64,000 nucleotides of DNA, from positions 1 through 64,000 of the forward strand of contig CACYHA010000004.1 in assembly GCA_902774035.1 (NCBI GenBank), given 5' to 3'. The position numbers and the translations under genes were made by a program. Position 1 is the first letter of the stretch. The number at the start of each line of letters is the position of its first letter. Of this stretch, positions 1-64,000 are shown one piece after another. The DNA is from Oscillospiraceae bacterium. Its GTDB lineage: Bacteria; Bacillota; Clostridia; Oscillospirales; Acutalibacteraceae. The notes under the pieces were generated by a model, which was not told the DNA's origin, did not search any database, and saw only the letters and a program-made list of their open reading frames with translations.

Positions 1-128
1 TGATTCTAATACAAAAAGGAAAGGAACTCGGAGTAAAGGGAGCCTACATATCTATGTTACACTAATTACGTGGAAAATCAACGGGTTTACGGCATTTTGC
101 AAGACAATCATTGTCCTTCGATTTCTAG

Positions 129-542
129 GATAAAGCCAATGTTCTCAGTCCCGAAGAATTCTTCACCGTTGCAACTACCATCTTCCTTGATATCATGGTC
201 ATCACCGAATTCAAAGTCACCGTGGATCTTTCCAGCATGTCCTCTTTGACAGTCAACGCTACGCAGAGCAAGGTTGTGTTTCAGCCGCAGTCAGAGGATC
301 TCAGCTACAAAGCCGACCTCTCGCTTGGCGGATTCAACAAAGTCAGGATCATCGGTCCGGCCTCCTCGCTCAAAAAAATCAGCGAGGATGATCTGCAGAT
401 CATCATTGACGTTTCCTCTTTGTCGCATCCTTCTCAGGAAGCGCAAAGCGCAGGCGCCACCGTGACGGTTCAGTCGGACGATGTTACGGACTGCTGGGTG
501 TACGGAGCTTATAAAGCAAAAGTTTTGGTATCCGCAAAATAA
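129..542 (+). CDS. YbbR/CdaR-like domain protein, C-terminal part or remnant
   Basis: The only ATG in frame is at 195, giving 115 residues, but the frame is open back to a TAG at 126-128 and the residues upstream of the ATG look coding. No ribosome-binding site precedes 195. The segment VRIIGPASSLKKISEDDLQI followed by an IDVSSL strand matches the YbbR repeat pattern (V.GP.S.+..I....+.+DLS), the extracellular repeat of CdaR, the regulator of the c-di-AMP cyclase CdaA. Signal peptide, membrane anchor and the other expected repeats are absent. It may be a broken gene, or an intact gene disturbed by a sequence problem near the window edge. The bases before 126 are unusually AT-rich and stop-rich. 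The family call is tentative. Confidence 0.4.
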   Translation, partial: DKANVLSPEEFFTVATTIFLDIMVITEFKVTVDLSSMSSLTVNATQSKVVFQPQSEDLSYKADLSLGGFNKVRIIGPASSLKKISEDDLQIIIDVSSLSHPSQEAQSAGATVTVQSDDVTDCWVYGAYKAKVLVSAK

Positions 543-567
543 ATGATGAATTCAAAGACAATAGCAT

Positions 568-607
568 AAAGAATGCCGGCAGCCTTTTCGGGTTACCGGC
601 ATTCTTT
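568..607. terminator. bidirectional rho-independent terminator
   Basis: A 12-bp perfect inverted repeat (AAAGAATGCCGG at 568-579 and CCGGCATTCTTT at 596-607) sits between two convergent genes. Its A-rich left flank and T-rich right flank let it work in both directions. Confidence 0.85.
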
Positions 608-619
608 ATAATGGTTTAT

Positions 620-3600
620 TTATCTGACAAACACGCGGCAGGTCGCGGTTGCGGGGTTGTTTTGTTCCGTGCTCACACAGGTGATGTGGCAGGTACCTGT
701 ACCGACGCAGGTCACGTTGCCCTTGGAATCGACTTTTGCAACATTGGTATCGCTGGATTTCCAGATCACTTTTTTGTTTGTGGCGTTCGTCGGCAGCACG
801 GTCGCGGTCAGCCTGAACTTTGTCCCGTTGGAAACCGTAACGGTGTTCAGCAGCATGGAAACATCGGGAGACGACAGTTTGATGCCGGTCACTTTGATGT
901 TTTCGACCTTGACCACAACCATTGCGGATTTTCCGCCGCCGCCATCCGTCGGTGAGATGGTGATGATGCAGGAGCCTTCGGAAATGCCGGTCACAACGCC
1001 TTTGGAATTGACCTTGGCAACGCGCGTGTCACTGGATGAATACTTCAACTTTGCGCCGTTTGCGGTTGCAGGCTCGACCTTGGGTTTCAGCTTATACTTC
1101 GCGTTCAAACCGATCGTGACTTCATACTTATCCACAGTGACAGAGCGGATCTTGGAGGCTTTCACCGTCACGGAGCAGGCCGCAACCTTCTTGCCGTCGA
1201 CCGTTGTGCAGGTCACTGTCGCACGGCCGGCTTTGAGGCCCTTGATGTTGCCCTTCTGGCTGACCTTCACGATCTTCGGATTGCTGGACGCCCAGGTGAC
1301 CTTTTTATTTGTGGCGTAGCTCGGCGTGATGTTGGCTTTCAGCTTCACAACGTCGCCCGCCGTCAGATTCACCGTCTTTTTGTTCAGCGTGACGCTCTGC
1401 ACCCTGGTCGCGACGACCGTCACCTTGCAGGAAGCAGTCAACCCGGTGTCCTTTGTCGTGCAGGTGATCGTGCAGGTGCCGGGATTCACGCCGGTGACCT
1501 TTCCGGCGCTGTTGACAGTTGCAACCTTATTGTTGTCCGAAGACCACGTCACCGTGTTGATAGAAACATTGTCCGGCTTGATCGTAGCCACGATCGTTGC
1601 GCTCTTGCCGTCCTTGAGCGTTAAGGTGCGCTGATCCAGACGCACAGACGTTGAAAGGATCGTCTTTTCCACCGTCACTCTGCAGGAAGCGGTCTTGCCG
1701 CGGTTTTTCGTCGTGCAAGTGATGATACATCTGCCGGCTTTGACGGCTTTTACAAGGCCCTTGCTGTTGACGGTCGCGACAGAGGTGTCGCTGGAAGACC
1801 AGATCACCTTTTTGTTTGTGGCGTTTTTCGGAAGAATCGTCGGCGTTAAAAGCGCGGTTGCGGTTTCGTAGAGCGAAAGCTCGTTGCGATCCAGCGAAAC
1901 GCCGCCGACGGGAACCGTCACTTTGACCTTGCAGCGCTGAGCGGCAAAGGGATTGTCGTTGGATGTACAGGTGATATACGCCGTGCCGACGCCGACGCCC
2001 GTGACAAGTCCGTTCTTGTCGACTGTCGCAACCTTTGCGTTGTCCGTTTTCCATGTGACGTCTTTGAAGGTTGCGTTCGTCGGAACGATCGTGCAGGTCA
2101 GGCGGAAGGATTTGTCCACATAAATGTTCTTAGCGGTCACGTTCAGCGTCAGTTCTTCAACCTCGACCTTTTTGAACACGGTCACTTTGCAGGTCGCCTT
2201 GTAGCCGCCGTCCACCGTTGTGCACGTGATGGTGGTCGAGCCGGAACCGACCGCAGTTACAACGCCCGTGTTTTCATCCACAACGGCAACTCTTGTGTTT
2301 GCGCTCTTCCATTTTACGGAAGGATCCGTTGCGTTTTCGGGAAGCACGACAGCAGTGAGCGTCTCCTTCTTTGTGGCAAACAACTGCACATCGGTCTGCT
2401 CGATCGAGACCCCGATCACGGGAATGCTGACATTCACGCGGCAGGAAGCGGATTTGTTGCCGTCTTCTGTCGTGCAAGTGATGGTGCACGATCCGGGACC
2501 GAGCGCACGAACGACGCCGTTTTGATCCACAGAGGCGACGGTGGCGTTCGACGTTGACCATGTCACGGTCTTATTGAGCGCCGTCGTCGGATAGATCGTT
2601 GCCGTGAGGGAGGCCGTCTGGTTTTGCTTCATATTCAATTCCGCTTTGTTCAGACGGACGAAGCCGACGTTGTAACCGATACCGATCAGGCTCAGCGGGA
2701 AATTCTGCGCCCAGACCTTCTGCATAAGCTCCGTCGGGTGCGCGCCGTCGAGCGTGTACTCGGGACGCATGGCTTCGGGATCCTCGGGGTTTTTCGTGAT
2801 CTCGTTGAAGTCCACATACCCGTCGTGCTCCGTTGTCGTTGCCAGCCAGTCGTTGACCTTCAGCGCGATCTCCCAGTCGGCATGGCGCTGTTCCTCGGTG
2901 CGGTCATAGCGGTCGCCGGTATTAAGGAAGTTGCGCGTGTAGCCCTTCCACTGGGTGATGGCGCAGGCGATCACGCGCAAATTGTTGTCGTGACACAGCT
3001 TGAACACCGTCTGGAAATTCTTGATGATATCCTCCGCCGTCGGCTGCTGAATGCCGGGGTACTGCTCCTGGATATCCTTGCAGACCGGGTGAACGATATC
3101 GTTCGTTCCGATCTTGACGATCACATATTTCACACCGGACTGACTGAGCACGTCGCGCTGGAAGCGGTTGAGCATGGATTCGCCGAAAAGGAAGGAACCG
3201 AAGCCGAGACCGTCGCGGCCGAGCTGGTTACCGATGATGCCTTTTCCGACAACGCCGACGTCCGTAATGTTTTTGTTGGTGATCATCTCGCTGAGATACT
3301 GCGGGAAGTTGTTGGAAACCGTGGAGTCGCCAACGACAACAACGGAATAAGCGTCAGGGTTCTCGGAAAACACGTCCACGCTGGAAAAGATCGGCACAAC
3401 GTGGATAATACTGTAGGAAAGCGAAGGATCCAGCCCGAAGCCTGCCTGCTCAAAAATCTTGACATACTCATCGTCCAGCAGGCCGTCCAGCAAGCCGAAG
3501 GATTCCGTGCGGGTGTTGTCCGCTTCGTCGAGCTTGATGTACGTCTCGCCGCCGGAAAGACCCATGGTCTTGACTTCGGAGAAGTCCTTCAGGAACACGC

Positions 3601-4039
3601 TGAGCGCAATGTTTTCCTGTGCAACCACGTTGAATTCCACGGGATCGGAAAGAACCTCCGCGCCGGCCGGGATCGTGACAGAGGGATACCCGTTGAAGGT
3701 GATGAACCGAAGCGTGCTGTCGTCGATCCTCGAGCCGGAAACGCTCTTGGCAACGGTACAGGTCTCGATCTTCAGCTCTTTTTCACCGAAGTGGTTCGAC
3801 AGGCGCACACGCACCTGGTTGCCGCTTGCGGTCGGTGTGATCACGGTACGCGCCGTGATATCGCCGATAAACGCGGTGATATTGTCATACCCCTGCAGGG
3901 AGATATTGGTGGAACCTGTGCCCCAGGCGGTGATCCATTTTCCCGTGTCGTCGGCAGCGGATGCGCTGAAAACGGCGGCAGCAAGAAGCAAAACAAGAAG
4001 GATCGTTGTCTGCAGGAAAAAGCGAATGGTTCTTTTCAT
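620..4039 (-). CDS. secreted SGNH/GDSL hydrolase with eight Big_2 (bacterial Ig-like) domains
   Basis: 1139 residues. A signal peptide (residues 1-28) is followed by a WITAWGTGST-type N-terminal region typical of two-part SGNH esterases. The hydrolase blocks are GDST (Ser239), the GxxGN block at about 267-271, GTND (311-314) and DGAHP (Asp431, His434), so Ser, Asp and His are all present. From about residue 460 to the end there are eight tandem Big_2 domains of about 85 residues, each with TIxPxNATNKxVxWxSS and GxxTITCTT elements. Such domains usually bind or space surface enzymes, so the likely role is extracellular deacylation of a polysaccharide or ester; the substrate is unknown. An AAAGGA ribosome-binding site precedes the ATG. 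The gene lies downstream of the S11 homologue on the same strand. Confidence 0.88.
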   Translation of the reverse strand: MKRTIRFFLQTTILLVLLLAAAVFSASAADDTGKWITAWGTGSTNISLQGYDNITAFIGDITARTVITPTASGNQVRVRLSNHFGEKELKIETCTVAKSVSGSRIDDSTLRFITFNGYPSVTIPAGAEVLSDPVEFNVVAQENIALSVFLKDFSEVKTMGLSGGETYIKLDEADNTRTESFGLLDGLLDDEYVKIFEQAGFGLDPSLSYSIIHVVPIFSSVDVFSENPDAYSVVVVGDSTVSNNFPQYLSEMITNKNITDVGVVGKGIIGNQLGRDGLGFGSFLFGESMLNRFQRDVLSQSGVKYVIVKIGTNDIVHPVCKDIQEQYPGIQQPTAEDIIKNFQTVFKLCHDNNLRVIACAITQWKGYTRNFLNTGDRYDRTEEQRHADWEIALKVNDWLATTTEHDGYVDFNEITKNPEDPEAMRPEYTLDGAHPTELMQKVWAQNFPLSLIGIGYNVGFVRLNKAELNMKQNQTASLTATIYPTTALNKTVTWSTSNATVASVDQNGVVRALGPGSCTITCTTEDGNKSASCRVNVSIPVIGVSIEQTDVQLFATKKETLTAVVLPENATDPSVKWKSANTRVAVVDENTGVVTAVGSGSTTITCTTVDGGYKATCKVTVFKKVEVEELTLNVTAKNIYVDKSFRLTCTIVPTNATFKDVTWKTDNAKVATVDKNGLVTGVGVGTAYITCTSNDNPFAAQRCKVKVTVPVGGVSLDRNELSLYETATALLTPTILPKNATNKKVIWSSSDTSVATVNSKGLVKAVKAGRCIITCTTKNRGKTASCRVTVEKTILSTSVRLDQRTLTLKDGKSATIVATIKPDNVSINTVTWSSDNNKVATVNSAGKVTGVNPGTCTITCTTKDTGLTASCKVTVVATRVQSVTLNKKTVNLTAGDVVKLKANITPSYATNKKVTWASSNPKIVKVSQKGNIKGLKAGRATVTCTTVDGKKVAACSVTVKASKIRSVTVDKYEVTIGLNAKYKLKPKVEPATANGAKLKYSSSDTRVAKVNSKGVVTGISEGSCIITISPTDGGGGKSAMVVVKVENIKVTGIKLSSPDVSMLLNTVTVSNGTKFRLTATVLPTNATNKKVIWKSSDTNVAKVDSKGNVTCVGTGTCHITCVSTEQNNPATATCRVFVR

Positions 4040-4090
4040 TAAAAATGCATCCTTTCATTTGATTGAAGCATCGAGTGCGTCATCGGTTTC

Positions 4091-5464
4091 TTATTTTTTC
4101 ACGGGCGGCTTTGAACGCTGCGCAGCCCTTTGCGCTCTCATCTTTTTGCGCTTCATGTTGTGATAGAGAAGCAATCCGAGGTAGGAACAAACAAGAAGCA
4201 GCGCAAGGACTTCCAGAATGATGAAAAATGTGGAAGAAAGCAGATTGGAAAGCTTTGTCATGAACAGGCGCACAAGGCTCAGTCCGACATCGTTTGCGGC
4301 AACAAGGTTGATCGTTGTGATCTCCTGATCCGCATAATATACCTTTGCCTGACAGATCACATCGCCTGCGGAAATCGGCGCCTTCACCTGTTCGGGAAGG
4401 GTTTCCGGCATGGGCTTGATCAGCACGGAGTTGCTCGTGGCTTTTGCGGGAACAAGGGCGCTTGTCTCCTTTTCCGGAACAAGACGCAGCGTATCGGCGT
4501 CTTTACCCGCGACGACATTGACCACCGCGACCGTCTGATTGACCGTTGCGATCACGCGAAAACGGATGTTGCTGTACACCCAGGAGATCAGCGCCTTCGC
4601 GTCGGTGAGCGCCGTGTTTTCGTTGACGCCGTCGCGGTCGATATCTTTCATGCTGCCGCGCATCACGATCGTGAGATAGGAATAACCGTCCTGCGAAGAG
4701 GAAGCCGCGATGCACTCCCCTGCTTTTGTCGAGAAGGTGTATTTTCCACCGTTTACGGCGCTGTGGTAATAATCCGAATAGGAGGCGGACGTCATGCGGT
4801 TTTCGGTGTTATAGGTGCGCTCCCCATTGCGCGACGTTGACGGAAGCGTGATCGAGGAAGCGGAGAAGGTTTCGGAAAACACAGGTGAGTTCAGCGCATA
4901 TTTCAGGATCAGGGCAACATCCTGCGCCGAGGTGCACTGTCCGTCGGCATCGAAGCCGGTGATGTTGACGATTTTCGTGCGGGAGCAGCCGATTTTTTTC
5001 GCAAGCTCGTTCATCGCCTGAACAAAGCCCTCCGCGCTTCCGGAAACAGAATAAGCGATCACGGACGCGCAGTCGTTCGCGCCGTACATCATAAGCGCTT
5101 CGATCAGTTGGCGCTTCGTGTATTTTTCGCCGACCAGAAGGTTTACCGTCCGGACGCCGTAGGTGTATTCCACAAGGCCGAGAGATTCTTCCGTGATCTC
5201 GATCTCCTTGTCGAGGCTCCCCCATTTTTCGATCGCAGTAATGGCGCCGAGCAGTTTCACAAACGCGGCGGGCGCAGTCTTTTTTGTTTCGTTTCGGCTG
5301 AACAGAACGGTGCCGTCATCGAGGCTGATCATATAATAAATATCTGAAACCAGCTTTTCCGTGACGTCGGTCTGCCCGTTGAAATCGGCGCCGGCGAACA
5401 TCGAAAAACAGCCGACACAAATCAAAACCGTCAGCAAAACAACAAAAAACTTTTTCATTCTCAT
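4091..5464 (-). CDS. peptidase S11 (DacF-like D,D-carboxypeptidase) homologue with degenerate active-site motifs
   Basis: 457 residues: signal peptide (1-26), a penicillin-binding S11 fold, a C-terminal accessory region, then one membrane helix at about 412-434 followed by a basic tail (RKKMRAQRAAQ). The fold is recognisable from DDGTVLFSRNE, TAPAAFVKLLGAI, MMYGANDCASVIA and GGKYTFSTKAG. All three catalytic motifs are altered. The SxxK serine is Ala67 (AFVK, with Lys70 kept), the SxN serine is Gly128 (GAN), and KTG reads KYT at 241-243. The protein is therefore unlikely to cleave D-Ala-D-Ala and may bind peptidoglycan or regulate another enzyme. The gene is intact with no stops, so this looks like a retained pseudo-enzyme rather than a decaying gene. 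Confidence 0.85.
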   Translation of the reverse strand: MRMKKFFVVLLTVLICVGCFSMFAGADFNGQTDVTEKLVSDIYYMISLDDGTVLFSRNETKKTAPAAFVKLLGAITAIEKWGSLDKEIEITEESLGLVEYTYGVRTVNLLVGEKYTKRQLIEALMMYGANDCASVIAYSVSGSAEGFVQAMNELAKKIGCSRTKIVNITGFDADGQCTSAQDVALILKYALNSPVFSETFSASSITLPSTSRNGERTYNTENRMTSASYSDYYHSAVNGGKYTFSTKAGECIAASSSQDGYSYLTIVMRGSMKDIDRDGVNENTALTDAKALISWVYSNIRFRVIATVNQTVAVVNVVAGKDADTLRLVPEKETSALVPAKATSNSVLIKPMPETLPEQVKAPISAGDVICQAKVYYADQEITTINLVAANDVGLSLVRLFMTKLSNLLSSTFFIILEVLALLLVCSYLGLLLYHNMKRKKMRAQRAAQRSKPPVKK

Positions 5465-5644
5465 TCATCCATCCTTAATTTTATTTGCAATCTGCAAAAA
5501 AATGTGCTACAATAATCCCGGAAAGTCCATTTCTGCATTTTACATTTGATTATAACAATTATTGCAGAAAAAATAAACCGTTTTATGAAAAAAATAAAAA
5601 TATTCTTAAAATAAATTTTTACCGATGAAAATGAGGTGCTACCT

Positions 5645-6337
5645 GTGATCTATATTACCGGCGATACACACGGACAAATCGACCGCTTTGACGCCCCTGC
5701 GCTGCGCAAGCTCAAGGAGAAAGACACGCTGATCATCTGCGGCGACTTCGGCTTTTTGTGGAACGGCTCCAAGGAGGAAATGAACACGCTGCGAAAGCTT
5801 TCCCGGCTGCGCTACAATATCTGCTTTGTTGACGGCACCCATGAAAACTTTGAGATGCTCGCAAAGCTGAAGGTGAAACGCTGGAACGGCGGAAAGGTCC
5901 ACCAGATCGCGCCGAACATCTTTCATCTGATGCGCGGCCAGGTCTATCAGATCGAAGACCAGACGATCTTTACCATGGGCGGCGGCGAAAGCCCGGACAT
6001 CGAGATCCGCTTTGAAATGAACACATGGTCCGATCTGGAGTTTCCGACGCGCGACGAACTGATGGAGGGCGTTGAAAATCTCCAAAAGCGGGACGGAAAA
6101 GTGGATATCATCGTTTCCCATGAACCCCCGGCGAAAGTCAAGGACTTTTTGCTGTTCAAAACGCACGACGACGCTTCCATTACGGCGATCAACACCTACC
6201 TTGAAGACGTCGGAAAAACCTGCGAATTCAAGCACTGGTACTTCGGCTCGCTGCATATGGACAAGTTCATCTCGGCCACGCACATCAGCGTTTTCCAGAA
6301 CATCATCGACGCAAAATGTGGCAAACCCGTCACCTGA
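5645..6337 (+). CDS. calcineurin-like metallophosphoesterase
   Basis: About 230 residues. The metal-binding blocks are GDTHG near the N-terminus, GDFGF, GTHEN (a variant of GNHE) and SHEPP, with an MGGGES element between them. It is probably a cytoplasmic phosphoesterase; the substrate cannot be told from sequence. I place the start at GTG 5645 (MIYITGDTHG) because the GAGGTG ribosome-binding site at 5633-5638 is six bases upstream. The GTG at 5636 lies inside that site. The gene stands alone upstream of a tRNA. Confidence 0.85.
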   Translation: MIYITGDTHGQIDRFDAPALRKLKEKDTLIICGDFGFLWNGSKEEMNTLRKLSRLRYNICFVDGTHENFEMLAKLKVKRWNGGKVHQIAPNIFHLMRGQVYQIEDQTIFTMGGGESPDIEIRFEMNTWSDLEFPTRDELMEGVENLQKRDGKVDIIVSHEPPAKVKDFLLFKTHDDASITAINTYLEDVGKTCEFKHWYFGSLHMDKFISATHISVFQNIIDAKCGKPVT

Positions 6338-6379
6338 GTTTTACTCCAAAAATAATTTTTACTTTTTTTCGAAAAACTA

Positions 6380-6408
6380 TAGATTTTTTTGGAAAGGTGT
6401 GTTATAAT
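6380..6408 (+). promoter_or_regulatory. probable tRNA-Val promoter
   Basis: A perfect TATAAT at 6403-6408 ends 15 bases before the tRNA. At 17-bp spacing the -35 is only weakly matched (TAGATT, 6380-6385). Confidence 0.5.
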
Positions 6409-6423
6409 ACCACACGTTGGTAC

Positions 6424-6500
6424 GGAGGTATAGCCCAGTTGGTTAGAGCGCTGCGTTCACATCGCAGAGGTCGAGGGTTCGAGTCCCCCTGCCTCTACCA
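6424..6500 (+). tRNA. tRNA-Val(CAC)
   Basis: 77 nt with encoded CCA. The acceptor stem GGAGGTA pairs with TGCCTCT, including two G-U pairs. The anticodon stem CTGCG/CGCAG encloses the loop TTCACAT, anticodon CAC (valine, GUG codons). The T arm is GAGGG-TTCGAGT-CCCCC. The D stem (GCCC/GAGC) and the T stem each carry one C-A mismatch, a little unusual but within what real tRNAs tolerate. Confidence 0.9.
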
Positions 6501-6502
6501 CA

Positions 6503-6544
6503 CATCGGCAGACAGTTTTTGCTTCTGCCGATGATTTCTTTTTC
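6503..6544 (+). terminator. rho-independent terminator after tRNA-Val
   Basis: A 10-bp perfect stem (CATCGGCAGA at 6503-6512, TCTGCCGATG at 6524-6533) is followed by a T-rich tail (ATTTCTTTTT). Confidence 0.85.
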
Positions 6545-6556
6545 AGGGAGAACCAA

Positions 6557-7006
6557 ATGAAAAACGTCAACATTTACACCGACGGCGCATGTTCCGGCAA
6601 TCCCGGCGTCGGCGGCTGGGGAACGATTCTGGAATACAACGGCAAGGAAAAAGAGCTTTCCGGCGCCGAAGCGCAAACGACGAACAACCGCATGGAGCTG
6701 ACGGCTGTGATCGCCGGACTGCAGGCACTCAAAGAGCCCTGCAAAGTCACGCTCTACTCGGATTCGCAGTATGTTGTGAACGCCGTCAACCTCGGCTGGG
6801 TCTGCGCCTGGAAGAAAAACGGCTGGAAAAAGGCCGATAAAAAGCCGGCGCTCAATGTGGATCTTTGGGAGATTCTACTGACACTTTTACAAACGCATGA
6901 CGTCACCTTTGTCTGGGTCAGAGGACATGACGGCCACCCGCAAAACGAACGGTGCGACAAGCTTGCCGTTGCTGCCTGGACAAATCTGAAGGAAACATTG
7001 GAATAA
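6557..7006 (+). CDS. rnhA: ribonuclease HI
   Basis: 149 residues, normal for RNase HI, which degrades the RNA strand of RNA-DNA hybrids. The DEDD metal ligands are Asp9 (YTDGACSGNPG), Glu47 (TTNNRMELTA), Asp69 (YSDSQYV) and Asp134 (NERCDKLA), and the His-loop histidine is His124 (VRGHDGHPQNE). The basic protrusion (AWKKNGWKKADKKP) that aids hybrid binding is present. A GGGAG ribosome-binding site precedes the ATG, and the gene ends at a strong bidirectional terminator. Confidence 0.97.
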   Translation: MKNVNIYTDGACSGNPGVGGWGTILEYNGKEKELSGAEAQTTNNRMELTAVIAGLQALKEPCKVTLYSDSQYVVNAVNLGWVCAWKKNGWKKADKKPALNVDLWEILLTLLQTHDVTFVWVRGHDGHPQNERCDKLAVAAWTNLKETLE

Positions 7007-7020
7007 AGCTTTTACATGAA

Positions 7021-7055
7021 ACAAAGCCGCGGCCAACCATGCCGCGGCTTTGTTC
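7021..7055. terminator. bidirectional terminator between rnhA and the AOR operon
   Basis: A 12-bp perfect stem (ACAAAGCCGCGG at 7021-7032, CCGCGGCTTTGT at 7042-7053) lies between convergent genes, with T-rich flanks on both strands. Confidence 0.88.
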
Positions 7056-7070
7056 ATAAAAGGAGATAAA

Positions 7071-7448
7071 TCAATACGCTACATTGATCGCTTCGAAGCG
7101 GCATTTTTTTGCGCACGCGCCGCATTGGAAGCACTTGCTCTGATCGATCTCAAACGGCTGCTTCACTTCGCCGAACGGGGCGTCTGCGGCGCAGACGCGG
7201 CGGCAAAGGCTGCAGCCCTTGCACTTTTCGGGATCAATGGTCACCTTCTTGATCTTGCGCCAACCTTCGGGTGCAGTGATGGCGCTGTTGGGACAGATGT
7301 GACTGCACTGGCCGCATTCCACACACACTTTGTCGTTGATCTCATAACGGGACGCGACAGCATCCGCCGGAGAGATCGCGTGATAGAGACAGACATAGGC
7401 ACAGGCGCCGCAGCCGACACAGAGTTCTTCATTCAGTATAAAAGCCAT
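7071..7448 (-). CDS. four-cluster ferredoxin, probable electron-transfer partner of AOR
   Basis: 125 residues with four CxxCxxCxxxC motifs: Cys10/13/16/20, Cys42/45/48/52, Cys76/79/82/86 and Cys106/109/112/116. That is enough for four [4Fe-4S] clusters. It is the last gene of the aor operon and resembles the small Fe-S subunit (AorA) of multi-subunit bacterial aldehyde oxidoreductases. It probably carries electrons to or from the tungsten enzyme encoded two genes upstream. Cytoplasmic, no signal peptide. Confidence 0.92.
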   Translation of the reverse strand: MAFILNEELCVGCGACAYVCLYHAISPADAVASRYEINDKVCVECGQCSHICPNSAITAPEGWRKIKKVTIDPEKCKGCSLCRRVCAADAPFGEVKQPFEIDQSKCFQCGACAKKCRFEAINVAY

Positions 7449-7460
7449 GTTCCGCCCTCC

Positions 7461-7748
7461 TTAGCCGCCGGAAGCCGGCGACAAAAGCCAGATCTCGTCG
7501 CCGTCATTCAGCCGTTGATTTTTGTTTTTGCAGCGGTCGCCGTTGATAAAGATCACCGTGTGTTTATATGCCAACGGGTCGGGATGCTCCAGCGTCGGAT
7601 CGTTCGCTTTGTTTTCGGCGTAGACCTTGTCCACCTGTGCATTCAATGAAGGAAACAGGTCGCCGATTTTTTCAATGTTCAGCGTTTCTTTGGCAAGATG
7701 GGTATCCATGCGCAGAACGCCGAACAGTTTCACGGTTACGGTTGCCAT
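7461..7748 (-). CDS. MoaD/ThiS-family ubiquitin-like sulfur carrier
   Basis: 95 residues from the ATG at 7746-7748, which follows a strong GAGGAGGTG site; a longer in-frame reading lacks a ribosome-binding site. The beta-grasp pattern (MATVTVKLFGVLR ... LNDGDEIWLLSPASGG) ends in the diagnostic Gly-Gly that is adenylated and thiocarboxylated. Its position between aor and the ferredoxin, downstream of a ThiF-like activating enzyme, suggests it supplies sulfur for the pterin dithiolene of the tungsten/molybdenum cofactor. It is longer than a standard MoaD (about 80 residues) because of an insert around residues 45-65. Confidence 0.85.
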   Translation of the reverse strand: MATVTVKLFGVLRMDTHLAKETLNIEKIGDLFPSLNAQVDKVYAENKANDPTLEHPDPLAYKHTVIFINGDRCKNKNQRLNDGDEIWLLSPASGG

Positions 7749-7761
7749 TGTCTGCACCTCC

Positions 7762-9699
7762 TCAGTCTTCGCGCATCGCGCGCGCGACGGCTTCGTCATA
7801 ATACTTTTTATCGAGCACAATGCCAAGCGTCTTCAAGCGGTGATACGTGGGGATGCCGTGCTTCCAGCCGCGGCCGCGATAATAGACCTTGCGCATCACA
7901 TCCAACGGCACCTTGGTACGCGGATCGTCCGGATTCTGCTGAACGTCCGTCAACCGTTTCGGAAGCACATCGGCGTCAGCCTTCTGCCCGAGGATCACAT
8001 TGGCGATTCGTTCGGTGTTATAACCGCGCGCGCCCCAGGTCAGCATGGACGACGTATCGGTATGCATCCCGGTCGCAAGATGCACGGCCTTGATATGCGG
8101 CAGCAGCGGCAGCGGGATCTTCGGCGCCTTTGTGAAGTGCGAAAGCAGATTGACGACCGGACCGACATAGGGGAAGACAGCGAGAATGATCTTTGTCAAC
8201 GGCCAGTTCGGCTGATCGACCAAAAAGCCGGGGAAAACCGCATAACTGGTAAACAGACAGCTTCCGCAGCCGGAAACAGCTTCCATCAGGTTTTGCAGCA
8301 TGATCGCGAGAGCCGCCTTGCCGTGGTGCGTCAGGGAATCGATATCCAGACCGAGGCCTTCGAGCACAACGAGGTAACCTGCGTTCAAATGGCAGCCGCC
8401 GCGGTTGGCTGTAGCATAGCCGAGACCGTGGCCGACGGCATGACGGGGTTCATACGCCGCAAGCTCCATGCCCTTCGCATGGATGGCATATTCCTTTCCG
8501 CCGAAGCGGTCGCTCATGCGTTTGCTTCCGTCAGCGATGAGATCGCCTTCACCGCGGCGATACGCGATATCCTCAAACATCTGCGAAAGATTGTCGGTCT
8601 GACCGAAATGGATTCCGAAATCGTGCACGCCTTTTTCCGCAAGCTCCATGGCAAAGGCCACGGAACCTGCGCAGGAGATCGCGTCCATGCCCCATTCGTC
8701 GAGCTCATAGTTCCATTTGAGGATCAGCTCGATATCGTCGTTGAGAATGTTCGGACCGAGCAGACCGAGGGTTTCAAGCTCGGGCCCCTTGACGATTTTA
8801 TCGTCCACCTTACACATACGCGCACAGCGGATCACGCAGGTCGTACACGCCCCGTTGGAAACGAGATGGTGTTCGGCCAGCTCTTCGCCGGAGACTTTTT
8901 CAAAATTATCGTAACGTCCGGCGGAGAAGTTCTTGGTTGCAAGGATGGAATGCGCCTGCATGGGCGCAACCAGACCGGCGGTGCCGAGTTTAGGAAGCTG
9001 GCGCCCGGTCAGCGGATGATTTTTCAGCGTTTTGATCCACTTTTTGTTCAGCTCGCGCAGCGCTTCTTCGTCATAGATCTCAGGCAGCTTTGTGCCGAAA
9101 GCGGTCACGGCCTTCAGCTTTTTATCGCCGAACACCGCGCCGACGCCGCCGCGTCCCGCCGTCCGGTCATTGCTGAACACGCAGGCGTAAAGCACCTTGT
9201 TTTCACCCGCGGGGCCGATCACAAGGCGGCCGGGATACTGCTTGAGTTTTTCCTGCGCTTCGCCGGTTTTCGTTCCCCAGAGCTCGGACGCATCGAGAAA
9301 TTCGACATTGTCCTGCGTGATATGAACATGAACCGGTGTTTCGCTTCTTCCGGTGATGATCGCCGCGTCATAACCCGCGCGTTTCAGCGTCAGGCCGAAA
9401 TCTCCGCCGCAGTTTGAGGATGTGAGAATATTCGTGAGCGGAGAGATGGTCGAAATGTTGAAGCGGGAAGAGTTCGGGCAGCCGGTACCGGTCAGCGGGC
9501 CGGTTGTGATCACCAGCCAGTTGTCCTCGTCAAAGGCTTTCATCGTCGGCGTGATATGCTTCAAAAGAATATCGGCCGCCATGATCTTACCGCCGAGGGT
9601 GCGCTTGCGGTCTTCATCTGTCCAGGGGAATTCGCTGAAGGCGCGCTTGCTCAGATCAACGAACAGCACCCTTCCCATATAACCTTTCAAATTGGTCAA
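7762..9699 (-). CDS. aor: aldehyde:ferredoxin oxidoreductase (tungsten/molybdenum enzyme)
   Basis: 645 residues, close to the usual 600-640 for AOR, which interconverts aldehydes and carboxylates using ferredoxin. The N-terminal domain (MTNLKGYMGRVLFVDLSK) and the pterin-binding segments (TTGPLTGTGCPNSSRFNIST, NDRTAGRGGVGAVFG) are typical. The [4Fe-4S] ligands are Cys285, Cys288 and Cys292 (CxxCxxxC), with a distal ligand in SGCGSC (Cys478/Cys481). The gene overlaps the upstream ThiF-like gene by 4 bp. The metal cannot be decided from sequence, but the family mostly uses tungsten with two pterins. Cytoplasmic. Confidence 0.95.
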   Translation of the reverse strand: MTNLKGYMGRVLFVDLSKRAFSEFPWTDEDRKRTLGGKIMAADILLKHITPTMKAFDEDNWLVITTGPLTGTGCPNSSRFNISTISPLTNILTSSNCGGDFGLTLKRAGYDAAIITGRSETPVHVHITQDNVEFLDASELWGTKTGEAQEKLKQYPGRLVIGPAGENKVLYACVFSNDRTAGRGGVGAVFGDKKLKAVTAFGTKLPEIYDEEALRELNKKWIKTLKNHPLTGRQLPKLGTAGLVAPMQAHSILATKNFSAGRYDNFEKVSGEELAEHHLVSNGACTTCVIRCARMCKVDDKIVKGPELETLGLLGPNILNDDIELILKWNYELDEWGMDAISCAGSVAFAMELAEKGVHDFGIHFGQTDNLSQMFEDIAYRRGEGDLIADGSKRMSDRFGGKEYAIHAKGMELAAYEPRHAVGHGLGYATANRGGCHLNAGYLVVLEGLGLDIDSLTHHGKAALAIMLQNLMEAVSGCGSCLFTSYAVFPGFLVDQPNWPLTKIILAVFPYVGPVVNLLSHFTKAPKIPLPLLPHIKAVHLATGMHTDTSSMLTWGARGYNTERIANVILGQKADADVLPKRLTDVQQNPDDPRTKVPLDVMRKVYYRGRGWKHGIPTYHRLKTLGIVLDKKYYDEAVARAMRED

Positions 9700-10361
9700 A
9701 GGTCCTCATCTCCTATCGGATTGATTTTCAAAGATTGTATTTCCAGCCCGTCAAAACAGAACAAGACGCCCTGTGATGAGGGATCGTTCAAAAAGTGATC
9801 CACAGCGAGCTTTGCCTGCAGCGCGCCGATCACGCCGACGACCGGGCTTTGAGAGCTCGGTTTTTGCTGCGGCGCAAGCAGACCGCCGGCAAGCTCGAGG
9901 GAAGGCGTCCTTCCGGGAATGCAGACATACACCGTTCCGAACGCGCCGTCGACTCCGCCGTTGATATAGGGTTTTCCGTTCGCTTCGCACCACGAGGCAG
10001 CAAGTCTTCGCGCCTGCACATTATCGACCGCGAGAATCAAAAGCTCCGCGTCTGCGGCAAAGGACAGATCCTCGGCGGTTTGAATGCGGCGCTCGACGGG
10101 AACGATCTCAACGTCCGGCGCAAAAGCGGAAAGCCGCCGTGCAAGCAGAATGCACTTCGACTTGTCAACATCCTGCGGCGTATAAAAAAACTGGCGGTTG
10201 AGATTGCGCGTCTGCACTGTGTCAAAATCACAGAGCCAGAGTTTTCCGATCCCGGCCCCGGCAAGATGAACCGCGACATTTGTACCGAGCCCGCCGCAGC
10301 CGAGGATCGCAGCGCTGTGACTTGAGATGTCATATCCCTGAACGATTGCTTTTTCGTTCAT
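9696..10361 (-). CDS. short ThiF/MoeB/HesA-family adenylyltransferase
   Basis: 221 residues. The ATP-binding motif is GCGGLGTNVA, with the acidic strand LCDFDTVQTRNLNRQF and the adenylation residues that follow. E1-like enzymes of this family adenylate the C-terminal Gly-Gly of MoaD/ThiS proteins, and a MoaD-like gene lies in the same operon. It is short, and I do not see the two CxxC pairs that bind structural zinc in MoeB and ThiF. It overlaps moaB and aor by 4 bp each, so the genes are probably translationally coupled. Confidence 0.88.
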   Translation of the reverse strand: MNEKAIVQGYDISSHSAAILGCGGLGTNVAVHLAGAGIGKLWLCDFDTVQTRNLNRQFFYTPQDVDKSKCILLARRLSAFAPDVEIVPVERRIQTAEDLSFAADAELLILAVDNVQARRLAASWCEANGKPYINGGVDGAFGTVYVCIPGRTPSLELAGGLLAPQQKPSSQSPVVGVIGALQAKLAVDHFLNDPSSQGVLFCFDGLEIQSLKINPIGDEDL

Positions 10362-10858
10362 TTTCCGTAGTTCCCTCCGCAGTTCAATGTGTTGCCGGAG
10401 AGCGTTTCCGCCGCGTGCGGCAAAACGGGAAGCACAACCTCCAATGATTCTTTCACAGCCTTCGGGCTGCCGGGAAGGTTGACGATCAGCGTTTTTCCGC
10501 GAATGCCGGAAACAGCGCGGGAAAGCATGGCGTTCGGCGTAACGGCGAGACTTTTTATGCGGATTGCTTCACTGATGCCGGGCGCGCTGCGTTCGATCAC
10601 GGCGCACGTCGCCTCCGGCGTCACGTCGCGCGGAGCAAAGCCGGTGCCGCCGGTGGTAAAGACAACGTCGGCGCTCTCTTCATCCGCAAGCGCTTTCAGC
10701 ACAGCTTCAATCTGCGTTTTTTCGTCGGGCACAAGACGGTAGACCGTGCTGTCGGAGAGCGGCGCAAGCATTTCGGCGATCACCTTTCCGCTCCGGTCTT
10801 CGCACAGACCGGCACTGCAGCGGTCACTGACACAAACGATTCCAAACTTCAAGCACAT
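10358..10858 (-). CDS. moaB: molybdopterin adenylyltransferase/MoaB-Mog family protein
   Basis: About 165 residues. The MPT-binding motifs VVFTTGGTGFAPRDVTPEA and VNLPGSPKAVKESLE are intact. Enzymes of this family adenylate molybdopterin before metal insertion by MoeA, and MoaB is the form used with tungsten in some archaea. The start is uncertain: the ATG at 10858 is adopted, but the GGGGGTGA element spaces better for a TTG at 10852, giving the typical MKFGIVCVSD start. First gene of the leftward operon; the promoter is at 10882-10910. Confidence 0.9.
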   Translation of the reverse strand: MCLKFGIVCVSDRCSAGLCEDRSGKVIAEMLAPLSDSTVYRLVPDEKTQIEAVLKALADEESADVVFTTGGTGFAPRDVTPEATCAVIERSAPGISEAIRIKSLAVTPNAMLSRAVSGIRGKTLIVNLPGSPKAVKESLEVVLPVLPHAAETLSGNTLNCGGNYGK

Positions 10859-10881
10859 CACCCCCAAGCTTTTCCTTATCT

Positions 10882-10910
10882 ATCATACACAAATTTTTAC
10901 CCAAAAGCAA
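10882..10910 (-). promoter_or_regulatory. sigma-A promoter of the moaB-thiF-aor-moaD-ferredoxin operon
   Basis: Read leftward: TTGCTT (10905-10910), 17-bp spacer, TATGAT (10882-10887). It lies 24 bp before the start of moaB. Confidence 0.75.
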
Positions 10911-10939
10911 GGATTTTTATAATTTTTTATACAAATCCC

Positions 10940-10968
10940 TTTTCATTTAGGTATTATTATGATATAGT
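10940..10968 (+). promoter_or_regulatory. possible promoter of the moeA operon
   Basis: TTTTCA (10940-10945), 17-bp spacer, TATAGT (10963-10968), about 50 bp upstream of moeA. The -35 is weak. The leader is too short to hold a full Moco riboswitch. Confidence 0.45.
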
Positions 10969-11020
10969 TAATAAAAATACGCTCGGGCTTCACCGATGCG
11001 GTCCGGGACGGAGGATCATC

Positions 11021-12223
11021 ATGCTGCATGTAATCTCAAAAGATCAGGCGGTCGCCTGTGTGCGAAAACAAATGCAAACGCAACCTGTGCGCACGACAAC
11101 AATCGCTTTGCAGAATGCATCGGGTTATACTTTGTCGCAGGACATTCTTTCCGCTGAGGATATCCCGGCCTTTGACCGCTCCACGGTCGACGGTTTTGCG
11201 GTCTGCGCCGCTGACACCTTCGGCGCCGGAGCTTCCCTCCCCTGCGAGCTGGAGATCATCGGTGAGATCGCGATGGGCGACACGCCCGCGTTCACCCTGC
11301 GCCGCGGCCAATGCGCAAGAATCTCGACCGGAGGAATGCTGCCGACGGGCGCCGACGCCGCCGTCATGGTGGAGCATACGGACACGCAGGAGCGTCTATG
11401 TCTTGTTTTTCAGGGCGTTTCTCCCGGCGCAAACGTCACCCGCCGCGGCGATGATATCGGCGCCGGAGCATGTGCGCTGAAAAAAGGAACGAGGCTTGGC
11501 GCGGCCGAGATCGGCGTGCTGGCTGCGTTGGGCGTTTACGAGGTGCCCGTTTTTCAAAAGCCCGTCGTTGCCGTGATTTCCACCGGCGACGAGCTTGTCA
11601 CCGGAACGCCGAAGGACGGGCAGATGCGCGACGTGAACAGCTTTTTGCTCTGCGCCGCGTTGGAAAAATCCGGGTGCGAGGCGCGAATGATCGGCGCGAT
11701 CAAAGATCAAAAGGAGCAGATCAGAGCTGCACTGACAGAGAGTCTGAAGACGGCAGACATGGTGCTGCTTTCCGGCGGTTCTTCGGCAGGAGCAAAGGAT
11801 ATGACGGTTGAACTGTTGCAGGAGCTCGGAGAGGTGTGCTTTCACGGCATTGCGATAAAACCGGGAAAACCGACGATTTTCGGCACGGTTCAGGACAAGC
11901 CGGTATTCGGTCTTCCGGGGCATCCGCTGGCCGCCTATTTCGTTTTTCGACTGATCGTGACCCAGGCGCTGCGCGAACGCCTGCACCTTCCGGAGGATCG
12001 ACCGAAGAAAACGGCGAAGCTCTCTGTCAACATTCCCTCCAATCACGGCAGAGAAGAATATCTCTGTGTGAAGCTGCTGCCGGACGGAACCGCTGTTCCG
12101 CTCCATACAAAATCCGGCATCATCTCCGTTTTGACGCAGGCCGACGGGTTCCTTTGTATCCCGCGCGACGCGGAGGGCCTGCAAAGCGGCAGCATGATCG
12201 ACATCTATGAGGTAGAAGCATGA
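11021..12223 (+). CDS. moeA: molybdopterin molybdenumtransferase MoeA, first copy
   Basis: 400 residues, standard length. MoeA inserts molybdate or tungstate into adenylated molybdopterin. Domain features: FDRSTVDGFAV near residue 50, ISTGGMLPTGADAAVMVEHT, the central MPT-binding-like domain with VISTGDELV and LLSGGSSAGAKD, then IAIKPGKPTIFG and FGLPGHPLAAYF, and the C-terminal beta domain. A GACGGAGGAT site precedes the ATG. It overlaps the second moeA by 4 bp (ATGA). Two copies in tandem are common in organisms that use tungsten, where each may be metal-specific. Confidence 0.95.
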   Translation: MLHVISKDQAVACVRKQMQTQPVRTTTIALQNASGYTLSQDILSAEDIPAFDRSTVDGFAVCAADTFGAGASLPCELEIIGEIAMGDTPAFTLRRGQCARISTGGMLPTGADAAVMVEHTDTQERLCLVFQGVSPGANVTRRGDDIGAGACALKKGTRLGAAEIGVLAALGVYEVPVFQKPVVAVISTGDELVTGTPKDGQMRDVNSFLLCAALEKSGCEARMIGAIKDQKEQIRAALTESLKTADMVLLSGGSSAGAKDMTVELLQELGEVCFHGIAIKPGKPTIFGTVQDKPVFGLPGHPLAAYFVFRLIVTQALRERLHLPEDRPKKTAKLSVNIPSNHGREEYLCVKLLPDGTAVPLHTKSGIISVLTQADGFLCIPRDAEGLQSGSMIDIYEVEA

Positions 12224-14100
12224 AACATCAATATCTGGAAAACATTCCGTTATCAAAAGCAAAAACGATCTTTCACGAGCATTTGAAAAACGCAGGTTTT
12301 TCCCCGAAGACCGAGCGGATCAAAGTGCAGGATGCCTGCGGAAGAACACTGGCGCACGCGGTTTACGCAAACATCTGCGCGCCGCACTACAACGCCAGCG
12401 CCATGGACGGCATCGCCGTCAAAGCAAGCGACACCTTCGGCGCAAGCGAACGCACACCCGTCACCTTGAAGCCGAAAGCATATACGGTCGTTGATACCGG
12501 CGACCCGATCCCCGAGGGCGCAGACGCCGTCATCATGGTGGAGGATCTCATCGACGCAGCCGGCGGATGCTTCACCATCATTTCCGCTGTTCGGCCATGG
12601 CAGAATGTCCGCCAGGTTGGCGAGGATCTCTGCATGGGCGACATGATCGCCCCCACCGGCACGGTTATGACCCCTGCGCTTTGCGGCGCTCTGCTTGCCG
12701 GCGGCGTCACGGAGACCGAGGTTTTCAAAAAGCCCCTTGTGGCCATCATTCCGACCGGCGACGAGATCGTCGCTCCCACCGCCTGCCCGAACGAAGGCGA
12801 CATCATCGAATTCAACTCCACCGTGTTTCGCGGAATGCTTGAAAGCTGGGGCGCGGACGCTGAGGTTTTCCCCATCACGCCGGACAAAAAAGACCTGATC
12901 CGCGCCGCTGCTGAAGAAGCGCTGGCGCGATGCGATATCGTGCTTGTTTCCGCCGGTTCTTCTGCCGGAAGAGACGATTACACCTCAGAGATCATCGCTT
13001 CCCTCGGGCGGGTTTTGGTGCACGGCATCGCGATCAAGCCCGGAAAGCCCGCCGTCCTCGGCGAAGCAAAGGGAAAACCGATCGTCGGTTTGCCCGGGTA
13101 TCCGGTTTCCGCCATCGTCATCATGGACGAGATCGTGCGCGAACTCGTTTTTGCCGCGCAGGGGAAGGCCGCGCCGCCGCCGGAAGAAATTTGCGGCGTG
13201 CTTTCGACCAAACTGGTCTCCTCTCTGAAATATCAGGAATATGTGCGCGTATCGGTCGGGAAAATCGGCGGGAACTGGTCGATCTCCCCCCTGCCCCGCG
13301 GCGCCGGTGTGATCAGCAGCTTTACCAAGGCCGACGGCATCCTTGTGATCGACCAGAACACGGAAGGCGTCGAGGCCGGAGAGACTGTCACAGTCCGGCT
13401 TTTGCGCCCCGCGGATGAACTTGAACACACGCTGATCGTTACGGGCAGCCATGATCCGCTGATCGATGAAGTGACGGATCTACTGCAAAGTGAAGGACAA
13501 GGTTTCCGCGTTTGCTCCACACATGTCGGAAGCATGGGCGCGATCCGTGCGATCCGGGCGGGCCTTGCGCATATCGGCGGCATTCACCTGCTTGACACGG
13601 AAACCGGAGAGTATAACAAAAGCTATGTGAAAAATATGTTTCCACAAGGCGGCGCCGTCATCGCTCGGGGTGTCGGGCGCGTGCAGGGTCTGATGGTCAA
13701 AAAAGGGAACCCCTGCGGCATCAAAACCTTTGCCGACGTTGCGCGGGTACGTTATGTCAACCGCCAGCGCGGCGCAGGCACCCGCATTTTATGCGATTAT
13801 CTGATGGAAAAGAACGGCCTTTCCCCGGAACAGATCGACGGATATTACAACGAGGAATTCACCCACACCGCCGTTGCTGCCCTGATCGCCGCGGGCAACG
13901 CGGACACGGGACTCGGCATTTTTTCCGCGGCAAAAATCTATGATCTGGATTTCGTTCCGATCTGCACGGAGACCTACGAATTTCTGGTGAACGAAGCGTA
14001 TTGCGAAGACCCCATGGTGCAGGAATTCCTGAAAGCCCTGCATTCTGAAAAATGTAAAAACCGATTGCTGGAAATGGGCGGATATTTATTGGAGGATTGA
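12220..14100 (+). CDS. MoeA fused to a periplasmic-binding-protein-like domain
   Basis: 626 residues. Residues 1 to about 400 are a complete MoeA (YNASAMDGIAV, GADAVIMVEDL, IPTGDEIV, SAGSSAGRDD, IKPGKPAVLG, GLPGYPVSAI). From about 405 onward a PBP-like domain begins (LIVTGSHDPLIDEVTDLL), with the VNRQRGAGTRILCDYLMEKN segment found in the molybdate/tungstate-binding-like family next to MoeA. Without a signal peptide this domain is cytoplasmic and may sense or bind oxyanion or pterin; that role is inferred. It lies 3 bp upstream of moaC. Confidence 0.92.
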   Translation: MKHQYLENIPLSKAKTIFHEHLKNAGFSPKTERIKVQDACGRTLAHAVYANICAPHYNASAMDGIAVKASDTFGASERTPVTLKPKAYTVVDTGDPIPEGADAVIMVEDLIDAAGGCFTIISAVRPWQNVRQVGEDLCMGDMIAPTGTVMTPALCGALLAGGVTETEVFKKPLVAIIPTGDEIVAPTACPNEGDIIEFNSTVFRGMLESWGADAEVFPITPDKKDLIRAAAEEALARCDIVLVSAGSSAGRDDYTSEIIASLGRVLVHGIAIKPGKPAVLGEAKGKPIVGLPGYPVSAIVIMDEIVRELVFAAQGKAAPPPEEICGVLSTKLVSSLKYQEYVRVSVGKIGGNWSISPLPRGAGVISSFTKADGILVIDQNTEGVEAGETVTVRLLRPADELEHTLIVTGSHDPLIDEVTDLLQSEGQGFRVCSTHVGSMGAIRAIRAGLAHIGGIHLLDTETGEYNKSYVKNMFPQGGAVIARGVGRVQGLMVKKGNPCGIKTFADVARVRYVNRQRGAGTRILCDYLMEKNGLSPEQIDGYYNEEFTHTAVAALIAAGNADTGLGIFSAAKIYDLDFVPICTETYEFLVNEAYCEDPMVQEFLKALHSEKCKNRLLEMGGYLLED

Positions 14101-14103
14101 CCG

Positions 14104-14571
14104 ATGCTGACTCATCTCAACGAAAACGGCGAAGCGAACATGGTCGACGTCGGCGAAAAAAGCGTCACGGTCCGCACAGCCAAAGCATATGGCAGGATCA
14201 GGATGCAGCCTGACACATTACGCGCGCTGCTTTCTTCGCAGCTCAAAAAAGGTGACGGACTGGCCGCCGCGCGAATCGCCGGAATCCTCGGCGGAAAACG
14301 CACATCGGAATTGATCCCGCTTTGCCACAACATACCGATCGACAGGATCGACATCCGCTTTCAACAGGAAGACGCGCAGACACTCGGGATCCTTGCCGAA
14401 GCAAAGTGTACCTATAAAACAGGCATAGAGATGGAAGCCCTGACCGCGGTGAGCATTGCGGCGCTGACGATCTATGATATGTGCAAAGCGATCGACCGCG
14501 CCATGGTCATCGAAGAGATCAAACTGCTGGAAAAGACCGGCGGAAAGAGCGATTACCGACATGAAGGATAA
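14104..14571 (+). CDS. moaC: cyclic pyranopterin monophosphate synthase MoaC
   Basis: 155 residues. It converts the MoaA product to cyclic pyranopterin monophosphate. Conserved elements: ANMVDVGEKSVTVRTA, the active-site LCHNIPI, GIEMEALTAVSIAALTIYDMCKA and KSDYRHEG. Its 3' end overlaps moaA by 11 bp, consistent with coupled synthesis of the first two enzymes of the pathway. Confidence 0.96.
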   Translation: MLTHLNENGEANMVDVGEKSVTVRTAKAYGRIRMQPDTLRALLSSQLKKGDGLAAARIAGILGGKRTSELIPLCHNIPIDRIDIRFQQEDAQTLGILAEAKCTYKTGIEMEALTAVSIAALTIYDMCKAIDRAMVIEEIKLLEKTGGKSDYRHEG

Positions 14572-15499
14572 TTTCGGACGCGAAATCGACTACCTGCGTG
14601 TTTCAATCACAACGCGCTGCAACCTCAACTGCATCTACTGCGGGAAAGAAGACTGCGACAAAAAAGAACAGGAGCTGCCTGTTGCGGCATTTCGAACGCT
14701 TGTGCGTGCATTTGCGAAGTGCGGCATCAAAAAAGTGCGGATCACCGGCGGAGTGCCGCTGGTGCGCGCCGACGTCTGCGAGATCGTTGAAGCGATCTGT
14801 CAAACCGAGGGCATCGAGACGCTCGGTCTGACAACCAACGGCGTTTTGCTCGAGCAGTTTGCCGCGCCGTTGGCAAACGCAGGACTTGACAGCGTGAATA
14901 TCAGCCTTGACAGCACGGACGGCAGCACCTACCGCCATTTGACGGGCGCCGATGTACTGGATAAGGTTCTGCGCGGGATCGAGGCCGCGCAAAAAGCCGG
15001 CCTTTCCAAAATCAAAATCAACGCCGTGTTGATGCGCGGCGTCAACGACGCAGGCGCAAAAGACCTGATCGCGCTCGCCAAAGAGAGCCCCATCGACGTC
15101 CGTTTCATTGAACTGATGCCCTTTTCCGGGATCGGCGAAGCGGACGACCGGCGAATCACCGGCGATGAACTGCTGGAAAGATTTCCGTTTCTTCAACCGA
15201 TGGAATCGCAGGAAAACGCGACCGCGCGTTATTACACGGCCGAGGGCTTTCGCGGACGGATCGGCTTGATCTCTCCGGTCACGCACAAATTCTGCGACTC
15301 CTGCTGCCGGGTCCGACTGCTTTCCGACGGCAGACTGAAACCGTGTCTGGCCTATGAGGAAAGCTACGATCTGATGCCGTACATGGAAAATGAAACTGCG
15401 CTGATCGCGCGGATTCGTCAAATCATTGCCGAAAAGCCGGCAGGACACGCATTCGACACCAAAACGCCCGCGCACGGGCTCAACCGAACAGGAGGATGA
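14561..15499 (+). CDS. moaA: GTP 3',8-cyclase MoaA (radical SAM) with an altered GGEP motif
   Basis: 312 residues from the ATG at 14561. A longer reading starts inside moaC and is rejected. The radical SAM cluster motif is Cys20-x3-Cys24-x2-Cys27. The C-terminal cluster cysteines lie at 245, 248/249 and 262 (FCDSCCRVRLLSDGRLKPC), and the protein ends in the conserved Gly-Gly (311-312). The SAM-binding GGEP motif reads GGVP at 63-66, so the usual glutamate is a valine at position 65, a one-base change from GAG to GTG. It otherwise looks functional. Confidence 0.95.
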   Translation: MKDNFGREIDYLRVSITTRCNLNCIYCGKEDCDKKEQELPVAAFRTLVRAFAKCGIKKVRITGGVPLVRADVCEIVEAICQTEGIETLGLTTNGVLLEQFAAPLANAGLDSVNISLDSTDGSTYRHLTGADVLDKVLRGIEAAQKAGLSKIKINAVLMRGVNDAGAKDLIALAKESPIDVRFIELMPFSGIGEADDRRITGDELLERFPFLQPMESQENATARYYTAEGFRGRIGLISPVTHKFCDSCCRVRLLSDGRLKPCLAYEESYDLMPYMENETALIARIRQIIAEKPAGHAFDTKTPAHGLNRTGG

Positions 15500-15501
15500 C
15501 T

Positions 15502-15939
15502 ATGGCAACCGTTCTTTCCATCAACATCAGCGAGAAAAAAGGCACGCCGAAAACAACGATCGACGAAGGAAAGCTGATCGTCGATTTCGGTTTTGAAGGC
15601 GACGCCCACGCCGGAAAATGGCATCGGCAGGTCAGCCTGCTTGCAAAGGAAAGCATTGAAAAGGCGAAAGGGATGCGCACCGACGGGCTGTGTCACGGAA
15701 TGTTCGCCGAAAACATCACGACCGAAGGTATCACCCTGCACACGCTGCCTGTCGGCACAAAGCTTCAGATCGGCGACGAAGCGGTGATTGAGATCTCCCA
15801 GATTGGGAAGGAATGCCATGACGGCTGCGCGATCCGCCAGCTTGTCGGCCAATGCATCATGCCGAAGGAAGGCGTGTTTGCCCGTGTGATCCAAGGCGGA
15901 ACCGTCAAAAGCGGGGACGAGATCCGCGTGATCGAATAA
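15502..15939 (+). CDS. MOSC domain protein
   Basis: 145 residues. The AGGAGG at 15490-15495 is six bases before the ATG at 15502, so the ATG at 15496 is too close. MOSC is a sulfur-carrier fold found in molybdenum cofactor sulfurases. This is a stand-alone MOSC protein with Cys105-His106 and Cys109 in GKECHDGC. Clustered behind moaA, it probably acts in late cofactor maturation, for example sulfuration or cofactor transfer to the aldehyde oxidoreductase. Confidence 0.9.
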   Translation: MATVLSINISEKKGTPKTTIDEGKLIVDFGFEGDAHAGKWHRQVSLLAKESIEKAKGMRTDGLCHGMFAENITTEGITLHTLPVGTKLQIGDEAVIEISQIGKECHDGCAIRQLVGQCIMPKEGVFARVIQGGTVKSGDEIRVIE

Positions 15940-15975
15940 AGCTTTTTCGTTAATCTGCTTTTTGGAGGATTTCCG

Positions 15976-16707
15976 ATGTTTTACTTTTTGTACGAATCGT
16001 TTATGACCTACAACCTGCTGCTGATCGCCGCTGCGGTCATCCCTGCTGTTTTTCTGATGGTGCGCGTCTGGCGCGCCGACCGGCTGGAAAAAGAAAGTCC
16101 CGCCCTGCTTCGGAAGCTTGTCGTGGGCGGAATCTTTTCGGCGCTGCTTGCGCTGGTGGAAGAACGCATCTGTTGCTGGATTCTGGACGCTGCCGTTGCG
16201 CAAAATACGGTGCTCTATAACGTGATCCTTTATTTTGTCATCGTTGCCGTTGCGGAAGAAAGCTCAAAATACATTTTCCTGAAACGCAATTCATGGAATT
16301 CTCCCGAATTCAACTGCCAATATGACGGCGTGGTTTACGCTGTGTTCACGTCCCTCGGATTTGCCCTTTGGGAAAACATCAGCTATGTGATGCATTACGG
16401 GTTCGCCACAGCCCTTGTCCGCGCCGTAACGGCCATTCCCGGTCACGCCTGCTTCGGCGTGTTCATGGGTGTGTTCTATGGCATTGCAAGAAAGTATCAA
16501 AACTACGGAAATCCGACCGCCTCGCTGGCTTGCAGGATCCTTTGCCTTTGCTTCCCCGTTCTGCTGCATGGCGCCTATGATTACATCGCTTCATCGCAGC
16601 AGTCCGCCGACGACTGGTATTTTATCGGCTTTGTCGCAGTGCTGTTCGTTGTTTCCTATATTCTGGTCGGAAGGATCTCGAAAAAGGATAAGCCGATCGT
16701 AACCTAA
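15976..16707 (+). CDS. PrsW-family intramembrane metalloprotease
   Basis: 243 residues with about seven to eight membrane segments. The glutamate motif AEESSKY, FALWENISY, the histidine helix PGHACFGVFMGVFYG and LHGAYDY are the conserved PrsW blocks. In Bacillus, PrsW cleaves an anti-sigma factor at site 1; here no sigma or anti-sigma gene is adjacent. It lies 36 bp behind the MOSC gene with its own GGAGG site, and a terminator follows. It may share the moeA transcript without a functional link. Confidence 0.88.
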   Translation: MFYFLYESFMTYNLLLIAAAVIPAVFLMVRVWRADRLEKESPALLRKLVVGGIFSALLALVEERICCWILDAAVAQNTVLYNVILYFVIVAVAEESSKYIFLKRNSWNSPEFNCQYDGVVYAVFTSLGFALWENISYVMHYGFATALVRAVTAIPGHACFGVFMGVFYGIARKYQNYGNPTASLACRILCLCFPVLLHGAYDYIASSQQSADDWYFIGFVAVLFVVSYILVGRISKKDKPIVT

Positions 16708-16752
16708 ACTACACTCAATCACATTCCGCAGAAAATCAATAAGACACAGAAA

Positions 16753-16790
16753 CACGGCAGCGAACAATTGACCGCTGCCGTGCTTTTTAT
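16753..16790 (+). terminator. rho-independent terminator ending the moeA-PrsW transcript
   Basis: A 10-bp perfect stem (CACGGCAGCG at 16753-16762, CGCTGCCGTG at 16773-16782) is followed by CTTTTTATTT. Confidence 0.88.
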
Positions 16791-16830
16791 TTCATCAACA
16801 AAAACGCAATCTCAGTTTATTTCTTGTATT

Positions 16831-18072
16831 TCAGAAAAGCACCTGAAGTTCCAGCGCTTCGAGCGCGTCTCTTGATACAGTGCTGCACGAAAAAATCGGA
16901 CGCTGTTCTCCGTTGCATAAAACGATCAGTCGATCGTCGGAAAAACGTCTGCCGTCGGCTTCTGTCACAACAGGAGCAAACGGCTCAAAAGAAAACAACG
17001 CCGGATTTCTCCAAAAACAAAGCAGCGCTTCCGCATAGCGCATCGTGCAGCACTGCGGCGCTTCATAGCCGCTGATGCGAAGGACGGGTTGCCGCGCCGT
17101 GACGCATTTGTTCGTGCCGACGCCGCCGTTGTCGCGCTGACAGAATTGCAGACCGTTGGCCCAGATGCGTCTGGCAAGCGTGCGATAGCGTGCTTCCACG
17201 GTGTGGTAATAAAGCGCAACGGCCAGCAGCAGGCTGTCTGTAACGGCGCAAGGCTCCGTCCAGGTCTCTTCTCTGCCGAACCAGTTGAAATTTTCATAGG
17301 TCAGCGTCATACCGTGCTGCAGATACCGGTCAAATTCACTGCGAACCGCTTGGAGGTATTTTTCCTGCCGTGTCGTTTCATAAAAAGACAGGATCCCCCG
17401 CAGGCAGGTCAGCGACGTGTGCGTCTGGAACCCGTGTGCGACCATGTCCGCCTGCAGAAAGACGTCGATTACCTTTTCCAAAAAGACGCGGGCACGTTCG
17501 TCGCCGGTCAGGGCATAATACCGCGCGACCCCATCCACGCACATGAAGGCGCAGCCAACGTCGGTGGAAAGCTCCCAGCCCAGCGCGGCGCCGCAGATGC
17601 TTCCATCCACCTTTCCTCCGGCGGACGAACGCTCGAGCGAATAGACGTCATAAAGCGGCAGCGCGGGCAGATAAAGATGTTCGAAGGTACTTTTCAGCGC
17701 TTCAAGCGCAAACGGATCCCGAAAGGTCTCCGCATAGTCCGTCAGAGCGCGCAAATACCAGTTGTGACCCGAAAGCTGCTGCTCGTTCGCGTGTCCGGCA
17801 GCAGGCACATCGCCGAAAAACAACTGCGGATTCGTTCGCTTCGGCAGCTCGGCCATCATCCGCTCCATGCAGGGGATCTTTCTGCCGCTGATGTGGTAAT
17901 GGCACAAAAAGTAGAGCAGTGCGCGGCCTTCCCGGTCGCCCGGCCAGCCGGGATTCCCGTCGAAAACGGTCTCGATCGTGTAAGGCGCAGAATGCAGACG
18001 CAGAAAGTGTTTTTCGATGTTCCGTTCAGCGTTCGGCGTAAGCCAATGCGCATCGACACGCGGAATACTCAT
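16831..18072 (-). CDS. GH127-like (beta-L-arabinofuranosidase fold) six-hairpin glycosidase
   Basis: 413 residues, no signal peptide, hence cytoplasmic. The body is a run of alpha-hairpins (for example STDVGCAFMCVDGVARYYAL and TDSLLLAVALYYHTVEARYR). Residues matching the zinc-thiolate catalytic centre of GH127 enzymes are present: a TEPC motif with Glu273 and Cys275, adjacent Cys341-Cys342, and Glu260 in YENF, where the family has its acid/base glutamate (GEAF). At 413 residues it is much shorter than typical GH127 (about 650), lacking most of the C-terminal beta domain. The assignment rests on these motifs and the fold pattern. GGAGG precedes the ATG. Confidence 0.6.
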   Translation of the reverse strand: MSIPRVDAHWLTPNAERNIEKHFLRLHSAPYTIETVFDGNPGWPGDREGRALLYFLCHYHISGRKIPCMERMMAELPKRTNPQLFFGDVPAAGHANEQQLSGHNWYLRALTDYAETFRDPFALEALKSTFEHLYLPALPLYDVYSLERSSAGGKVDGSICGAALGWELSTDVGCAFMCVDGVARYYALTGDERARVFLEKVIDVFLQADMVAHGFQTHTSLTCLRGILSFYETTRQEKYLQAVRSEFDRYLQHGMTLTYENFNWFGREETWTEPCAVTDSLLLAVALYYHTVEARYRTLARRIWANGLQFCQRDNGGVGTNKCVTARQPVLRISGYEAPQCCTMRYAEALLCFWRNPALFSFEPFAPVVTEADGRRFSDDRLIVLCNGEQRPIFSCSTVSRDALEALELQVLF

Positions 18073-18117
18073 AGCTACCCTCCGATTTATACAAACAACA
18101 GATTCGAATGATTCTTC

Positions 18118-18146
18118 TTGTCTTTTTCACGAATATGGTGTATAGT
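18118..18146 (+). promoter_or_regulatory. luxS promoter
   Basis: TTGTCT (18118-18123), 17-bp spacer, TATAGT (18141-18146), 42 bp before the luxS start codon. Confidence 0.75.
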
Positions 18147-18188
18147 AAAGGCGTAAGCAGAAACAAACAGCATAAAGGAGATACAAAA

Positions 18189-18713
18189 ATGGAATTGATT
18201 CAAAGCTTTTCAGTCGACCATACGCGCATTGTGCCCGGCATTTTCACAAGCAGAGTCGATCATCCGGGCAGTGCTTCCGTCACGACCTACGACATCCGTC
18301 TCAAACGGCCGAACAGGGAACCCGCCATCGACGTTGCGGCAATGCATTCGCTGGAACACATCATTGCAACCTTTCTTCGCAACGATCCCGACTGGAAGGA
18401 TGAGATCATCTACTGGGGTCCCATGGGCTGTCTGACAGGGTTTTATCTCATCCTCAAAGGGAACCGCACGCCACGGGAGATCTATCCGCTGATGCTGCGT
18501 GCCTTCAAGTCCGTTGACGACGCGCAGGAGGTTCCGGGCGCGGCGCCCGTGAACTGCGGAAACTACCTGATGCACAACCTCGCCATGGCGAAGTGGTATG
18601 CGAACGAATTCGTCGCTTATCTTCAGGCGAACGCAGAAAACAGCGATATATTTGAATATCCCAAAGCTGAGCGGCTCGTGACAGAGGACGGACAGCATTT
18701 CTACGATTCGTAA
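18189..18713 (+). CDS. luxS: S-ribosylhomocysteine lyase (LuxS)
   Basis: 174 residues from the ATG at 18189, preceded by AAAGGAGAT. It splits S-ribosylhomocysteine to homocysteine and the AI-2 precursor, recycling the product of SAM-dependent methylation. Metal ligands His53, His57 (HSLEH) and Cys123 are present, as are Glu56 and the catalytic Cys81 (GPMGCLTG). It is slightly longer at the C-terminus than usual. It is a single-gene unit convergent with the phosphoesterase, with a 5-bp gap. Confidence 0.97.
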   Translation: MELIQSFSVDHTRIVPGIFTSRVDHPGSASVTTYDIRLKRPNREPAIDVAAMHSLEHIIATFLRNDPDWKDEIIYWGPMGCLTGFYLILKGNRTPREIYPLMLRAFKSVDDAQEVPGAAPVNCGNYLMHNLAMAKWYANEFVAYLQANAENSDIFEYPKAERLVTEDGQHFYDS

Positions 18714-18718
18714 CCAGA

Positions 18719-20416
18719 TTACCGTTTAAAGCTCTTTTCAAGAAAATCGCGAATGGCTTCGAAGAAGGCCTTGAGATACACGATGAAAGAAGCAAAGCCG
18801 GAACCGTTTTGCGCAGAGGAACGCGACGGCGTCAGAACTGCGTCGCGATCCGGAATGTCGTCATCCTCCAAAAACCGGTTCAGGAACGGAGCGAGCACGG
18901 ATTCCGCCGCGTCATAACTGAGGTTCGCGCCGAGGTGATACGTGCGGTTCCACCGGAACAGATCGATTTGATCGAGCTGCGCAAAGCCCAAAACGCCGAA
19001 AATGCGGTTCAGGCATTGCGTTGAAACCTGATTGCCGGTTTGCGCAAGAATGTATTTCAGCAGCGTGTTCAGCGCGACGATCAGGATCCTTCCCTCCGGC
19101 GACTTTGTGGTCGGGATATCCTCCCCTCCTGTGTAAATGATCGCAACAACGCTTGTGATCAGATCCATGAGGCTCAGATAATCCGAAGACGGAAGCTTTG
19201 CTCCGGCTGCGGCCGCAAGCGCCTGCACGCTCTTGCCCTGCTTTCCGTAAAGCGGCATATTCAGCGCGCGCGTCACGAGAGGCATCACAACGTCCGCCGC
19301 GTCGGCCAACGGCCCGGAGCTCACGTTGAGCAATTCCTTTATGGATTCGGCCGAGATCACACGCTCGATCTTTTTGGCGACGGAAAACTTGAAAAAGCCG
19401 AGTGAATAGGCGGTGTAATCCTCTGTGATCGCCTTGTGCTGGGCATCGTTATACTTCGGCGGAATATAGATCGGGTCAAGGGACTCCAGCCGCTCCATGG
19501 AGATCGTCATGCGCTCCGACGTAAGGTCGATCATGCGGAATTCCATCGGATAGGAGTTCAGCGAGGTTGTGAGGATATCATAGACCACCTGACCGTTAGA
19601 GCCGGTGAACGAAGTGATGTTGTTGCCGTGCTCATGGCCGGTAAACACATAGGAGAATCCCCACGCGGCAAAACGCTCGGCCATTTTTTCGTGATCTCGC
19701 ACGATAAAGTCCTTCATCAGCACTTCGGCGTAAGGGATCGGCTCAAGCAGCGGATGATGCATCATGACGATCGGCATTTTTCCGTCTGCGGCGGCGGACT
19801 TCGCCTGCGCATCGACCCACGAGAGCAGACGATCGTCAAATCCGTCGCCGTCCTTGCCGGGAAGGTTGGAATCGATGGCGATCAGGCGGCAGTCACCGGG
19901 CAGCTCCGCCGTAAAAGAGGCGGTTTTCGTGTCCGATGCAAGCGCTTCGTCGTAACCGAAGTCGGAATAATACGCTTTAAACTCGTCGGGCGTGGCGCCG
20001 TAATAATCGTGATTGCCCGGAACCACATAGACCGGGATCCCACTTTCTTCCTCAAACCCGCGAAGCAGAGCGGCAAAATAGCTGTGCTGCGTCTCGTTGC
20101 CGTAGTGCGTCAGATCGCCGCAGAGCAGGACAAACTGCGCGCCCTGTTCCTTTGCGCGCGCAAGCGTCTGCAGCAGCAGTCCCGTCGCTTCATGCGTCTG
20201 ATTGCCGGAGCCCCAGCAGGCATAGTACAGCTCGCTTTCCGGGTAGTCGACCTCCAGCTCCGCATCCGGCAGACGCAAATGTACGTCTGCAGCCACGGCG
20301 AAGCGGACTTTTCTGCCGTTTTCATCGGCGGCAAACGACGGCACGCAAAGCGCGGCGGCCAGCATGACGACCGAAAGAAAGAGCGCGACGACTTTTTTTA
20401 TCACTTTTTTCTGCAT
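18719..20416 (-). CDS. secreted calcineurin-like metallophosphoesterase
   Basis: 565 residues from ATG 20416, which has GGAGG seven bases upstream. Signal peptide up to about residue 30 (LCVPSFA). Metal-binding blocks: AADVHLR, CGDLTHYGN, VPGNHDYYG, MMHHPLLEP and TGHEHGNN. The phosphoesterase domain covers about residues 35-310; the remaining 250 residues are mostly helical and unassigned. The end is an amphipathic basic-aromatic segment (VYLKAFFEAIRDFLEKSFKR). The likely role is extracellular phosphate or nucleotide hydrolysis. A consensus promoter precedes it. Confidence 0.88.
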   Translation of the reverse strand: MQKKVIKKVVALFLSVVMLAAALCVPSFAADENGRKVRFAVAADVHLRLPDAELEVDYPESELYYACWGSGNQTHEATGLLLQTLARAKEQGAQFVLLCGDLTHYGNETQHSYFAALLRGFEEESGIPVYVVPGNHDYYGATPDEFKAYYSDFGYDEALASDTKTASFTAELPGDCRLIAIDSNLPGKDGDGFDDRLLSWVDAQAKSAAADGKMPIVMMHHPLLEPIPYAEVLMKDFIVRDHEKMAERFAAWGFSYVFTGHEHGNNITSFTGSNGQVVYDILTTSLNSYPMEFRMIDLTSERMTISMERLESLDPIYIPPKYNDAQHKAITEDYTAYSLGFFKFSVAKKIERVISAESIKELLNVSSGPLADAADVVMPLVTRALNMPLYGKQGKSVQALAAAAGAKLPSSDYLSLMDLITSVVAIIYTGGEDIPTTKSPEGRILIVALNTLLKYILAQTGNQVSTQCLNRIFGVLGFAQLDQIDLFRWNRTYHLGANLSYDAAESVLAPFLNRFLEDDDIPDRDAVLTPSRSSAQNGSGFASFIVYLKAFFEAIRDFLEKSFKR

Positions 20417-20446
20417 TTCAAGTCCTCCCATCGAATGATCGTTTCT

Positions 20447-20475
20447 ATTATCCTACATTTCAAAACAAATGTCAA
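20447..20475 (-). promoter_or_regulatory. promoter of the secreted phosphoesterase gene
   Basis: Read leftward: perfect TTGACA (20470-20475), 17-bp spacer, GATAAT (20447-20452). Confidence 0.8.
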
Positions 20476-20529
20476 CCGGTATCACATTTTTAAGTGCCGA
20501 CCGACATCCTTCAACTGGAGGTGGAACGT

Positions 20530-21990
20530 ATGTCCAATCAAAATCCGTCGCCGGAAAAGCTGCGCAAGGCCGCACTGAAAAAACAGCGTGAGATCGCAAA
20601 ATGGGAAAAAGAAAAAGCGCGTCCTAAGCGCAGAACATATTTGATCTATATGGTCTTTCTCATCTGTCTGGTGTATATCACGGATGAGATCGCTTCTCAG
20701 ATCTGCGTGCAGATGAAAACGGAGGTCGCGGGAGATCTGTTTGTGTCCTTCGGCGACAAATCACTGTCCACGCTCGGCGCGCTGGAGCTGCTCTCCTATC
20801 CGTGCATTGCCATATCTCTGTTCTATAAAACGCTGTCTGACCGTTACGGCCGCAGGCTGTTTCTGGTCGTCAACACCTTTGGTATGGCCCTTGGAATGAC
20901 GCTGATCTTCCTTTCGGGCAACATTCCTCTGTATATCGTCGGCTACTGCGTGATCTCCTTCTTCGTTCCCCACGATATGCAGGTGGTCTATATCATGGAG
21001 ACCGCCCCGGCGAAACATCGCGCACGGATTTATTCCCTTGTGCGGGCGATCGCAACGCTGGGCGCCATGCTGATTCCCCTGCTGCGGCGCGTCTTTTTGC
21101 ACGATCAAACGCAGTGGCGGATGGTCTTTCTGATCCCCGCCGTGCTCGGGCTGGTCACATCGTTCCTCGCGCTTCTGCTCTCGCGCGAGACGGAAGCTTT
21201 TATCGACTCGCGCCTGAAATACCTGCACATGAGCGAGGAGGAGCTTCAAGCGGATAAAGCCGCGAAGGAGGTTCGAAACGCGCAGGGCGGATTTTTCGCC
21301 GCGCTCAAATTTGCGATGGGCCGAAAACAGCTTCGGTGGCTCTATATACTGATGGCCTTTCACAATCTCGGCTTCATCATCACTATGAATTACCAGCCCA
21401 TGCTCTCCTACGGTTACGCCGGTCACCTTGTCGCCTCCGGCGGCGCAAAGACGCTGGACAGCGCGTTGAACGCCGTTGCCTCCAACAACGGTCAAGTGAC
21501 GCAGGCACTGTTTCTCTTTGCGGTCGGCAGCGCTGTGTTTCAATTTCTTGTCGGGTTCATATCCGATAAGCTCGGGCGCAAACCTGCAGGCGCGTTGATG
21601 TCCGCCCTGACGCTGACGACGCTGCTGCTGTTCACCTTCGGCGCAAGATTCGGATGGGCACCGTGGGTCGTCGGCTTTCTGACGGGAGCCTGTGTCGGCA
21701 GCTTCTGGTCCGTCGGAGATATCAACGTGATGATGATGTCGGAGTCCTCGCCGACGAATCTGCGCTCCTCCGTCGCGTCCTCCGCCTATGTGATCCAAGC
21801 GCTCGGGACGATCCTCGGTATGGCAATCCTGCTGCCGACGCTCGGCGCGCTCGGCAATTCCGTTGTCAGCACTGCGGTTCTTTGCATTTCCGCACCGGGA
21901 ATCCTGATCGGCCTTTTGCTGGTGCTTTTAAAGACTCACGAGACCAAAGGCGCCGATCTGGATACCGTCACGGGCTTTGAGTGGGATTGA
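20530..21990 (+). CDS. MFS transporter
   Basis: 486 residues from ATG 20530, which has GGAGGTG six bases upstream. A basic cytoplasmic N-terminus (EKLRKAALKKQREIAKWEKE) precedes about twelve membrane segments. The loop 2-3 motif is YKTLSDRYGRRLFL, and its second-half counterpart is GFISDKLGRKPAG. The substrate is not evident. The gene is divergent from the phosphoesterase and ends at a terminator. Confidence 0.88.
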   Translation: MSNQNPSPEKLRKAALKKQREIAKWEKEKARPKRRTYLIYMVFLICLVYITDEIASQICVQMKTEVAGDLFVSFGDKSLSTLGALELLSYPCIAISLFYKTLSDRYGRRLFLVVNTFGMALGMTLIFLSGNIPLYIVGYCVISFFVPHDMQVVYIMETAPAKHRARIYSLVRAIATLGAMLIPLLRRVFLHDQTQWRMVFLIPAVLGLVTSFLALLLSRETEAFIDSRLKYLHMSEEELQADKAAKEVRNAQGGFFAALKFAMGRKQLRWLYILMAFHNLGFIITMNYQPMLSYGYAGHLVASGGAKTLDSALNAVASNNGQVTQALFLFAVGSAVFQFLVGFISDKLGRKPAGALMSALTLTTLLLFTFGARFGWAPWVVGFLTGACVGSFWSVGDINVMMMSESSPTNLRSSVASSAYVIQALGTILGMAILLPTLGALGNSVVSTAVLCISAPGILIGLLLVLLKTHETKGADLDTVTGFEWD

Positions 21991-22013
21991 TCACACAATG
22001 AAATGCAAAACAA

Positions 22014-22056
22014 CAGGAGCCACGATCGAATCGCCGAACGCGGCTCCTGCCTTTTT
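22014..22056 (+). terminator. rho-independent terminator after the MFS gene
   Basis: The stem CAGGAGCC (22014-22021) / GGCTCCTG (22042-22049), extended by a CG pair beyond one mismatch, is followed by CTTTTT. Confidence 0.75.
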
Positions 22057-22095
22057 AAATCACGATGATCACTTAATAAATCCATGCAGTCAAAC

Positions 22096-22641
22096 TCAAA
22101 GAATCGCTTCCACAGCTGAACGAACATCCTGCATATCGACTGTCGGCTCAAAGCGGGAGATGACATTGCCTTCGCGGTCGATTAGAAACTTCGTGAAATT
22201 CCATTTGATAAATGCCTTTTCGCCGAATCTCTTGTTGTTGGCCTTTGCAAAGGTGTTGAGCGCGGCGTTTTTGATGCCCCTTCCGAAGCCTTCAAACGGC
22301 TTTTCGGTCGCAAGAAAAGCAAACAGCGGCTCCGCGTCTTCGCCATTGACGTCAATCTTCTTAAACTGCGGAAAATCCGCACCAAATCTCAGCGTGCAGA
22401 ACTGATGAATGTCGTCGGCGTCTCCGGGCGTCTGGTTGGCAAACTGGTTGCAGGGAAAATCAAGGATCTCAAATCCCTGATCCTTCAAATCCTTGTACAT
22501 AGCCTCCAGCGGCTCATAGTGTGGCGTAAAGCCACACCCAGTCGCCGTGTTGACGATCAGCAGCACCTTACCGCTGTAATCGGAAAGAGAAACGTCGTTT
22601 CCCTTTCTATCTTTGACTGTGAAATCATAAACTGTGCGCAT
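22096..22641 (-). CDS. glutathione peroxidase-family thiol peroxidase (Cys type)
   Basis: 181 residues. The peroxidatic residue is Cys36 in NTATGCGFTPHY. The catalytic Gln (FPCNQFANQ) and Trp-Asn (KWNFTKFLID) are present. There is a normal Cys codon, not selenocysteine. Proteins of this type in low-GC Gram-positives normally use thioredoxin rather than glutathione. The gene follows an OhrR-type regulator by 24 bp on the same strand, so it is probably induced by peroxides. Confidence 0.95.
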   Translation of the reverse strand: MRTVYDFTVKDRKGNDVSLSDYSGKVLLIVNTATGCGFTPHYEPLEAMYKDLKDQGFEILDFPCNQFANQTPGDADDIHQFCTLRFGADFPQFKKIDVNGEDAEPLFAFLATEKPFEGFGRGIKNAALNTFAKANNKRFGEKAFIKWNFTKFLIDREGNVISRFEPTVDMQDVRSAVEAIL

Positions 22642-22665
22642 ACGGATACCTCCTATATTCTCTTG

Positions 22666-23103
22666 TTAATTCTTTCTGTCAAGCAGTTCATAAAGCAGCG
22701 TATAAAGTGTTTTTGCCTTTTCCGGCGAAAGAACGACACAGTTTGCCGCTTTCGTCGGAACGTCTTTGAGCAGATACTGCAGAGCCCTGCCCGGTTCTGT
22801 CAGAGTGATAACAACAACGCGTTCGTCCTCACTGCTGCGAGTGCGCTCAATATAACCGGCTTTTTGCATTTTTTTCAGCAGCGGAGAAAGTGTTCCGTTA
22901 TCCAGCATGAGACGCTCCCCCAAAGCGCCGACGGTGACCCCGTCCTGTTCCCACAAAACAAGAAACACGATGTACTGCGTATAAGTCAGGCCAAACGGTT
23001 TCAACAGTGGCGTATAGAGATTGATTACGCCGCGCGCAGCGGCATACAGCGGAAAGCAAAGCTGATTTTCCAGCTTCATCGCCTCACGATAATCATATTT
23101 CAT
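22666..23103 (-). CDS. OhrR-type MarR-family redox regulator
   Basis: 145 residues from ATG 23103; the longer in-frame reading lacks a ribosome-binding site. The N-terminal LENQLCFPLYAAAR carries the OhrR-type redox cysteine (Cys16). Tyrosines of the TYTQYIVFLVLWE helix and the winged-helix DERVVVITLTEPGR follow. Such proteins repress peroxidase genes until an organic peroxide oxidises the cysteine. A palindrome upstream (23124-23158) fits autoregulation of the ohrR-gpx operon. Confidence 0.9.
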   Translation of the reverse strand: MKYDYREAMKLENQLCFPLYAAARGVINLYTPLLKPFGLTYTQYIVFLVLWEQDGVTVGALGERLMLDNGTLSPLLKKMQKAGYIERTRSSEDERVVVITLTEPGRALQYLLKDVPTKAANCVVLSPEKAKTLYTLLYELLDRKN

Positions 23104-23123
23104 GTGACATCCCCTCAAACGTG

Positions 23124-23158
23124 TTTTGCAACTATTTTTTTCATATATGGTTGCAAAA
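23124..23158 (-). promoter_or_regulatory. probable OhrR operator overlapping the ohrR-gpx promoter
   Basis: A perfect 9-bp inverted repeat, TTTTGCAAC (23124-23132) and GTTGCAAAA (23150-23158), flanks 17 bp containing TATATG, read leftward as a possible -10. The only nearby transcription factor is the OhrR-type protein, which begins 21 bp downstream. Confidence 0.6.
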
Positions 23159-23230
23159 ATCAAGAATACAAATTAAGATTAATAATTCTTAAATCTTTTG
23201 TCTAATCCAATTTGTCCGACCAAAACGCAG

Positions 23231-23259
23231 GACACGGCCCCCTTTCGGGAAGCCGTGTC
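23231..23259 (-). terminator. terminator hairpin after the 1007-residue secreted protein gene
   Basis: 8-bp stem GACACGGC/GCCGTGTC. Read leftward it is followed only by a modest T run (GCGTTTTG), so efficiency is uncertain. Confidence 0.55.
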
Positions 23260-23304
23260 TTGATTATTCAGAAACAAATCAACAGGAAATTAAGGTTTTA
23301 TACC

Positions 23305-26300
23305 TCATTTCCAAAATTTGATCACCATGGTGAGCGTGCGAACGATCGCCGTCACGAACGCGATGAGCGCATCCCAGAAATTGTCGCGGCCGGTCTTGGG
23401 CTGTTCAGCGCCGCAAACCGTGCAGACGCCGTCCGCATAATTGTGGGCGGTCTTGTCGATCGGCTTGGTCTCGGTGAAACCGCAGACGCCGCAGGAACGG
23501 GACTTGACGCCCTCTTCTGTGCAGGTGGCTTCCTTGGTCACGGTCCAATCGCCCATGGCGTGAGACTTCTTGGCGATGGTGTTCGCGGTGCGGTTGAGTT
23601 CCTCACCGCAGTCTGCGCAGTAAACCACGCTGTCATAGCTGCCTGTCGCCGTGCAGGTGGCTTCGTTTCTGTTTTCTTCGACAGCCGCGGCTGCAGTGTG
23701 GGCGGTTTCGTCGATCGGAAGCACCCAGCTTTCGGCTTCAATTTCCGTTTCGCCTGCCGCGTCGAAGAAATAGGCCTCGCAGTCCGGGCAATACCAGTAA
23801 GCGCTGTTACCTTCCGCCTTGCAGGTGGCCGCTTTCGCCGCGGTCGCAGTCATGTTCTCGTGTGCGCAGTCATCAATAGCCGCAACAAGATAGATGCTCA
23901 GTCCGTCGGCATCCGCATAAACATAGTTGCCTCTTACTCTGGAGGGAACCTTTTCCACCGTACCGTTTGCAAGCGCGTGGTACACGCCAACCTTTTCGGG
24001 CGCAGCGTTTTCGGGCGCCGGGAAGCGCAGCGTGATCGAGCCGTCCGGCTGAATGGCAACGTCGTCCTTCATCAGCTTGACGTCATAAGCGGACTGCTGC
24101 AGAATCTTTTTCTTATCAAGTTCGGGAAGATTCCTGATCGCCTGATGCAGCTCCGGTCTGACTTCAACATCCGGGACAACAACAAGCAGCGCATCTTCGT
24201 CGATCACATTGGGAGCGGCATAGATCACAACAGACTCTTCGGGGGCTTCTTCGCCCTCTTCCTGCTCACGCGCTTCAATGATGAGCATATTGTCGCGAAT
24301 ATACGTTATGATCGAAAGGATTTGGTTAACTTCATCCTTTTGGCTCATCAGTTCGTCATATTCCTCGCTGCCTTCCTCGGCCAGTGCAAGCGCCTCGTTG
24401 ATCTCATCCAGCGCATCCTGCAGTTCGTCGATAGAATACGCTTCGATATAACCGTACTGCTCGATCGCCATTGAGATCTCACCGTTTTCAGGATTGTAGT
24501 AGAAGGAATACATCTCGATCTCATTCATGAATTCTTCTGCTTCCTCTTCCGGAACGCCAACCGCTTCCAGGAAGTACGCATAGAAGGGTTCCTTTTCCAG
24601 ATAGATGCCGATTTCTTCGATCTCTGCAAGATCATAGACAATGGGAACCAGACCCGCATAGGGATCATAGCCGACGATCTTGAGGTAATGGTCAAGGTCG
24701 TATTCGAGAATGCGGCCGGAAGGATCGACGCCGAACACAGTTTCGCCGTCAGCGGCAAGGTACCAGACTGCGCCGCGAACTAACTGTTCAAAATACGCAA
24801 ACGTATCGGGCTCCATGTAGCCTCCCATATTGGAAATATAGGTCTCGATATCGAGCCATGCGTCGCCGTCCACCAGACCTTCGTCGGAGACCGGAAGCAC
24901 GGTTGCACCTTCCAGCGGGTTGATCTTAATGTAATCGAAGATGTGATAAAGATTGGTTGCGCGGTCGAACTCTTTTTTGCCTTCCTTCGTTATCGCAATG
25001 ATGGTGTCTTCGTCTTCGCTCAGATAGTAGAACGCATCATAGACGTTATACACGTCGAATTCATCGTCGTAGACAGTTTCACCGGTTTCGCTGTCATACC
25101 GGGAGAAGTTTTCATAGGCAAACTCCGAGTCGATCGCTCTCGGCGTATCCACTGTCAGATTATACGGCAGCTTTTGGAATCCAGCGCACAAAATGAAATT
25201 CCAGAGGCCGTAAGAGCCGAGTGGACTGGTTTCAACATAGCCGTTTTCGTCGCAATAAATCGTGGAAGTAGCCGGATCCAGATAGTAATCCAAATCAACC
25301 ACCTGCGCAGCGTTGGCTTCGGTATAGCCATGATCGGCCAAATAGGAACAATAACCTTCAGCATTCAGCCAAAGCGTGCCGTCCGCAAGTCCTTCGGCAG
25401 ACTTCGGCAAAAGGACATAGCCGAGATCCTCAAAGGTAACTTGCTTTACATAGCCGTTGATATCTGCCCAGTCTTCTGCGTTGGCAAACATACCGACGAT
25501 GGTATCAAACACGATGAAATCGTCGGGACCTTCGCCATAGACATTTGTGCAGGTCATCTTGAAGTTGCCGTCTTCGTCAATATAGAGCTTATCGAAAAAA
25601 TACGTGGCAAATTCTTCATCGGTGATTTCCGTTTCTTCCAGCACGGCGGCCTTGTCAAAATATTTGTCGCCGTAATTCAGGCCATCGGGAGAAAGCGGAA
25701 GCTGCGTCCAAGCTGTGTCGGTGTCGCGCTGCATGATCGCTGCTTCAAAAGCCTCCGTGGCTTCGCCGTTTTCGATCACGGTCACAACGCCGTTGACAAC
25801 GATTTTGAAGTTCCAGAATTCGTCAGTGTAGACCTCGATATAGTCGCCGTCATCATAGAAATCGGCAAACACGGTTTTGTAGGTGTAATACCAACCGACC
25901 AGAAGACCCGCAACATCGTCCCAGGTGTCGATCAGATGCAGGGTTTCCCAGGGACCGAAACCGTACTGCAAGACAAAGCTTTCAAAGATCGACGTATCCG
26001 AGGTGTAGTTTTCAAACGGATCAGGACGGCTCTGATCATAATAGTTCTGGTTGAAGATCTTGATCGCGGAATGATCTTCTTTGATGAAGAATTCGGTGGC
26101 CTCATAACGATCGGCGTCGTCATTGTATCCGGCGTCTCTCAATGCCGCGACATAACCGCTCAGATCAAAATACCAGTCGCCGGGATACAGATCATCCGCC
26201 GAGGTCGGCAGGATCACGTAGCCGTCGGGTGCGTCGACAGCAAACGCCACGGTTCCCAGCAGGGAGCACATGGACAGCGCCATTAATACGGAAAGGAAAA

Positions 26301-26328
26301 TTGCCAAGGATTTTTTCAGAGTTTTCAC
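23305..26328 (-). CDS. large secreted repeat protein with CxxC zinc-ribbon-like C-terminal repeats
   Basis: 1007 residues; GTG start with GGAGG. Signal peptide 1-30. At least four copies of a module begin with a pattern like LPxSxDGLxDGDxWxD, near residues 37, 205, 303 and 475. Each is rich in acidic and aromatic residues and ends in an Ig-like strand pattern. A helical region around 600-680 precedes them. Residues about 830-985 hold cysteine-pair repeats (YWYCPDCEAYF, VYCADCGEEL, SRSCGVCGFTETKPIDKTAH, VCTVCGAEQP) common in clostridial surface proteins. The tail is hydrophobic and ends in a lysine (WDALIAFVTAIVRTLTMVIK). Function unknown. Confidence 0.8.
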   Translation of the reverse strand: MKTLKKSLAIFLSVLMALSMCSLLGTVAFAVDAPDGYVILPTSADDLYPGDWYFDLSGYVAALRDAGYNDDADRYEATEFFIKEDHSAIKIFNQNYYDQSRPDPFENYTSDTSIFESFVLQYGFGPWETLHLIDTWDDVAGLLVGWYYTYKTVFADFYDDGDYIEVYTDEFWNFKIVVNGVVTVIENGEATEAFEAAIMQRDTDTAWTQLPLSPDGLNYGDKYFDKAAVLEETEITDEEFATYFFDKLYIDEDGNFKMTCTNVYGEGPDDFIVFDTIVGMFANAEDWADINGYVKQVTFEDLGYVLLPKSAEGLADGTLWLNAEGYCSYLADHGYTEANAAQVVDLDYYLDPATSTIYCDENGYVETSPLGSYGLWNFILCAGFQKLPYNLTVDTPRAIDSEFAYENFSRYDSETGETVYDDEFDVYNVYDAFYYLSEDEDTIIAITKEGKKEFDRATNLYHIFDYIKINPLEGATVLPVSDEGLVDGDAWLDIETYISNMGGYMEPDTFAYFEQLVRGAVWYLAADGETVFGVDPSGRILEYDLDHYLKIVGYDPYAGLVPIVYDLAEIEEIGIYLEKEPFYAYFLEAVGVPEEEAEEFMNEIEMYSFYYNPENGEISMAIEQYGYIEAYSIDELQDALDEINEALALAEEGSEEYDELMSQKDEVNQILSIITYIRDNMLIIEAREQEEGEEAPEESVVIYAAPNVIDEDALLVVVPDVEVRPELHQAIRNLPELDKKKILQQSAYDVKLMKDDVAIQPDGSITLRFPAPENAAPEKVGVYHALANGTVEKVPSRVRGNYVYADADGLSIYLVAAIDDCAHENMTATAAKAATCKAEGNSAYWYCPDCEAYFFDAAGETEIEAESWVLPIDETAHTAAAAVEENRNEATCTATGSYDSVVYCADCGEELNRTANTIAKKSHAMGDWTVTKEATCTEEGVKSRSCGVCGFTETKPIDKTAHNYADGVCTVCGAEQPKTGRDNFWDALIAFVTAIVRTLTMVIKFWK

Positions 26329-26438
26329 AAATATTCCTCCTTTTGGATTTTGGGTTCGTTCATTTGTTTATGGGCGGACGACTGTTCTTTTTTTCGAAAT
26401 CCCCTCCTTAAAATGTATTTGAATGTATCATTTAATTC

Positions 26439-26467
26439 ATTATAAACCAAAAATTAGAAACGCACAA
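26439..26467 (-). promoter_or_regulatory. promoter of the 1007-residue secreted protein gene
   Basis: Read leftward: TTGTGC (26462-26467), 17-bp spacer, perfect TATAAT (26439-26444). The -35 lies inside the last codons of the truncated kinase ORF. The leader between the promoter and the GTG at 26328 is about 105 bp and holds no other gene. Confidence 0.65.
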
Positions 26468-27464
26468 CGTCACAAGTGATAAAATGTGTCAAAAATATGT
26501 TAATATGTCGTAGAATTTTTGCCGCTGTTTTTATGCAAAGTGCACAAAAGAGGCAAAAATCAGTTTTTGCTGTTGGGATCAAGGGCAATTCCAACCACCC
26601 GGGCGTGAACGGCCAGCTCCGTGCGGCAAGGTAGGCTTCGATGGCAAGCAGGCTCTGGCCGAGGTCGTTGTGCAGCCGCGTTTTTGCCGAAAGCACCTCG
26701 CGTTCGCGCACGATGCGTTCCATATTGTTCAGATAGGTGCGCATCTGCCGGTTCACCGCCGCCAGACGCTCGTTGCGCTGACGCAGCTCGCAAATGTCGC
26801 GGTAACGCTCCGTTACGTCATAGGCGATCGTTTCCGTGAGCGGCTTGTTGTCCATTGCCACCTGCCGGCGCTTGAGGTGCCACGTTTCGCCGTTCGGCAG
26901 GCACAAAAAGGTGTTGTTCGCGTCTTCGTCCACGGTGCAGCCCGGCAGCAGGTCCCGCTTTTTCAGCCGTTCATCCAGTCGCACGATATCTGTGACGCCC
27001 GTGCCGAAAGCCTCGTTGCAGATGCTTTGCATCCGGTTGTTCACCAGCTTCGGAAAACCGTCCGGCAAGCTGTAGCATACGCCGTCGGGGAGATGATCCA
27101 GCCCCTCGCAGACGGACCGCGCCGAAAGGGTCTGTCGGCTCAACCGCACCAGACGCAGATGCATCACGATGACCGCCGCCAGCAGCAACCCCATGTAAAG
27201 CGCAATCAACCAGAGCGGCAAAGAAAGGATACGGTTCATAAAAGGCAACAGTTCCATATTTCTCTGAATAAGAACAATGTTGATCGCCATGGTGGAAGAC
27301 GGAAGAATGCTCAAAAATGCCACGAGCAAACCGATCCGGAAAATCCGTCTTGCCGTTCGGTATCTGAACGCGCGTACCGTGCAAAGCAAGGCGCCCATGC
27401 AAAGCAGATACAAGCCAAAAGCAATCGCGCGAACCCAGCCAAAGGGCAAATCATTCAAGCACAT
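26454..27464 (-). pseudogene. truncated sensor histidine kinase (lacks ATPase domain)
   Basis: 336 codons. About four N-terminal membrane segments precede a linker and a coiled coil (RQRNERLAAVNRQMRTYLNN), then a HisKA_3-like phospho-acceptor helix TRLHNDLGQSLLAIEAYL with the H-box histidine. Directly after this, at about 26620, the sequence stops resembling a kinase. The last 50 or so codons run into AT-rich intergenic DNA and the promoter of the next gene. The HATPase_c domain (N, G1, G2 boxes) and any partner response regulator are missing, so a deletion probably removed them. The start has a GGAGGGGGCG site overlapping the end of the upstream pseudogene. Confidence 0.7.
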
Positions 27465-27467
27465 AGA

Positions 27468-29208
27468 TCAGACGCCCCCTCCGACATTTTTCGATTTCAA
27501 AACAAAGCGGATCTCTTCGCTGTCGGTCTTGCGCTTGACCGTCTCCACGGTGTGCTTGAGACTGAGAAAGTCCGCTTGCGACATTGCCTGCGGCTGAAGC
27601 GCGATCTCCAAAACGGCATCCAGAACGTGGGCTTGTTTTCGGCTGACAACGGCCTCAACCGCCAAAAGCATGGGCAGCACCTGCTCGATCACAGACTCAA
27701 ACGCTTCATACACCGCCACGGCGCCGCGGGCCGAAACAGTCAGCCCCGGCGCGACCTTGACCTCACAGGAGATTTCCGAAAGGCGCAGCGCCTTTGCCGA
27801 TTCTTCAAAGCAAAGCCGCAGCTCTTCTCCGTTCAAATACGGGTGGGTTTCCGCCTGCAGGAGCAAATTGCTGCGGCGCTTGCAATAGGCCAGCAGAACC
27901 GCCATTTTTTTCAGCGCGGCGCAAAAGGCCTCCTCCTCGCCGGGAAGATGCTGCACCCATGCGCTGAGCTGATTCAACTGCGGGCGCAGGGATTCCGTCA
28001 CACTGTCGAGCAGACGGGTCTGTTCGGCGGTCTTTTTGCGGCTCTCGTCAATCTCGGCGGAAAGACACATCATGGCGTTTTCTTCCTTGAGATAGTCGGC
28101 GGTATCCTCCAGCTCCTCCTTCAGACGACGCAGCTCGGAGATGTCCTCCGTCCAATAAAACCAGCCGCCGATGACCGGCCGCACCTTGAGCAGCGTGTCG
28201 CCGTCGGGCAGAACAAGGGTGCCGTTCCTTGCTTTTTCGATCTGCTCAGGCTTAGGACGGACGCCGGCGGCAGAGGTCTGCCGCGCGTGAAACGTATCGT
28301 CCGCGAGACCTGCGTTCAGCGAAGAAACGGCAAAGATCGCCGGGTAATCGTTGTTGGAAACGATCACCCGCGCAATGACAAGGCTTTCCCAAAGCGCAAT
28401 CGCGCTGATGCAAATGAAATCGCTCATTGCGAAAGCCTTCTGGAAGAAGGTTCTGTTCTGGCCGGGATAGGCATAAATCAGCGAGTAGATCACCATCAAC
28501 AGAAGAATCAGGCTGGGCAGCCAGAACGTTTTCAGGAGCCGGCGGTTGAGAGAGGAGCGGATCATCATCCCGATCACGATCAAAAGACCCAGCACGATCC
28601 AACCGGACGCCAGATAAATAGAGGATCCCGTGGGTATATTCGCCTACCCAGTTTTCAATTCCGTTCGTGAACCGAAACGTAAGCTGATGCAGGTCGTTCG
28701 TAAAAATGCCCGCCGAAAGCAGCGCCGGGGGCAAAAAAAGCCAATACCACTTTCTGGAGATTTTTTAGTCGTCGGCTTTGCCGAAATACAGGGCGGCATA
28801 AAACAAAAACAGCGGCCCGAAGGTCAAAGGGATATAGTAGGCATACCAGAGATACCGTGCAACGGCGCCGTCGTGCGTCACAAAGTTACATTTCGCAACA
28901 TGCAAAAGGCTCAGCAGAATGAAAAGCACCGCCAACCGACCCATGTTGTTTCGCATCTGTTTTTGCGGGAACCGTCTGTGGACGCTGAGATACCACTGCA
29001 TATAGACAACTTCAATGATGAGGGCGGACAAAACGCCAAAGTGCAGAACCTTCCATATCATCCACTCATCAAAGTGTAAAGCAGTCCAAAGAGGCCATTC
29101 GTTCAGGGCTCTATCCGAAATATGGTCAAACGTGTTCATCAAGCCGGCGCATAAAAGCACCGAAAGATTCATCAGCAGCTTGCGCAGCGACTTCTTATTA
29201 AAATCCAC
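27468..29208 (-). pseudogene. 7TM-type sensor protein (histidine kinase N-terminal 7TM region), inactivated
   Basis: The reading starts at GTG 29208, preceded by GGGAGGTG. It encodes several membrane helices up to YLWYAYYIPLTFGPLFLFYA, then hits an in-frame TAA at 28765-28767. The same frame continues after the stop with the family's conserved stretch (FTNDLHQLTFRF). Near 28630 the coding frame shifts by one base and continues as IYLASGWIVLGLLIVIGMM through a PAS-like segment and a coiled coil to 27468. It has both a nonsense codon and a frameshift and no kinase motifs at its C-terminus. It is the partner of the truncated kinase immediately downstream. Confidence 0.8.
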
Positions 29209-29416
29209 GGGTTCACCTCCCGGCGCGCAGCTTTTCTCTTTTTCGGGTTCATTATATCCCAGAAAAACCTGCTTGTCTACGTCACTAGTGACTAATTTTC
29301 GACACTTTGAAGAAAAAATTGAAACAAATTCAGGCGTGCGCGCCTTGTCCGTTGCCGAAAAGTGCCATCCGACGATCTGCGTCACAAAAACTTTTGCCGA
29401 AAATCCTTGTACCCTC

Positions 29417-29445
29417 TTGAAAACCGGAAAAAAATGTGCTATAGT
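29417..29445 (+). promoter_or_regulatory. promoter of the methyltransferase operon
   Basis: TTGAAA (29417-29422), exactly 17 bp, TATAGT (29440-29445). The interval from the sensor pseudogene start (29208) to the first gene (29521) is 312 bp. Apart from this promoter and the adjoining operator I see no gene in it. Confidence 0.85.
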
Positions 29446-29472
29446 TAGCTTGAGCTAATTAGCGAACGCTAA
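29445..29472 (+). promoter_or_regulatory. tandem palindromic operator abutting the -10 box
   Basis: Two 14-bp perfect palindromes lie head to tail: TTAGCTTGAGCTAA (29445-29458) and TTAGCGAACGCTAA (29459-29472). Both fit TTAGC-N4-GCTAA. The first shares its first base with the -10 box. This is the layout expected for a dimeric repressor (for example TetR or MarR type) binding twice at the transcription start. No regulator gene is adjacent. Confidence 0.75.
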
Positions 29473-29520
29473 TCCACTTCCAGATGCAGATGCAAAAACA
29501 ATGAAAAAGGAGGAACCCTT

Positions 29521-30027
29521 ATGAGCATTCCCGTCATTCTGATCGAAATGGCCGTTTTTGCGGCGCTGTTTACCGCTATCGTCTTCACGGCATACAGGGG
29601 CGACAGGAAATACAGCCCCGCCGGGATCAGCAATTATCCGCCCGATATTCAGGCGGAATACTTCAAAACGCACGCGCCGGTCGAGGTTTCCTACCGGTCG
29701 AAAAAGGTTCTGTTGACCAAAGGCTTCGGCGTGCTGCTGTTTACCGTGATCCTGCTGGTCTGCGCCCTGATCGCGGGCGCGAAAACCTTTTGGCAGGGCT
29801 TCGGTCTGGCGTTCGGCCTGATGGTGTGGATCGGCGCCTACGACACGTTCTTTCTGGACTGGGTGCTGTTTGCGCGGCTCCCCATGTTCCGGCTGGAGGG
29901 AACGGAGCACATGGACAAGGCATATCATCAAAAGTGGTTTCACCTGAAAGGCATGCTGTTTCCGGGAATCGTCTTTGCGCTGATCCCGGCCGCGGTCGTC
30001 GGGCTGCTGATCCTGCTGATCCGATAA
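29521..30027 (+). CDS. small membrane protein, first gene of the methyltransferase operon
   Basis: 168 residues with four predicted membrane segments: about 5-25, 70-92, 94-115 and 147-167. The central signature is FGLMVWIGAYDTFFLDWVLF, followed by a polar stretch with GTEHMDKAYHQKW. The family is not recognised. The last gene of the operon (33903-34403) has the same length, topology and an AYDxxFxDxxLxxR signature, so the two are probably paralogues. AAAGGAGG precedes the ATG. It could be a transporter or membrane enzyme subunit; there is no direct evidence. Confidence 0.8.
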   Translation: MSIPVILIEMAVFAALFTAIVFTAYRGDRKYSPAGISNYPPDIQAEYFKTHAPVEVSYRSKKVLLTKGFGVLLFTVILLVCALIAGAKTFWQGFGLAFGLMVWIGAYDTFFLDWVLFARLPMFRLEGTEHMDKAYHQKWFHLKGMLFPGIVFALIPAAVVGLLILLIR

Positions 30028-30040
30028 GAGAGAGATCGAC

Positions 30041-30679
30041 ATGAACTACATCGGAATGCCCATGGGTATGTGGGCGCTTTACAGAACATCCTTTCAATCG
30101 CATCTGGTTTCCGTTCTCGGGTTCAGCGAGAAAGCGGCGAAAAGGATTGCCGCCGCAGCAAAGCCGAAGTATAAAGAGATCATTGCAAAGCTGCCGGAAT
30201 TTGAAAAAGAAGACCGCTTCAAAATGAATATCGTGAACTGCGCCATGTTCGCGTCGTTCCTGCTGTGCATGGAACAAAAGCCGGACGTGGAACGGCTGAC
30301 GACGTTTTACGCCCGCGCCATGATGAACGCGCCGACGCGCGTGTTCTGCCGGTTGGAAGGCAGACAAAAGTTCAGCGCCAAAGACATTGCCGGCATGAAA
30401 GCGACTGCCGCGCTGAACGCAGCGGATCGCAACCCGTATTCATGGAACATGGCGATTCTCCCCTACGCCGACGGCAGCGGCTATGAGGCGCGTTTCACGA
30501 AGTGCGGCATATGTACGCTGATGCGGGAACTGGGACTCTATGCGTTCGTTCCGGCAATGTGCCGTCTGGATTACGACATGACGGCGGCAGGCGGCACGGC
30601 GGATTTTGTGCGCGAATACACGCTGGCTTCCGGCGGGCCCTACTGCGACTGCGGATACAAAAAGAAAGAAGGAACATAA
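30041..30679 (+). CDS. L-2-amino-thiazoline-4-carboxylic acid (ATC) hydrolase-family protein
   Basis: 212 residues. The C-terminal half carries the pattern typical of this clostridial family: FTKCGICTLMRELGLYAFVP, then CRLDYDM, then FVREYTLASGGPYCDCGYKK. The founding member opens the thiazoline ring of ATC on the way to cysteine, but most clostridial relatives are uncharacterised. The several conserved cysteines could bind a metal or take part in thiol chemistry. It is 13 bp downstream of the membrane protein and directly upstream of the HMA gene. Family call likely, activity unproven. Confidence 0.75.
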   Translation: MNYIGMPMGMWALYRTSFQSHLVSVLGFSEKAAKRIAAAAKPKYKEIIAKLPEFEKEDRFKMNIVNCAMFASFLLCMEQKPDVERLTTFYARAMMNAPTRVFCRLEGRQKFSAKDIAGMKATAALNAADRNPYSWNMAILPYADGSGYEARFTKCGICTLMRELGLYAFVPAMCRLDYDMTAAGGTADFVREYTLASGGPYCDCGYKKKEGT

Positions 30680-30680
30680 G

Positions 30681-30935
30681 ATGACAAAAACAACGCTCAA
30701 AATTGACGGCATGATGTGCGGCATGTGCGAAGCGCACATCTGCGACACGATTCGCAACAGCGTGCCCGACGCGAAAAAGGTGAAAGCTTCACACACGAAA
30801 GGCGAAGCGAGCTTTTTAACGGAGACGGTTCCGCGCGAGGATGTGCTCAAGGCAATGATCGACGCCACGGGCTACACATTCGTTTCCATGACGAGCGAAC
30901 CCTGTGAAAAGAAAGGCTGGTTTCATCGAACATGA
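30681..30935 (+). CDS. small heavy-metal-associated (HMA) domain protein
   Basis: 84 residues, a single ferredoxin-like HMA domain of the copper-chaperone type. The metal motif is MMCGMCEAHI (Cys13 and Cys16), followed by VKASHTKGEASF and a C-terminal GYTFVSM. It would bind a soft metal such as Cu(I) through the CxxC pair. There is no copper ATPase nearby; it sits between the ATC hydrolase-family gene and a methyltransferase and overlaps the latter by 4 bp. It may deliver a metal to, or protect, a protein of this operon. Confidence 0.88.
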   Translation: MTKTTLKIDGMMCGMCEAHICDTIRNSVPDAKKVKASHTKGEASFLTETVPREDVLKAMIDATGYTFVSMTSEPCEKKGWFHRT

Positions 30936-31774
30936 ATCAAAATACGGCTTACCACATCGAAAAAAACTCCGTACAGGAAACGCTGGTGATCCCGCTGCTC
31001 GGCCGTGTGGTCTGTTCCGAGCGGTTTCCGCAGTTATTCTCCGACCCCACGGCAAAGCGTATCTGCGATTCGCTGGACTATGACTTTGCAGCCAAACGCA
31101 GGCTGATGGAATCCCCTGCCGGACTGTTCGGCGCACTGGAGGTTGCCCAGCGCCAGTATGACCTGATGCAGGAGGTACTGGACTATCTGAAAGCCCATCC
31201 GAAGGCGGCGGTCGTCAACCTCGGCTGCGGACTGGACGACACCTTCACCCGCGTGGACAACGGCAAGTGCAAGGGTTACAACATCGACATGCCGGACGTG
31301 ATCGCCGTGCGGAATGATCTTCTGCCCGCCGGGGAGCGCGAACAGAACCTCGCCTGCGATCTCAACGACTTTTCGTGGATGGACAGGATCGATGCGGCGG
31401 AAGGCGCGGTCCTCTTTGCCGCCGGGGTGTTCTATTACTTCAAGACGGAACAGGTCAAAACCCTGTTTTGCGAAATGGCAAAGCGGTTCCCCGGCGCGGC
31501 CCTCACGTTTGATTCCTGCAACCGGCGCGGCGCAAAGATGATGATGCGCACCTGGCTCAAGGAAGCGGGGATCACCGACGTTGGCGCGTTCTTCTCGCTC
31601 GAAGATGAAGCCGCACTGCGCACGTGGAGCGCCGCCTTCGCTACGGTCACGTCCAAAAGCTATATGCGCGGCTACCGCGACATCTACCGTGACGTCGGCG
31701 AGTTCCACAAGCTGATGATCCGCTTTTGCGACAAGCTGGTTCGGATGAAAATCGTCAAGATTCAATTTGCATAA
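30932..31774 (+). CDS. class I SAM methyltransferase, leucine carboxyl methyltransferase-like
   Basis: 280 residues. The N-terminal ERFPQLFSDPTAKRICDSLD and the SAM motif VVNLGCGLDDTFTRV belong to the LCMT/Tcmp-type family, which often methylates carboxyl or hydroxyl groups of small molecules. Later motifs are NIDMPDVIAVR, AAGVFYYFK and ALTFDSCNRRG. No membrane segment. It is the first of four different methyltransferase genes in a row; the acceptor is unknown. Confidence 0.88.
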   Translation: MNQNTAYHIEKNSVQETLVIPLLGRVVCSERFPQLFSDPTAKRICDSLDYDFAAKRRLMESPAGLFGALEVAQRQYDLMQEVLDYLKAHPKAAVVNLGCGLDDTFTRVDNGKCKGYNIDMPDVIAVRNDLLPAGEREQNLACDLNDFSWMDRIDAAEGAVLFAAGVFYYFKTEQVKTLFCEMAKRFPGAALTFDSCNRRGAKMMMRTWLKEAGITDVGAFFSLEDEAALRTWSAAFATVTSKSYMRGYRDIYRDVGEFHKLMIRFCDKLVRMKIVKIQFA

Positions 31775-31786
31775 GGAGTGTTTTTC

Positions 31787-32575
31787 ATGAAACCCGATTA
31801 CAAAAACTGGATGCCGAAAGGTATGGTTTTGACCGCTGCAGCGGCGACCGCCGTTTTTCTGCTGCTGTTTGTCGTCTTCGGATGCACAGGCATTCTGTCC
31901 GGCACGCTGAAAACCGTGTTGTTCATCGTCTTTCTTGTCGGCACGGTGATCGGCCTCGGCGTGACGCTTTGGATGGTGCTGATGTACCGCGCGTTTTCCT
32001 ACAACGGCAAGCGGCAAATGTCGCGCCAGATCATTGAAGGGATCGCAAAGCATGTGCGGCTCCCGGACGGCGGCAAAGGCCTCGACGTGGGCTGCGGCAG
32101 CGGCGCGCTGACCATCGCCGTTGCCAAGCGCAACCCGAACGCGCAGATGGTCGGACTTGACCGCTGGGGCAAGGAGTATGCCTCGTTCAACAAGCCGCTG
32201 TGCGAAAGCAACGCCAAAGCCGAGGGCGTCTGCAACACGTCCTTTGTGCAGGGCGACGCGACAAAACTCGCTTTCCCCGAAGGGAGCTTTGACGCGGTGG
32301 TGAGCAATTATGTCTATCACAACATCCCGACGAAAGACCGGCAGGCGCTGCTGCTGGAAACGCTGCGCGTTTTGAAAAAGGGCGGCGCGTTCGCCATCCA
32401 CGACATTTTTTCAAAGTCGAAATACGGCGATATGCGGGCGTTTGTTCAAAAGCTGAAAGCTATGGGTTATGAGCAGGTAGAACTGATCGACACCACCGAC
32501 GGCACCTTTATCACAAAGACGGAATCCATCTGGATGGAGCTGGCCGGCTCGGCGCTGCTCGTCGGCAGAAAGTGA
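31787..32575 (+). CDS. membrane-anchored class I SAM methyltransferase
   Basis: 262 residues from ATG 31787, with AAGGAG eight bases upstream. Two N-terminal membrane helices at about 13-60 place the catalytic domain at the inner face of the membrane. SAM motif I is GLDVGCGSGALTIAVA; later motifs are GLDRWG, FDAVVSNYVYHNIP and LRVLKKGGAFAIHD. Membrane anchoring suggests a hydrophobic or membrane-bound acceptor. It lies 12 bp behind the LCMT-like gene. Confidence 0.88.
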   Translation: MKPDYKNWMPKGMVLTAAAATAVFLLLFVVFGCTGILSGTLKTVLFIVFLVGTVIGLGVTLWMVLMYRAFSYNGKRQMSRQIIEGIAKHVRLPDGGKGLDVGCGSGALTIAVAKRNPNAQMVGLDRWGKEYASFNKPLCESNAKAEGVCNTSFVQGDATKLAFPEGSFDAVVSNYVYHNIPTKDRQALLLETLRVLKKGGAFAIHDIFSKSKYGDMRAFVQKLKAMGYEQVELIDTTDGTFITKTESIWMELAGSALLVGRK

Positions 32576-32582
32576 GGAAACC

Positions 32583-33209
32583 ATGGGACTGCTGCACAAC
32601 TTTTTTAACCAGACAAGAAAGCCCGAGGGCTTCCTCGGCAAGCTGATGGTCGGCGGCATGAACAGCGGGCACGCCGCGGTCGCGGACTGGGGCATGGCGT
32701 TTCTTGACGGTCTGCAGCCGCAGAAAATCCTGGACGCAGGCTGCGGCGGCGGGCGCAACATCGGCGCGCTGCTCGAGCTTTATCCGGCTGCAACTGGCGT
32801 CGCCGTGGACTATTCGCCGGTCAGCGTGGAAAAGAGCAAGCAGCACAACAAGGCGCTGATCGACGCCGGACGCTGCCGCGTGATACAGGCAGACGTTTCC
32901 GCCCTGCCGTTGGAACGCGATTGCTTCGATCTTGTGACGGCGTTTGAAACGGTCTATTTCTGGCCGGGCCTGCCGCGCAGCTTCGCCGAAGTCGCGCGGG
33001 TGCTGAAAAACGGCGGCGCGTTTCTGATCGTCAACGAATCCGACGGCACCGACAAAACGGCAAAGAAGTTTGAATCCATCATCGACGGCATGGTGTGCTA
33101 CACGGCGCAGGACATCGAAGCCGCGCTGAAAGCGGCGGGCTTTGGCGACATCCGCGTGTTCAGGCACGAAACCAAGCCGTGTATGGCTGTGCTGGCAAGA
33201 AAGGGATGA
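32583..33209 (+). CDS. class I SAM methyltransferase (Methyltransf_11 type)
   Basis: 208 residues. Motif I is ILDAGCGGGRNIGALLEL; further motifs are GVAVDYSPVSVEKSK, CFDLVTAFETVYFWPGLP and ARVLKNGGAFLIVNE. The N-terminus has a short FFNQTRKPEGFLGKLMVGGM segment found in many clostridial methyltransferases of this type. Start ATG with GTGAGGAAACC upstream. The product is soluble. It lies 7 bp after the membrane-anchored enzyme and 4 bp before the next methyltransferase gene. Confidence 0.88.
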   Translation: MGLLHNFFNQTRKPEGFLGKLMVGGMNSGHAAVADWGMAFLDGLQPQKILDAGCGGGRNIGALLELYPAATGVAVDYSPVSVEKSKQHNKALIDAGRCRVIQADVSALPLERDCFDLVTAFETVYFWPGLPRSFAEVARVLKNGGAFLIVNESDGTDKTAKKFESIIDGMVCYTAQDIEAALKAAGFGDIRVFRHETKPCMAVLARKG

Positions 33210-33213
33210 AGCC

Positions 33214-33909
33214 ATGACATGCAAAGAGCAAATCAAAAGCGCTTACAAGCTGACCGGCGGCCACGCGAGCTTTTACGACGGCATGATGACCTATGCCACC
33301 TTGCCGGGCAAGGCGATCTGCCGCCTTGTCTGGAACATGGACGGCGAAAAGAATCTGCGCTATGTGGAACAGGCGCTTTCCGGCGTGCCGGAGGATTTCG
33401 GCGGCAAGCTGCTGGAGGTGCCGGTGGGCACGGGCGTTCTGACCATGCCGGTCTACAAAGAGCTCCCGAATGCGGACATAACCTGTCTGGATTATTCAGC
33501 AGAAATGATGGCGGCGGCAAAGCAAAAAGCCGCCTTTGCCGGAATCGGGAACATCACGTTTTTACAGGGCGATGTCGGCGCGCTGCCGTTCCCGGACGAG
33601 CACTTTGACATTGTGCTGTCGCTCAACGGTTTTCACGCTTTTCCCGATAAGGACGCCGCCTACCGCGAAACCTTTCGGGTGCTGAAACCGGGCGGCGCCT
33701 TTTGCGGCTGCTTCTATATTCAGGGCGGCTGCAAACGGACCGATTGGTTCATCCGGCATCTGTATGCGCCGAAGGGCTTTTTTACCCCGCCGTTTGAAAC
33801 GCAGGCTTCGCTCAGAGCGCGGTTGCAGAAAATGTATCAGGACGTAACCGTAACGGCAGTGGAGGGCATCGGCTGCTTTTGCTGCAAGAAGGAGGTTAAA
33901 TCATGCTGA
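33214..33909 (+). CDS. class I SAM methyltransferase (UbiE/Methyltransf_11 type)
   Basis: 231 residues from ATG 33214. Motif I is LLEVPVGTGVLTMPVY; the usual DxGxGTG is EVPVGTG. Then come CLDYSAEMMAAAKQK, FDIVLSLNGFHAFPD and FRVLKPGGAFCGCFY. It has several cysteines (CGCFYIQGGCKRTD, GCFCCKKEVKSC), with a cysteine-rich end. It overlaps the last membrane protein gene by 7 bp. The four methyltransferases differ clearly from one another, so each probably has its own acceptor or step. Confidence 0.87.
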   Translation: MTCKEQIKSAYKLTGGHASFYDGMMTYATLPGKAICRLVWNMDGEKNLRYVEQALSGVPEDFGGKLLEVPVGTGVLTMPVYKELPNADITCLDYSAEMMAAAKQKAAFAGIGNITFLQGDVGALPFPDEHFDIVLSLNGFHAFPDKDAAYRETFRVLKPGGAFCGCFYIQGGCKRTDWFIRHLYAPKGFFTPPFETQASLRARLQKMYQDVTVTAVEGIGCFCCKKEVKSC

Positions 33910-34403
33910 CAACAATCATCCTTTCCCTTGTGATGATGGCGGGGCTTTTCCTGCTGCTGTATGCATGGGTCGCTCTGATCCAGAATCCGCGCTTTTTCTC
34001 CACCGCGCCAAAGGAGGTGCAGGCGGCGGTGCAGCCGAAGCCGGAACGGTTCCGGGGCGCGCACTTCTTCGGCTGGAAGCTGGCGATCATTGCGATCGTG
34101 CTGATGGGCGGCGCCGTTTTCTTCGGCTGCTGGGATGGCATCCAAAACGGTTTCAGCTTCGGCCAGTTCTTCCTGCGCTTTCTCATCATGCTGCTGGGGC
34201 TGAAAGCGTATGACGTGTTGTTCTTCGACTTTTTCCTGCTTTGCCGCTCCGGTTTTTTTCCGCGCTATTATCCCGAGGTGAAGGAACACCTCGGGCCGCA
34301 TCTGTTCGGTTACAACTGGAAAACCCACGTGCTGACCGGTTCGCTGAGCATTGTGGGCGCTGCGGTCTTGGCGAGGATCTGCGTATCGATTGCGAGCGGC
34401 TAA
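33903..34403 (+). CDS. small membrane protein, last gene of the methyltransferase operon
   Basis: 166 residues with four predicted membrane segments: about 4-25, 57-78, 88-113 and 143-162. The signature GLKAYDVLFFDFFLLCRSGF parallels the GAYDTFFLDWVLFARLPMF of the first gene, and length and helix spacing are the same, so they are likely paralogues. It begins inside the last codons of the preceding methyltransferase gene. Family not recognised. The 245 bp after it, to the tRNA, hold no convincing gene and no rightward terminator that I can see. Confidence 0.8.
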   Translation: MLTTIILSLVMMAGLFLLLYAWVALIQNPRFFSTAPKEVQAAVQPKPERFRGAHFFGWKLAIIAIVLMGGAVFFGCWDGIQNGFSFGQFFLRFLIMLLGLKAYDVLFFDFFLLCRSGFFPRYYPEVKEHLGPHLFGYNWKTHVLTGSLSIVGAAVLARICVSIASG

Positions 34404-34619
34404 CGGAAAGCAAGCATGTGCGCACCTTGCGGCATCGCGCACCATTCGTTCACCGACCGAAAAGGTACGCGCTGCCATGTCCGAGGCCGGGAAGCGGCAC
34501 AGCGGGAATCTCCGGCACAGGAAACAGCCAAAAGAGAAAGCGCCGCCGCAGCGACGCAAAAGAGCGTACTTGTCAGCCCATAACGGCTGAACGGCTCGTT
34601 TTGAAAGCTTGTTTCAAAA

Positions 34620-34645
34620 GGAAAAAGCAGCCCTTTCGGACTGCT
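34620..34645 (-). terminator. terminator after tRNA-Ser
   Basis: Read leftward: AGCAGTCC-GAAA-GGGCTGCT (8 bp including one G-U pair) followed by TTTTT. It begins 4 bp past the tRNA 3' end. Confidence 0.8.
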
Positions 34646-34648
34646 CAT

Positions 34649-34734
34649 TGGCGGAGAGTTAGGGATTCGAACCCTAGGTACTTTCGTACACAGCATTTCG
34701 AGTGCTGCACCTTCGACCACTCGGACAACTCTCC
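34649..34734 (-). tRNA. tRNA-Ser(CGA)
   Basis: 86 nt with encoded CCA. The acceptor GGAGAGT/ACTCTCC is fully paired, and the long variable arm is typical of a class II serine tRNA. The anticodon loop CTCGAAA gives anticodon CGA (UCG codons). The T loop is TTCGAAT. Confidence 0.95.
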
Positions 34735-34811
34735 ATTGCCAAAAGATTTTAACAGATTCCGCTGCGGTTGTCAACCTTTTTTTCGGAATTCGAGCGTTTT
34801 TTCCTGTCAGA

Positions 34812-35546
34812 TCAGCCGATTCCGAGCAGCAGAGACGCATCCTTGACGCGATCGACTGATGCGCCGGCACCGTTGCCCCTCTGGCGCAGCACACGATCGC
34901 GCGGAGGATCCGTCATACGCGGGCCGCCGCCGGAACCGATCTCACTCTTTTCGGAAAGCGGCAAAAACTTATAATCCACATGATCCGGCGAGACACTGTT
35001 CCAGACACGGGTGGCAAACCGGTTGCAGTTATCGCTCAGCGTCCAGTCGTTATTGTTCACAATCGTCTCGTTGACTTGCCGAAGCTGGTCGCTTGTCAGA
35101 TCCATGCTCCGGGAAACAACGCCGGAGGACGAACGCTGGTGCAGCATATAGGCTTCCACGTTATAGTAAACGCCTCCGCCATCCGCGCGGCGGTATTTAT
35201 GTGTCCCGACGGAGACGCCCTCCCCCGGTGCGGCTTCGATCACACCGACAGAGATCGGCTGCGCGGATAAGTTTTCGATATAGATCCAGGTGTGGCCGAA
35301 AAAGATCACACGGCAGCACAGGTACATCCGCGCAACAACGGCAGGCTCGGAAGGCTGAACCTGCGGCTCGGCGCCTTCATCCTGTTCCTCGACGCCCTCG
35401 CCCTGTACATCGACGCCTTCATCCTGTTCTTCCACCGCGGGTTGGGACGGATCCTCCGCCGAAGCGAGCGCGGGAAGTCCGCAGACGCCGAACACAAACA
35501 GCAGGCAAAGCAGACAAACGAGCGACTTTTTCCATTTCCCTTTCAT
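34812..35546 (-). CDS. secreted protein with a probable permuted NlpC/P60-like (papain-fold) domain
   Basis: 244 residues. Signal peptide 1-30, then an acidic linker with QDEGV/QGEGV repeats (about 39-68). The domain at 72-220 has a histidine strand FFGHTWIYIEN (His85) before a cysteine helix NCNRFATRVWN (Cys174). That order matches permuted papain-fold amidases and acyltransferases (YiiX/LRAT-like). It could cleave or modify cell-wall peptides or lipids outside the cell. The family call is from motif order only. Confidence 0.6.
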   Translation of the reverse strand: MKGKWKKSLVCLLCLLFVFGVCGLPALASAEDPSQPAVEEQDEGVDVQGEGVEEQDEGAEPQVQPSEPAVVARMYLCCRVIFFGHTWIYIENLSAQPISVGVIEAAPGEGVSVGTHKYRRADGGGVYYNVEAYMLHQRSSSGVVSRSMDLTSDQLRQVNETIVNNNDWTLSDNCNRFATRVWNSVSPDHVDYKFLPLSEKSEIGSGGGPRMTDPPRDRVLRQRGNGAGASVDRVKDASLLLGIG

Positions 35547-35564
35547 TTTTTCTGCACTCCCCTG

Positions 35565-37064
35565 TTATCGTTTGATTTTTGCAAACGGGAACCGTATGCC
35601 GGCTTTGATCCGCTCGATCAGCTTTCTGAGCAGCATCCGGATGTCGTCCTGCCATTTGCGCGGCGAACGCACAAAGCCGTCGTCGGAAAACAAGCCGCCG
35701 AGCGATTTGTCAAGTATCAAAAACTGCGGATATTCCGCAAAGCTTTCCACGGTCTGCTGTCCCTTGGAACGCAGAAGCTTGCCGGTAAACTCCTTGAGCA
35801 CAGGGTCGTGCTCGGTGTGTTTGCAGTTGCGGATGAACCACGTCTGCGACGGGAACAGACAGGTGCTCGCGTCGATCGCGCCGTTGGGAGAGATCATCGG
35901 CATATTTTCAAGCTTCGGAACGGACATGATATCCAGTCGGTCGCAGGTTGCGCCGAAGGATTCCGCTTCCGTGGTGAGTACGCCGTCGCTGTTGGCTGTC
36001 CAGATGCCGCCGAGCGGAACGCCGGCATAGCCGTAGCGCGCGATCACATAAAGACTGCGCTGATCGTTGACGGAACGCAGCAGGGGCGCACGTCTGGAGC
36101 GGATGTTTGCGTCGAATTTATCAGTGCGCGAACGAAAAGCATCGCTCAGCGTGACGCCCGTCTTCGCAACAAAAGCTCTGCCCGCTTCCTGCTCGTCGTC
36201 GGGCACCATGTCCCAGACGCTCAGCCAGCTCCCGAACACGGGCACGATGGACTCTTTCCAGATGCGGCTGGAAAGATGGTCGAACAAATCGTTGATAAAC
36301 GAGCAGAGGAAAGCCAGGCCGCCAAGATCGTCAAAAATCGTGATCAGACCGCGCAGCAGTCCCTCGTATTCCGACTGGTCGATCAAACCCTCCAAAAAAG
36401 CTGTCAGTCCGTCTACGCTCAGATTCACCTTGCCCTGCATCAGTTCGCCGGCAAACGCAGCGCCGTAAACCGCCGTTGCGTTGAAGCAGACGCTCTCGAT
36501 CTTCTCCGTGCCATAGGTTGCAAGGTAGGTCAGCGTGACCACGCCGGCATAGCTGTGACATTCCAGCGCAACCTTGCCGTAGCCGCAGTCATCGGCCACA
36601 TAGTTCACAAAATCGTTGAGCTGCGACGCGCTCACATAAGGATCGTCGCGCCAGTCATACACAAAGGAAATGTCGGGATTCTTCCGGATCTCTTCCTTGG
36701 AAGGATAAGTAAACAGCGGGCCGGTCTCGCCCTTGACGTCGCCTTTTTCGTCGGCAGCAACCGGAAGCAGCAGCTCGTTGAGCGCGGGAATCAGTTTGTT
36801 TCCGAGCACGTCCCAGTTTTTGTCGACCGTGAATCTTGTGATGGAAGGCAAAAGGCGCCGTGCCAGCGTCAAAAGACCGTCCTTTTCCGGCGGAAACAGG
36901 CGCGTACTGTCGGGATCGTTTCGATCTTCATAGATCTGACTGCTCATAAACCCGCGCAGATCGATCACCGGCAAAACCGCTTTCGCCTGCACGACGACCG
37001 AAGCCGCAGAGATACACGACAGAACCAGAATCAAGGACAAAAAGAGACTGATTGCTTTTTTCAT
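35565..37064 (-). CDS. secreted alpha/beta-hydrolase (lipase-like)
   Basis: 499 residues; signal peptide to about residue 28. The nucleophile elbow is CHSYAG (Ser171), a variant of GHSxG, after VALE and an oxyanion region. Candidate acid and base are in GAIDASTCLFP and KHTEHDP. The N-terminal part (LPVIDLRGFMSSQIYED, FVYDWRDDP) resembles lipases of the PGAP1/triacylglycerol type. The C-terminus is basic and amphipathic (RKLIERIKAGIRFPFAKIKR). The likely action is on lipids or esters outside the cell; substrate unknown. It lies 18 bp upstream of the permuted papain-like gene. Confidence 0.75.
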   Translation of the reverse strand: MKKAISLFLSLILVLSCISAASVVVQAKAVLPVIDLRGFMSSQIYEDRNDPDSTRLFPPEKDGLLTLARRLLPSITRFTVDKNWDVLGNKLIPALNELLLPVAADEKGDVKGETGPLFTYPSKEEIRKNPDISFVYDWRDDPYVSASQLNDFVNYVADDCGYGKVALECHSYAGVVTLTYLATYGTEKIESVCFNATAVYGAAFAGELMQGKVNLSVDGLTAFLEGLIDQSEYEGLLRGLITIFDDLGGLAFLCSFINDLFDHLSSRIWKESIVPVFGSWLSVWDMVPDDEQEAGRAFVAKTGVTLSDAFRSRTDKFDANIRSRRAPLLRSVNDQRSLYVIARYGYAGVPLGGIWTANSDGVLTTEAESFGATCDRLDIMSVPKLENMPMISPNGAIDASTCLFPSQTWFIRNCKHTEHDPVLKEFTGKLLRSKGQQTVESFAEYPQFLILDKSLGGLFSDDGFVRSPRKWQDDIRMLLRKLIERIKAGIRFPFAKIKR

Positions 37065-37150
37065 GGTGGAACTCCCCTTTCACTTCTATGTCTTCATTAT
37101 ACCAAGTTTCACCAAAAAGTAAAGAGTTTCTTGCCCGAAAAGCACAAAAG

Positions 37151-37188
37151 GGCTGTTGCATTTCGCAAAAAAGCGTCATGCAACAGCC
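37151..37188 (-). terminator. terminator after spoVM
   Basis: 10-bp perfect stem GGCTGTTGCA (37151-37160) / TGCAACAGCC (37179-37188). Read leftward it is followed by CTTTTGTGCTTTT. It closes the long minus-strand run just downstream of spoVM. Confidence 0.8.
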
Positions 37189-37196
37189 TCTTTCAA

Positions 37197-37280
37197 TTAT
37201 GCTTCCCGGTTTTTCATTTTGAACAAGATCCGCAGCAGCGGACGCAGTGATTTCGGACTTTTCCAGACAACGATCTGCAT
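37197..37280 (-). CDS. spoVM: stage V sporulation protein M (SpoVM), 27 residues
   Basis: A 27-codon ORF starting at ATG 37280, with a strong GGGAGGGG site upstream and a terminator right behind it. The peptide MQIVVWKSPKSLRPLLRILF followed by KMKNREA is a short amphipathic basic helix like SpoVM, which recognises the curved forespore membrane and anchors the SpoIVA coat basement layer. In Bacillus spoVM also lies just beyond the prkC-rsgA region, which supports the call. Here rpe and thiN, usually between, are absent. Confidence 0.72.
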   Translation of the reverse strand: MQIVVWKSPKSLRPLLRILFKMKNREA

Positions 37281-37292
37281 TCGTACCCCTCC

Positions 37293-37430
37293 CTATGATC
37301 GAAAGCAGGAGAGTACGCCAAGCACCACCAGCAAAAACGCCAGCACAAACAGCATGAATTTTGTCGGAAAACAAAGCGCAAGCAGCATTCCCGCGCCAAA
37401 GGCGGCAAACACCAACCCGCGGTCATTCAT
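37293..37430 (-). CDS. 45-residue hydrophobic membrane protein upstream of spoVM
   Basis: This ORF runs from ATG 37430 to TAG 37293. It encodes two closely spaced hydrophobic stretches, LVFAAFGAGMLLALCF and FMLFVLAFLLVVLGVLSCF, with a short basic end. An AGAGGA lies immediately before the ATG, which is closer than ideal. It ends 13 bp before the spoVM start codon, suggesting co-transcription. I do not recognise the family. A 70-codon alternative frame over the same bases has an odd Cys/Trp-rich product and is less likely. Confidence 0.55.
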   Translation of the reverse strand: MNDRGLVFAAFGAGMLLALCFPTKFMLFVLAFLLVVLGVLSCFRS

Positions 37431-37517
37431 TCCTCTGCGGCGCATAACGACCATCTCCCCGGCGGCAGAAGCGTTCTGCCTTCATTAACCCAGTATATGA
37501 GGAGACGGGGCTCTGTG

Positions 37518-38375
37518 TTACCAGGGTTTTTGCTCGATTGCCTCCCGACGGAGCTGTAGATAGCTTTGATAGCGGCTTTCGCTGATGACGCCTTCGCTGA
37601 CCGCCCGGCAGATCCGGCAGCCCTTTTCGCCGGTGTGAGCGCATGTGGTGAATTTGCATTCGCCGAGGAAGGGCGCAAATTCGGGGAAGAGGGTTTCCAG
37701 CGTTTCCAGCGGCGGCGTTTGCGCTTTGAGACTGTCGATGGAAGAAAACCCGGCGGTGTCGATCACAAGTCCGTTCGCCGCGTGAAAAAGTTCGGCGTGG
37801 CGGGTGGTGTGCCGTCCGCGGCCGAGCTTTTCACTGATCTCCCCTGTGGGAAGTTCAAGCGCAGGGCACAGAGCGTTCAGCAGCGTCGATTTTCCCGCGC
37901 CGGTGTTGCCCGTAAGGGCGCTGCATTTGCCGCTGAGCTGCGCTTTGATTTTGTCGATCTCCGTGTTCAGCAGCACGGGATACCCCGTTGTACGGTAGAT
38001 TTCGTAAAGCGCTTCCACCGACGCGAGGTCCGCCTTGGAAAAGATCAGGACCGGCAAAATGTGCTTTTGCTCGGCGACCACAGTGAGCTTGTCGATGACA
38101 AAGGGATTGGGCGCGGGTTTTGTTGCGGAAACAACAATGAGAAGCTGATCCACATTTGCAACAGGCGGCCGATCCAGCGCATTCTTCCGCGGGAGAATGA
38201 CGTCGATCGTGTTCTCCTGCCCCTCACGCAGCGTCACGGTCACATGATCGCCGGCGAGTGGGGTGAGGCGCTCTTTGCGAAATTTTCCCTTTGCCTTGCA
38301 CTCAAAAACACCAAGAGCGGTTTCCACATAGTAGAAACCGCCGATGCCTTTTAAGATGATACCCTGCTGCTCCAT
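37518..38375 (-). CDS. rsgA: ribosome small subunit-dependent GTPase RsgA
   Basis: 285 residues from ATG 38375, one base after the prkC stop; an ATG at 38384 overlapping prkC is possible. An N-terminal OB-fold precedes the circularly permuted GTPase motifs: SKAD (G4-like), TGNTGAGKSTLLNAL (G1) and DTAGFSS (G3). A C-terminal zinc site follows (CKFTTCAHTGEKGC). RsgA checks late maturation of the 30S subunit. It is downstream of prkC as in Bacillus (yloQ). Confidence 0.96.
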   Translation of the reverse strand: MEQQGIILKGIGGFYYVETALGVFECKAKGKFRKERLTPLAGDHVTVTLREGQENTIDVILPRKNALDRPPVANVDQLLIVVSATKPAPNPFVIDKLTVVAEQKHILPVLIFSKADLASVEALYEIYRTTGYPVLLNTEIDKIKAQLSGKCSALTGNTGAGKSTLLNALCPALELPTGEISEKLGRGRHTTRHAELFHAANGLVIDTAGFSSIDSLKAQTPPLETLETLFPEFAPFLGECKFTTCAHTGEKGCRICRAVSEGVISESRYQSYLQLRREAIEQKPW

Positions 38376-38376
38376 G

Positions 38377-40257
38377 TTATGCATCCACGTCAAGCTCCGG
38401 CTCGTCGTCCGCCGCCGTTGTGGGCGCGGTCGTTGAGATCGTCACATCAACATCCGCCGTTGTGGAGGGCGCAGTGGTCGTTGTGGTCGGTTCGGCCGTG
38501 GTGCTTTCCGTGGTGGAAGGCGCTGTGGTCGTTGTGGTAGGCGCAGTCGGAAGCTGGCCGGTGGAAACATAGACCGCGATCTTCGTTCCGGGAACGACCT
38601 TTTCGCCAAGGCTCTCATAGCCGATGATCTTTCCGCGCGGCTCAGAGCTGGAACGGTATTCCGTGCGGTTGCGATCCAGTTCAAGACCGGCTTCCTCGAG
38701 TTCATCCTCGGCTTCGGAGATGGTCATGCCCATCAGATCCGGAACTTCCACCGGCTCCTGATCGTCAGCCGTTGCAACATACATCGTGATCGTTGCACCT
38801 TCCGCCACATGCTCGTCGCGGGCGGGAGAGGTGCGGATCACAGTGCCGGCTTCACGGTCGTTGTTTGCTTCTTTTTCGATCTTAACTTCAAAGTTGGCGG
38901 CCTTGAGAATGCTCTGCGCGGAGCTGTATTCAAAGCCGTAAACGTCGGGAACACGGATCTCTTCTTCTCCGGTCGCGATATACAGGGTGATGGAGCTGCC
39001 CTTTTCCACCTTGCCTTTTTCCGGCGACTGGCTGACGATCGTTCCGATATCGGCATTGCTCTCTTCATCGTTTTCGCAGATGAAATTGAAATCTTCATAC
39101 GCCTCGGCGTTCATCACGTCGGTCTGGAAGTTTTTGCCGACAAGGTACGGCACGTCCACCTTGGTGCTGCCCTTGGCATAGAGATGCACCAGAACAGCGG
39201 CGAAGATCACCAGCGCGGTCAAAAGACCGGCCATGACGGCGAGGGTGCGCTTGCGCGTGGCGGCGTCTTTCTTTTCCTGCTGCGTGCGCGGGGCGCGAGG
39301 CGGCTGCGTCGGCTGCGGCTTGGGACGGGTCGCCTGCTGCTTTTGATATTCGCGGGCGATCTCCTGGGTCGAGGGAATGTAGCGGGTCGGCTGACGATCC
39401 ACGTAATAGGAATAATCAAACTTTATGTTCGGATTCTTTTTGTATTCGTCGATGTCCATGAGCATCTCCGAAGCGGACTGATAGCGGTCGTTCGGATTCT
39501 TCTGCATGGCACGCATCACGATCTGCTCGAGACCCACCGGGATGTTCGGATTAATGTTGCGGGGCTTTTCTGGCTCGTTCTGGAGCTGCATCAGGGCAAC
39601 GGAGACCGCGTTTTCCGATTGGAACGGGAGCTTTCCCGTGAGCATTTCATAGAGCACGACGCCGACGGAATAGATGTCGGTCTTCGCGTCCATGACGCTG
39701 CCCTTGGCCTGTTCGGGGCTGATGTAATGCACGGAACCGATGGCGGTGTCCGTCATGGTCTTTGTGTCGCTGCGGGCAAAGCGGGCGATGCCGAAATCCG
39801 TGACCTTGATGGTGCCGTCGGAGATCAGCATGATGTTCTGCGGCTTGATATCCCGGTGCACGATCCCCTTGTCATGGGCGTGCTGCAGGGCGCGCAGGAT
39901 CTGGGTGACGAAATAGATCGCCTCGCGGATCTCGATCGTCCCCTGCTGACTGATGTATTCCTTGAGGGTGATACCCTCGACATATTCCATGACGATGTAC
40001 TGCAGACGGTCGCCGTAGCTGACGTCATACACCTTGACGATGTTCGGATGCGAAAGCACGGCGATGGCCTTGGATTCATTCTTGAATCTGCGGCGGAACT
40101 CCTCGTTCGTGAGGTATTCATCCTTCAGGATCTTGACTGCAACGATCCGGTTGTCAATATTGTCAAAGGCTTTATACACAACGGCCATGCCGCCGACGCC
40201 GATGATCTCAATGATCTCATAACGTCCGTCCAGTCTCTTTCCGACATAATTTTCCAT
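38377..40257 (-). CDS. prkC: PASTA-domain Ser/Thr protein kinase PrkC (StkP-type)
   Basis: 626 residues from ATG 40257, preceded by GAGGAG. Kinase domain at about 11-270: glycine loop GVGGMAVVYKAF, Lys42, HRDIKPQN (Asp136), DFG 154-156 and the activation segment with threonines. A Pro/Gln-rich juxtamembrane linker precedes one membrane helix at 339-358 and three extracellular PASTA domains at about 365-575 that sense muropeptides. The last 55 residues form an unusual threonine-rich tail (TTTTTAPSTTESTTAEPTTT) ending in DEPELDVDA. Co-transcribed with its phosphatase and with rsgA; in spore formers it promotes germination. Confidence 0.96.
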   Translation of the reverse strand: MENYVGKRLDGRYEIIEIIGVGGMAVVYKAFDNIDNRIVAVKILKDEYLTNEEFRRRFKNESKAIAVLSHPNIVKVYDVSYGDRLQYIVMEYVEGITLKEYISQQGTIEIREAIYFVTQILRALQHAHDKGIVHRDIKPQNIMLISDGTIKVTDFGIARFARSDTKTMTDTAIGSVHYISPEQAKGSVMDAKTDIYSVGVVLYEMLTGKLPFQSENAVSVALMQLQNEPEKPRNINPNIPVGLEQIVMRAMQKNPNDRYQSASEMLMDIDEYKKNPNIKFDYSYYVDRQPTRYIPSTQEIAREYQKQQATRPKPQPTQPPRAPRTQQEKKDAATRKRTLAVMAGLLTALVIFAAVLVHLYAKGSTKVDVPYLVGKNFQTDVMNAEAYEDFNFICENDEESNADIGTIVSQSPEKGKVEKGSSITLYIATGEEEIRVPDVYGFEYSSAQSILKAANFEVKIEKEANNDREAGTVIRTSPARDEHVAEGATITMYVATADDQEPVEVPDLMGMTISEAEDELEEAGLELDRNRTEYRSSSEPRGKIIGYESLGEKVVPGTKIAVYVSTGQLPTAPTTTTTAPSTTESTTAEPTTTTTAPSTTADVDVTISTTAPTTAADDEPELDVDA

Positions 40258-40267
40258 AGCTTTCTCC

Positions 40268-40996
40268 TCATCCCTGCACGGCAACGACCGTGATGTTATC
40301 TTTTCCGCCGGCTTTGTTGGCCTGCTCGATCAGCTTGGCGGGATACAGTTCGAATTTTGTGGTTTCAAAAATTGAAAGGATCTGTTCATCGGTGACCTCG
40401 TTGGTCAGCCCGTCGGAACAAAGCAGCAGCACATCTCCCTTGCCGAGTTCGGCGTTGTTGAATTCGATCTCCACGCCCTCGGAAACGCCGAGCGCCCGGG
40501 TGATGATGTTGCGCAGATTGTTGTTTTTCAGTTCCGACCGGCTGAGCTGGCCCTGATCGAACATCTCCTGCACGAGAGAATGATCCTTAGTGATCTGCCT
40601 GATCTCGCCGTCGTGGATCAGATAGGCGCGGCTGTCGCCCACATGGGCAACATTGATGTGGCCGTTTTTGATCACGGCGGCAACGATGGTGGTGCCCATG
40701 CCGTTGAGAAACTCGTCGGCGATCGCCCGGTCATAGACGGTGACATTGGCGGTCGTGATCGCGGAAAGCAGCATGTTTTCGATGGAGCTTTCGCTCATCG
40801 ACCTGTTGTAGCACTTTTCGATCTTTTTGCTCACCATGTCGGCCGCAACGGTGCTTGCGATCTGGCCGCCGGATGCGCCGCCCATGCCGTCGCAGACAAC
40901 GGCCCAGCAAACGCTGTCGTCGATCCGGCCGAAACGGAACGCGTCTTCGTTGTTTTGGCGCAAACGTCCGATATCGGAGTTTCCGACCGTTTTCAT
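40268..40996 (-). CDS. prpC: PP2C-family Ser/Thr phosphatase (PrpC/Stp)
   Basis: 242 residues. Metal-binding motifs: SDIGRLRQNNEDAF, VCDGMGGASGGQIAS, VAHVGDSRAYLI and LLCSDGLTNEV, then GGKDNITVVAV at the end. It dephosphorylates PrkC and its targets. It begins 15 bp after rlmN and ends 10 bp before prkC, the usual antagonist pairing. Confidence 0.96.
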   Translation of the reverse strand: MKTVGNSDIGRLRQNNEDAFRFGRIDDSVCWAVVCDGMGGASGGQIASTVAADMVSKKIEKCYNRSMSESSIENMLLSAITTANVTVYDRAIADEFLNGMGTTIVAAVIKNGHINVAHVGDSRAYLIHDGEIRQITKDHSLVQEMFDQGQLSRSELKNNNLRNIITRALGVSEGVEIEFNNAELGKGDVLLLCSDGLTNEVTDEQILSIFETTKFELYPAKLIEQANKAGGKDNITVVAVQG

Positions 40997-41011
40997 GAGA
41001 TCACCTCTGGT

Positions 41012-42037
41012 TCAAAGGATTTCACCGCGGCGAAGCTGGCCGCAGGAAGCGTTGATGTCGCTGCCCAGCGTGCGCCGCACAGTGACGTTGATATGATTGT
41101 TCTCCAAAACGGAAATGAAAGATTTCATCCGTTCCGCGGAGCTTTTGACGTAGTCGCGCTCCTTGACGGAATTGACGGGGATCAGATTCACGTGGCAGAG
41201 CATACCGCGCAGACGCCGCGCCAGCTCCCGGGCATTTTCGTCGCTGTCGTTGACGCCGGAGATCATAGCGTATTCGAAGGAGATGCGTCGGTGCGTTCGG
41301 GCGGTATAATCGCGGCAGGCGCCCAGCAGCTCCTCCATGGAATAGCGCTTGGCAACCGGCATAGTCTTTCGGCGGATCTCGTCGTTCGGCGCGTGCAGCG
41401 AAACGGAAAGAGTCAACTGCAGGTTTTCTTCAAGCAGCCGGTAGATGCCGGGAACAATGCCGCAGGTGGAAAGCGATATATTCCGCATGGAGAGACGCTT
41501 TCCGTTTTCATCTGTCACCAGACGCAAAAAGCACAGGACGTTGTCGTAATTATCCAGCGGCTCGCCCACGCCCATCATGACGATGTGGGAGATCGTAATG
41601 CCGAGATCGCGCTCCGCCGTGTAGATCTGGGAGAGGATTTCCCCCGGCAGAAGATCGCGCACGAAGCCGGCGATGCCCGAGGCGCAGAACGTGCAGCCCA
41701 TTTTGCAGCCGACCTGACTGGAGACACAGATCGTATGGCCGTATTTATAATGCATCACAACGGATTCGATCCGTTCTCCGTCATGCAGACGAAAGAGATA
41801 CTTAACTGTTTTATCATACACTGAAACCAGTTTTTTTTCAATAGTGCAGCCATAAATTGCGTAACTTTTTTTGAGCTTTTCTCGCAAAGATTTGGAAATG
41901 TTCGTCATTTCGTCAAAGGAAACGGCCTTTGCCTGATGCAGCCACTTGAAGATCTGCGAAGCGACGAATTTCTTTTCGCCAAGCTCCGTCATCTGCGTCT
42001 GCAGCTCCGGCAGCGTCAAAGAGCAGATATCAGTCAT
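41012..42037 (-). CDS. rlmN: 23S rRNA/tRNA adenine C2-methyltransferase RlmN
   Basis: 341 residues. The radical SAM motif is CKMGCTFCASG (CxxxCxxC). GVGEPLDNYDN and LSVSLHAPND are typical, as is the C-terminal VTVRRTLGSDINASCGQL with the cysteine used in the methyl-transfer mechanism. It methylates A2503 of 23S rRNA and A37 of tRNAs. It overlaps rsmB by 4 bp. Confidence 0.97.
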   Translation of the reverse strand: MTDICSLTLPELQTQMTELGEKKFVASQIFKWLHQAKAVSFDEMTNISKSLREKLKKSYAIYGCTIEKKLVSVYDKTVKYLFRLHDGERIESVVMHYKYGHTICVSSQVGCKMGCTFCASGIAGFVRDLLPGEILSQIYTAERDLGITISHIVMMGVGEPLDNYDNVLCFLRLVTDENGKRLSMRNISLSTCGIVPGIYRLLEENLQLTLSVSLHAPNDEIRRKTMPVAKRYSMEELLGACRDYTARTHRRISFEYAMISGVNDSDENARELARRLRGMLCHVNLIPVNSVKERDYVKSSAERMKSFISVLENNHINVTVRRTLGSDINASCGQLRRGEIL

Positions 42038-43341
42038 GCGTCAGTCTCCTTTTCAAACGCGGCGATGAAAAAGCCGTCGCAGTCATGCGTATGGGGAAAC
42101 AAAGTCAAAAACGGCTGCCCGGAAAGCTGCGGCAGGGCCGGTACGGGACGCAGCTCGGGGTGCTTTCTTAGAAAAGCGTCGCAGACGTCTTCGTTTTCGG
42201 CGCAGGAAAGCGCGCACGTGGAATAGACAAGGCGGCCGCCGGGTCTGACATAACGCGCACCGTTCTCGAGGATCTTCAACTGGATCGCGGGCAGATCCCC
42301 GAGGGAATCGGGATCCTTCCACTTGACCTCAGGCTTTTGCCGCAGGATGCCGAGACCGCTGCACGGCACATCGCACAGCACGCGATGCGCAAGCCCGAGG
42401 GCAGGATCGAACGCCGAAGCGTCGCCCTGCGCGGCCCGCACGCAGGAAAGGCCGAGACGGTTTGCGCCCTCTGCGATCAGAGCGACCCGGTGCGAATGAA
42501 GGTCGAACGCCTTTACAACGCCGCGGTTTTGCATCTCTTCGGCAAGAGTGAAGGTCTTTCCGCCCGGCGCGGCACAAAGATCGAACACGGTTTCGCCCGG
42601 TTTTGCGCCGACAGCCAGCGCGCACAGCACGCTTGCCTTGTCCTGCGCATGAAAAAGCCCGTCCCGAAAGGAAGGCAGTTCATCCACGCGGCAGGGCAAA
42701 CGGTTCAGCCGCAGCACCAAAGGCAGCTCGGTCGGCGCGGCGCTCACACCCTCCTGCGCCAAACGGGAAAGCAGCGCTTCAGCGTCGGTTTTGAGCGGAT
42801 TGACGCGCACAGTGAAGCCCTGCGGCGCAAAGGAAGCAGAAAGGATGCCGTGCGCCGTCTCTTCGCCGTAATCGTGCGTCCAACGGTCGATCAGCCATTG
42901 CGGGCAGGAATATTTGACGGATAAGTATCTTTCGTCCTCTTCGGGCGGAAGACGCAGCCCGTTTTGCGAAACTTTGCGCAGAACGGCATTACAAAGGCCG
43001 CTCGCAAAGGCGCAGTGCTTTTTTGCCAGCTTCACGCTTTCATTGATCGCCGCGGAGGGCGGAATCTTTTCAAGATATAAAAGCTGCAAGGCGCCCAGAC
43101 GCAGCACACAGACCGCGTCCGGCGAAAGCTTTTGCAGCGGTTTTGTTAGATAAAGCTCCAGGTTGTAATCGAGCGTCAGACGATGCTCGATCACGCCGTA
43201 AACAAGAGCGGAGGTCAACGCGCGGTCCCTCGCGGAAAGATCCCGGGTCAACGCAGCATTTTCCAGCAGCAGGTTCGAATAGGCGGCGTCTTTTTGCAGC
43301 TTTTTGAGCAGCGCAAACGCCGCTTCTCTCGCGGTGATCAT
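42034..43341 (-). CDS. rsmB: 16S rRNA m5C967 methyltransferase RsmB
   Basis: 435 residues. An N-terminal NusB-like RNA-binding domain (about 1-130) precedes a NOL1/NOP2/Sun catalytic domain. Motifs: DLCAAPGGKTFTLAEEM, DVPCSGLGILRQKPEVKW with the release cysteine, and YSTCALSCAENED with the nucleophile cysteine. It is placed between the zinc protease and rlmN with short gaps or overlaps. Confidence 0.96.
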   Translation of the reverse strand: MITAREAAFALLKKLQKDAAYSNLLLENAALTRDLSARDRALTSALVYGVIEHRLTLDYNLELYLTKPLQKLSPDAVCVLRLGALQLLYLEKIPPSAAINESVKLAKKHCAFASGLCNAVLRKVSQNGLRLPPEEDERYLSVKYSCPQWLIDRWTHDYGEETAHGILSASFAPQGFTVRVNPLKTDAEALLSRLAQEGVSAAPTELPLVLRLNRLPCRVDELPSFRDGLFHAQDKASVLCALAVGAKPGETVFDLCAAPGGKTFTLAEEMQNRGVVKAFDLHSHRVALIAEGANRLGLSCVRAAQGDASAFDPALGLAHRVLCDVPCSGLGILRQKPEVKWKDPDSLGDLPAIQLKILENGARYVRPGGRLVYSTCALSCAENEDVCDAFLRKHPELRPVPALPQLSGQPFLTLFPHTHDCDGFFIAAFEKETDA

Positions 43342-43345
43342 ACGC

Positions 43346-44029
43346 TCAACGGCGCGAACGCGAGCGCAGGATCAGGCGCAGGAGCGACGCGATGGAGACG
43401 ATCAGCGCGGCGACATAGGTCATCGCGGCGGCCGTCAGAACTTTTTTTGCGCCCCTGTATTCGTCGCCCTCGAGCATTCCGGTCTCGCCGATCACCTGCA
43501 AAGCGCGGGAGCTGGCGTTGAATTCCACCGGAAGGGTCACAAGCTGGAACAGCACCACAAAGGCGAAAAGCACGATGCCGAGCAGCATCAAAAACCTTGC
43601 GGAAAGCATATAGCCGATCACGGCCAGCAAAATGCCCGCCGAAGAGCCGATGTTCGCCACCGGCAAAATGGTGTTGCGAACGGCGATCGGCCGGTACTGT
43701 TCGGCATATTGCGCCGCATGGCCGGCCTCGTGGCAGGCAATGCCGACAGCGGCGACGGACGTGCTGTTGAACACGCCCTGCGAAAGGTGGATGACGTTGC
43801 TGCGCGGGTCAAAATTATCCGTCAGATTGCCGGCGATCGGCGCGATCTGCACGCCGGAAACGCCGTAATAGGCCAGAACGCGCCTTGCGGCTTCCGCGCC
43901 GGTCAGGCCGCGGCTATTGTTGATCTTGCCCCATTTGCGGTAGGCGCCCTTGACCATGATCTGCGCGATCAGCGAGAGCAGCATAGCCGGAATGACCAGC
44001 AAAAAATAATATTCATCGTACCAAATCAT
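43346..44029 (-). CDS. YugP-family neutral zinc metallopeptidase (membrane)
   Basis: 227 residues. The zinc motif is HEAGHAAQYAE, within GIACHEAGHA. Membrane helices lie near the N-terminus (YFLLVIPAMLLSLIAQIM) and at about 115-160 and 205-225. The NVIHLSQGVFNSTSVAA segment is typical of the family (DUF/PF04298 type). Proteins of this group are found in this operon across Clostridia; their substrate is not established. Confidence 0.9.
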   Translation of the reverse strand: MIWYDEYYFLLVIPAMLLSLIAQIMVKGAYRKWGKINNSRGLTGAEAARRVLAYYGVSGVQIAPIAGNLTDNFDPRSNVIHLSQGVFNSTSVAAVGIACHEAGHAAQYAEQYRPIAVRNTILPVANIGSSAGILLAVIGYMLSARFLMLLGIVLFAFVVLFQLVTLPVEFNASSRALQVIGETGMLEGDEYRGAKKVLTAAAMTYVAALIVSIASLLRLILRSRSRR

Positions 44030-44053
44030 TTGTATTCTCCGTTTCTGAAATCA

Positions 44054-44983
44054 TTACGCGAAGACTTCGCCGTTTTCCACGCCGCGCCCGTTCAGAAACG
44101 AGGCGGCGTCCATCCGCTTTTTTCCCTCCGGCTGGACTTCCAACAGTTCGACGCAGTGTCCGTCGCCGCAGACGACCAGTAGTTTTCCGTTTTGCACGAG
44201 AGCGGTTCCGGGAGCGGCCCCGGAGACCTTGTCGCTCAGGCACGAGCGGTGGAGCTTCAGCCGTTTTCCGCCAAGCGCGCAGTAGGCGCCCGGCCAGGAA
44301 TTCAGACCGCGGATCCTGTTATGGATCTCAAAGGCGGAAGCCGACCAGTCGATTTTCCCCATCTCCTTGGTCAAAAGGCCGACAGTTGTCGCCTCGGCGT
44401 GGTTCTGCGGCGTTGCCGTCAGTGTCCCATGTTCCAGCGCGTCAATGGCTTCGAGCATCGCCTTCGCGCCGAGCGCGGACAGGCGCTCAAACATCTCCTC
44501 GGTCGTTGCATCGAGCGGGATCGGAAGCTTTTTCACCAGCAGGATATCGCCGGTGTCCATGCCTTCGTCCATCTGCATGACCGTCACGCCGGTTTCCGTG
44601 TCGCCGGCCATAACGGCCCAGTGGATCGGCGAGGCGCCGCGGTATTTCGGCAGAAGCGAGGCGTGGATATTGATACAGCCGTATTTCGGAAAGGCGAGAA
44701 AATCCGGCGGCAAAATCTTGCCGTAGGCGGTCACGATGACCAGATCGGGCTGCAGCTCCCGCAACAGCGCCACGCCCTGCCCGTTCCGAAGCGAAACCGG
44801 CTGCAGCACACGGAAGCCGTGGCGCAGCGCCTCTTGCTTCACCGGGGGCGCGTGGAGCTCCTGCTTCCTGCCGATCGGTTTGTCCGGCTGGCAGAAGACG
44901 CCGACGATCTCATGTCCGCTTTCGGCAAGCGCACGAAGGCAGGGCACGGAAAAATCGGGCGTTCCCATAAATGCGATTTTCAC
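44054..44983 (-). CDS. fmt: methionyl-tRNA formyltransferase
   Basis: 309 residues. The formyl-folate-binding core is MKIAFMGTPDFSVPCL, with the catalytic segments INIHASLLPKYRGASPIHWAV and MQMDEGMDTGDIL and a C-terminal tRNA-binding domain. It formylates the initiator Met-tRNA. It lies 6 bp downstream of def, the usual pairing. Confidence 0.97.
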   Translation of the reverse strand: MKIAFMGTPDFSVPCLRALAESGHEIVGVFCQPDKPIGRKQELHAPPVKQEALRHGFRVLQPVSLRNGQGVALLRELQPDLVIVTAYGKILPPDFLAFPKYGCINIHASLLPKYRGASPIHWAVMAGDTETGVTVMQMDEGMDTGDILLVKKLPIPLDATTEEMFERLSALGAKAMLEAIDALEHGTLTATPQNHAEATTVGLLTKEMGKIDWSASAFEIHNRIRGLNSWPGAYCALGGKRLKLHRSCLSDKVSGAAPGTALVQNGKLLVVCGDGHCVELLEVQPEGKKRMDAASFLNGRGVENGEVFA

Positions 44984-44989
44984 GCAAGC

Positions 44990-45490
44990 TCACCCTTTCC
45001 CTTTTTGAACGCGATCTTCCTGCATCCGGCGGATCTCTTCTTCCGTCAGGCGGCGCGTCATGCAGTCGATAAACAGATGGCCGTCGAGGTGGTCGATCTC
45101 GTGGCAGAACGCCCGGGCTTTTAGCCCTTCGGCCTCGAGGATCCGCCAGGCGCCGCGGCGATTCTGCGCACGGACCTTGACGTGGTTCGGCCGTTTGACA
45201 AGCGCCCACTGCCGGGGCAGCGAAAGGCAGCCTTCCTGTCCCTCCTGCTCACCGTCGGCTTCGATGATCTCAGGGTTGATCAGTTCCACCAGGCCGTCAC
45301 CGACGTCGACGATCACGGCGCGGCGCAGCAGACCCACCTGCACGGCGGCCAGACCGACCCCGTTGGCTTTTTCCATCGTTTCTTTCATATCGTCAAGGAT
45401 CTGCCAAAGCTTTTCGTCAAACTTCTGCACCGGCCTGCTGGTCTTGCGCAGGATCGGATCTTCTTCGGTCACTATTTTTCTGATTGCCAT
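44990..45490 (-). CDS. def: peptide deformylase
   Basis: 166 residues. Motif 1 is GVGLAAVQVG, where most have GxGLAAxQ; motif 2 is EGCLSLP with the metal-binding cysteine; motif 3 is HEIDHLDG with two histidines and the glutamate. It removes the formyl group from nascent proteins. It sits between priA and fmt. Confidence 0.97.
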   Translation of the reverse strand: MAIRKIVTEEDPILRKTSRPVQKFDEKLWQILDDMKETMEKANGVGLAAVQVGLLRRAVIVDVGDGLVELINPEIIEADGEQEGQEGCLSLPRQWALVKRPNHVKVRAQNRRGAWRILEAEGLKARAFCHEIDHLDGHLFIDCMTRRLTEEEIRRMQEDRVQKGKG

Positions 45491-45511
45491 ACTATTCGCT
45501 CTCCATAAAAG

Positions 45512-47965
45512 CTACATTAAATTTTCCGGATTGATATCCGCCGTCAGTGTCACATCACGCAGTTGGGTCGCTTTTCCGAACTCTGTGAGCAAGCGGGAGA
45601 TCAGCGCGCGGAAGCGGCGGGTGTTTTTACATTTGATGATGATGCGGAAACGAAAGCGGTCGCCCAGCTTGCCGATCCGCGGCGGCATAACGGGCAGCAC
45701 GATCATATGCACATCGGAGAATTCGCCTTCGCCGAGCTCTGTCAGCCGCGTGAGCACGAGGTTCGCCGCGTCGAGGGCGTGGCGTTCGTTTTCGCTGATC
45801 GTGCTCAGTGCGCAAAGATCGCAGAACGGCGGATAGACCATCGCTTTGCGGATCACGATCTCGTTCTTGAAAAACGCAGGATAATCCTGCTTTTGCGCGA
45901 GGCGGATCACGCCGTTTTCGGGCGTCATGGTCTGCACAAGGGCAACGCCCTTTTCGCTGCCGCGGCCGGAGCGCCCGACCACCTGGGTCAGCAAATCAAA
46001 CGTGCGCTCCTCGGAACGGTAATCGTCGTTGTGCAGGGCGAGGTCGGCATTGACCACGCCGACGAGGGTCACGTTTTCAAAATTCAGGCCCTTGGCCACC
46101 ATCTGCGTGCCGAGCATGATATCGTAGTCTCCCCTGCCGAACGCCAGCAGGTTCTTTTCAAACACGCCGCGCGTGGAAGCTGCGTCGGTATCCATGCGCA
46201 GGATCCGCGCTTCGGGAAACAGGGCGGCAAGCTCCTCTTCAATGCGCTGTGTGCCTGTGCCGGCATAGCGCAGCTTCGGTTTGCCGCAGTGTTCGCAGAC
46301 ATTCGTGAACGGGCGGCTGTAGCCGCAATAATGGCACATCAGGCGGTCGTTCGCCCGGTGATAGGTCAAAGAGATGCTGCAGGAGGGACAACAGATCACC
46401 TCGCCGCAGGCGTCGCAGGCAACAAAGGTGTTGTAGCCGCGCCGGTTCATCAAAAGGATCGACTGCTTGTGTTCTTTCAGGTTCTCGGCAAGCAGGTCGA
46501 TCAACGGCAAGGACAGGGAATGCCGGTTGCCGCGCTGTCGGTCGAGCTTCATATCCACCACGGTCACATCCGGCAGCACGGCGTCGCCGTAGCGTTCGGG
46601 AAGCTGCTCAAAGCCATAGATGCCCTTTTGGGCATAGGTGTAGCTTTCGAGGCTCGGCGTCGCTGAAGAAAGCAAAAGCAGCGCACGGTGGAATTTTGCA
46701 CGGAATCTGGCCACGTCGCGGGCATGATAGCGGGGCGAAAGCTCGGATTTATAGGTGTGCTCCTGCTCCTCGTCCATCACGATCAGGCCGAGATCACGAA
46801 ACGGCGCAAACACGGCAGAACGTGTGCCGACGGCGATCTTCACCGCGCCGGAGCGCACCCGGCGGTATTCATCCCGGCGTTCGCCGACGGAGAGCGCGGA
46901 ATGAAAGATGGCGACCGCGTCGCCGTAGCGGCCCTTGAAAATGGCCATCATCTGGGGCGTGAGCGAGATCTCCGGCACCATAACGATGACCTGCCGTCCG
47001 CTTTGCAGCACGTCGTCGATCAGCCGAAGGAAGACGGAGGTCTTGCCGCTGCCGGTCACGCCGTAAAGCAACGAGACGCCGCCTGTGTTTTTATATTTTT
47101 CCAGCAGATGGCGGTAAGCGGTCTGCTGATGCTCCGTCAATTTGATGTCGCGTTTCGCGCTTTCGTCGATCAGCTCGCTTTTCGGAACTCGGAAAAGCTC
47201 CTGATCCACGATCTCCACGATCCCTTTCTTTTCCAACGTGGAAACGACGGAAACGGAAACACCGGTGAAATAGCAAAGCTCCTTCACGCTGGCGGCGCCG
47301 ACGTCGAACAGCACGCTGCAGACACTGCGCTGCTTTTCCGTCAGATTCGTCGGAAGCGCCTGCGGTTCCGGAAAAGCTGGCGCCATCCGCGCGGTTTTCA
47401 CCGTCAGGTTTCCCATCTGCTTTCCTGCGTCATAGTTGCGCTGGACCAGCCCTTTTTGAACAAGGCGCTCGAGCGCGTCGCAATCCGCAGGAAGGCCGCA
47501 GTCTTTGAGCACCTTCTCTTTTGCGAGATACTTGACAGCCGAGAGCAGATACTCATAAACGGCAGTCTCGGTCTCGTTCAGCACCGGGCGCTGTGCGCTT
47601 TGCAGCGCCACAAAACGCACCTGTGTTTTCAGATGAAAGCCCGTGGGAAGCTGGACGCGCGCCGCCTCGAAGAGGGTGCAGAACGTCCGATCCTTGAGAA
47701 ACTGCGCAAGCTCGAGCATTTCATCGCTAAACAGCGGCGCATCATCTAACACGGAAAGGATCTTTTTATAGCGTTTTCCCTGCTCCGGTGTGGAAAAAGC
47801 AAAGACAAGCCCCTGCCGTTTTCCGCTGCCGTTGCCGAAATTCACCAGCACGTGGCTGCCGCTGAGAACGCGCTCGCGCAGGGCCTCCGGGATCAGATAG
47901 CCGTAAAGAATGTCAAAATGATATGCAACATTTTCCACCGCAACAAGGGCAAGAAGCTGTTCCAT
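45512..47965 (-). CDS. priA: primosomal protein N' (replication restart helicase PriA)
   Basis: 817 residues. An N-terminal DNA-binding domain precedes a winged helix and the helicase core: Walker A GVTGSGKTSVFL, the Walker B region MDEEQEHTYK (DEEQ where DEEH is usual) and LLLSSATPSLES. The two-zinc region has eight cysteines (CDACGEVICCPSC, CHYCGYS, CEHCGKP). Helicase motifs IV-VI follow, including VVGRSGRG. It reloads the replisome at stalled forks. Confidence 0.97.
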   Translation of the reverse strand: MEQLLALVAVENVAYHFDILYGYLIPEALRERVLSGSHVLVNFGNGSGKRQGLVFAFSTPEQGKRYKKILSVLDDAPLFSDEMLELAQFLKDRTFCTLFEAARVQLPTGFHLKTQVRFVALQSAQRPVLNETETAVYEYLLSAVKYLAKEKVLKDCGLPADCDALERLVQKGLVQRNYDAGKQMGNLTVKTARMAPAFPEPQALPTNLTEKQRSVCSVLFDVGAASVKELCYFTGVSVSVVSTLEKKGIVEIVDQELFRVPKSELIDESAKRDIKLTEHQQTAYRHLLEKYKNTGGVSLLYGVTGSGKTSVFLRLIDDVLQSGRQVIVMVPEISLTPQMMAIFKGRYGDAVAIFHSALSVGERRDEYRRVRSGAVKIAVGTRSAVFAPFRDLGLIVMDEEQEHTYKSELSPRYHARDVARFRAKFHRALLLLSSATPSLESYTYAQKGIYGFEQLPERYGDAVLPDVTVVDMKLDRQRGNRHSLSLPLIDLLAENLKEHKQSILLMNRRGYNTFVACDACGEVICCPSCSISLTYHRANDRLMCHYCGYSRPFTNVCEHCGKPKLRYAGTGTQRIEEELAALFPEARILRMDTDAASTRGVFEKNLLAFGRGDYDIMLGTQMVAKGLNFENVTLVGVVNADLALHNDDYRSEERTFDLLTQVVGRSGRGSEKGVALVQTMTPENGVIRLAQKQDYPAFFKNEIVIRKAMVYPPFCDLCALSTISENERHALDAANLVLTRLTELGEGEFSDVHMIVLPVMPPRIGKLGDRFRFRIIIKCKNTRRFRALISRLLTEFGKATQLRDVTLTADINPENLM

Positions 47966-48001
47966 ATCATTTCACATCCCATCTTCAGTTTCCGAAAAAA
48001 A

Positions 48002-48211
48002 TCAGATATCGCGAATCTCCTCCGGCTCGCGGATTTTCAGATCGCCGTTCATAAACTCGTTCAGCGCGTAGGAGACAGGCTTTTGCGTGCCGCATTTTTC
48101 CTTCAGCTCGGGATCCTCGGAGACAAAGCGAGCGCGCTTTGCAACGGCGATCACCAGAGAATAACGGCTGGTGTGGTCTTTCAGGAGCGGTCTCAAATCA
48201 GGATTCAGCAT
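48002..48211 (-). CDS. rpoZ: RNA polymerase omega subunit
   Basis: 69 residues. SRYSLVIAVAKRAR matches the omega pattern, followed by KPVSYALNEFMNGDLKI. The short length and the position just behind gmk are typical. It overlaps the end of gmk by 14 bp. Confidence 0.9.
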   Translation of the reverse strand: MLNPDLRPLLKDHTSRYSLVIAVAKRARFVSEDPELKEKCGTQKPVSYALNEFMNGDLKIREPEEIRDI

Positions 48212-48818
48212 AATCGGTTACCTCACTTAATTTCAAAAGCATTTTATCTGTTTTCAGTTTCGACACGCGGATGATCGCCATGACGTCCTCTACGGCGTCC
48301 TCCAGCGCATCGTTGATCACAATGTAGTCATAGTCTTTGGCGCAGGCGAGCTCGCGTTTCGCGATCTCCATGCGTTTTTCAATGGCTTCCGGCGTTTCCG
48401 TGCCGCGATGTTCCAGGCGGCGTCGGAGTTCCGGCAGCGAAGGCGGCGCAACAAAGATCTCTACCGCGAAGGGCAGGAGCCGGCGCACGTTCTTTCCGCC
48501 GGTGACTTCGATGTTGAGGATCACGGTCTTGCCCTCAGCAAGCAGGCTGCGGATGTGGCCGACGGGCGTTCCGTAAAAGTTTTCGCCGTACTGCGCGAAT
48601 TCAAGCATCTGGTCGTCTTCGATGTTCCGGCGGAATTCCGCTTCGGAAACGAAGTAATAGTGCACGCCGTGGATCTCCTCGCCGCGCTTCGGACGGGTCG
48701 TCATGGAGACCGAAAGGAAGCCTTCTCCGTCCAGGCGCTGCAGCACCTCGTGGATGATCGTATCCTTGCCGCAGCCGGAAGGGCCGGAGATCACAAGCAG
48801 CAGACCGTTTTCAGCCAT
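48198..48818 (-). CDS. gmk: guanylate kinase
   Basis: 206 residues from ATG 48818, which has GAGGACG upstream. The P-loop is [10 protein letters not shown], with Asp where Gly or Ser is more usual. The GMP-binding segment is [20 protein letters not shown], and the lid contains [18 protein letters not shown]. It converts GMP to GDP. Its start lies inside the last codons of remA, as in many Clostridia. Confidence 0.96.
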
Positions 48819-49080
48819 CGTCCTCATCCTCCCAGGTGTCGTTCATCTCCGCGCCGAGACGCGCGGCAAGCGTTTCCGTCTGCAGATAGGAAAGAACCAC
48901 ATGGTCGCTGTCCATGATGAGCACAGCGCGGGTACGGCGACCCTGCGTGGCGTCGATGAGGATGCCGCGCTCCTTGCCTTCCTGAATGATGCGCTTGATC
49001 GGTGCGGAATCGGGGCTGACGACGGCAACGAGCCGCGCAGCGTTGACCATGTTTCCGAACCCGATGTTGACCAGCTTCAA
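48811..49080 (-). CDS. remA: RemA-family regulator (DUF370)
   Basis: 89 residues, beginning [20 protein letters not shown] and continuing [19 protein letters not shown]; both blocks are highly conserved. In Bacillus subtilis RemA is a DNA-binding activator of biofilm matrix and osmoprotection genes. It is always next to gmk and yicC, as here. Confidence 0.95.
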
Positions 49081-49102
49081 CGTCCTTCCCCTCTTTGCTG
49101 CG

Positions 49103-49981
49103 TTATTCGATGTTCTGTACCTGCTCGCGGATCTTTTCGATCTCGGCTTTCACGGCGATGACGTGCTTCGCAATGTCCACATCCTGCGCCTTGGAGCCGA
49201 TGGTGTTCGCTTCGCGGTTGAATTCCTGCACAAGAAAGTCCATCTTGCGGCCGATGGCGGTCTGCGCGCGCATAAACTCGCGCATCTGGTCGATGTGGCT
49301 GCGCAGGCGGACGGTCTCTTCGGCAACGGCGACTTTATCGGCAAAGATGGCCGCTTCCGTCAAAAGGCGCTGTTCGTCGACGGTTTTATCCTCGAGCACC
49401 GTGCGCATCCGCTCCAGAAGCTTGTCGTGATAGGCCTGCACGGTCTGCGGGGAGCGTTCTTCGATGAACGCGATGTGTTCGAGGATCAGATCGCAGCGCG
49501 AAAGAATGTCGGCTTTGAGCTTTTCACCCTCGCGTTCACGCATGGAAAGGAAGGAAGCGAGCGCTTCGTCTGTCACGGTTTTCACCGCCGCCCAGATCCG
49601 GTCCTCATCCTCGGCCTGCTTATGCACCGTGAAGATATCGTAGTATTTGGCAAGGCTTGTGACGGTCACGTCGTTTTCCAGCCCGTAACGCTCCGAGATC
49701 TCGCCGAGCGCAGCAAGATATCCGGCGGCAAGCGAGTGGTTCACCTGCACCGTGCAGTCCTGCGCGTCAAGCTCCTCCAAAGACACATAACACTCGGTCT
49801 TTCCGCGGGCGATCTTCGTCTGCAGATAGGATTTGAGCTTTTCCTCCAAAAATCCATAGGCGCGGGGCGTTCTGGCGCTGAATTCAAAATAGCGGTGATT
49901 CACGCTTTTCAGCTCAACGCTGATCTGCATCCCGTCGATCACATCCTGCGCACGGCCGAAGCCGGTCATACTGCGAATCAT
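49103..49981 (-). CDS. yicC: YicC-family endoribonuclease
   Basis: 292 residues from ATG 49981 ([11 protein letters not shown], the family's hallmark start). The N-terminal region contains [19 protein letters not shown]; the C-terminal domain contains [15 protein letters not shown]-like sequence ([17 protein letters not shown]). Members have been shown to act on small RNAs in other bacteria; the role in Clostridia is not clear. Confidence 0.94.
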
Positions 49982-50025
49982 GAAAAGCCTCCGTTTGGTC
50001 AAGAATAGTCTAATAAAAGAATGTT

Positions 50026-50373
50026 TTACGGCGTTTTGTCAAACCCGCCGCAGGTTCCGGTCAAAAGCGTCGGAATGTCGTTTTCGAGCACGCCGTTCCT
50101 GCTTTCAAAGCGCAGACGCGCCGTCACGGCTTTGTCCGCCTTTGCGGAACAGACGCCCCAATAGGCGCCCTTGTTGGCGGCGTAGTGATACGCCGCGCGA
50201 AGCAGCCCTTCGCCGATCCCGGCGTCGCCGCCGGTCAGCGTGAGTTCAAAAACGTCCGCGCGATTGCCGTCCAGACGCAGGCGGCAGACGCCGAGGCAGG
50301 CTTCGCCGTCGAGCGCTTCGAAATAAGCGGCGCACGCATCGGTCCCGACTGCATGAGGCGCAAAGTAGATCAT
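50026..50373 (-). CDS. small GNAT-like protein
   Basis: 115 residues from ATG 50373, which overlaps the rluB-type stop (ATGA). The middle resembles a shortened acetyl-CoA-binding fold (VFELTLTGGDAGIGEGLLRAAYHYAANKG), but motif A (R/QxxGxG/A) is only partly present. It could be a minimal or inactive acetyltransferase. Upstream codons in the same frame lie inside the pseudouridine synthase gene and are rejected. Confidence 0.6.
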   Translation of the reverse strand: MIYFAPHAVGTDACAAYFEALDGEACLGVCRLRLDGNRADVFELTLTGGDAGIGEGLLRAAYHYAANKGAYWGVCSAKADKAVTARLRFESRNGVLENDIPTLLTGTCGGFDKTP

Positions 50374-51113
50374 TGCTTTTTCGCCCTTTCCATCCCGGCG
50401 GCAAGCTCCAGCCTGCGCACCTCGTCTTCCGTCAGTTCGCGCCAGTCGCCGATTTTCAGCATCCCGAGCTTCACGGAGCCGACCGCCGTGCGGCGCAGTC
50501 TCGCGACTTCGAGGCCGACCTCTTCGCACATTCTGCGGATCTGACGGTTGCGGCCTTCATAGAGGATGATCTCCAGCACCACGCGGTTTTCTTCCGTCGT
50601 GATCACGCGCACCTCGGCCGGCGCGGTTTTGCGCGCGTCAAGAATAACGCCCTGTGTGAGCGCGGTGAGCTGCGCCTCGCTGACGGAAGGGCGCACCGTG
50701 ACACGGTAGGTCTTCGGCACGTGTCGGGACGGATGGGTCAGCGCGTTGGCAAAGTCGCCGTCGTTTGTGAAAAGCAGCAAGCCTTCGGAATCACGATCCA
50801 GCCTCCCGACGGGGAAGACCTTCGCCGGCGCGTTTTCGACCAGCGCAGCCACGCATTTGCGGTCCATCTCATCCGACATGGTCGTGATGAAGCCGCGGGG
50901 CTTGTTGAGCATGAGATAGGTGTGCTTTTTCTGCCGCGCGATCCGCTTGCCGCCGACAGTGACCGTGTCGCGTTTCGGGTCGATCTTGTCGCCGAGCTGC
51001 GCCACATGGCCGTTGACACGCACCTTGCCCGCGAGGATCAGCTCCTCGCTTTTTCGGCGCGACGCGACGCCGCACTCGGAAAGAAATTTTTGCACTCTGA
51101 CGTCCTGTGCCAT
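50370..51113 (-). CDS. rluB: pseudouridine synthase, RsuA/RluB family
   Basis: 247 residues from ATG 51113, which has GGAGG five bases upstream. An N-terminal S4 RNA-binding domain (VQKFLSECGVASRRKSEELI) precedes the catalytic GRLDRDSEGLLLFTNDGDFAN with the Asp nucleophile and the C-terminal EGRNRQIRRMCEEVGL. It modifies a uridine in 23S (or 16S) rRNA; RluB is the likeliest subgroup in this context. Confidence 0.9.
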   Translation of the reverse strand: MAQDVRVQKFLSECGVASRRKSEELILAGKVRVNGHVAQLGDKIDPKRDTVTVGGKRIARQKKHTYLMLNKPRGFITTMSDEMDRKCVAALVENAPAKVFPVGRLDRDSEGLLLFTNDGDFANALTHPSRHVPKTYRVTVRPSVSEAQLTALTQGVILDARKTAPAEVRVITTEENRVVLEIILYEGRNRQIRRMCEEVGLEVARLRRTAVGSVKLGMLKIGDWRELTEDEVRRLELAAGMERAKKQ

Positions 51114-51179
51114 CGCGTCCTCCATGGTTAAGTAACCGATGCTTCGATCAATGTGTGAAGATTAACGGGCAAGAATGTA

Positions 51180-51214
51180 CCAAAACAACCACCTGCGCAC
51201 CAATGGCAGGCGGT
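51180..51214 (-). terminator. terminator after gerW
   Basis: Read leftward: stem ACCGCCTGC (51206-51214) / GCAGGTGGT (51188-51196) with one G-U pair, followed by TGTTTT. Confidence 0.7.
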
Positions 51215-51231
51215 CATTTCAAGCAGCCGGT

Positions 51232-51648
51232 TTACTGCGCGTCGGATTCGATCTGCGCAGCTTCCTTTTTCGCGGCTTCCTTCTTGCTCTTGTTGACGAG
51301 GCTCGTCACCTTATCGAACATTTCAGGCACGAGGTTGACCACGCGCTCCGCAGCGTTGTCATAGGCGGTGATGTGCTTGAGCGTCACTTCGCCGTCGCTG
51401 ATGACAAGGAAGGCCACCGGGGTGATGGTCACGCCCGCGCCGCCGCCGCCGCCAAAGAGCTCTTGCGAATTCCTGGAGGGAAAATCCGCGCCGCCGGAAG
51501 CAAAGCCGTAGGTCACTTTGGAGATCGGAATGATCGTCACGTTTCCCTCGGCATAGATCGGTTCGCCGATGATGGTGCTGGTATCCACAAGATCGCGGAT
51601 TTTTTCAATCGTGCTGGCAAGAATGGCGCCTGCTGATTTTTCTGACAT
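51232..51648 (-). CDS. gerW: GerW/YtfJ-family sporulation protein
   Basis: 138 residues. The core is PIYAEGNVTIIPISKVTYGF, then a run of glycines (FGGGGGAGVTITPVAFLVI), which is the YtfJ hallmark. In Bacillus YtfJ (GerW) is made in the forespore and affects germination. It follows the DUF2953 gene as ytfJ follows ytfI. The C-terminus is Lys/Ala/Glu-rich. Confidence 0.92.
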   Translation of the reverse strand: MSEKSAGAILASTIEKIRDLVDTSTIIGEPIYAEGNVTIIPISKVTYGFASGGADFPSRNSQELFGGGGGAGVTITPVAFLVISDGEVTLKHITAYDNAAERVVNLVPEMFDKVTSLVNKSKKEAAKKEAAQIESDAQ

Positions 51649-51668
51649 ATCGTATCATCCTTTCCGGA

Positions 51669-52385
51669 TTATTTCACTGATGTTTCGGCTTGTTCGGCCT
51701 GCGGGTTCGGCTGCGTCTTCGGAAGCTTGCCGTTTTTGAGAAACTTCAGAAGCACGCGGAACACCATGCGAACGCCCATGGCGATTGTTGCGTTGAGAAT
51801 CTTGCGGATGATCGCATGGCAATCGAAGAAGAACTCGCCCTGAGATTTGTTGGCGAGGAAATCGCATTCCACGCTCACATCGTATTTATGTACCACATTG
51901 TTTGCACAGAGGAAGCCAGCAAGCGGATAGATGTTCTGACAGGCCTTGCCGTATTCGATGGCCGTTGCGGCCGCGTCGCCCTTGCCGACGACGACATAGA
52001 TGTCGAACTCGTCGAACACAACGCTTTTCAGCAGCTTGGAAAAATACCGCGACTGCACGGCGGCAAGGTTCGAAAGGACCTCCATCATGCCGTCATAGCC
52101 GTTGGCCTTCGCCATTTGCAAAAGCGCGTTCGGCTTTTTCTCTTTCGGCGCTTCCTCGGCCGGCTGCTCATCCTTCGGCTTCTCTTTTTTCTTTTTTTCT
52201 TTCTTCGGCTTTTTTTCTTTCTTTTCGCCCAGCGGAAGGATCTGAAAGCTCAAAAAAAGATAGCGCACCGAAAGGTAGATCTTGTCCTGATAGGAGAAGG
52301 AGACGTGTACGGGGATCGACAAAATCAAAAGGATCAGCAAAATGATCGCGGCAAGCACACAGAGAAAAATTTGAAAACCGCTCAA
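51669..52385 (-). CDS. DUF2953 membrane protein (YtfI-like)
   Basis: 238 residues. One N-terminal membrane helix (about 5-25), then a short strand, a highly charged Lys/Glu/Pro segment (about 54-88), and the conserved DUF2953 domain (VVVGKGDAAATAIEYGKACQ ... DVSVECDFLANKSQGEF). It is paired with gerW/ytfJ as in other spore formers. Function not established. Confidence 0.9.
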   Translation of the reverse strand: MSGFQIFLCVLAAIILLILLILSIPVHVSFSYQDKIYLSVRYLFLSFQILPLGEKKEKKPKKEKKKKEKPKDEQPAEEAPKEKKPNALLQMAKANGYDGMMEVLSNLAAVQSRYFSKLLKSVVFDEFDIYVVVGKGDAAATAIEYGKACQNIYPLAGFLCANNVVHKYDVSVECDFLANKSQGEFFFDCHAIIRKILNATIAMGVRMVFRVLLKFLKNGKLPKTQPNPQAEQAETSVK

Positions 52386-52437
52386 CGTCAGCCCTCCTCT
52401 TCTTCGAAAATGTTCAACTTATATCATACATGAAGAA

Positions 52438-53037
52438 TTAAGTTTCGTCAACTGTTTGCGGAAAATCTTCTTCATTTTTCTCGTTTTTTTCGGCTTCGTC
52501 GCCGCTCTGCGCCAAAGCTTCGGGCGCTTTTTCCGGCAGTGACGGCAGCTCGTCCAGGGACGAAACGCAAAAACAGCGCAGGAAATTCGCCGTGGTGCCG
52601 TAGATCAGCGGGCGGCCCGGTAGATCAAGTCGGCCGCGCTCTTCAATGAGCTGCTTCTGGCAAAGCGTTGCCAGAACGGCGGAACAATCCACACCGCGGA
52701 TCTGCTCGATGAAGGCCTTGGTCACAGGCTGATTGTACGCGACGATGGCAAGCACTTCAAACGCGGCCTGCGACAGCGGGGAATTGCGCTTGATCTCCAG
52801 CACCTTGCGCACGGAATCCGCGTATTGTCTGCGCGTGCAGAGCTGATACTGATCCTCCAGACGAAGCAGGCAGATGCCCGCTTCCTCCTCGTCATATTTT
52901 GCGGCGAGGTTTTCCAGAAGCTGGGAGAGCAGCAGCTCGTCCAGCTCCAGTGCCTGCGCCAGCCGGGAAAGCTCGATCGGCTCCCCTGCAGCAAAAAGCA
53001 CCGCTTCCAGCGTGCTTTGCAGTTCCTTCATGTTCAT
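52438..53037 (-). CDS. scpB: segregation and condensation protein B
   Basis: 199 residues. Winged-helix pair: LEAVLFAAGEPIELSRLAQ and KRNSPLSQAAFEVLAIVAYNQPVTKAFIEQIRGVD. The C-terminal 30 residues are acidic and disordered. ScpB joins ScpA and SMC to form bacterial condensin. It overlaps scpA by 4 bp; a second ATG at 53031 gives a better ribosome-binding-site spacing (AAGGA). Confidence 0.96.
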   Translation of the reverse strand: MNMKELQSTLEAVLFAAGEPIELSRLAQALELDELLLSQLLENLAAKYDEEEAGICLLRLEDQYQLCTRRQYADSVRKVLEIKRNSPLSQAAFEVLAIVAYNQPVTKAFIEQIRGVDCSAVLATLCQKQLIEERGRLDLPGRPLIYGTTANFLRCFCVSSLDELPSLPEKAPEALAQSGDEAEKNEKNEEDFPQTVDET

Positions 53038-53747
53038 TCCTTCGGGTTCCTTTCTCGGTTCAGGCTGACAACCGTATTGTCCTCGTTCAGCGTCACCTTG
53101 TTGGCCTTGACCAGCTCCAGCACGGCAAGGAAGGTCGCCACAAGCTGCGAGCGGGAAGAAGCGCCCTCGAACAGCGCCGTAAAGCGCAGCTTTGACTGTT
53201 TGAGCAGCTTGCGATAGATAAAGACAATGCCGGTGTTGACGGAGACGATCTTCTTTTTCACGATCACGGAAAAGGCTTCCATGGGCACGGGCAGCTTACG
53301 GCGATCCCTGCCGACGGCGCTGACATAGGCCAGAAGCAGCTCCCCGGCGTCGTGCAGGCGGGAATAGGTATAGTTTACCGGCAGCGGCATAGGGGCACGC
53401 TCCAAATAATCGAAGCCGTTCGCCTGCTTGGAAAGCTTTTCCGCCATCAGCTTGCAGTCGCGGTATTCCAGCAGCTCGCCGGTCAGCTCTTCCTTGAGCT
53501 TTTCCGCTTCCTCATAGACCGGCAGGAGGGACACGGTCTTGATATAGATCAGCCGCGCCGCCATCTCGATGAACTCGCTGGCAATGTCCATATCCGCCTC
53601 CTGCATCTCGCGGACATAGGCGACATACTGTTCCACCAGTTCGAAGATCGGGATGTCGTTGATGTTCAGCTTGTGCTTGGAGATCAGGTGCAGCAGCAGA
53701 TCCAGCGGCCCTTCAAAGACCTCCAGCTTGTATTGAATCTTTTCCAT
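53034..53747 (-). CDS. scpA: segregation and condensation protein A
   Basis: 237 residues from the ATG at 53747. The kleisin N-terminus is QYKLEVFEGPLDLLLHLISKHKLNINDIPI, and the C-terminal winged helix contains IVFIYRKLLKQSKLRFTALFEG. It bridges the SMC heads. Its ATG shares one base with the stop of the site-2 protease gene. Confidence 0.96.
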   Translation of the reverse strand: MEKIQYKLEVFEGPLDLLLHLISKHKLNINDIPIFELVEQYVAYVREMQEADMDIASEFIEMAARLIYIKTVSLLPVYEEAEKLKEELTGELLEYRDCKLMAEKLSKQANGFDYLERAPMPLPVNYTYSRLHDAGELLLAYVSAVGRDRRKLPVPMEAFSVIVKKKIVSVNTGIVFIYRKLLKQSKLRFTALFEGASSRSQLVATFLAVLELVKANKVTLNEDNTVVSLNRERNPKE

Positions 53748-54436
53748 CACGCCACCAGATTTCCGTAGCCGAAGGGCAGCGCCGCCAGCTTCATCACGCC
53801 GCGCATCAGCGCGGAAGAGGCGATGCTCATCGGGGTATCGAGCACGCCGAACAGAATCAGCGCGAAGATTCCCAGGACGATGTAGCGCTCATAGGGCTGG
53901 ATCTTGTACAGATACTTGTCGGGAATGAACAGCGCGAGAATCCGCGAACCGTCCAGCGGCGGAACCGGAATCAAGTTGAACACGGCAAGCATCACGTTGA
54001 TCTGCGCAACGAAAAAGCAGAACTGCATGAGATACGACGCGAAATTTGAAACGCCGGACGACGCCATGACCGCGTAAATGATCCAGTACAGCACACTGTA
54101 AAGCAGCGCCATCACCAGATTCGACGCGGGGCCGGCGGCAGCCGTCAGCGCCATGCCGCTCTTCGGATTCTTGAAATTGCGGCTGTTGACTGGCACGGGC
54201 TTGGCGTAGCCGAAGCCGACGAGCAGGATCATCAGCGTACCCACAAGATCGAGATGGGCAAGCGGGTTGAGCGTCAGGCGTCCGCCGAGCTTCGCCGTGC
54301 GGTCTCCAAGGGCGTTGGCAACCACAGCATGGGCGAATTCATGGATCGGCAGCACGCAGAACAGCACGAACAAACGCGCGCCAAGCTTGACCACAAGCTC
54401 GATCGTGAAGCCGTTTCGGAAGAGGTCAAAAATCAT
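53747..54436 (-). CDS. site-2 protease family (M50) intramembrane metalloprotease
   Basis: 229 residues from ATG 54436, preceded by AAAGGA. The zinc motif is PIHEFAHAVVA (His32, Glu33, His36), and the second motif is NLIPVPPLDGSRIL. About six membrane helices. It is the short, PDZ-less type found upstream of scpA in many Firmicutes; substrate unknown. It overlaps prmC by 11 bp. Confidence 0.93.
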   Translation of the reverse strand: MIFDLFRNGFTIELVVKLGARLFVLFCVLPIHEFAHAVVANALGDRTAKLGGRLTLNPLAHLDLVGTLMILLVGFGYAKPVPVNSRNFKNPKSGMALTAAAGPASNLVMALLYSVLYWIIYAVMASSGVSNFASYLMQFCFFVAQINVMLAVFNLIPVPPLDGSRILALFIPDKYLYKIQPYERYIVLGIFALILFGVLDTPMSIASSALMRGVMKLAALPFGYGNLVA

Positions 54437-55298
54437 AGAAGTTCCTTTCCTGCTTTTCAGCAAAAACAAATCGTTCGGTCTCGGAAAAATCTCTGCAGAT
54501 CTCGGTGGTAAAACCCCGCGACGCAAAGAGCGCGGCAACGTCACGCGCCTGGGTCTCGCCGCATTCCACGCCGACAAGGGCGCCTTCTTTCAAAAACGGC
54601 AGCCACGAATTGGCAAGGGCGCGGTAAAAAACCAGGCCGTCTTCGCCGCCGTCCAATGCCATTGCGGGTTCTCTTTGCACCTCGCGCTGCAAAAACGGCA
54701 GCTCCCCGGAAGGGATATAAGGCGGATTGGAGAGGATGACGTCCGGCACGGGGAGCGAGGAAAACGCCGAAAATCCGCGCAGCACGTCGCCCTGAATCAG
54801 CGGCACCGACCGGGCAAGACCCAGCGCGCAGCGGTTTTCGTTGCAGTAGCGCAGCGCGTCGTCGGAGCATTCAAAGAGATAGACGTTTGCGTCCGGGCGT
54901 CGCTTTTTGACGGACAGGCCGATGCAGCCGGAGCCGGCGCAGAGATCAAACACGGTCGGCGCCTTTTTGCCCTTCATGCGCTCCAGCGCGAAAAGCACCA
55001 GCTCTTCGGTCTCCGGGCGCGGGATCAGCACGCCTTTCCCCACGGCGAAGCTGCTGTCAAGAAAATCCCAGCTTCCGCAAAGGTACTGCAAGGGCTCCCC
55101 TGCCAATCTGCGGGAAAGAAGAACCCGAACCTCCGCCATCTGCGCTTCGCTCAAAGGCTCGTCGCAGACAAAGAGATGGTTCGCCGTTTCCCGGCCGAAG
55201 GCGGCCTCCAGAAGCGTTCGCGCCTCAAACCCGCTGTTTTCAACGCCGCCGGTTTCCAGCGCTTCGCGCAGCGAAGCGGCAAAAGCACGGGCGTTCAT
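54426..55298 (-). CDS. prmC: peptide chain release factor N5-glutamine methyltransferase PrmC
   Basis: 290 residues. Helical N-terminal domain, then SAM motif FDLCAGSGCIGLSVKKR and the NPPY motif (ILSNPPYIPSGELPFLQ) typical of glutamine N-methylation. It methylates the GGQ glutamine of release factors. It overlaps the DUF1385 gene by 4 bp. Confidence 0.96.
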   Translation of the reverse strand: MNARAFAASLREALETGGVENSGFEARTLLEAAFGRETANHLFVCDEPLSEAQMAEVRVLLSRRLAGEPLQYLCGSWDFLDSSFAVGKGVLIPRPETEELVLFALERMKGKKAPTVFDLCAGSGCIGLSVKKRRPDANVYLFECSDDALRYCNENRCALGLARSVPLIQGDVLRGFSAFSSLPVPDVILSNPPYIPSGELPFLQREVQREPAMALDGGEDGLVFYRALANSWLPFLKEGALVGVECGETQARDVAALFASRGFTTEICRDFSETERFVFAEKQERNFYDF

Positions 55299-56284
55299 CG
55301 GATCGCGTCGTCTTCGGGGTTGTCGGTGATGACTGCGGTGAAGGCCGCGAGCGCGACCTCGATCATATCGTCCTCCGGCTCCTTCGTCGTCAGCCGCTGC
55401 ATCCAGAGGCCGGGCGCGGAAAGCACCTTCACAAAGACGTTGTCGTGGCGGCCGGCGTATTTGATGAATTCATAGCCGAAGCCCATCACCAGCGGCAGGA
55501 TCAGCAGCTTGATGAGCATCCAGAGCGCCGTGACGTCGCGCAGATGGGGAAACGCCACGGAGATGACCGAGGAGATCAGCACGCTGATGATGATGATCAC
55601 AAACATGAACGACGTTCCGCAGCGCGGATGAAAACGGCTTTGCTTTCTCACGTTTTCCACCGTCAGCGCAAGGCCGTTTTCGTAGCAGAAGATGGTCTTA
55701 TGTTCCGCGCCGTGATACATAAATGTGCGGCGAATGTCCTTCATCAGCGAGACGGCGGCGATGTAGGCGACGAAGATCAGCATACGCAGCACGCCTTCGA
55801 TCAGCGCGCGGAAGTTCGTCAGCGCATCATTGGCAAGCTTGTTGAAAAGATTGGTGATGATCGTCGGCAGCCAGAAGAACAGCGCGAAAGCCAGCAGAAC
55901 GCCGAGGACGGAAGCCACGGCAGCAAGGGTGTTCATGACCTTTTTGCTCAGATGCCGGTTCAGCCAGCGGTCGAATTTCGACATTTCCTCTTCCGGAACA
56001 TCCACATCCTCAAGCCCGCTCTTTTCGGCGGATTCCATCAGGCAGTGATAGCCGAAAATCATGGATTCCACAAAATTCACGCACCCGCGAATGATCGGCC
56101 AGCCGAGCGGCTTGATTTTATCGCGAATATGCTTCGGATTTTTCATTTCGGTGTCGATGCTGCCGTCGGGCAGACGCACGGAGAGGGCGGCGCCCTTCGG
56201 CCCCTGCATCATGATGCCTTCGATCAGCGCCTGACCGCCGACCGAGGTTTTGTGCAGCGGACAGGATTCATTTATGTTTTTCAT
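55295..56284 (-). CDS. DUF1385 membrane protein (YqhQ-like)
   Basis: 329 residues. Conserved N-terminus GGQALIEGIMMQGPKGAALS; membrane segments near 117-140, 165-185, 225-245 and 255-275. The loop MYHGAEHKTIFCYENG and HPRCGTSFMF are family marks. In Bacillus YqhQ is a membrane protein of uncertain role. It sits upstream of prmC, as in most Clostridia. Confidence 0.94.
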   Translation of the reverse strand: MKNINESCPLHKTSVGGQALIEGIMMQGPKGAALSVRLPDGSIDTEMKNPKHIRDKIKPLGWPIIRGCVNFVESMIFGYHCLMESAEKSGLEDVDVPEEEMSKFDRWLNRHLSKKVMNTLAAVASVLGVLLAFALFFWLPTIITNLFNKLANDALTNFRALIEGVLRMLIFVAYIAAVSLMKDIRRTFMYHGAEHKTIFCYENGLALTVENVRKQSRFHPRCGTSFMFVIIIISVLISSVISVAFPHLRDVTALWMLIKLLILPLVMGFGYEFIKYAGRHDNVFVKVLSAPGLWMQRLTTKEPEDDMIEVALAAFTAVITDNPEDDAIR

Positions 56285-56302
56285 CTGAGAACCTCCTTTG
56301 AT

Positions 56303-57820
56303 TCAGGAATTCAGAAACGCTTCCATCACGGAAAGCTCGAGCGCTTCGCACTCTTTGAGCGCTTCGTAAAGTTGGCCGGCGATCGCTTTGACGCCGCCGG
56401 AAACGTCGCTTTCGATATTCAGCGGCATGATCGGATCGTGGACGCTCAGGCGCAGCAGGAACCATCCCCTGCATTCGGGCGCATCGAGAAAGACGCGCAC
56501 GCCCTCGCGGTTATCGTCGGCAAGGCGCCAGTCCGTTCGCATTTCGGCAAGCTGTTCCACCCGGGCGATCACGGAATTGCCGTAGGCTTTGAATTCCTCC
56601 GTTTGGATCTTCAGGCGAAGCTCCGTTGCCTCGAGCGGATCGCGCAGCGCTGCGATCAGGGAATCCAGCGATTTCCCTTCTCTTCCCATCTGCGCGGTTT
56701 TGATGATGATCTTTGTGATCAGATAGGCACCGTCGTCAAGATAGTAGTTGTCGCGGAAAGCCGCGTGACCGGAGGTCTCGATCGCCAGCGGACAGTTGAC
56801 GCCGGCTTCATTGAGCTCGATCTGTTTGTTGATGACGTTGCGGTAGCCGCGGCGGTAGCGGTAATGTACGCCGCCGAGGGTGCAGTTGATGAAATCGGTC
56901 AGACCCGTGGAAGTCACGGAATCGGTGACGATCGTGCCGCCAGCGTTCCCTTCCAGCGCAATGACGGACGCAAGCGCTACAAGCCGGTTGCGGTTGATCT
57001 CTCTGCCGGAGCTGTCGACACAGCTTGCACGGTCAACGTCGGTGTCGAAGATCACGCCGATGTCGGCGTTCGCGCGTTTTGCTGCCGCGCTGACAGACGC
57101 CATGGCCTCCTTGTTTTCCGGGTTCGGCGCGTGGTTCGGAAACATCCCGTCGGGCTCAAGGAACTGGCTGCCGGAAACATCGGCGCCGAGAGGCGCGAGC
57201 ACCTGCGAGGCATAAAAGCCGCCCACGCCGTTGCCGGCATCCACAAGGATGTGAAAGCCCTTCAGCGGATGTGCACGGTCTTCGGCGGCGACTTCGTCGC
57301 AGATCATTTTGCGAAGCCGCGCCGCGTAAACGGTCATATAATCGGCGGTCTCTGTTCCACCTTTTTCGCCCTCCGGCGCGGGGAGAGAAGCTGCGTTTCG
57401 GATGATCTCGTCGAGGTCGCCGCTGTCCACGCCGCCGCGTTCGGTGAAAAACTTCAGGCCGTTGCGGTCAAAGGGATGATGGGAAGCGGTGATCTGCACG
57501 GCCGCTTTGCAGCCGAAATCAACCGTCGTCATGAACATCGCGGGTGTGGACGCGAGGCCGCAATCCAAGGCGAAAAAGCCGAAATCGCGCAAGGCGACGA
57601 TCACCTGCGTTTTGATGCGTTCGGCGGAGATGCGCGAATCGTGGCCCACGGCGATGCGTGCGCCGGTCTTTGCGCCGGATTCTTTCAGCCAGACGCAAAA
57701 GCCGCCCGTCAGATCATAGACCGCCTTGTCTGTCAGCTCCACCGCGTGTTCCGAGGTTTCCACAGCCACGCCGCGGATATCGGTTCCGCTTTTGAGTTTT
57801 TTATAGTCTGTAGTCAGCAT
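56303..57820 (-). CDS. phosphohexomutase (phosphomannomutase/phosphoglucomutase family)
   Basis: 505 residues. The phosphoserine loop is ITASHHPFDRNGLKFF, the Mg site FDTDVDRASCVD and the sugar-binding loop AIETSGHAAF. The start MLTTDYKKLKSGTDIRGVA is typical. It interconverts hexose 1- and 6-phosphates; sugar specificity cannot be told. It overlaps the DUF2461 gene by 20 bp. Confidence 0.93.
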   Translation of the reverse strand: MLTTDYKKLKSGTDIRGVAVETSEHAVELTDKAVYDLTGGFCVWLKESGAKTGARIAVGHDSRISAERIKTQVIVALRDFGFFALDCGLASTPAMFMTTVDFGCKAAVQITASHHPFDRNGLKFFTERGGVDSGDLDEIIRNAASLPAPEGEKGGTETADYMTVYAARLRKMICDEVAAEDRAHPLKGFHILVDAGNGVGGFYASQVLAPLGADVSGSQFLEPDGMFPNHAPNPENKEAMASVSAAAKRANADIGVIFDTDVDRASCVDSSGREINRNRLVALASVIALEGNAGGTIVTDSVTSTGLTDFINCTLGGVHYRYRRGYRNVINKQIELNEAGVNCPLAIETSGHAAFRDNYYLDDGAYLITKIIIKTAQMGREGKSLDSLIAALRDPLEATELRLKIQTEEFKAYGNSVIARVEQLAEMRTDWRLADDNREGVRVFLDAPECRGWFLLRLSVHDPIMPLNIESDVSGGVKAIAGQLYEALKECEALELSVMEAFLNS

Positions 57821-58514
57821 AATTCTGCCCCTTTTCCGCGATGGAAGCTTCCATCACCTTGAGAAGAAATTGATACATCGGACGATAAGCCGCAATGCAT
57901 GTTCGCAGTTCCGCGAGGACGCTGCCGTCAAAGAGCGGCTCCATATCGCTGCTGTAACGGATGAAATAGAGACTTTTCGCGTTATAGTACGGTTTGAGAT
58001 CGGCTGCGATCTCCCCGGGTTTTTCGCGGGCGTACCGATCGAAATCCTCCACCGCGCCGACGGCGCGGACTTTTTTGAGCGCCGCGCGGAACACGCGCTG
58101 GTTTTCCAGCAGCAGGCGGCGAAACTGCTCCATATACGCTGCGTCCGCATAAAACGCGCCGACGCCGATGGTGTAGCCCCCGGGCATGATCTCGAACCAC
58201 ATGCAGGGCTGGTAGTGCCATTCCTGCTTATGGCGCATGAACATCATCCAAACATTGTCTCGGTACATGTTCTTTTCCTTAGCGCGGCGGGTATCACGGC
58301 GGATGCGCGAGACCATCCGGCTCGGGACGAGCATCATCTGGTCGTCGAGCGCAAAGAGCTGATCCTGCAGATCTCCGGCAATGGCCCGCATGGGCTCGAT
58401 CGCCTTTTGCCTGATCTGCTCTTTGACGGATTCATAATACGGCTTGCTGTCGTTGAACTTGTTTTCCGCAAGCAGCAAAAAGGTGTCGAGGTCAAAGCCC
58501 TGAAAACGATCCAT
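57801..58514 (-). CDS. DUF2461 family protein
   Basis: 237 residues. Conserved blocks: DTFLLLAENKFNDSKPYYE, RIRRDTRRAKEKNMYRDNVW and WFEIMPGGYTIGVGAFYADA. No function has been established for the family. One base upstream is the end of the PLP lyase-like gene, so it is probably co-transcribed. Confidence 0.9.
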   Translation of the reverse strand: MDRFQGFDLDTFLLLAENKFNDSKPYYESVKEQIRQKAIEPMRAIAGDLQDQLFALDDQMMLVPSRMVSRIRRDTRRAKEKNMYRDNVWMMFMRHKQEWHYQPCMWFEIMPGGYTIGVGAFYADAAYMEQFRRLLLENQRVFRAALKKVRAVGAVEDFDRYAREKPGEIAADLKPYYNAKSLYFIRYSSDMEPLFDGSVLAELRTCIAAYRPMYQFLLKVMEASIAEKGQNYADYRL

Positions 58515-59780
58515 TCACTTCACCTTCTTTTGTTCATCCAGCAACGCCTGCGCTGCAGAAAGCACCGCGAGCTTTGCGGAATGGAAATTCAGCCCGCCCT
58601 GCATCCAGACCGCATAAGGTTCGCGCAGCGGTCCGTCGGCGGAAAGCTCGATGGAGGAGCCAAGCGTGAACGCGCCGGCCGCCATGATGACCTTGCTGTC
58701 ATAGCCGGGCATATCCGACGGCTCCGGCACAACGAAGGAATCGATCGGCGAAGCCTTTTGCAGCCCACGGCAGAAAGCGATCAGGTTTTCCGCTTTCTGC
58801 AGCTTGATCGCCTGAATGATGTCGTGGCGGGTCTCGTATGGCTGCGGCGTGGTTTCGAAGCCGAGGGACGTAAACAGCGAAGAGGCGAAGGCGGCGGTTT
58901 TGAGCGCCTCGCCGACCACATGCGGCGCATGGAACAGCCCCATGAAAAGTTCGCGCGTGTGGCCGAGGGTCGCACCGACCTCGCGGCCGAGTCCTGGCGT
59001 GGTCAGCCGGTTGCAGCACAGCTCCACAAGGGCATGCCGTCCGGCAATATAGCCGCCGGTGGGCGCGATGCCGCCGCCGGGATTTTTGATGAGAGAACCG
59101 GCCATGAGATCGGCGCCGGCCTCGACGGGTTCTCTGCGCTCGGTGAATTCGCCGTAGCAGTTATCTACCATGACGACGGCGCTGCTGTAAGAATGGGCGA
59201 GGTTTGCAATGATCTCGATGTCCTCCACGGAAAGCGAAGGCCGCAGACTGTAGCCGCGCGAACGCTGGATATAGACCATCTTCGGCTGCTGTTCCCGCAC
59301 GGCTTTTTCTATGGCGGCAAAATCCGGGTGACCGTCGGACGCAAGCTCCACCTGCGCGTACTTCACGCCGAAATCATGGAGAGAGCCGGTGTGTCCGCTG
59401 TCGCCGCCGATGCCGATCGCCGGCTGAATGGTGTCATAGGGCAGACCGGTGACGCAAAGCAAAGTGTCGCCCGGACGCAGCACGCCGAAAAGCGCAACCG
59501 TCAGCGTATGGGTACCGCAGGTAAAATTGTGGCGCACCACGGCGTCTTCGGCGCCGACAGCGTCGGCAAAGACGCGGTCGATCACTTCCCTGCCGCGGTC
59601 ACCGTAGCCGTAGCCGGTGGAGGGGGCGAACATTGCCTCGCTCACGCCGTTTTTGACGAAGGCTTTCAGCATTTTCTGCTGATTGTATTCGGTGATCTCG
59701 TCGATCGTTTCAAAATCATGGGCGCACTGCTTGAGCGCGAGTGCGGAATATTTCAAAAGCTGATGGCTGAAATCAAACAT
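58515..59780 (-). CDS. methionine gamma-lyase family protein (aluminium-resistance type)
   Basis: 421 residues from ATG 59780. PLP fold type I: MFAPSTGYGYGDRGREVIDR, the cofactor region FTCGTHTLTVALFGVLRPGD, VDNCYGEFTE and the Schiff-base lysine in GSLIKNPGGGIAPTGGYIAG. It is annotated in many Firmicutes as a Cys/Met-metabolism lyase or aluminium-resistance protein; the real substrate is unknown. It overlaps the GNAT gene by 8 bp. Confidence 0.9.
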   Translation of the reverse strand: MFDFSHQLLKYSALALKQCAHDFETIDEITEYNQQKMLKAFVKNGVSEAMFAPSTGYGYGDRGREVIDRVFADAVGAEDAVVRHNFTCGTHTLTVALFGVLRPGDTLLCVTGLPYDTIQPAIGIGGDSGHTGSLHDFGVKYAQVELASDGHPDFAAIEKAVREQQPKMVYIQRSRGYSLRPSLSVEDIEIIANLAHSYSSAVVMVDNCYGEFTERREPVEAGADLMAGSLIKNPGGGIAPTGGYIAGRHALVELCCNRLTTPGLGREVGATLGHTRELFMGLFHAPHVVGEALKTAAFASSLFTSLGFETTPQPYETRHDIIQAIKLQKAENLIAFCRGLQKASPIDSFVVPEPSDMPGYDSKVIMAAGAFTLGSSIELSADGPLREPYAVWMQGGLNFHSAKLAVLSAAQALLDEQKKVK

Positions 59781-60543
59781 AAGCTGTCCTTTCGATGATT
59801 GCCAGTTCCCGATAAGGCGCAAATCCGATGCGGGCGTAAAACTGAGCTGCGCTGTCGTTCAACGCGATCACGTAGGCGGTTTTGCCTTCCGCTTGCAGCG
59901 CGTTCGCAAGTGAGAGCACAACGCGTCTGCCGAAGCCTTTGCCGCGAAAGCGCGGATCGACCGCGACGCCGGAAAGCACGGCGGCTTGGTCAGTCTCGGC
60001 CGCCGTCAGGGCGCAGGCGCAAAGCGCGCCCTGCTCTGTCAGCGCAGCCGCTCGGGCCGCGCCGCGGTTTTTGCGAAAGGTATAATCGGAAAGAAACGAG
60101 AGATACGCTTCGCGAGCGGCGGAAAACGATCCGGGGATCTCCCTGGAGATGAGCGCATAGACCGCTTTCATATCGTCCGGCTCCGGCGCCGGGCGCACCG
60201 CTTCGCCGCCGGTGAAAACAAAGGCCTGCTTTTTGACATAATTCTCTAAGCCGCAGCGTTCCGCGGTCTTTGCCGCAGTCATCATGGAGGAGAAGGATTG
60301 CATCCGCAAAAAAGCGGAAAGCTCTTCATGGTCGGCAGACGGCGCAGCCAACAGCACGGCGGCGCTGTCCAGCGTTCCGAGGACGGCGCAGATCTCGCCG
60401 TCCGCTTCGCCGAGCCAGAACCGAACGAAGTCAAAACCGAAGCCATAGCAGCGCAGACGCGAGCCGAGATAAGTCCCGAGCAGGCTGCCTTTGCAGAAGC
60501 GTTCCAGCTTTTCGCGGTCCGCCCCTGTCGCGAGGGTCAGCAT
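59773..60543 (-). CDS. GNAT-family N-acetyltransferase
   Basis: 256 residues. The C-terminal GNAT domain has motif A VAVDPRFRGKGFGRRVVLSLANAL and motif B LNDSAAQFYARIGF. The N-terminal 120 residues form a second, degenerate GNAT-like half (FVRFWLGEADGEICAVLGTL). Substrate unknown. It overlaps the first M42 gene by 7 bp. Confidence 0.87.
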   Translation of the reverse strand: MLTLATGADREKLERFCKGSLLGTYLGSRLRCYGFGFDFVRFWLGEADGEICAVLGTLDSAAVLLAAPSADHEELSAFLRMQSFSSMMTAAKTAERCGLENYVKKQAFVFTGGEAVRPAPEPDDMKAVYALISREIPGSFSAAREAYLSFLSDYTFRKNRGAARAAALTEQGALCACALTAAETDQAAVLSGVAVDPRFRGKGFGRRVVLSLANALQAEGKTAYVIALNDSAAQFYARIGFAPYRELAIIERTAYV

Positions 60544-61556
60544 ACGGCCCAGCGATCCAGAAGCGCTTCGGCCAGCGCACGGCAGGCCGCCATGTCGCGC
60601 TTGTCAGCCACGCTCGTTGCGCTGTGAATATAGCGGCAGGGCAAGGAAACCGTCAGCGTTTTGACGCCGCCGTTGGCCTTGTGAATCGCCCCGGCGTCAT
60701 TGCCGCCCGCAACGGTCGTTTTCGTCTGAACGGGGATGTTCTTTTCCCGGGCAAGGTCGAACGCGTCCTTGAAAAGCGCGCGGTCATAGACGGTGGAGCG
60801 GTCCATGAAGGAGACCACCGCGCCGCTGCCCTGCAGACAGACCTTTTCGGCATCCGGAACACCTGCGACGTCCGCCGCCGTGGTCGCCTCCAGCACAAGG
60901 GCGTAATCGGGTTCCACGGTAAACGCGGCGGCAGAAGCGCCGCGCAGGCCGACCTCCTCCTGCACAAGAAACGCGAAGGTCGCATCGTATGCCACGCCGT
61001 GTTCGATCATGTCGAGCAGAACAGCGCAGCCGAAACGGTCGTCGATGGCCTTGGCCTTGAGCTTATGCTCGCCGAACTCTTTGCAATCGGAAACAAAATA
61101 CGCAGCGTCACCGACGCAGACGTGCCGCATTGCGTCCTCTTTGTCTGCAGCGCCGATGTCGATCAGGCACTTGGAAAGAGCGGGCACGGTCTTTTCCTCG
61201 TCGCCTTCAGTGAGGTGAATGGCCTTGATGCCGACCACGCCGGGAATGCGTGCTTCGCCGACAGTGACAGGACGCCCGACTACGACCCTCGGGTCGATCC
61301 CGCCGACGGCATCGAACCGCAAAAAGCCCTCGTCGGTGATCCCGGTGATGATGAATCCGACCTCGTCCATGTGGGCTGAGAGCATGACTTTGTTTTTCGC
61401 GCGGCTTTTGCCCTTCACAAAGGCAAGTACATTGCCCAGCGGATCGACCGTTACCTCGGCCTTTCCGGCGAGACGGCCGAGAATATATTCGCGCACGGCT
61501 TCCTCTCTGCCGGAGGTGCCGTTCAAAAGGCAAAGCGTTTTCAGAGTGTTCAGCAT
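60537..61556 (-). CDS. M42-family aminopeptidase
   Basis: 339 residues. Metal-binding and catalytic elements: LSAHMDEVGFIITGITDEG, KAIDDRFGCAVLLDMI, VQEEVGLRGASAAAF and the late TVAGGNDAGAIHK. It is normally a dodecameric, cobalt- or zinc-dependent aminopeptidase acting on short peptides in the cytoplasm. It follows a second M42 gene by overlap; the two differ enough to have separate specificities. Confidence 0.93.
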   Translation of the reverse strand: MLNTLKTLCLLNGTSGREEAVREYILGRLAGKAEVTVDPLGNVLAFVKGKSRAKNKVMLSAHMDEVGFIITGITDEGFLRFDAVGGIDPRVVVGRPVTVGEARIPGVVGIKAIHLTEGDEEKTVPALSKCLIDIGAADKEDAMRHVCVGDAAYFVSDCKEFGEHKLKAKAIDDRFGCAVLLDMIEHGVAYDATFAFLVQEEVGLRGASAAAFTVEPDYALVLEATTAADVAGVPDAEKVCLQGSGAVVSFMDRSTVYDRALFKDAFDLAREKNIPVQTKTTVAGGNDAGAIHKANGGVKTLTVSLPCRYIHSATSVADKRDMAACRALAEALLDRWAVC

Positions 61557-62575
61557 GAGAGCTCCGCCTCCTTTTTGAGAATATAGGCCGCGATGAGCTT
61601 CGCAGTGTTTTCGACGTCCGCGGTGTCGATCACTTCGGCCGCCGTATGCATGGAGCGCAGCGGGATCGAGAGCAGCGCGGTCTTCACGCCACCGCGGGAG
61701 ATGTTGATATGGTCGGCGTTGGTGCCGGTGCGGCCGGGCATCACGTCGTGCTGATAGGGAATGTCGTTTTCCTTTGCAAGGGCGACAAGCTCCTGCGTCA
61801 ACGCCCGGTCAAGCGTCGGCGAAATGCCGATGGACGGGCCGCCGCCGAGGTCGATGGTATCGTTTTTGTCGCAGTAGGGATCGCTGCCGAAGCCCACGTC
61901 AACGGCGATGGCGGCGTCGGGCGAAGAGACGAACGCGCAGGTTTTGGCGCCGCTCCCGCCGCTCTCTTCCTGCGAGGAAAGCAGCAGCCGCACGCGGCAG
62001 TGCCGCAGGTTGTCCCTGACCTGTTCGGCCGCAAGCAAGATCGCCGCAACGCCGGCGCGGTCGTCAAAGGCGGCGGAAACGATGCGTGTGCCGCGCAGCG
62101 ACGCCTGATTCGCCGGGAGCAGAACCCGGTCGCCGATCTCCACAAGGGCTTCGGCCTCGGTTTTGGAAAGGCCGACATCCACGGCGAGGCTCTTGAACGA
62201 GACCTCGCGCTTTTTGCCCGCATCCTTCTGCAGATGCGGCGGCGTGGAGCAGATCACGCCCGGAAGCGCCCGTTTGCCCAGCACGGTCACTTCGGATCCG
62301 ACCAGCACGCGGGGATCCGTTCCGCCGACCTTGTCGATCAGCAGAAAGCCGTCCTTGTCGATCCCGCGCACCAGAAGCCCCACGCGGTCGATGTGCGCGT
62401 CGAGCAGAATTTCGAATGCGCCGCTGCCGAGGCAGCAGGTCAGGCTGTGCAGCGCCGTTTCTTCAAACGAAGCGAAAGCACCGAGCATCGTTTTCGTTTC
62501 CGCAATGAACGCCGATTCGTCACCGGAGGTTCCGTTTGCTTTTGCGAGGGCAAAGCAAAGCTCGGCAGTCGTCAT
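61550..62575 (-). CDS. second M42-family aminopeptidase
   Basis: 341 residues; strong GAGGAG site. Elements: LLDAHIDRVGLLVRGIDKDG, SAAFDDRAGVAAILLAAE, SSQEESGGSGAKTCAFVSSP (EExGxxGA variant) and MPGRTGTNADHINIS, with a late SIPLRSMHTAAEVID. It is the first gene of the long minus-strand run; its promoter is at 62618-62646. Confidence 0.93.
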   Translation of the reverse strand: MTTAELCFALAKANGTSGDESAFIAETKTMLGAFASFEETALHSLTCCLGSGAFEILLDAHIDRVGLLVRGIDKDGFLLIDKVGGTDPRVLVGSEVTVLGKRALPGVICSTPPHLQKDAGKKREVSFKSLAVDVGLSKTEAEALVEIGDRVLLPANQASLRGTRIVSAAFDDRAGVAAILLAAEQVRDNLRHCRVRLLLSSQEESGGSGAKTCAFVSSPDAAIAVDVGFGSDPYCDKNDTIDLGGGPSIGISPTLDRALTQELVALAKENDIPYQHDVMPGRTGTNADHINISRGGVKTALLSIPLRSMHTAAEVIDTADVENTAKLIAAYILKKEAELSC

Positions 62576-62617
62576 TTTTATCGTCTCCTCTGATATTTAG
62601 AAAAATATATTCATTAT

Positions 62618-62646
62618 ATTATATCGCATTCGGCAGGAAAAATCAA
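62618..62646 (-). promoter_or_regulatory. promoter of the M42-GNAT-... minus-strand operon
   Basis: Read leftward: TTGATT (62641-62646), 17-bp spacer, perfect TATAAT (62618-62623), 43 bp before the ATG of the first M42 gene. Confidence 0.8.
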
Positions 62647-62653
62647 GGCGTTT

Positions 62654-62701
62654 GAAGCTGAAATGTTTTTGAAAAATGAAGCTGAAATGTTTTTGAAAAA
62701 T
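62654..62701. repeat. 24-bp perfect tandem direct repeat in the divergent intergenic region
   Basis: GAAGCTGAAATGTTTTTGAAAAAT begins at 62654 and again, without a gap, at 62678 (first 20 bases: GAAGCTGAAATGTTTTTGAA). The two copies are identical. It sits just upstream of the leftward promoter and about 70 bp upstream of the rightward one. Confidence 0.9.
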
Positions 62702-62771
62702 CGAGCTTGCGCAAAGAAGCGCAAAGCCCGCCGGAGCGCCGGATTTTTACCCGTTATTTTCAACAAAATTA

Positions 62772-62800
62772 TTGACTTTTTTTCAAAAAAACAGTATAAT
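62772..62800 (+). promoter_or_regulatory. consensus promoter of the Mbeg1-like hydrolase gene
   Basis: TTGACT (62772-62777), 17-bp spacer, perfect TATAAT (62795-62800). The leader also holds a 5-bp hairpin (GAGTC-TTTC-GACTC, 62826-62839). Confidence 0.88.
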
Positions 62801-62860
62801 AATCAATTAGGAAAAATCTGAATTCGAGTCTTTCGACTCACATTGAAAGGAAGGTTTGTT

Positions 62861-64000
62861 ATGCCAGGCATCAACGAATACATTGAACAGTTCGGCGCAA
62901 AATCTTTTACGAAATATCCCTTTTCTCCCGCCGACAATCTGACGATCAGCCAGTTGGTCTATCTCGATTTTGAATCCGTGGTCTCGCCATCGTTTGACGA
63001 GGCGCCGCGCCCCTTTGCCGAAGTCTGCAACACGCTTTTCGCCCGGCACGGCTACCGCCACGAGCCGATCGGCCTTGTGCTTCCAGCGGACGCCAGCATC
63101 AACAGTATGCGCATGGCGGTTCAAAAGCGGTTTTCCGAAATGCGGGTCTGGGCGGCGCAGACGGCCTACAGCCGCGACCCTGCGCTGCAGTTTGCCGCGC
63201 TCACTTTCCTTTTGCCGACGGGCGACGCCGTGATCGCCTTTCGCGGCACGGACGACTCCCTCGCCGGCTGGATCGAGGATCTGAACATCTTTTTGCAGGA
63301 CGACGTCCCCTCCCACCCCTATGCCGTCGAATATCTCAAGGAGGTCGCCGCGCGTACGACGGGGAACCTCATTCTCTGCGGCCATTCCAAGGGCGGACAC
63401 CTTGCGCTGTATGCGTCTGTCACGGCGGATCCGGCGATCCGCAAGCGTATCATCGGCATCTATAACAATGAAGGTCCCGGATTTTTGACCTATGATCTTT
63501 TCCATACCGACGCCTACCGGGAGCTTTTGCCGCGCTACCGCCACTTTGTCCCCTATTCCTCGGCGATCGGCATGATGCTCGCTCACGATTACGACTATAC
63601 CGCCGTGTTCAGCACCAAGCATCTCGGCCCCCTCCAGCACGACGTCGCCTCGTGGCAGATCGTCAACGGCGCCATCATCACGCGCCCGGACGTGAACAAT
63701 CTGGCCAAGATCGTGGACATCCTCTTTTCCGATTTCCCGCTGAGCATCTCCGAGGAGCGCCGCAAGATCCTTGCGGAGACCGCCACGCGCCTTTCCTGCG
63801 CAACGGACGAGGAAATGCTTGTCGGCATCGTGCGCCATTTCCCGCGCGAGCTGAAAAAAGCCCTGCAGGCCTGGCACACCTTCCCGAAACAGACGCGAAA
63901 GGAATTCCACGCCGCCTTCTCCCCCTTCCCCTCCATTCTGGTCAACGCCGTGAAAAACATCAAGGAGGAGACCGTGCCAAAGGCTGCGGAAGCGGCGGGA
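62861..64000 (+). CDS. Mbeg1-like (DUF2974) alpha/beta hydrolase, runs past the window end
   Basis: 380 codons are visible and the frame is open at 64000. The ATG at 62861 has AAGGAAGG upstream. The fold is lipase-like: VIAFRGTDDSLAGWIEDLNI, then the nucleophile elbow ILCGHSKGGHLALYAS (Ser176) and GPGF. The N-terminus (MPGINEYIEQFGAKSFTKYP ... LVYLDFE) is typical of the clostridial Mbeg1-like family. No signal peptide. The substrate is unknown; esterase or lipase activity is a fair guess. Confidence 0.85.
   Translation, partial: MPGINEYIEQFGAKSFTKYPFSPADNLTISQLVYLDFESVVSPSFDEAPRPFAEVCNTLFARHGYRHEPIGLVLPADASINSMRMAVQKRFSEMRVWAAQTAYSRDPALQFAALTFLLPTGDAVIAFRGTDDSLAGWIEDLNIFLQDDVPSHPYAVEYLKEVAARTTGNLILCGHSKGGHLALYASVTADPAIRKRIIGIYNNEGPGFLTYDLFHTDAYRELLPRYRHFVPYSSAIGMMLAHDYDYTAVFSTKHLGPLQHDVASWQIVNGAIITRPDVNNLAKIVDILFSDFPLSISEERRKILAETATRLSCATDEEMLVGIVRHFPRELKKALQAWHTFPKQTRKEFHAAFSPFPSILVNAVKNIKEETVPKAAEAAG

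What the first reader, a model, noticed from the sequence alone, without database searches (positions are those of the whole stretch)
29417..34403. Compact operon with four different methyltransferases, an HMA protein, an ATC hydrolase-family protein and two membrane proteins
Eight genes lie on one strand with gaps of at most 13 bp, or overlaps, behind one near-consensus promoter. The four SAM enzymes are of different types (LCMT-like, membrane-anchored, and two Methyltransf_11 types), so they are unlikely to be simple duplicates. Such a set suggests a small-molecule or lipid-modifying pathway. I do not recognise this combination as a characterised system; a co-occurrence search would decide whether it is conserved.
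Basis: partly seen in the sequence, partly recalled or inferred. Interest (0 to 1): 0.75.

Follow-up and report, generated by a model that had tools for sequence, protein, structure and literature searches.

The report
Iron-controlled methyltransferase operon of gut Clostridia
An eight-gene operon of unassigned enzymes in a gut clostridium carries the DNA switch of the cell's iron-uptake genes, and reshuffled versions of it sit beside iron genes in related bacteria, so it is probably an unrecognised way of handling iron-carrying small molecules when iron is scarce.

Summary
In detail: eight same-strand genes (29521-34403), gaps of at most 13 bp, behind TTGAAA-N17-TATAGT. The genome (2.3 Mb, 85% complete) has seven such sites: two here, four at feoA-feoA-feoB, one at an [FeFe]-hydrogenase operon. 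In 80 loci fetched only by the ATC protein there are 123 sites, none inside predicted genes (control palindromes 12-24). Those loci carry shuffled subsets of the same families, beside FeoB (9 of 80), a DUF6110/P1B-ATPase pair (8), ZIP-like genes (25) and ABC pairs (11; the three subunits tested resemble siderophore importers). The window's exact gene order was not found again: content is conserved, order is not. The two membrane proteins are one family. Best reading: an iron-starvation operon with one version of a modular cassette that processes a small iron-binding molecule at the membrane. Iron control is well supported by sequence but not in every congener; substrate and chemistry are inference. 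The literature searches named in the report listed no description of this cassette.

The parts
29417..29445 (+). Promoter-like TTGAAA-N17-TATAGT with TG before the -10
29445..29458 (.). First operator palindrome TTAGCTTGAGCTAA (TTAG-N6-CTAA, core of the DtxR/IdeR box), overlapping the last base of the -10
   Evidence: consensus of the full box in PMC7762939 (passages)
29459..29472 (.). Second operator palindrome TTAGCGAACGCTAA, abutting the first; the same abutting arrangement in L048 (its repeat L109), L148 and L158
29521..30027 (+). mem1: 168-aa membrane protein, 3 hydrophobic stretches, D108 and D113 invariant in 34 relatives
30041..30679 (+). ATC: PF14196 protein, 212 aa; C155, C174, D177 and R191 invariant in a 34-sequence alignment that includes four divergent ATC-like proteins
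30681..30935 (+). HMA: 84-aa metallochaperone-like protein, GMMCGMCEAH
30932..31774 (+). LCMT-like (PF04072) protein, 280 aa; SAM motif VNLGCGLD kept in relatives
31787..32575 (+). MTa: class I methyltransferase with hydrophobic N-terminus (residues 9-72), 262 aa
32583..33209 (+). MTb: class I methyltransferase, 208 aa
33214..33909 (+). MTc: class I methyltransferase, 231 aa
33903..34403 (+). mem2: 166-aa membrane protein, 4 hydrophobic stretches, same family as mem1; D104 and D109 invariant in 26 relatives

Best explanation
This is an iron-starvation operon. A DtxR-type repressor loaded with Fe2+ sits on the tandem operator over the -10/start and blocks transcription; when iron runs low it leaves, as at feoAAB, and the eight genes are made (operator and its siting shown from sequence; repressor identity, metal and direction of control inferred). 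The products are one version of a modular enzyme cassette. Most likely they process a small iron-binding molecule at the cytoplasmic membrane: the ATC protein (V4R-like ligand-binding or C-S lyase domain) holds or opens the ligand, the methyltransferases cap its carboxylate and other donor groups so that the metal is let go, the HMA protein (in relatives with a ZIP-like transporter) takes the metal over, and the mem proteins hold the assembly at the membrane (all inferred). Whether the molecule is an imported siderophore, a haem-type tetrapyrrole or a self-made metallophore is open; dismantling is preferred because I recognised no assembly enzyme among the neighbours.
For: Operator: 7 TTAG-N6-CTAA sites in the genome; 2 here, 4 at feoA-feoA-feoB-FeoB_associated, 1 at an [FeFe]-hydrogenase operon. 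In 80 loci chosen only by ATC similarity: 123 sites in 1.02 Mb, 0 inside predicted CDS, 56 of 80 loci; five control palindromes 12-24; sites before 64 of 174 starts of recurrent-family genes against 22 of 291 other starts. The spacing is specific: N6 79 against 0.5 expected. A DtxR-family gene is in the genome, 57% identical to one divergent from feoA in L002. In four congeners the site fronts Feo, ferredoxin, hydrogenase-type, HMA, binding-protein/FecCD and flavodoxin genes (part by eye). FeoB in 9 of 80 loci, against about 1.3 if two feoB per genome are assumed, P about 1e-5; DUF6110-P1B pair in 8 of 80. Both subunits of the L063 ABC pair and the B subunit of the L105 pair have a chain of the yersiniabactin importer as best half-transporter match, with IrtA or IrtB close.
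Against: No step of the chemistry was tested. The genome has no close relative of the L063 A subunit (best 33% identity; assembly 85% complete). Fur is also present. The DtxR homologue lacks an SH3 domain, and such forms are said not to respond to Fe2+ in vivo (PMC7762939, passages), so the effector could be Mn2+. By count the stricter site is not enriched over 34 genomes of the genus (92 against 122 control matches), and some congener sites lie in long open frames. In Faecalibacterium prausnitzii co-expression data an ATC-hydrolase term and a FeoA term fall in different modules (PMC9674144, passages; which ATC genes is not said). One operator fronts iron-consuming hydrogenase genes, odd for a simple starvation regulon. 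24 of 80 loci have no site; 9 of 80 show only one of the eight families and in one the gene caller missed even ATC; only 30 of 80 are full length.
Confidence: 0.45

Rival explanations
1. The cassette makes or tailors a secreted metallophore; the ABC pair in relatives brings the loaded form back.
For: Iron operator; adjacent ABC pairs in 11 of 80 loci (one pair and one further subunit compared with solved structures) and, with its own operator, downstream of the cluster in the nearest relative L105; several tailoring-type enzymes whose combinations vary between species.
Against: No NRPS, NIS synthetase, nicotianamine synthase or ligase was recognised by eye from the first 70 residues of 71 extra genes in the cluster runs (not profile-searched); no transporter in the window operon.
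Confidence: 0.2
2. Haem or other tetrapyrrole processing under iron starvation: ATC proteins bind the macrocycle, LCMT methylates propionate carboxyls, hydrolases act later.
For: An archaeal domain (MetOD1) is reported as similar to haem-NO-binding, V4R and ATC-hydrolase domains and shares three conserved cysteines with the last two (PMC5847659, passages); an ATC protein (TolI) sits in the tolyporphin cluster (PMC8401325, passage).
Against: No haem receptor or haem-cleaving enzyme was recognised by eye in the clusters; the relation was not tested here by fold (structure prediction switched off).
Confidence: 0.12
3. Membrane or quinone remodelling in iron-poor cells by membrane-bound methyltransferases and mem/DUF6796 proteins.
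For: MTa has a hydrophobic N-terminus, two mem proteins; MTc's best NCBIfam hit is MenG/UbiE; DUF6796 membrane proteins in 24 of 80 loci (two members tested by Pfam; count).
Against: The MenG/UbiE score is far below the family cut-off (67.8 against 158.35 bits); it does not explain HMA, ZIP and Feo adjacency.
Confidence: 0.1
4. Part of an iron-storage organelle (ferrosome-like) or P1B6-ATPase platform.
For: DUF6110 next to a P1B ATPase in 8 of 80 loci; DUF6110 proteins are said to be typically encoded with P1B6 ATPases (PMC9374683, passages); FezA and FezB are required for ferrosomes in C. difficile (PMC12574912, passages).
Against: No DUF6110/P1B pair in the window operon; 72 of 80 loci lack the adjacent pair on the ATC strand; that DUF6110 is FezA is my recollection and was not shown here.
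Confidence: 0.08
5. Cysteine-precursor catabolism as the Pfam name suggests (hydrolysis of 2-amino-thiazoline-4-carboxylate).
For: PF14196 match, 72.3 bits against a cut-off of 28.1.
Against: Iron operator, and companions unlike a cysteine pathway; a name is not an activity.
Confidence: 0.03

Closest known systems
DtxR/IdeR iron regulons (box TTAGGTTAGCCTAACCTAA; PMC7762939 passages)
   Same: TTAG-N6-CTAA core, site on the promoter, Feo and importer-type genes under the same site
   Different: Clostridial host (judged from relatives' record titles), short MntR-sized regulator, abutting 14-bp copies, and an enzyme cassette not mentioned among the targets in the passages seen
Yersiniabactin and mycobactin import pairs YbtPQ and IrtAB (structure-database hits)
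   Same: The ABC subunits tested from related clusters match these best among half-transporters
   Different: Absent from the window operon, no close relative of the A subunit in its genome; no NRPS partner recognised
DUF6110-P1B6 ATPase modules and fez ferrosome clusters (PMC9374683, PMC12574912 passages)
   Same: DUF6110-P1B pair beside the cluster in some relatives
   Different: Not in the window; membership not tested beyond domains
ATC hydrolase (PF14196) and TolI of the tolyporphin cluster (PMC8401325 passage)
   Same: Same family name (TolI's assignment is that paper's; PF14196 tested here for the window protein)
   Different: Different companions and control; activity unknown

Membership tests
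DtxR-type iron regulon | Operator with the DtxR-box core at the promoter | tested here: met
   Two copies at 29445-29472 over the -10/start
DtxR-type iron regulon | Same operator before known iron-uptake genes in the same genome | tested here: met
   4 of the genome's 7 sites at feoA-feoA-feoB
DtxR-type iron regulon | DtxR-family regulator in the genome | tested here: met
   One PF01325/PF02742 protein at C6:38140; assembly 85% complete
DtxR-type iron regulon | Fe2+-dependent binding and derepression in low iron | not testable with these tools
   Needs EMSA and RNA-seq
Metallophore biosynthesis cluster | Core assembly enzyme (NRPS, NIS, nicotianamine synthase or ligase) | tested here: inconclusive
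   None among the window's eight genes; none recognised by eye from the first 70 residues of 71 extra genes of relatives
Metallophore biosynthesis or uptake cluster | Dedicated transporter in the operon | tested here: not met
   None in the window; in relatives an adjacent ABC pair in 11 of 80 loci
Ferrosome (fez) cluster | FezB-type P1B6 ATPase with FezA partner | tested here: not met
   Absent from the window operon; DUF6110-P1B pair in 8 of 80 relatives
ATC hydrolase (PF14196) | Profile match above the curated cut-off | tested here: met
   72.3 bits against 28.1
ATC hydrolase (PF14196) | Hydrolysis of 2-amino-thiazoline-4-carboxylate | not testable with these tools
   Needs enzyme assay
LCMT-like methyltransferase (PF04072) | Profile match and SAM motif kept | tested here: met
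   42.2 bits against 22.3; VNLGCGLD largely conserved in 40 sequences

The most novel reading that the evidence does not exclude
Gut Clostridia carry a widespread, constantly reshuffled iron-starvation cassette that frees iron from captured chelates by enzymatic dismantling: methyltransferases cap the metal-binding groups and ATC, alpha/beta and MBL-fold hydrolases open the ligand, so that iron passes to HMA/ZIP-type proteins. This would be a route of siderophore piracy, with species-specific combinations matched to different ligands.
Probability: 0.2. Interest if true: 0.85.

Novelty: new variant of a known kind. Interest (0 to 1): 0.6.

Why it matters
It gives a testable role (iron starvation) to a set of unassigned enzyme families in gut and rumen Clostridia, including Faecalibacterium relatives (L064, L071-L073), and ties PF14196 proteins to iron. 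If the cassette handles siderophores or haem, it bears on how commensals compete with other gut bacteria for iron. The operator gives an immediate way to map the regulon in unculturable species.

Tried and rejected
Simple duplication of methyltransferases: rejected for LCMT; MTa, MTb and MTc do share a core at 30-42%. TetR/MarR as local regulator: TetR-like genes in 5 of 80 loci; the operator points to DtxR. Arsenic methylation (ArsM-like): the best ArsM model for MTc scores 64.1 against a cut-off of 510 bits; of the cysteines at the MTc C-terminus only one is kept in 70% or more of relatives. Chance operator: rejected by spacing, coding/intergenic split and location, although the count over the genus is not enriched (92 against 122) and the looser pattern in the own genome is rarer than its control (7 against 29). 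Solved-structure relatives: for ATC one hit at E 0.027 and two at E 0.31 or worse with a profile, none convincing; none for LCMT. Literature: searches listed no description of this cassette; I saw listings and, for PMC9674144, PMC12574912, PMC11334425, PMC7762939, PMC9374683, PMC8401325 and PMC5847659, passages. The library lacks most subscription papers, and the two main ferrosome papers are not held.
Full report
Anatomy. Eight + strand genes lie at 29521-34403 with gaps of 13, 1, -4, 12, 7, 4 and -7 bp. Pfam gives ATC_hydrolase, HMA, LCM and three class I methyltransferases, and nothing for the two membrane proteins. The membrane proteins are one family: BLAST 28% over 105 aa, profile-profile probability 98.4%, each with two invariant aspartates five residues apart. 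LCMT shows no similarity to the others; MTa, MTb and MTc share a SAM-binding core at 30-42% over 100-111 aa.

The switch. The promoter TTGAAA-N17-TATAGT (29417-29445) is followed by two abutting palindromes, TTAGCTTGAGCTAA and TTAGCGAACGCTAA (29445-29472). TTAG-N6-CTAA is the first 14 bases of the DtxR consensus TTAGGTTAGCCTAACCTAA quoted in PMC7762939 (passages seen). In the window's genome (2,295,736 bases, 85% complete) the pattern occurs 7 times: 2 here, 4 at feoA-feoA-feoB-FeoB_associated (C16), 1 before an NADH-linked [FeFe]-hydrogenase operon (C24). The control pattern read backwards occurs 29 times, so the count is not high; what speaks is the location, 5 of 5 sites outside this operon at iron-linked genes. 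The stricter TTAGC-N4-GCTAA occurs 5 times against 0 for its control.

The switch in relatives. The ATC protein was used to fetch loci; 338 relatives were found and the best 80 kept, only 30 of them at the full 16.6 kb. They hold 123 sites in 1,024,854 bases, none inside a predicted gene, in 56 of 80 loci; five control palindromes gave 12, 15, 16, 24 and 20. Of the 123, 103 lie within 300 bases before a gene of a recurrent family, 14 before other genes, 6 before none. Sites precede 64 of 174 starts of recurrent-family genes that have a gap of at least 80 bases, and 22 of 291 other starts. In upstream regions of recurrent families (142, less those of 50 bases or fewer) the spacing N6 gave 79 against 0.5 expected, N10 7 against 0.4, other spacings 0-3. 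The gene caller was home-made and missed ATC itself in L080.

The regulon from whole-genome site lists. I followed all stricter sites of four of the 34 genomes of the genus, picked because they have many sites, so this is not a fair sample of the genus. G019 (9 sites): the ATC operon, a Trep_Strep plus ABC-pair operon, ferredoxin, HMA (2), FeoB, two hydrogenase-type operons, and one unclear (no Pfam match). G012 (9): Feo (3), HMA-ZIP (2), ferredoxin, two hydrogenase-type operons, one between an ApbE gene and a 373-aa gene. G028 (8): the ATC/flavodoxin cluster (3), Feo (2), a binding-protein/FecCD operon, hydrogenase-type, and one short-chain dehydrogenase with no iron link. G030 (7): the ATC/flavodoxin cluster (3), Feo (2), one between an 85-aa gene and a MacB-like ABC gene, one with no clear target. 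Pfam was run on ten of these genes and on the own-genome Feo and hydrogenase genes; the other labels are by similarity to the cluster library or by eye, and several sites lie between divergent genes. Against the reading, over all 34 genomes the count is 92 against 122 control matches (summed by me), and several sites in other congeners lie in long open frames, so not every species uses the site.

The cassette in relatives. On the ATC strand, of 80 loci: LCMT 39, MTc 37, mem2 28, MTb 26, HMA 25, MTa 24, close mem1 7 (the wider mem family 34). At least four of the eight families occur in 31 loci, at least six in 12, all eight only in L002, where they follow FeoA-FeoA-FeoB-FeoB_associated in another order. 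Further recurrent families on that strand: MBL-fold 26, ZIP-like 25, DUF6796 24, alpha/beta hydrolases (28, 13 and 8 for three groups), other ATC-like proteins 19 and 15, ketopantoate-reductase-like 11, DUF3793 11, DUF6110 10 (adjacent P1B ATPase 8), FeoB 9, DtxR 5, TetR-like 5, adjacent ABC pairs 11. Labels rest on one or two members each: Pfam or NCBIfam for MBL, ZIP, DUF6796, two alpha/beta groups, ATC-like, DUF6110, P1B, FeoB, DtxR, flavodoxin (ZIP, ketopantoate reductase and DtxR score below NCBIfam's cut-offs); DUF3793, TetR, MacB and ICMT are recalled or by eye, and NCBIfam found nothing for the DUF3793 one. Nine FeoB loci against about 1.3 expected (my assumption: two feoB per 2.4 Mb genome) has a Poisson probability near 1e-5. 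Of 147 related genomes searched, the window's own included, 17 have an LCMT match, so the cassette is patchy. The nearest one (L105, LCMT 88% identical) has ATC-HMA-ZIP-LCMT-MTa-MTb-mem2 with one operator in front and a second before the ABC-pair operon. The window's order was not found in the 80 loci nor in nine further stretches, three of which repeat contigs of the 80.

The ABC pairs. Both subunits of the L063 pair and the B subunit of the L105 pair were compared with solved structures (best 60 rows shown each time). Two-halved eukaryotic pumps lead by scores summed over two halves. Among half-transporters the best are 6p6i chain A at 306 bits (IrtA 297, MsbA 265) for the L063 A subunit; 6p6i chain B at 273 (TM288 235, IrtB 229) for the L063 B subunit; 6p6i chain B at 285 (chain A 252, IrtB 248) for the L105 B subunit. 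A nearly identical chain, 8vsi_B, is named YbtQ of the yersiniabactin-iron transporter; that chain A is YbtP I infer. This is resemblance, not proof of import. The window's genome has no close relative of the L063 A subunit (best 33%); the B subunit was not searched there.

Mechanism. Shown: the operator, its siting, its recurrence before iron genes, and the shared gene content. Inferred: repression by Fe-loaded DtxR, and the chemistry. The archaeal MetOD1 domain is reported as similar to haem-NO-binding, V4R and ATC-hydrolase domains and shares three cysteines with the last two (PMC5847659, passages), and an ATC-hydrolase-like protein sits in the tolyporphin cluster (PMC8401325, passage). In 34 ATC-type proteins, four of them divergent, C155, C174, D177 and R191 are invariant, which would fit a metal- or ligand-binding site; this is my reading. 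Hydrolases and methyltransferases without a recognised assembly enzyme (by eye from the first 70 residues of 71 genes) fit taking apart or tailoring a ligand better than building one, but metallophore synthesis is a serious rival.

Regulator caveat. The one DtxR homologue found is 124 aa with only the two DtxR domains. A review passage says that forms without the SH3 domain are not Fe2+-responsive in vivo. The L002 homologue scores best against MntR models, below their cut-offs. Iron is therefore inferred from the target genes, not from the protein. Fur is also present.

Novelty. Iron-box-controlled operons are a known kind. The enzyme content is not one that I could find described (searches; the library is partial). 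In Faecalibacterium prausnitzii co-expression work (PMC9674144, passages) an ATC-hydrolase term is enriched in one module and a FeoA term in another, which does not favour common control there, though the genes behind the terms are not named in what I saw. Hence new variant of a known kind, with a bolder reading kept open.

Noticed in passing
L104:9005-9018 (own genome C24:13004); L150, L154, L157: The iron-box palindrome fronts NADH-linked [FeFe]-hydrogenase-type operons in four genomes (Pfam on L104 and the first gene of L150, the rest by eye), odd for a starvation repressor.
   Followed up: partly
L148:3824-4075 and L158:3020-3642: Stand-alone HMA and HMA-ZIP mini-operons in congeners carry the same abutting tandem operator as the window.
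   Followed up: partly
L004:3965-4747 and L005:6384-7226: A short (261-281 aa) SAM-synthetase-like protein lies inside two clusters; only the N-terminal domain matches Pfam (tested on L004).
   Followed up: partly
L041, L022, L058: Records titled Succinivibrionaceae or Chloroflexi carry ATC clusters like those of Clostridiales (L041 has nearly the same gene map as L042); the titles may be wrong.
   Followed up: no
window 22099-23103, - strand: Glutathione-peroxidase-like gene beside a MarR-like regulator (by eye only).
   Followed up: no
window 34649-34734, - strand: tRNA-Ser (anticodon CGA) just downstream of the operon.
   Followed up: no
L153:3292-6188: Iron-box-fronted operon: binding protein and FecCD permease flanked by two proteins without a Pfam match that resemble each other at the start (by eye), possibly haem- or iron-binding.
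   Followed up: no
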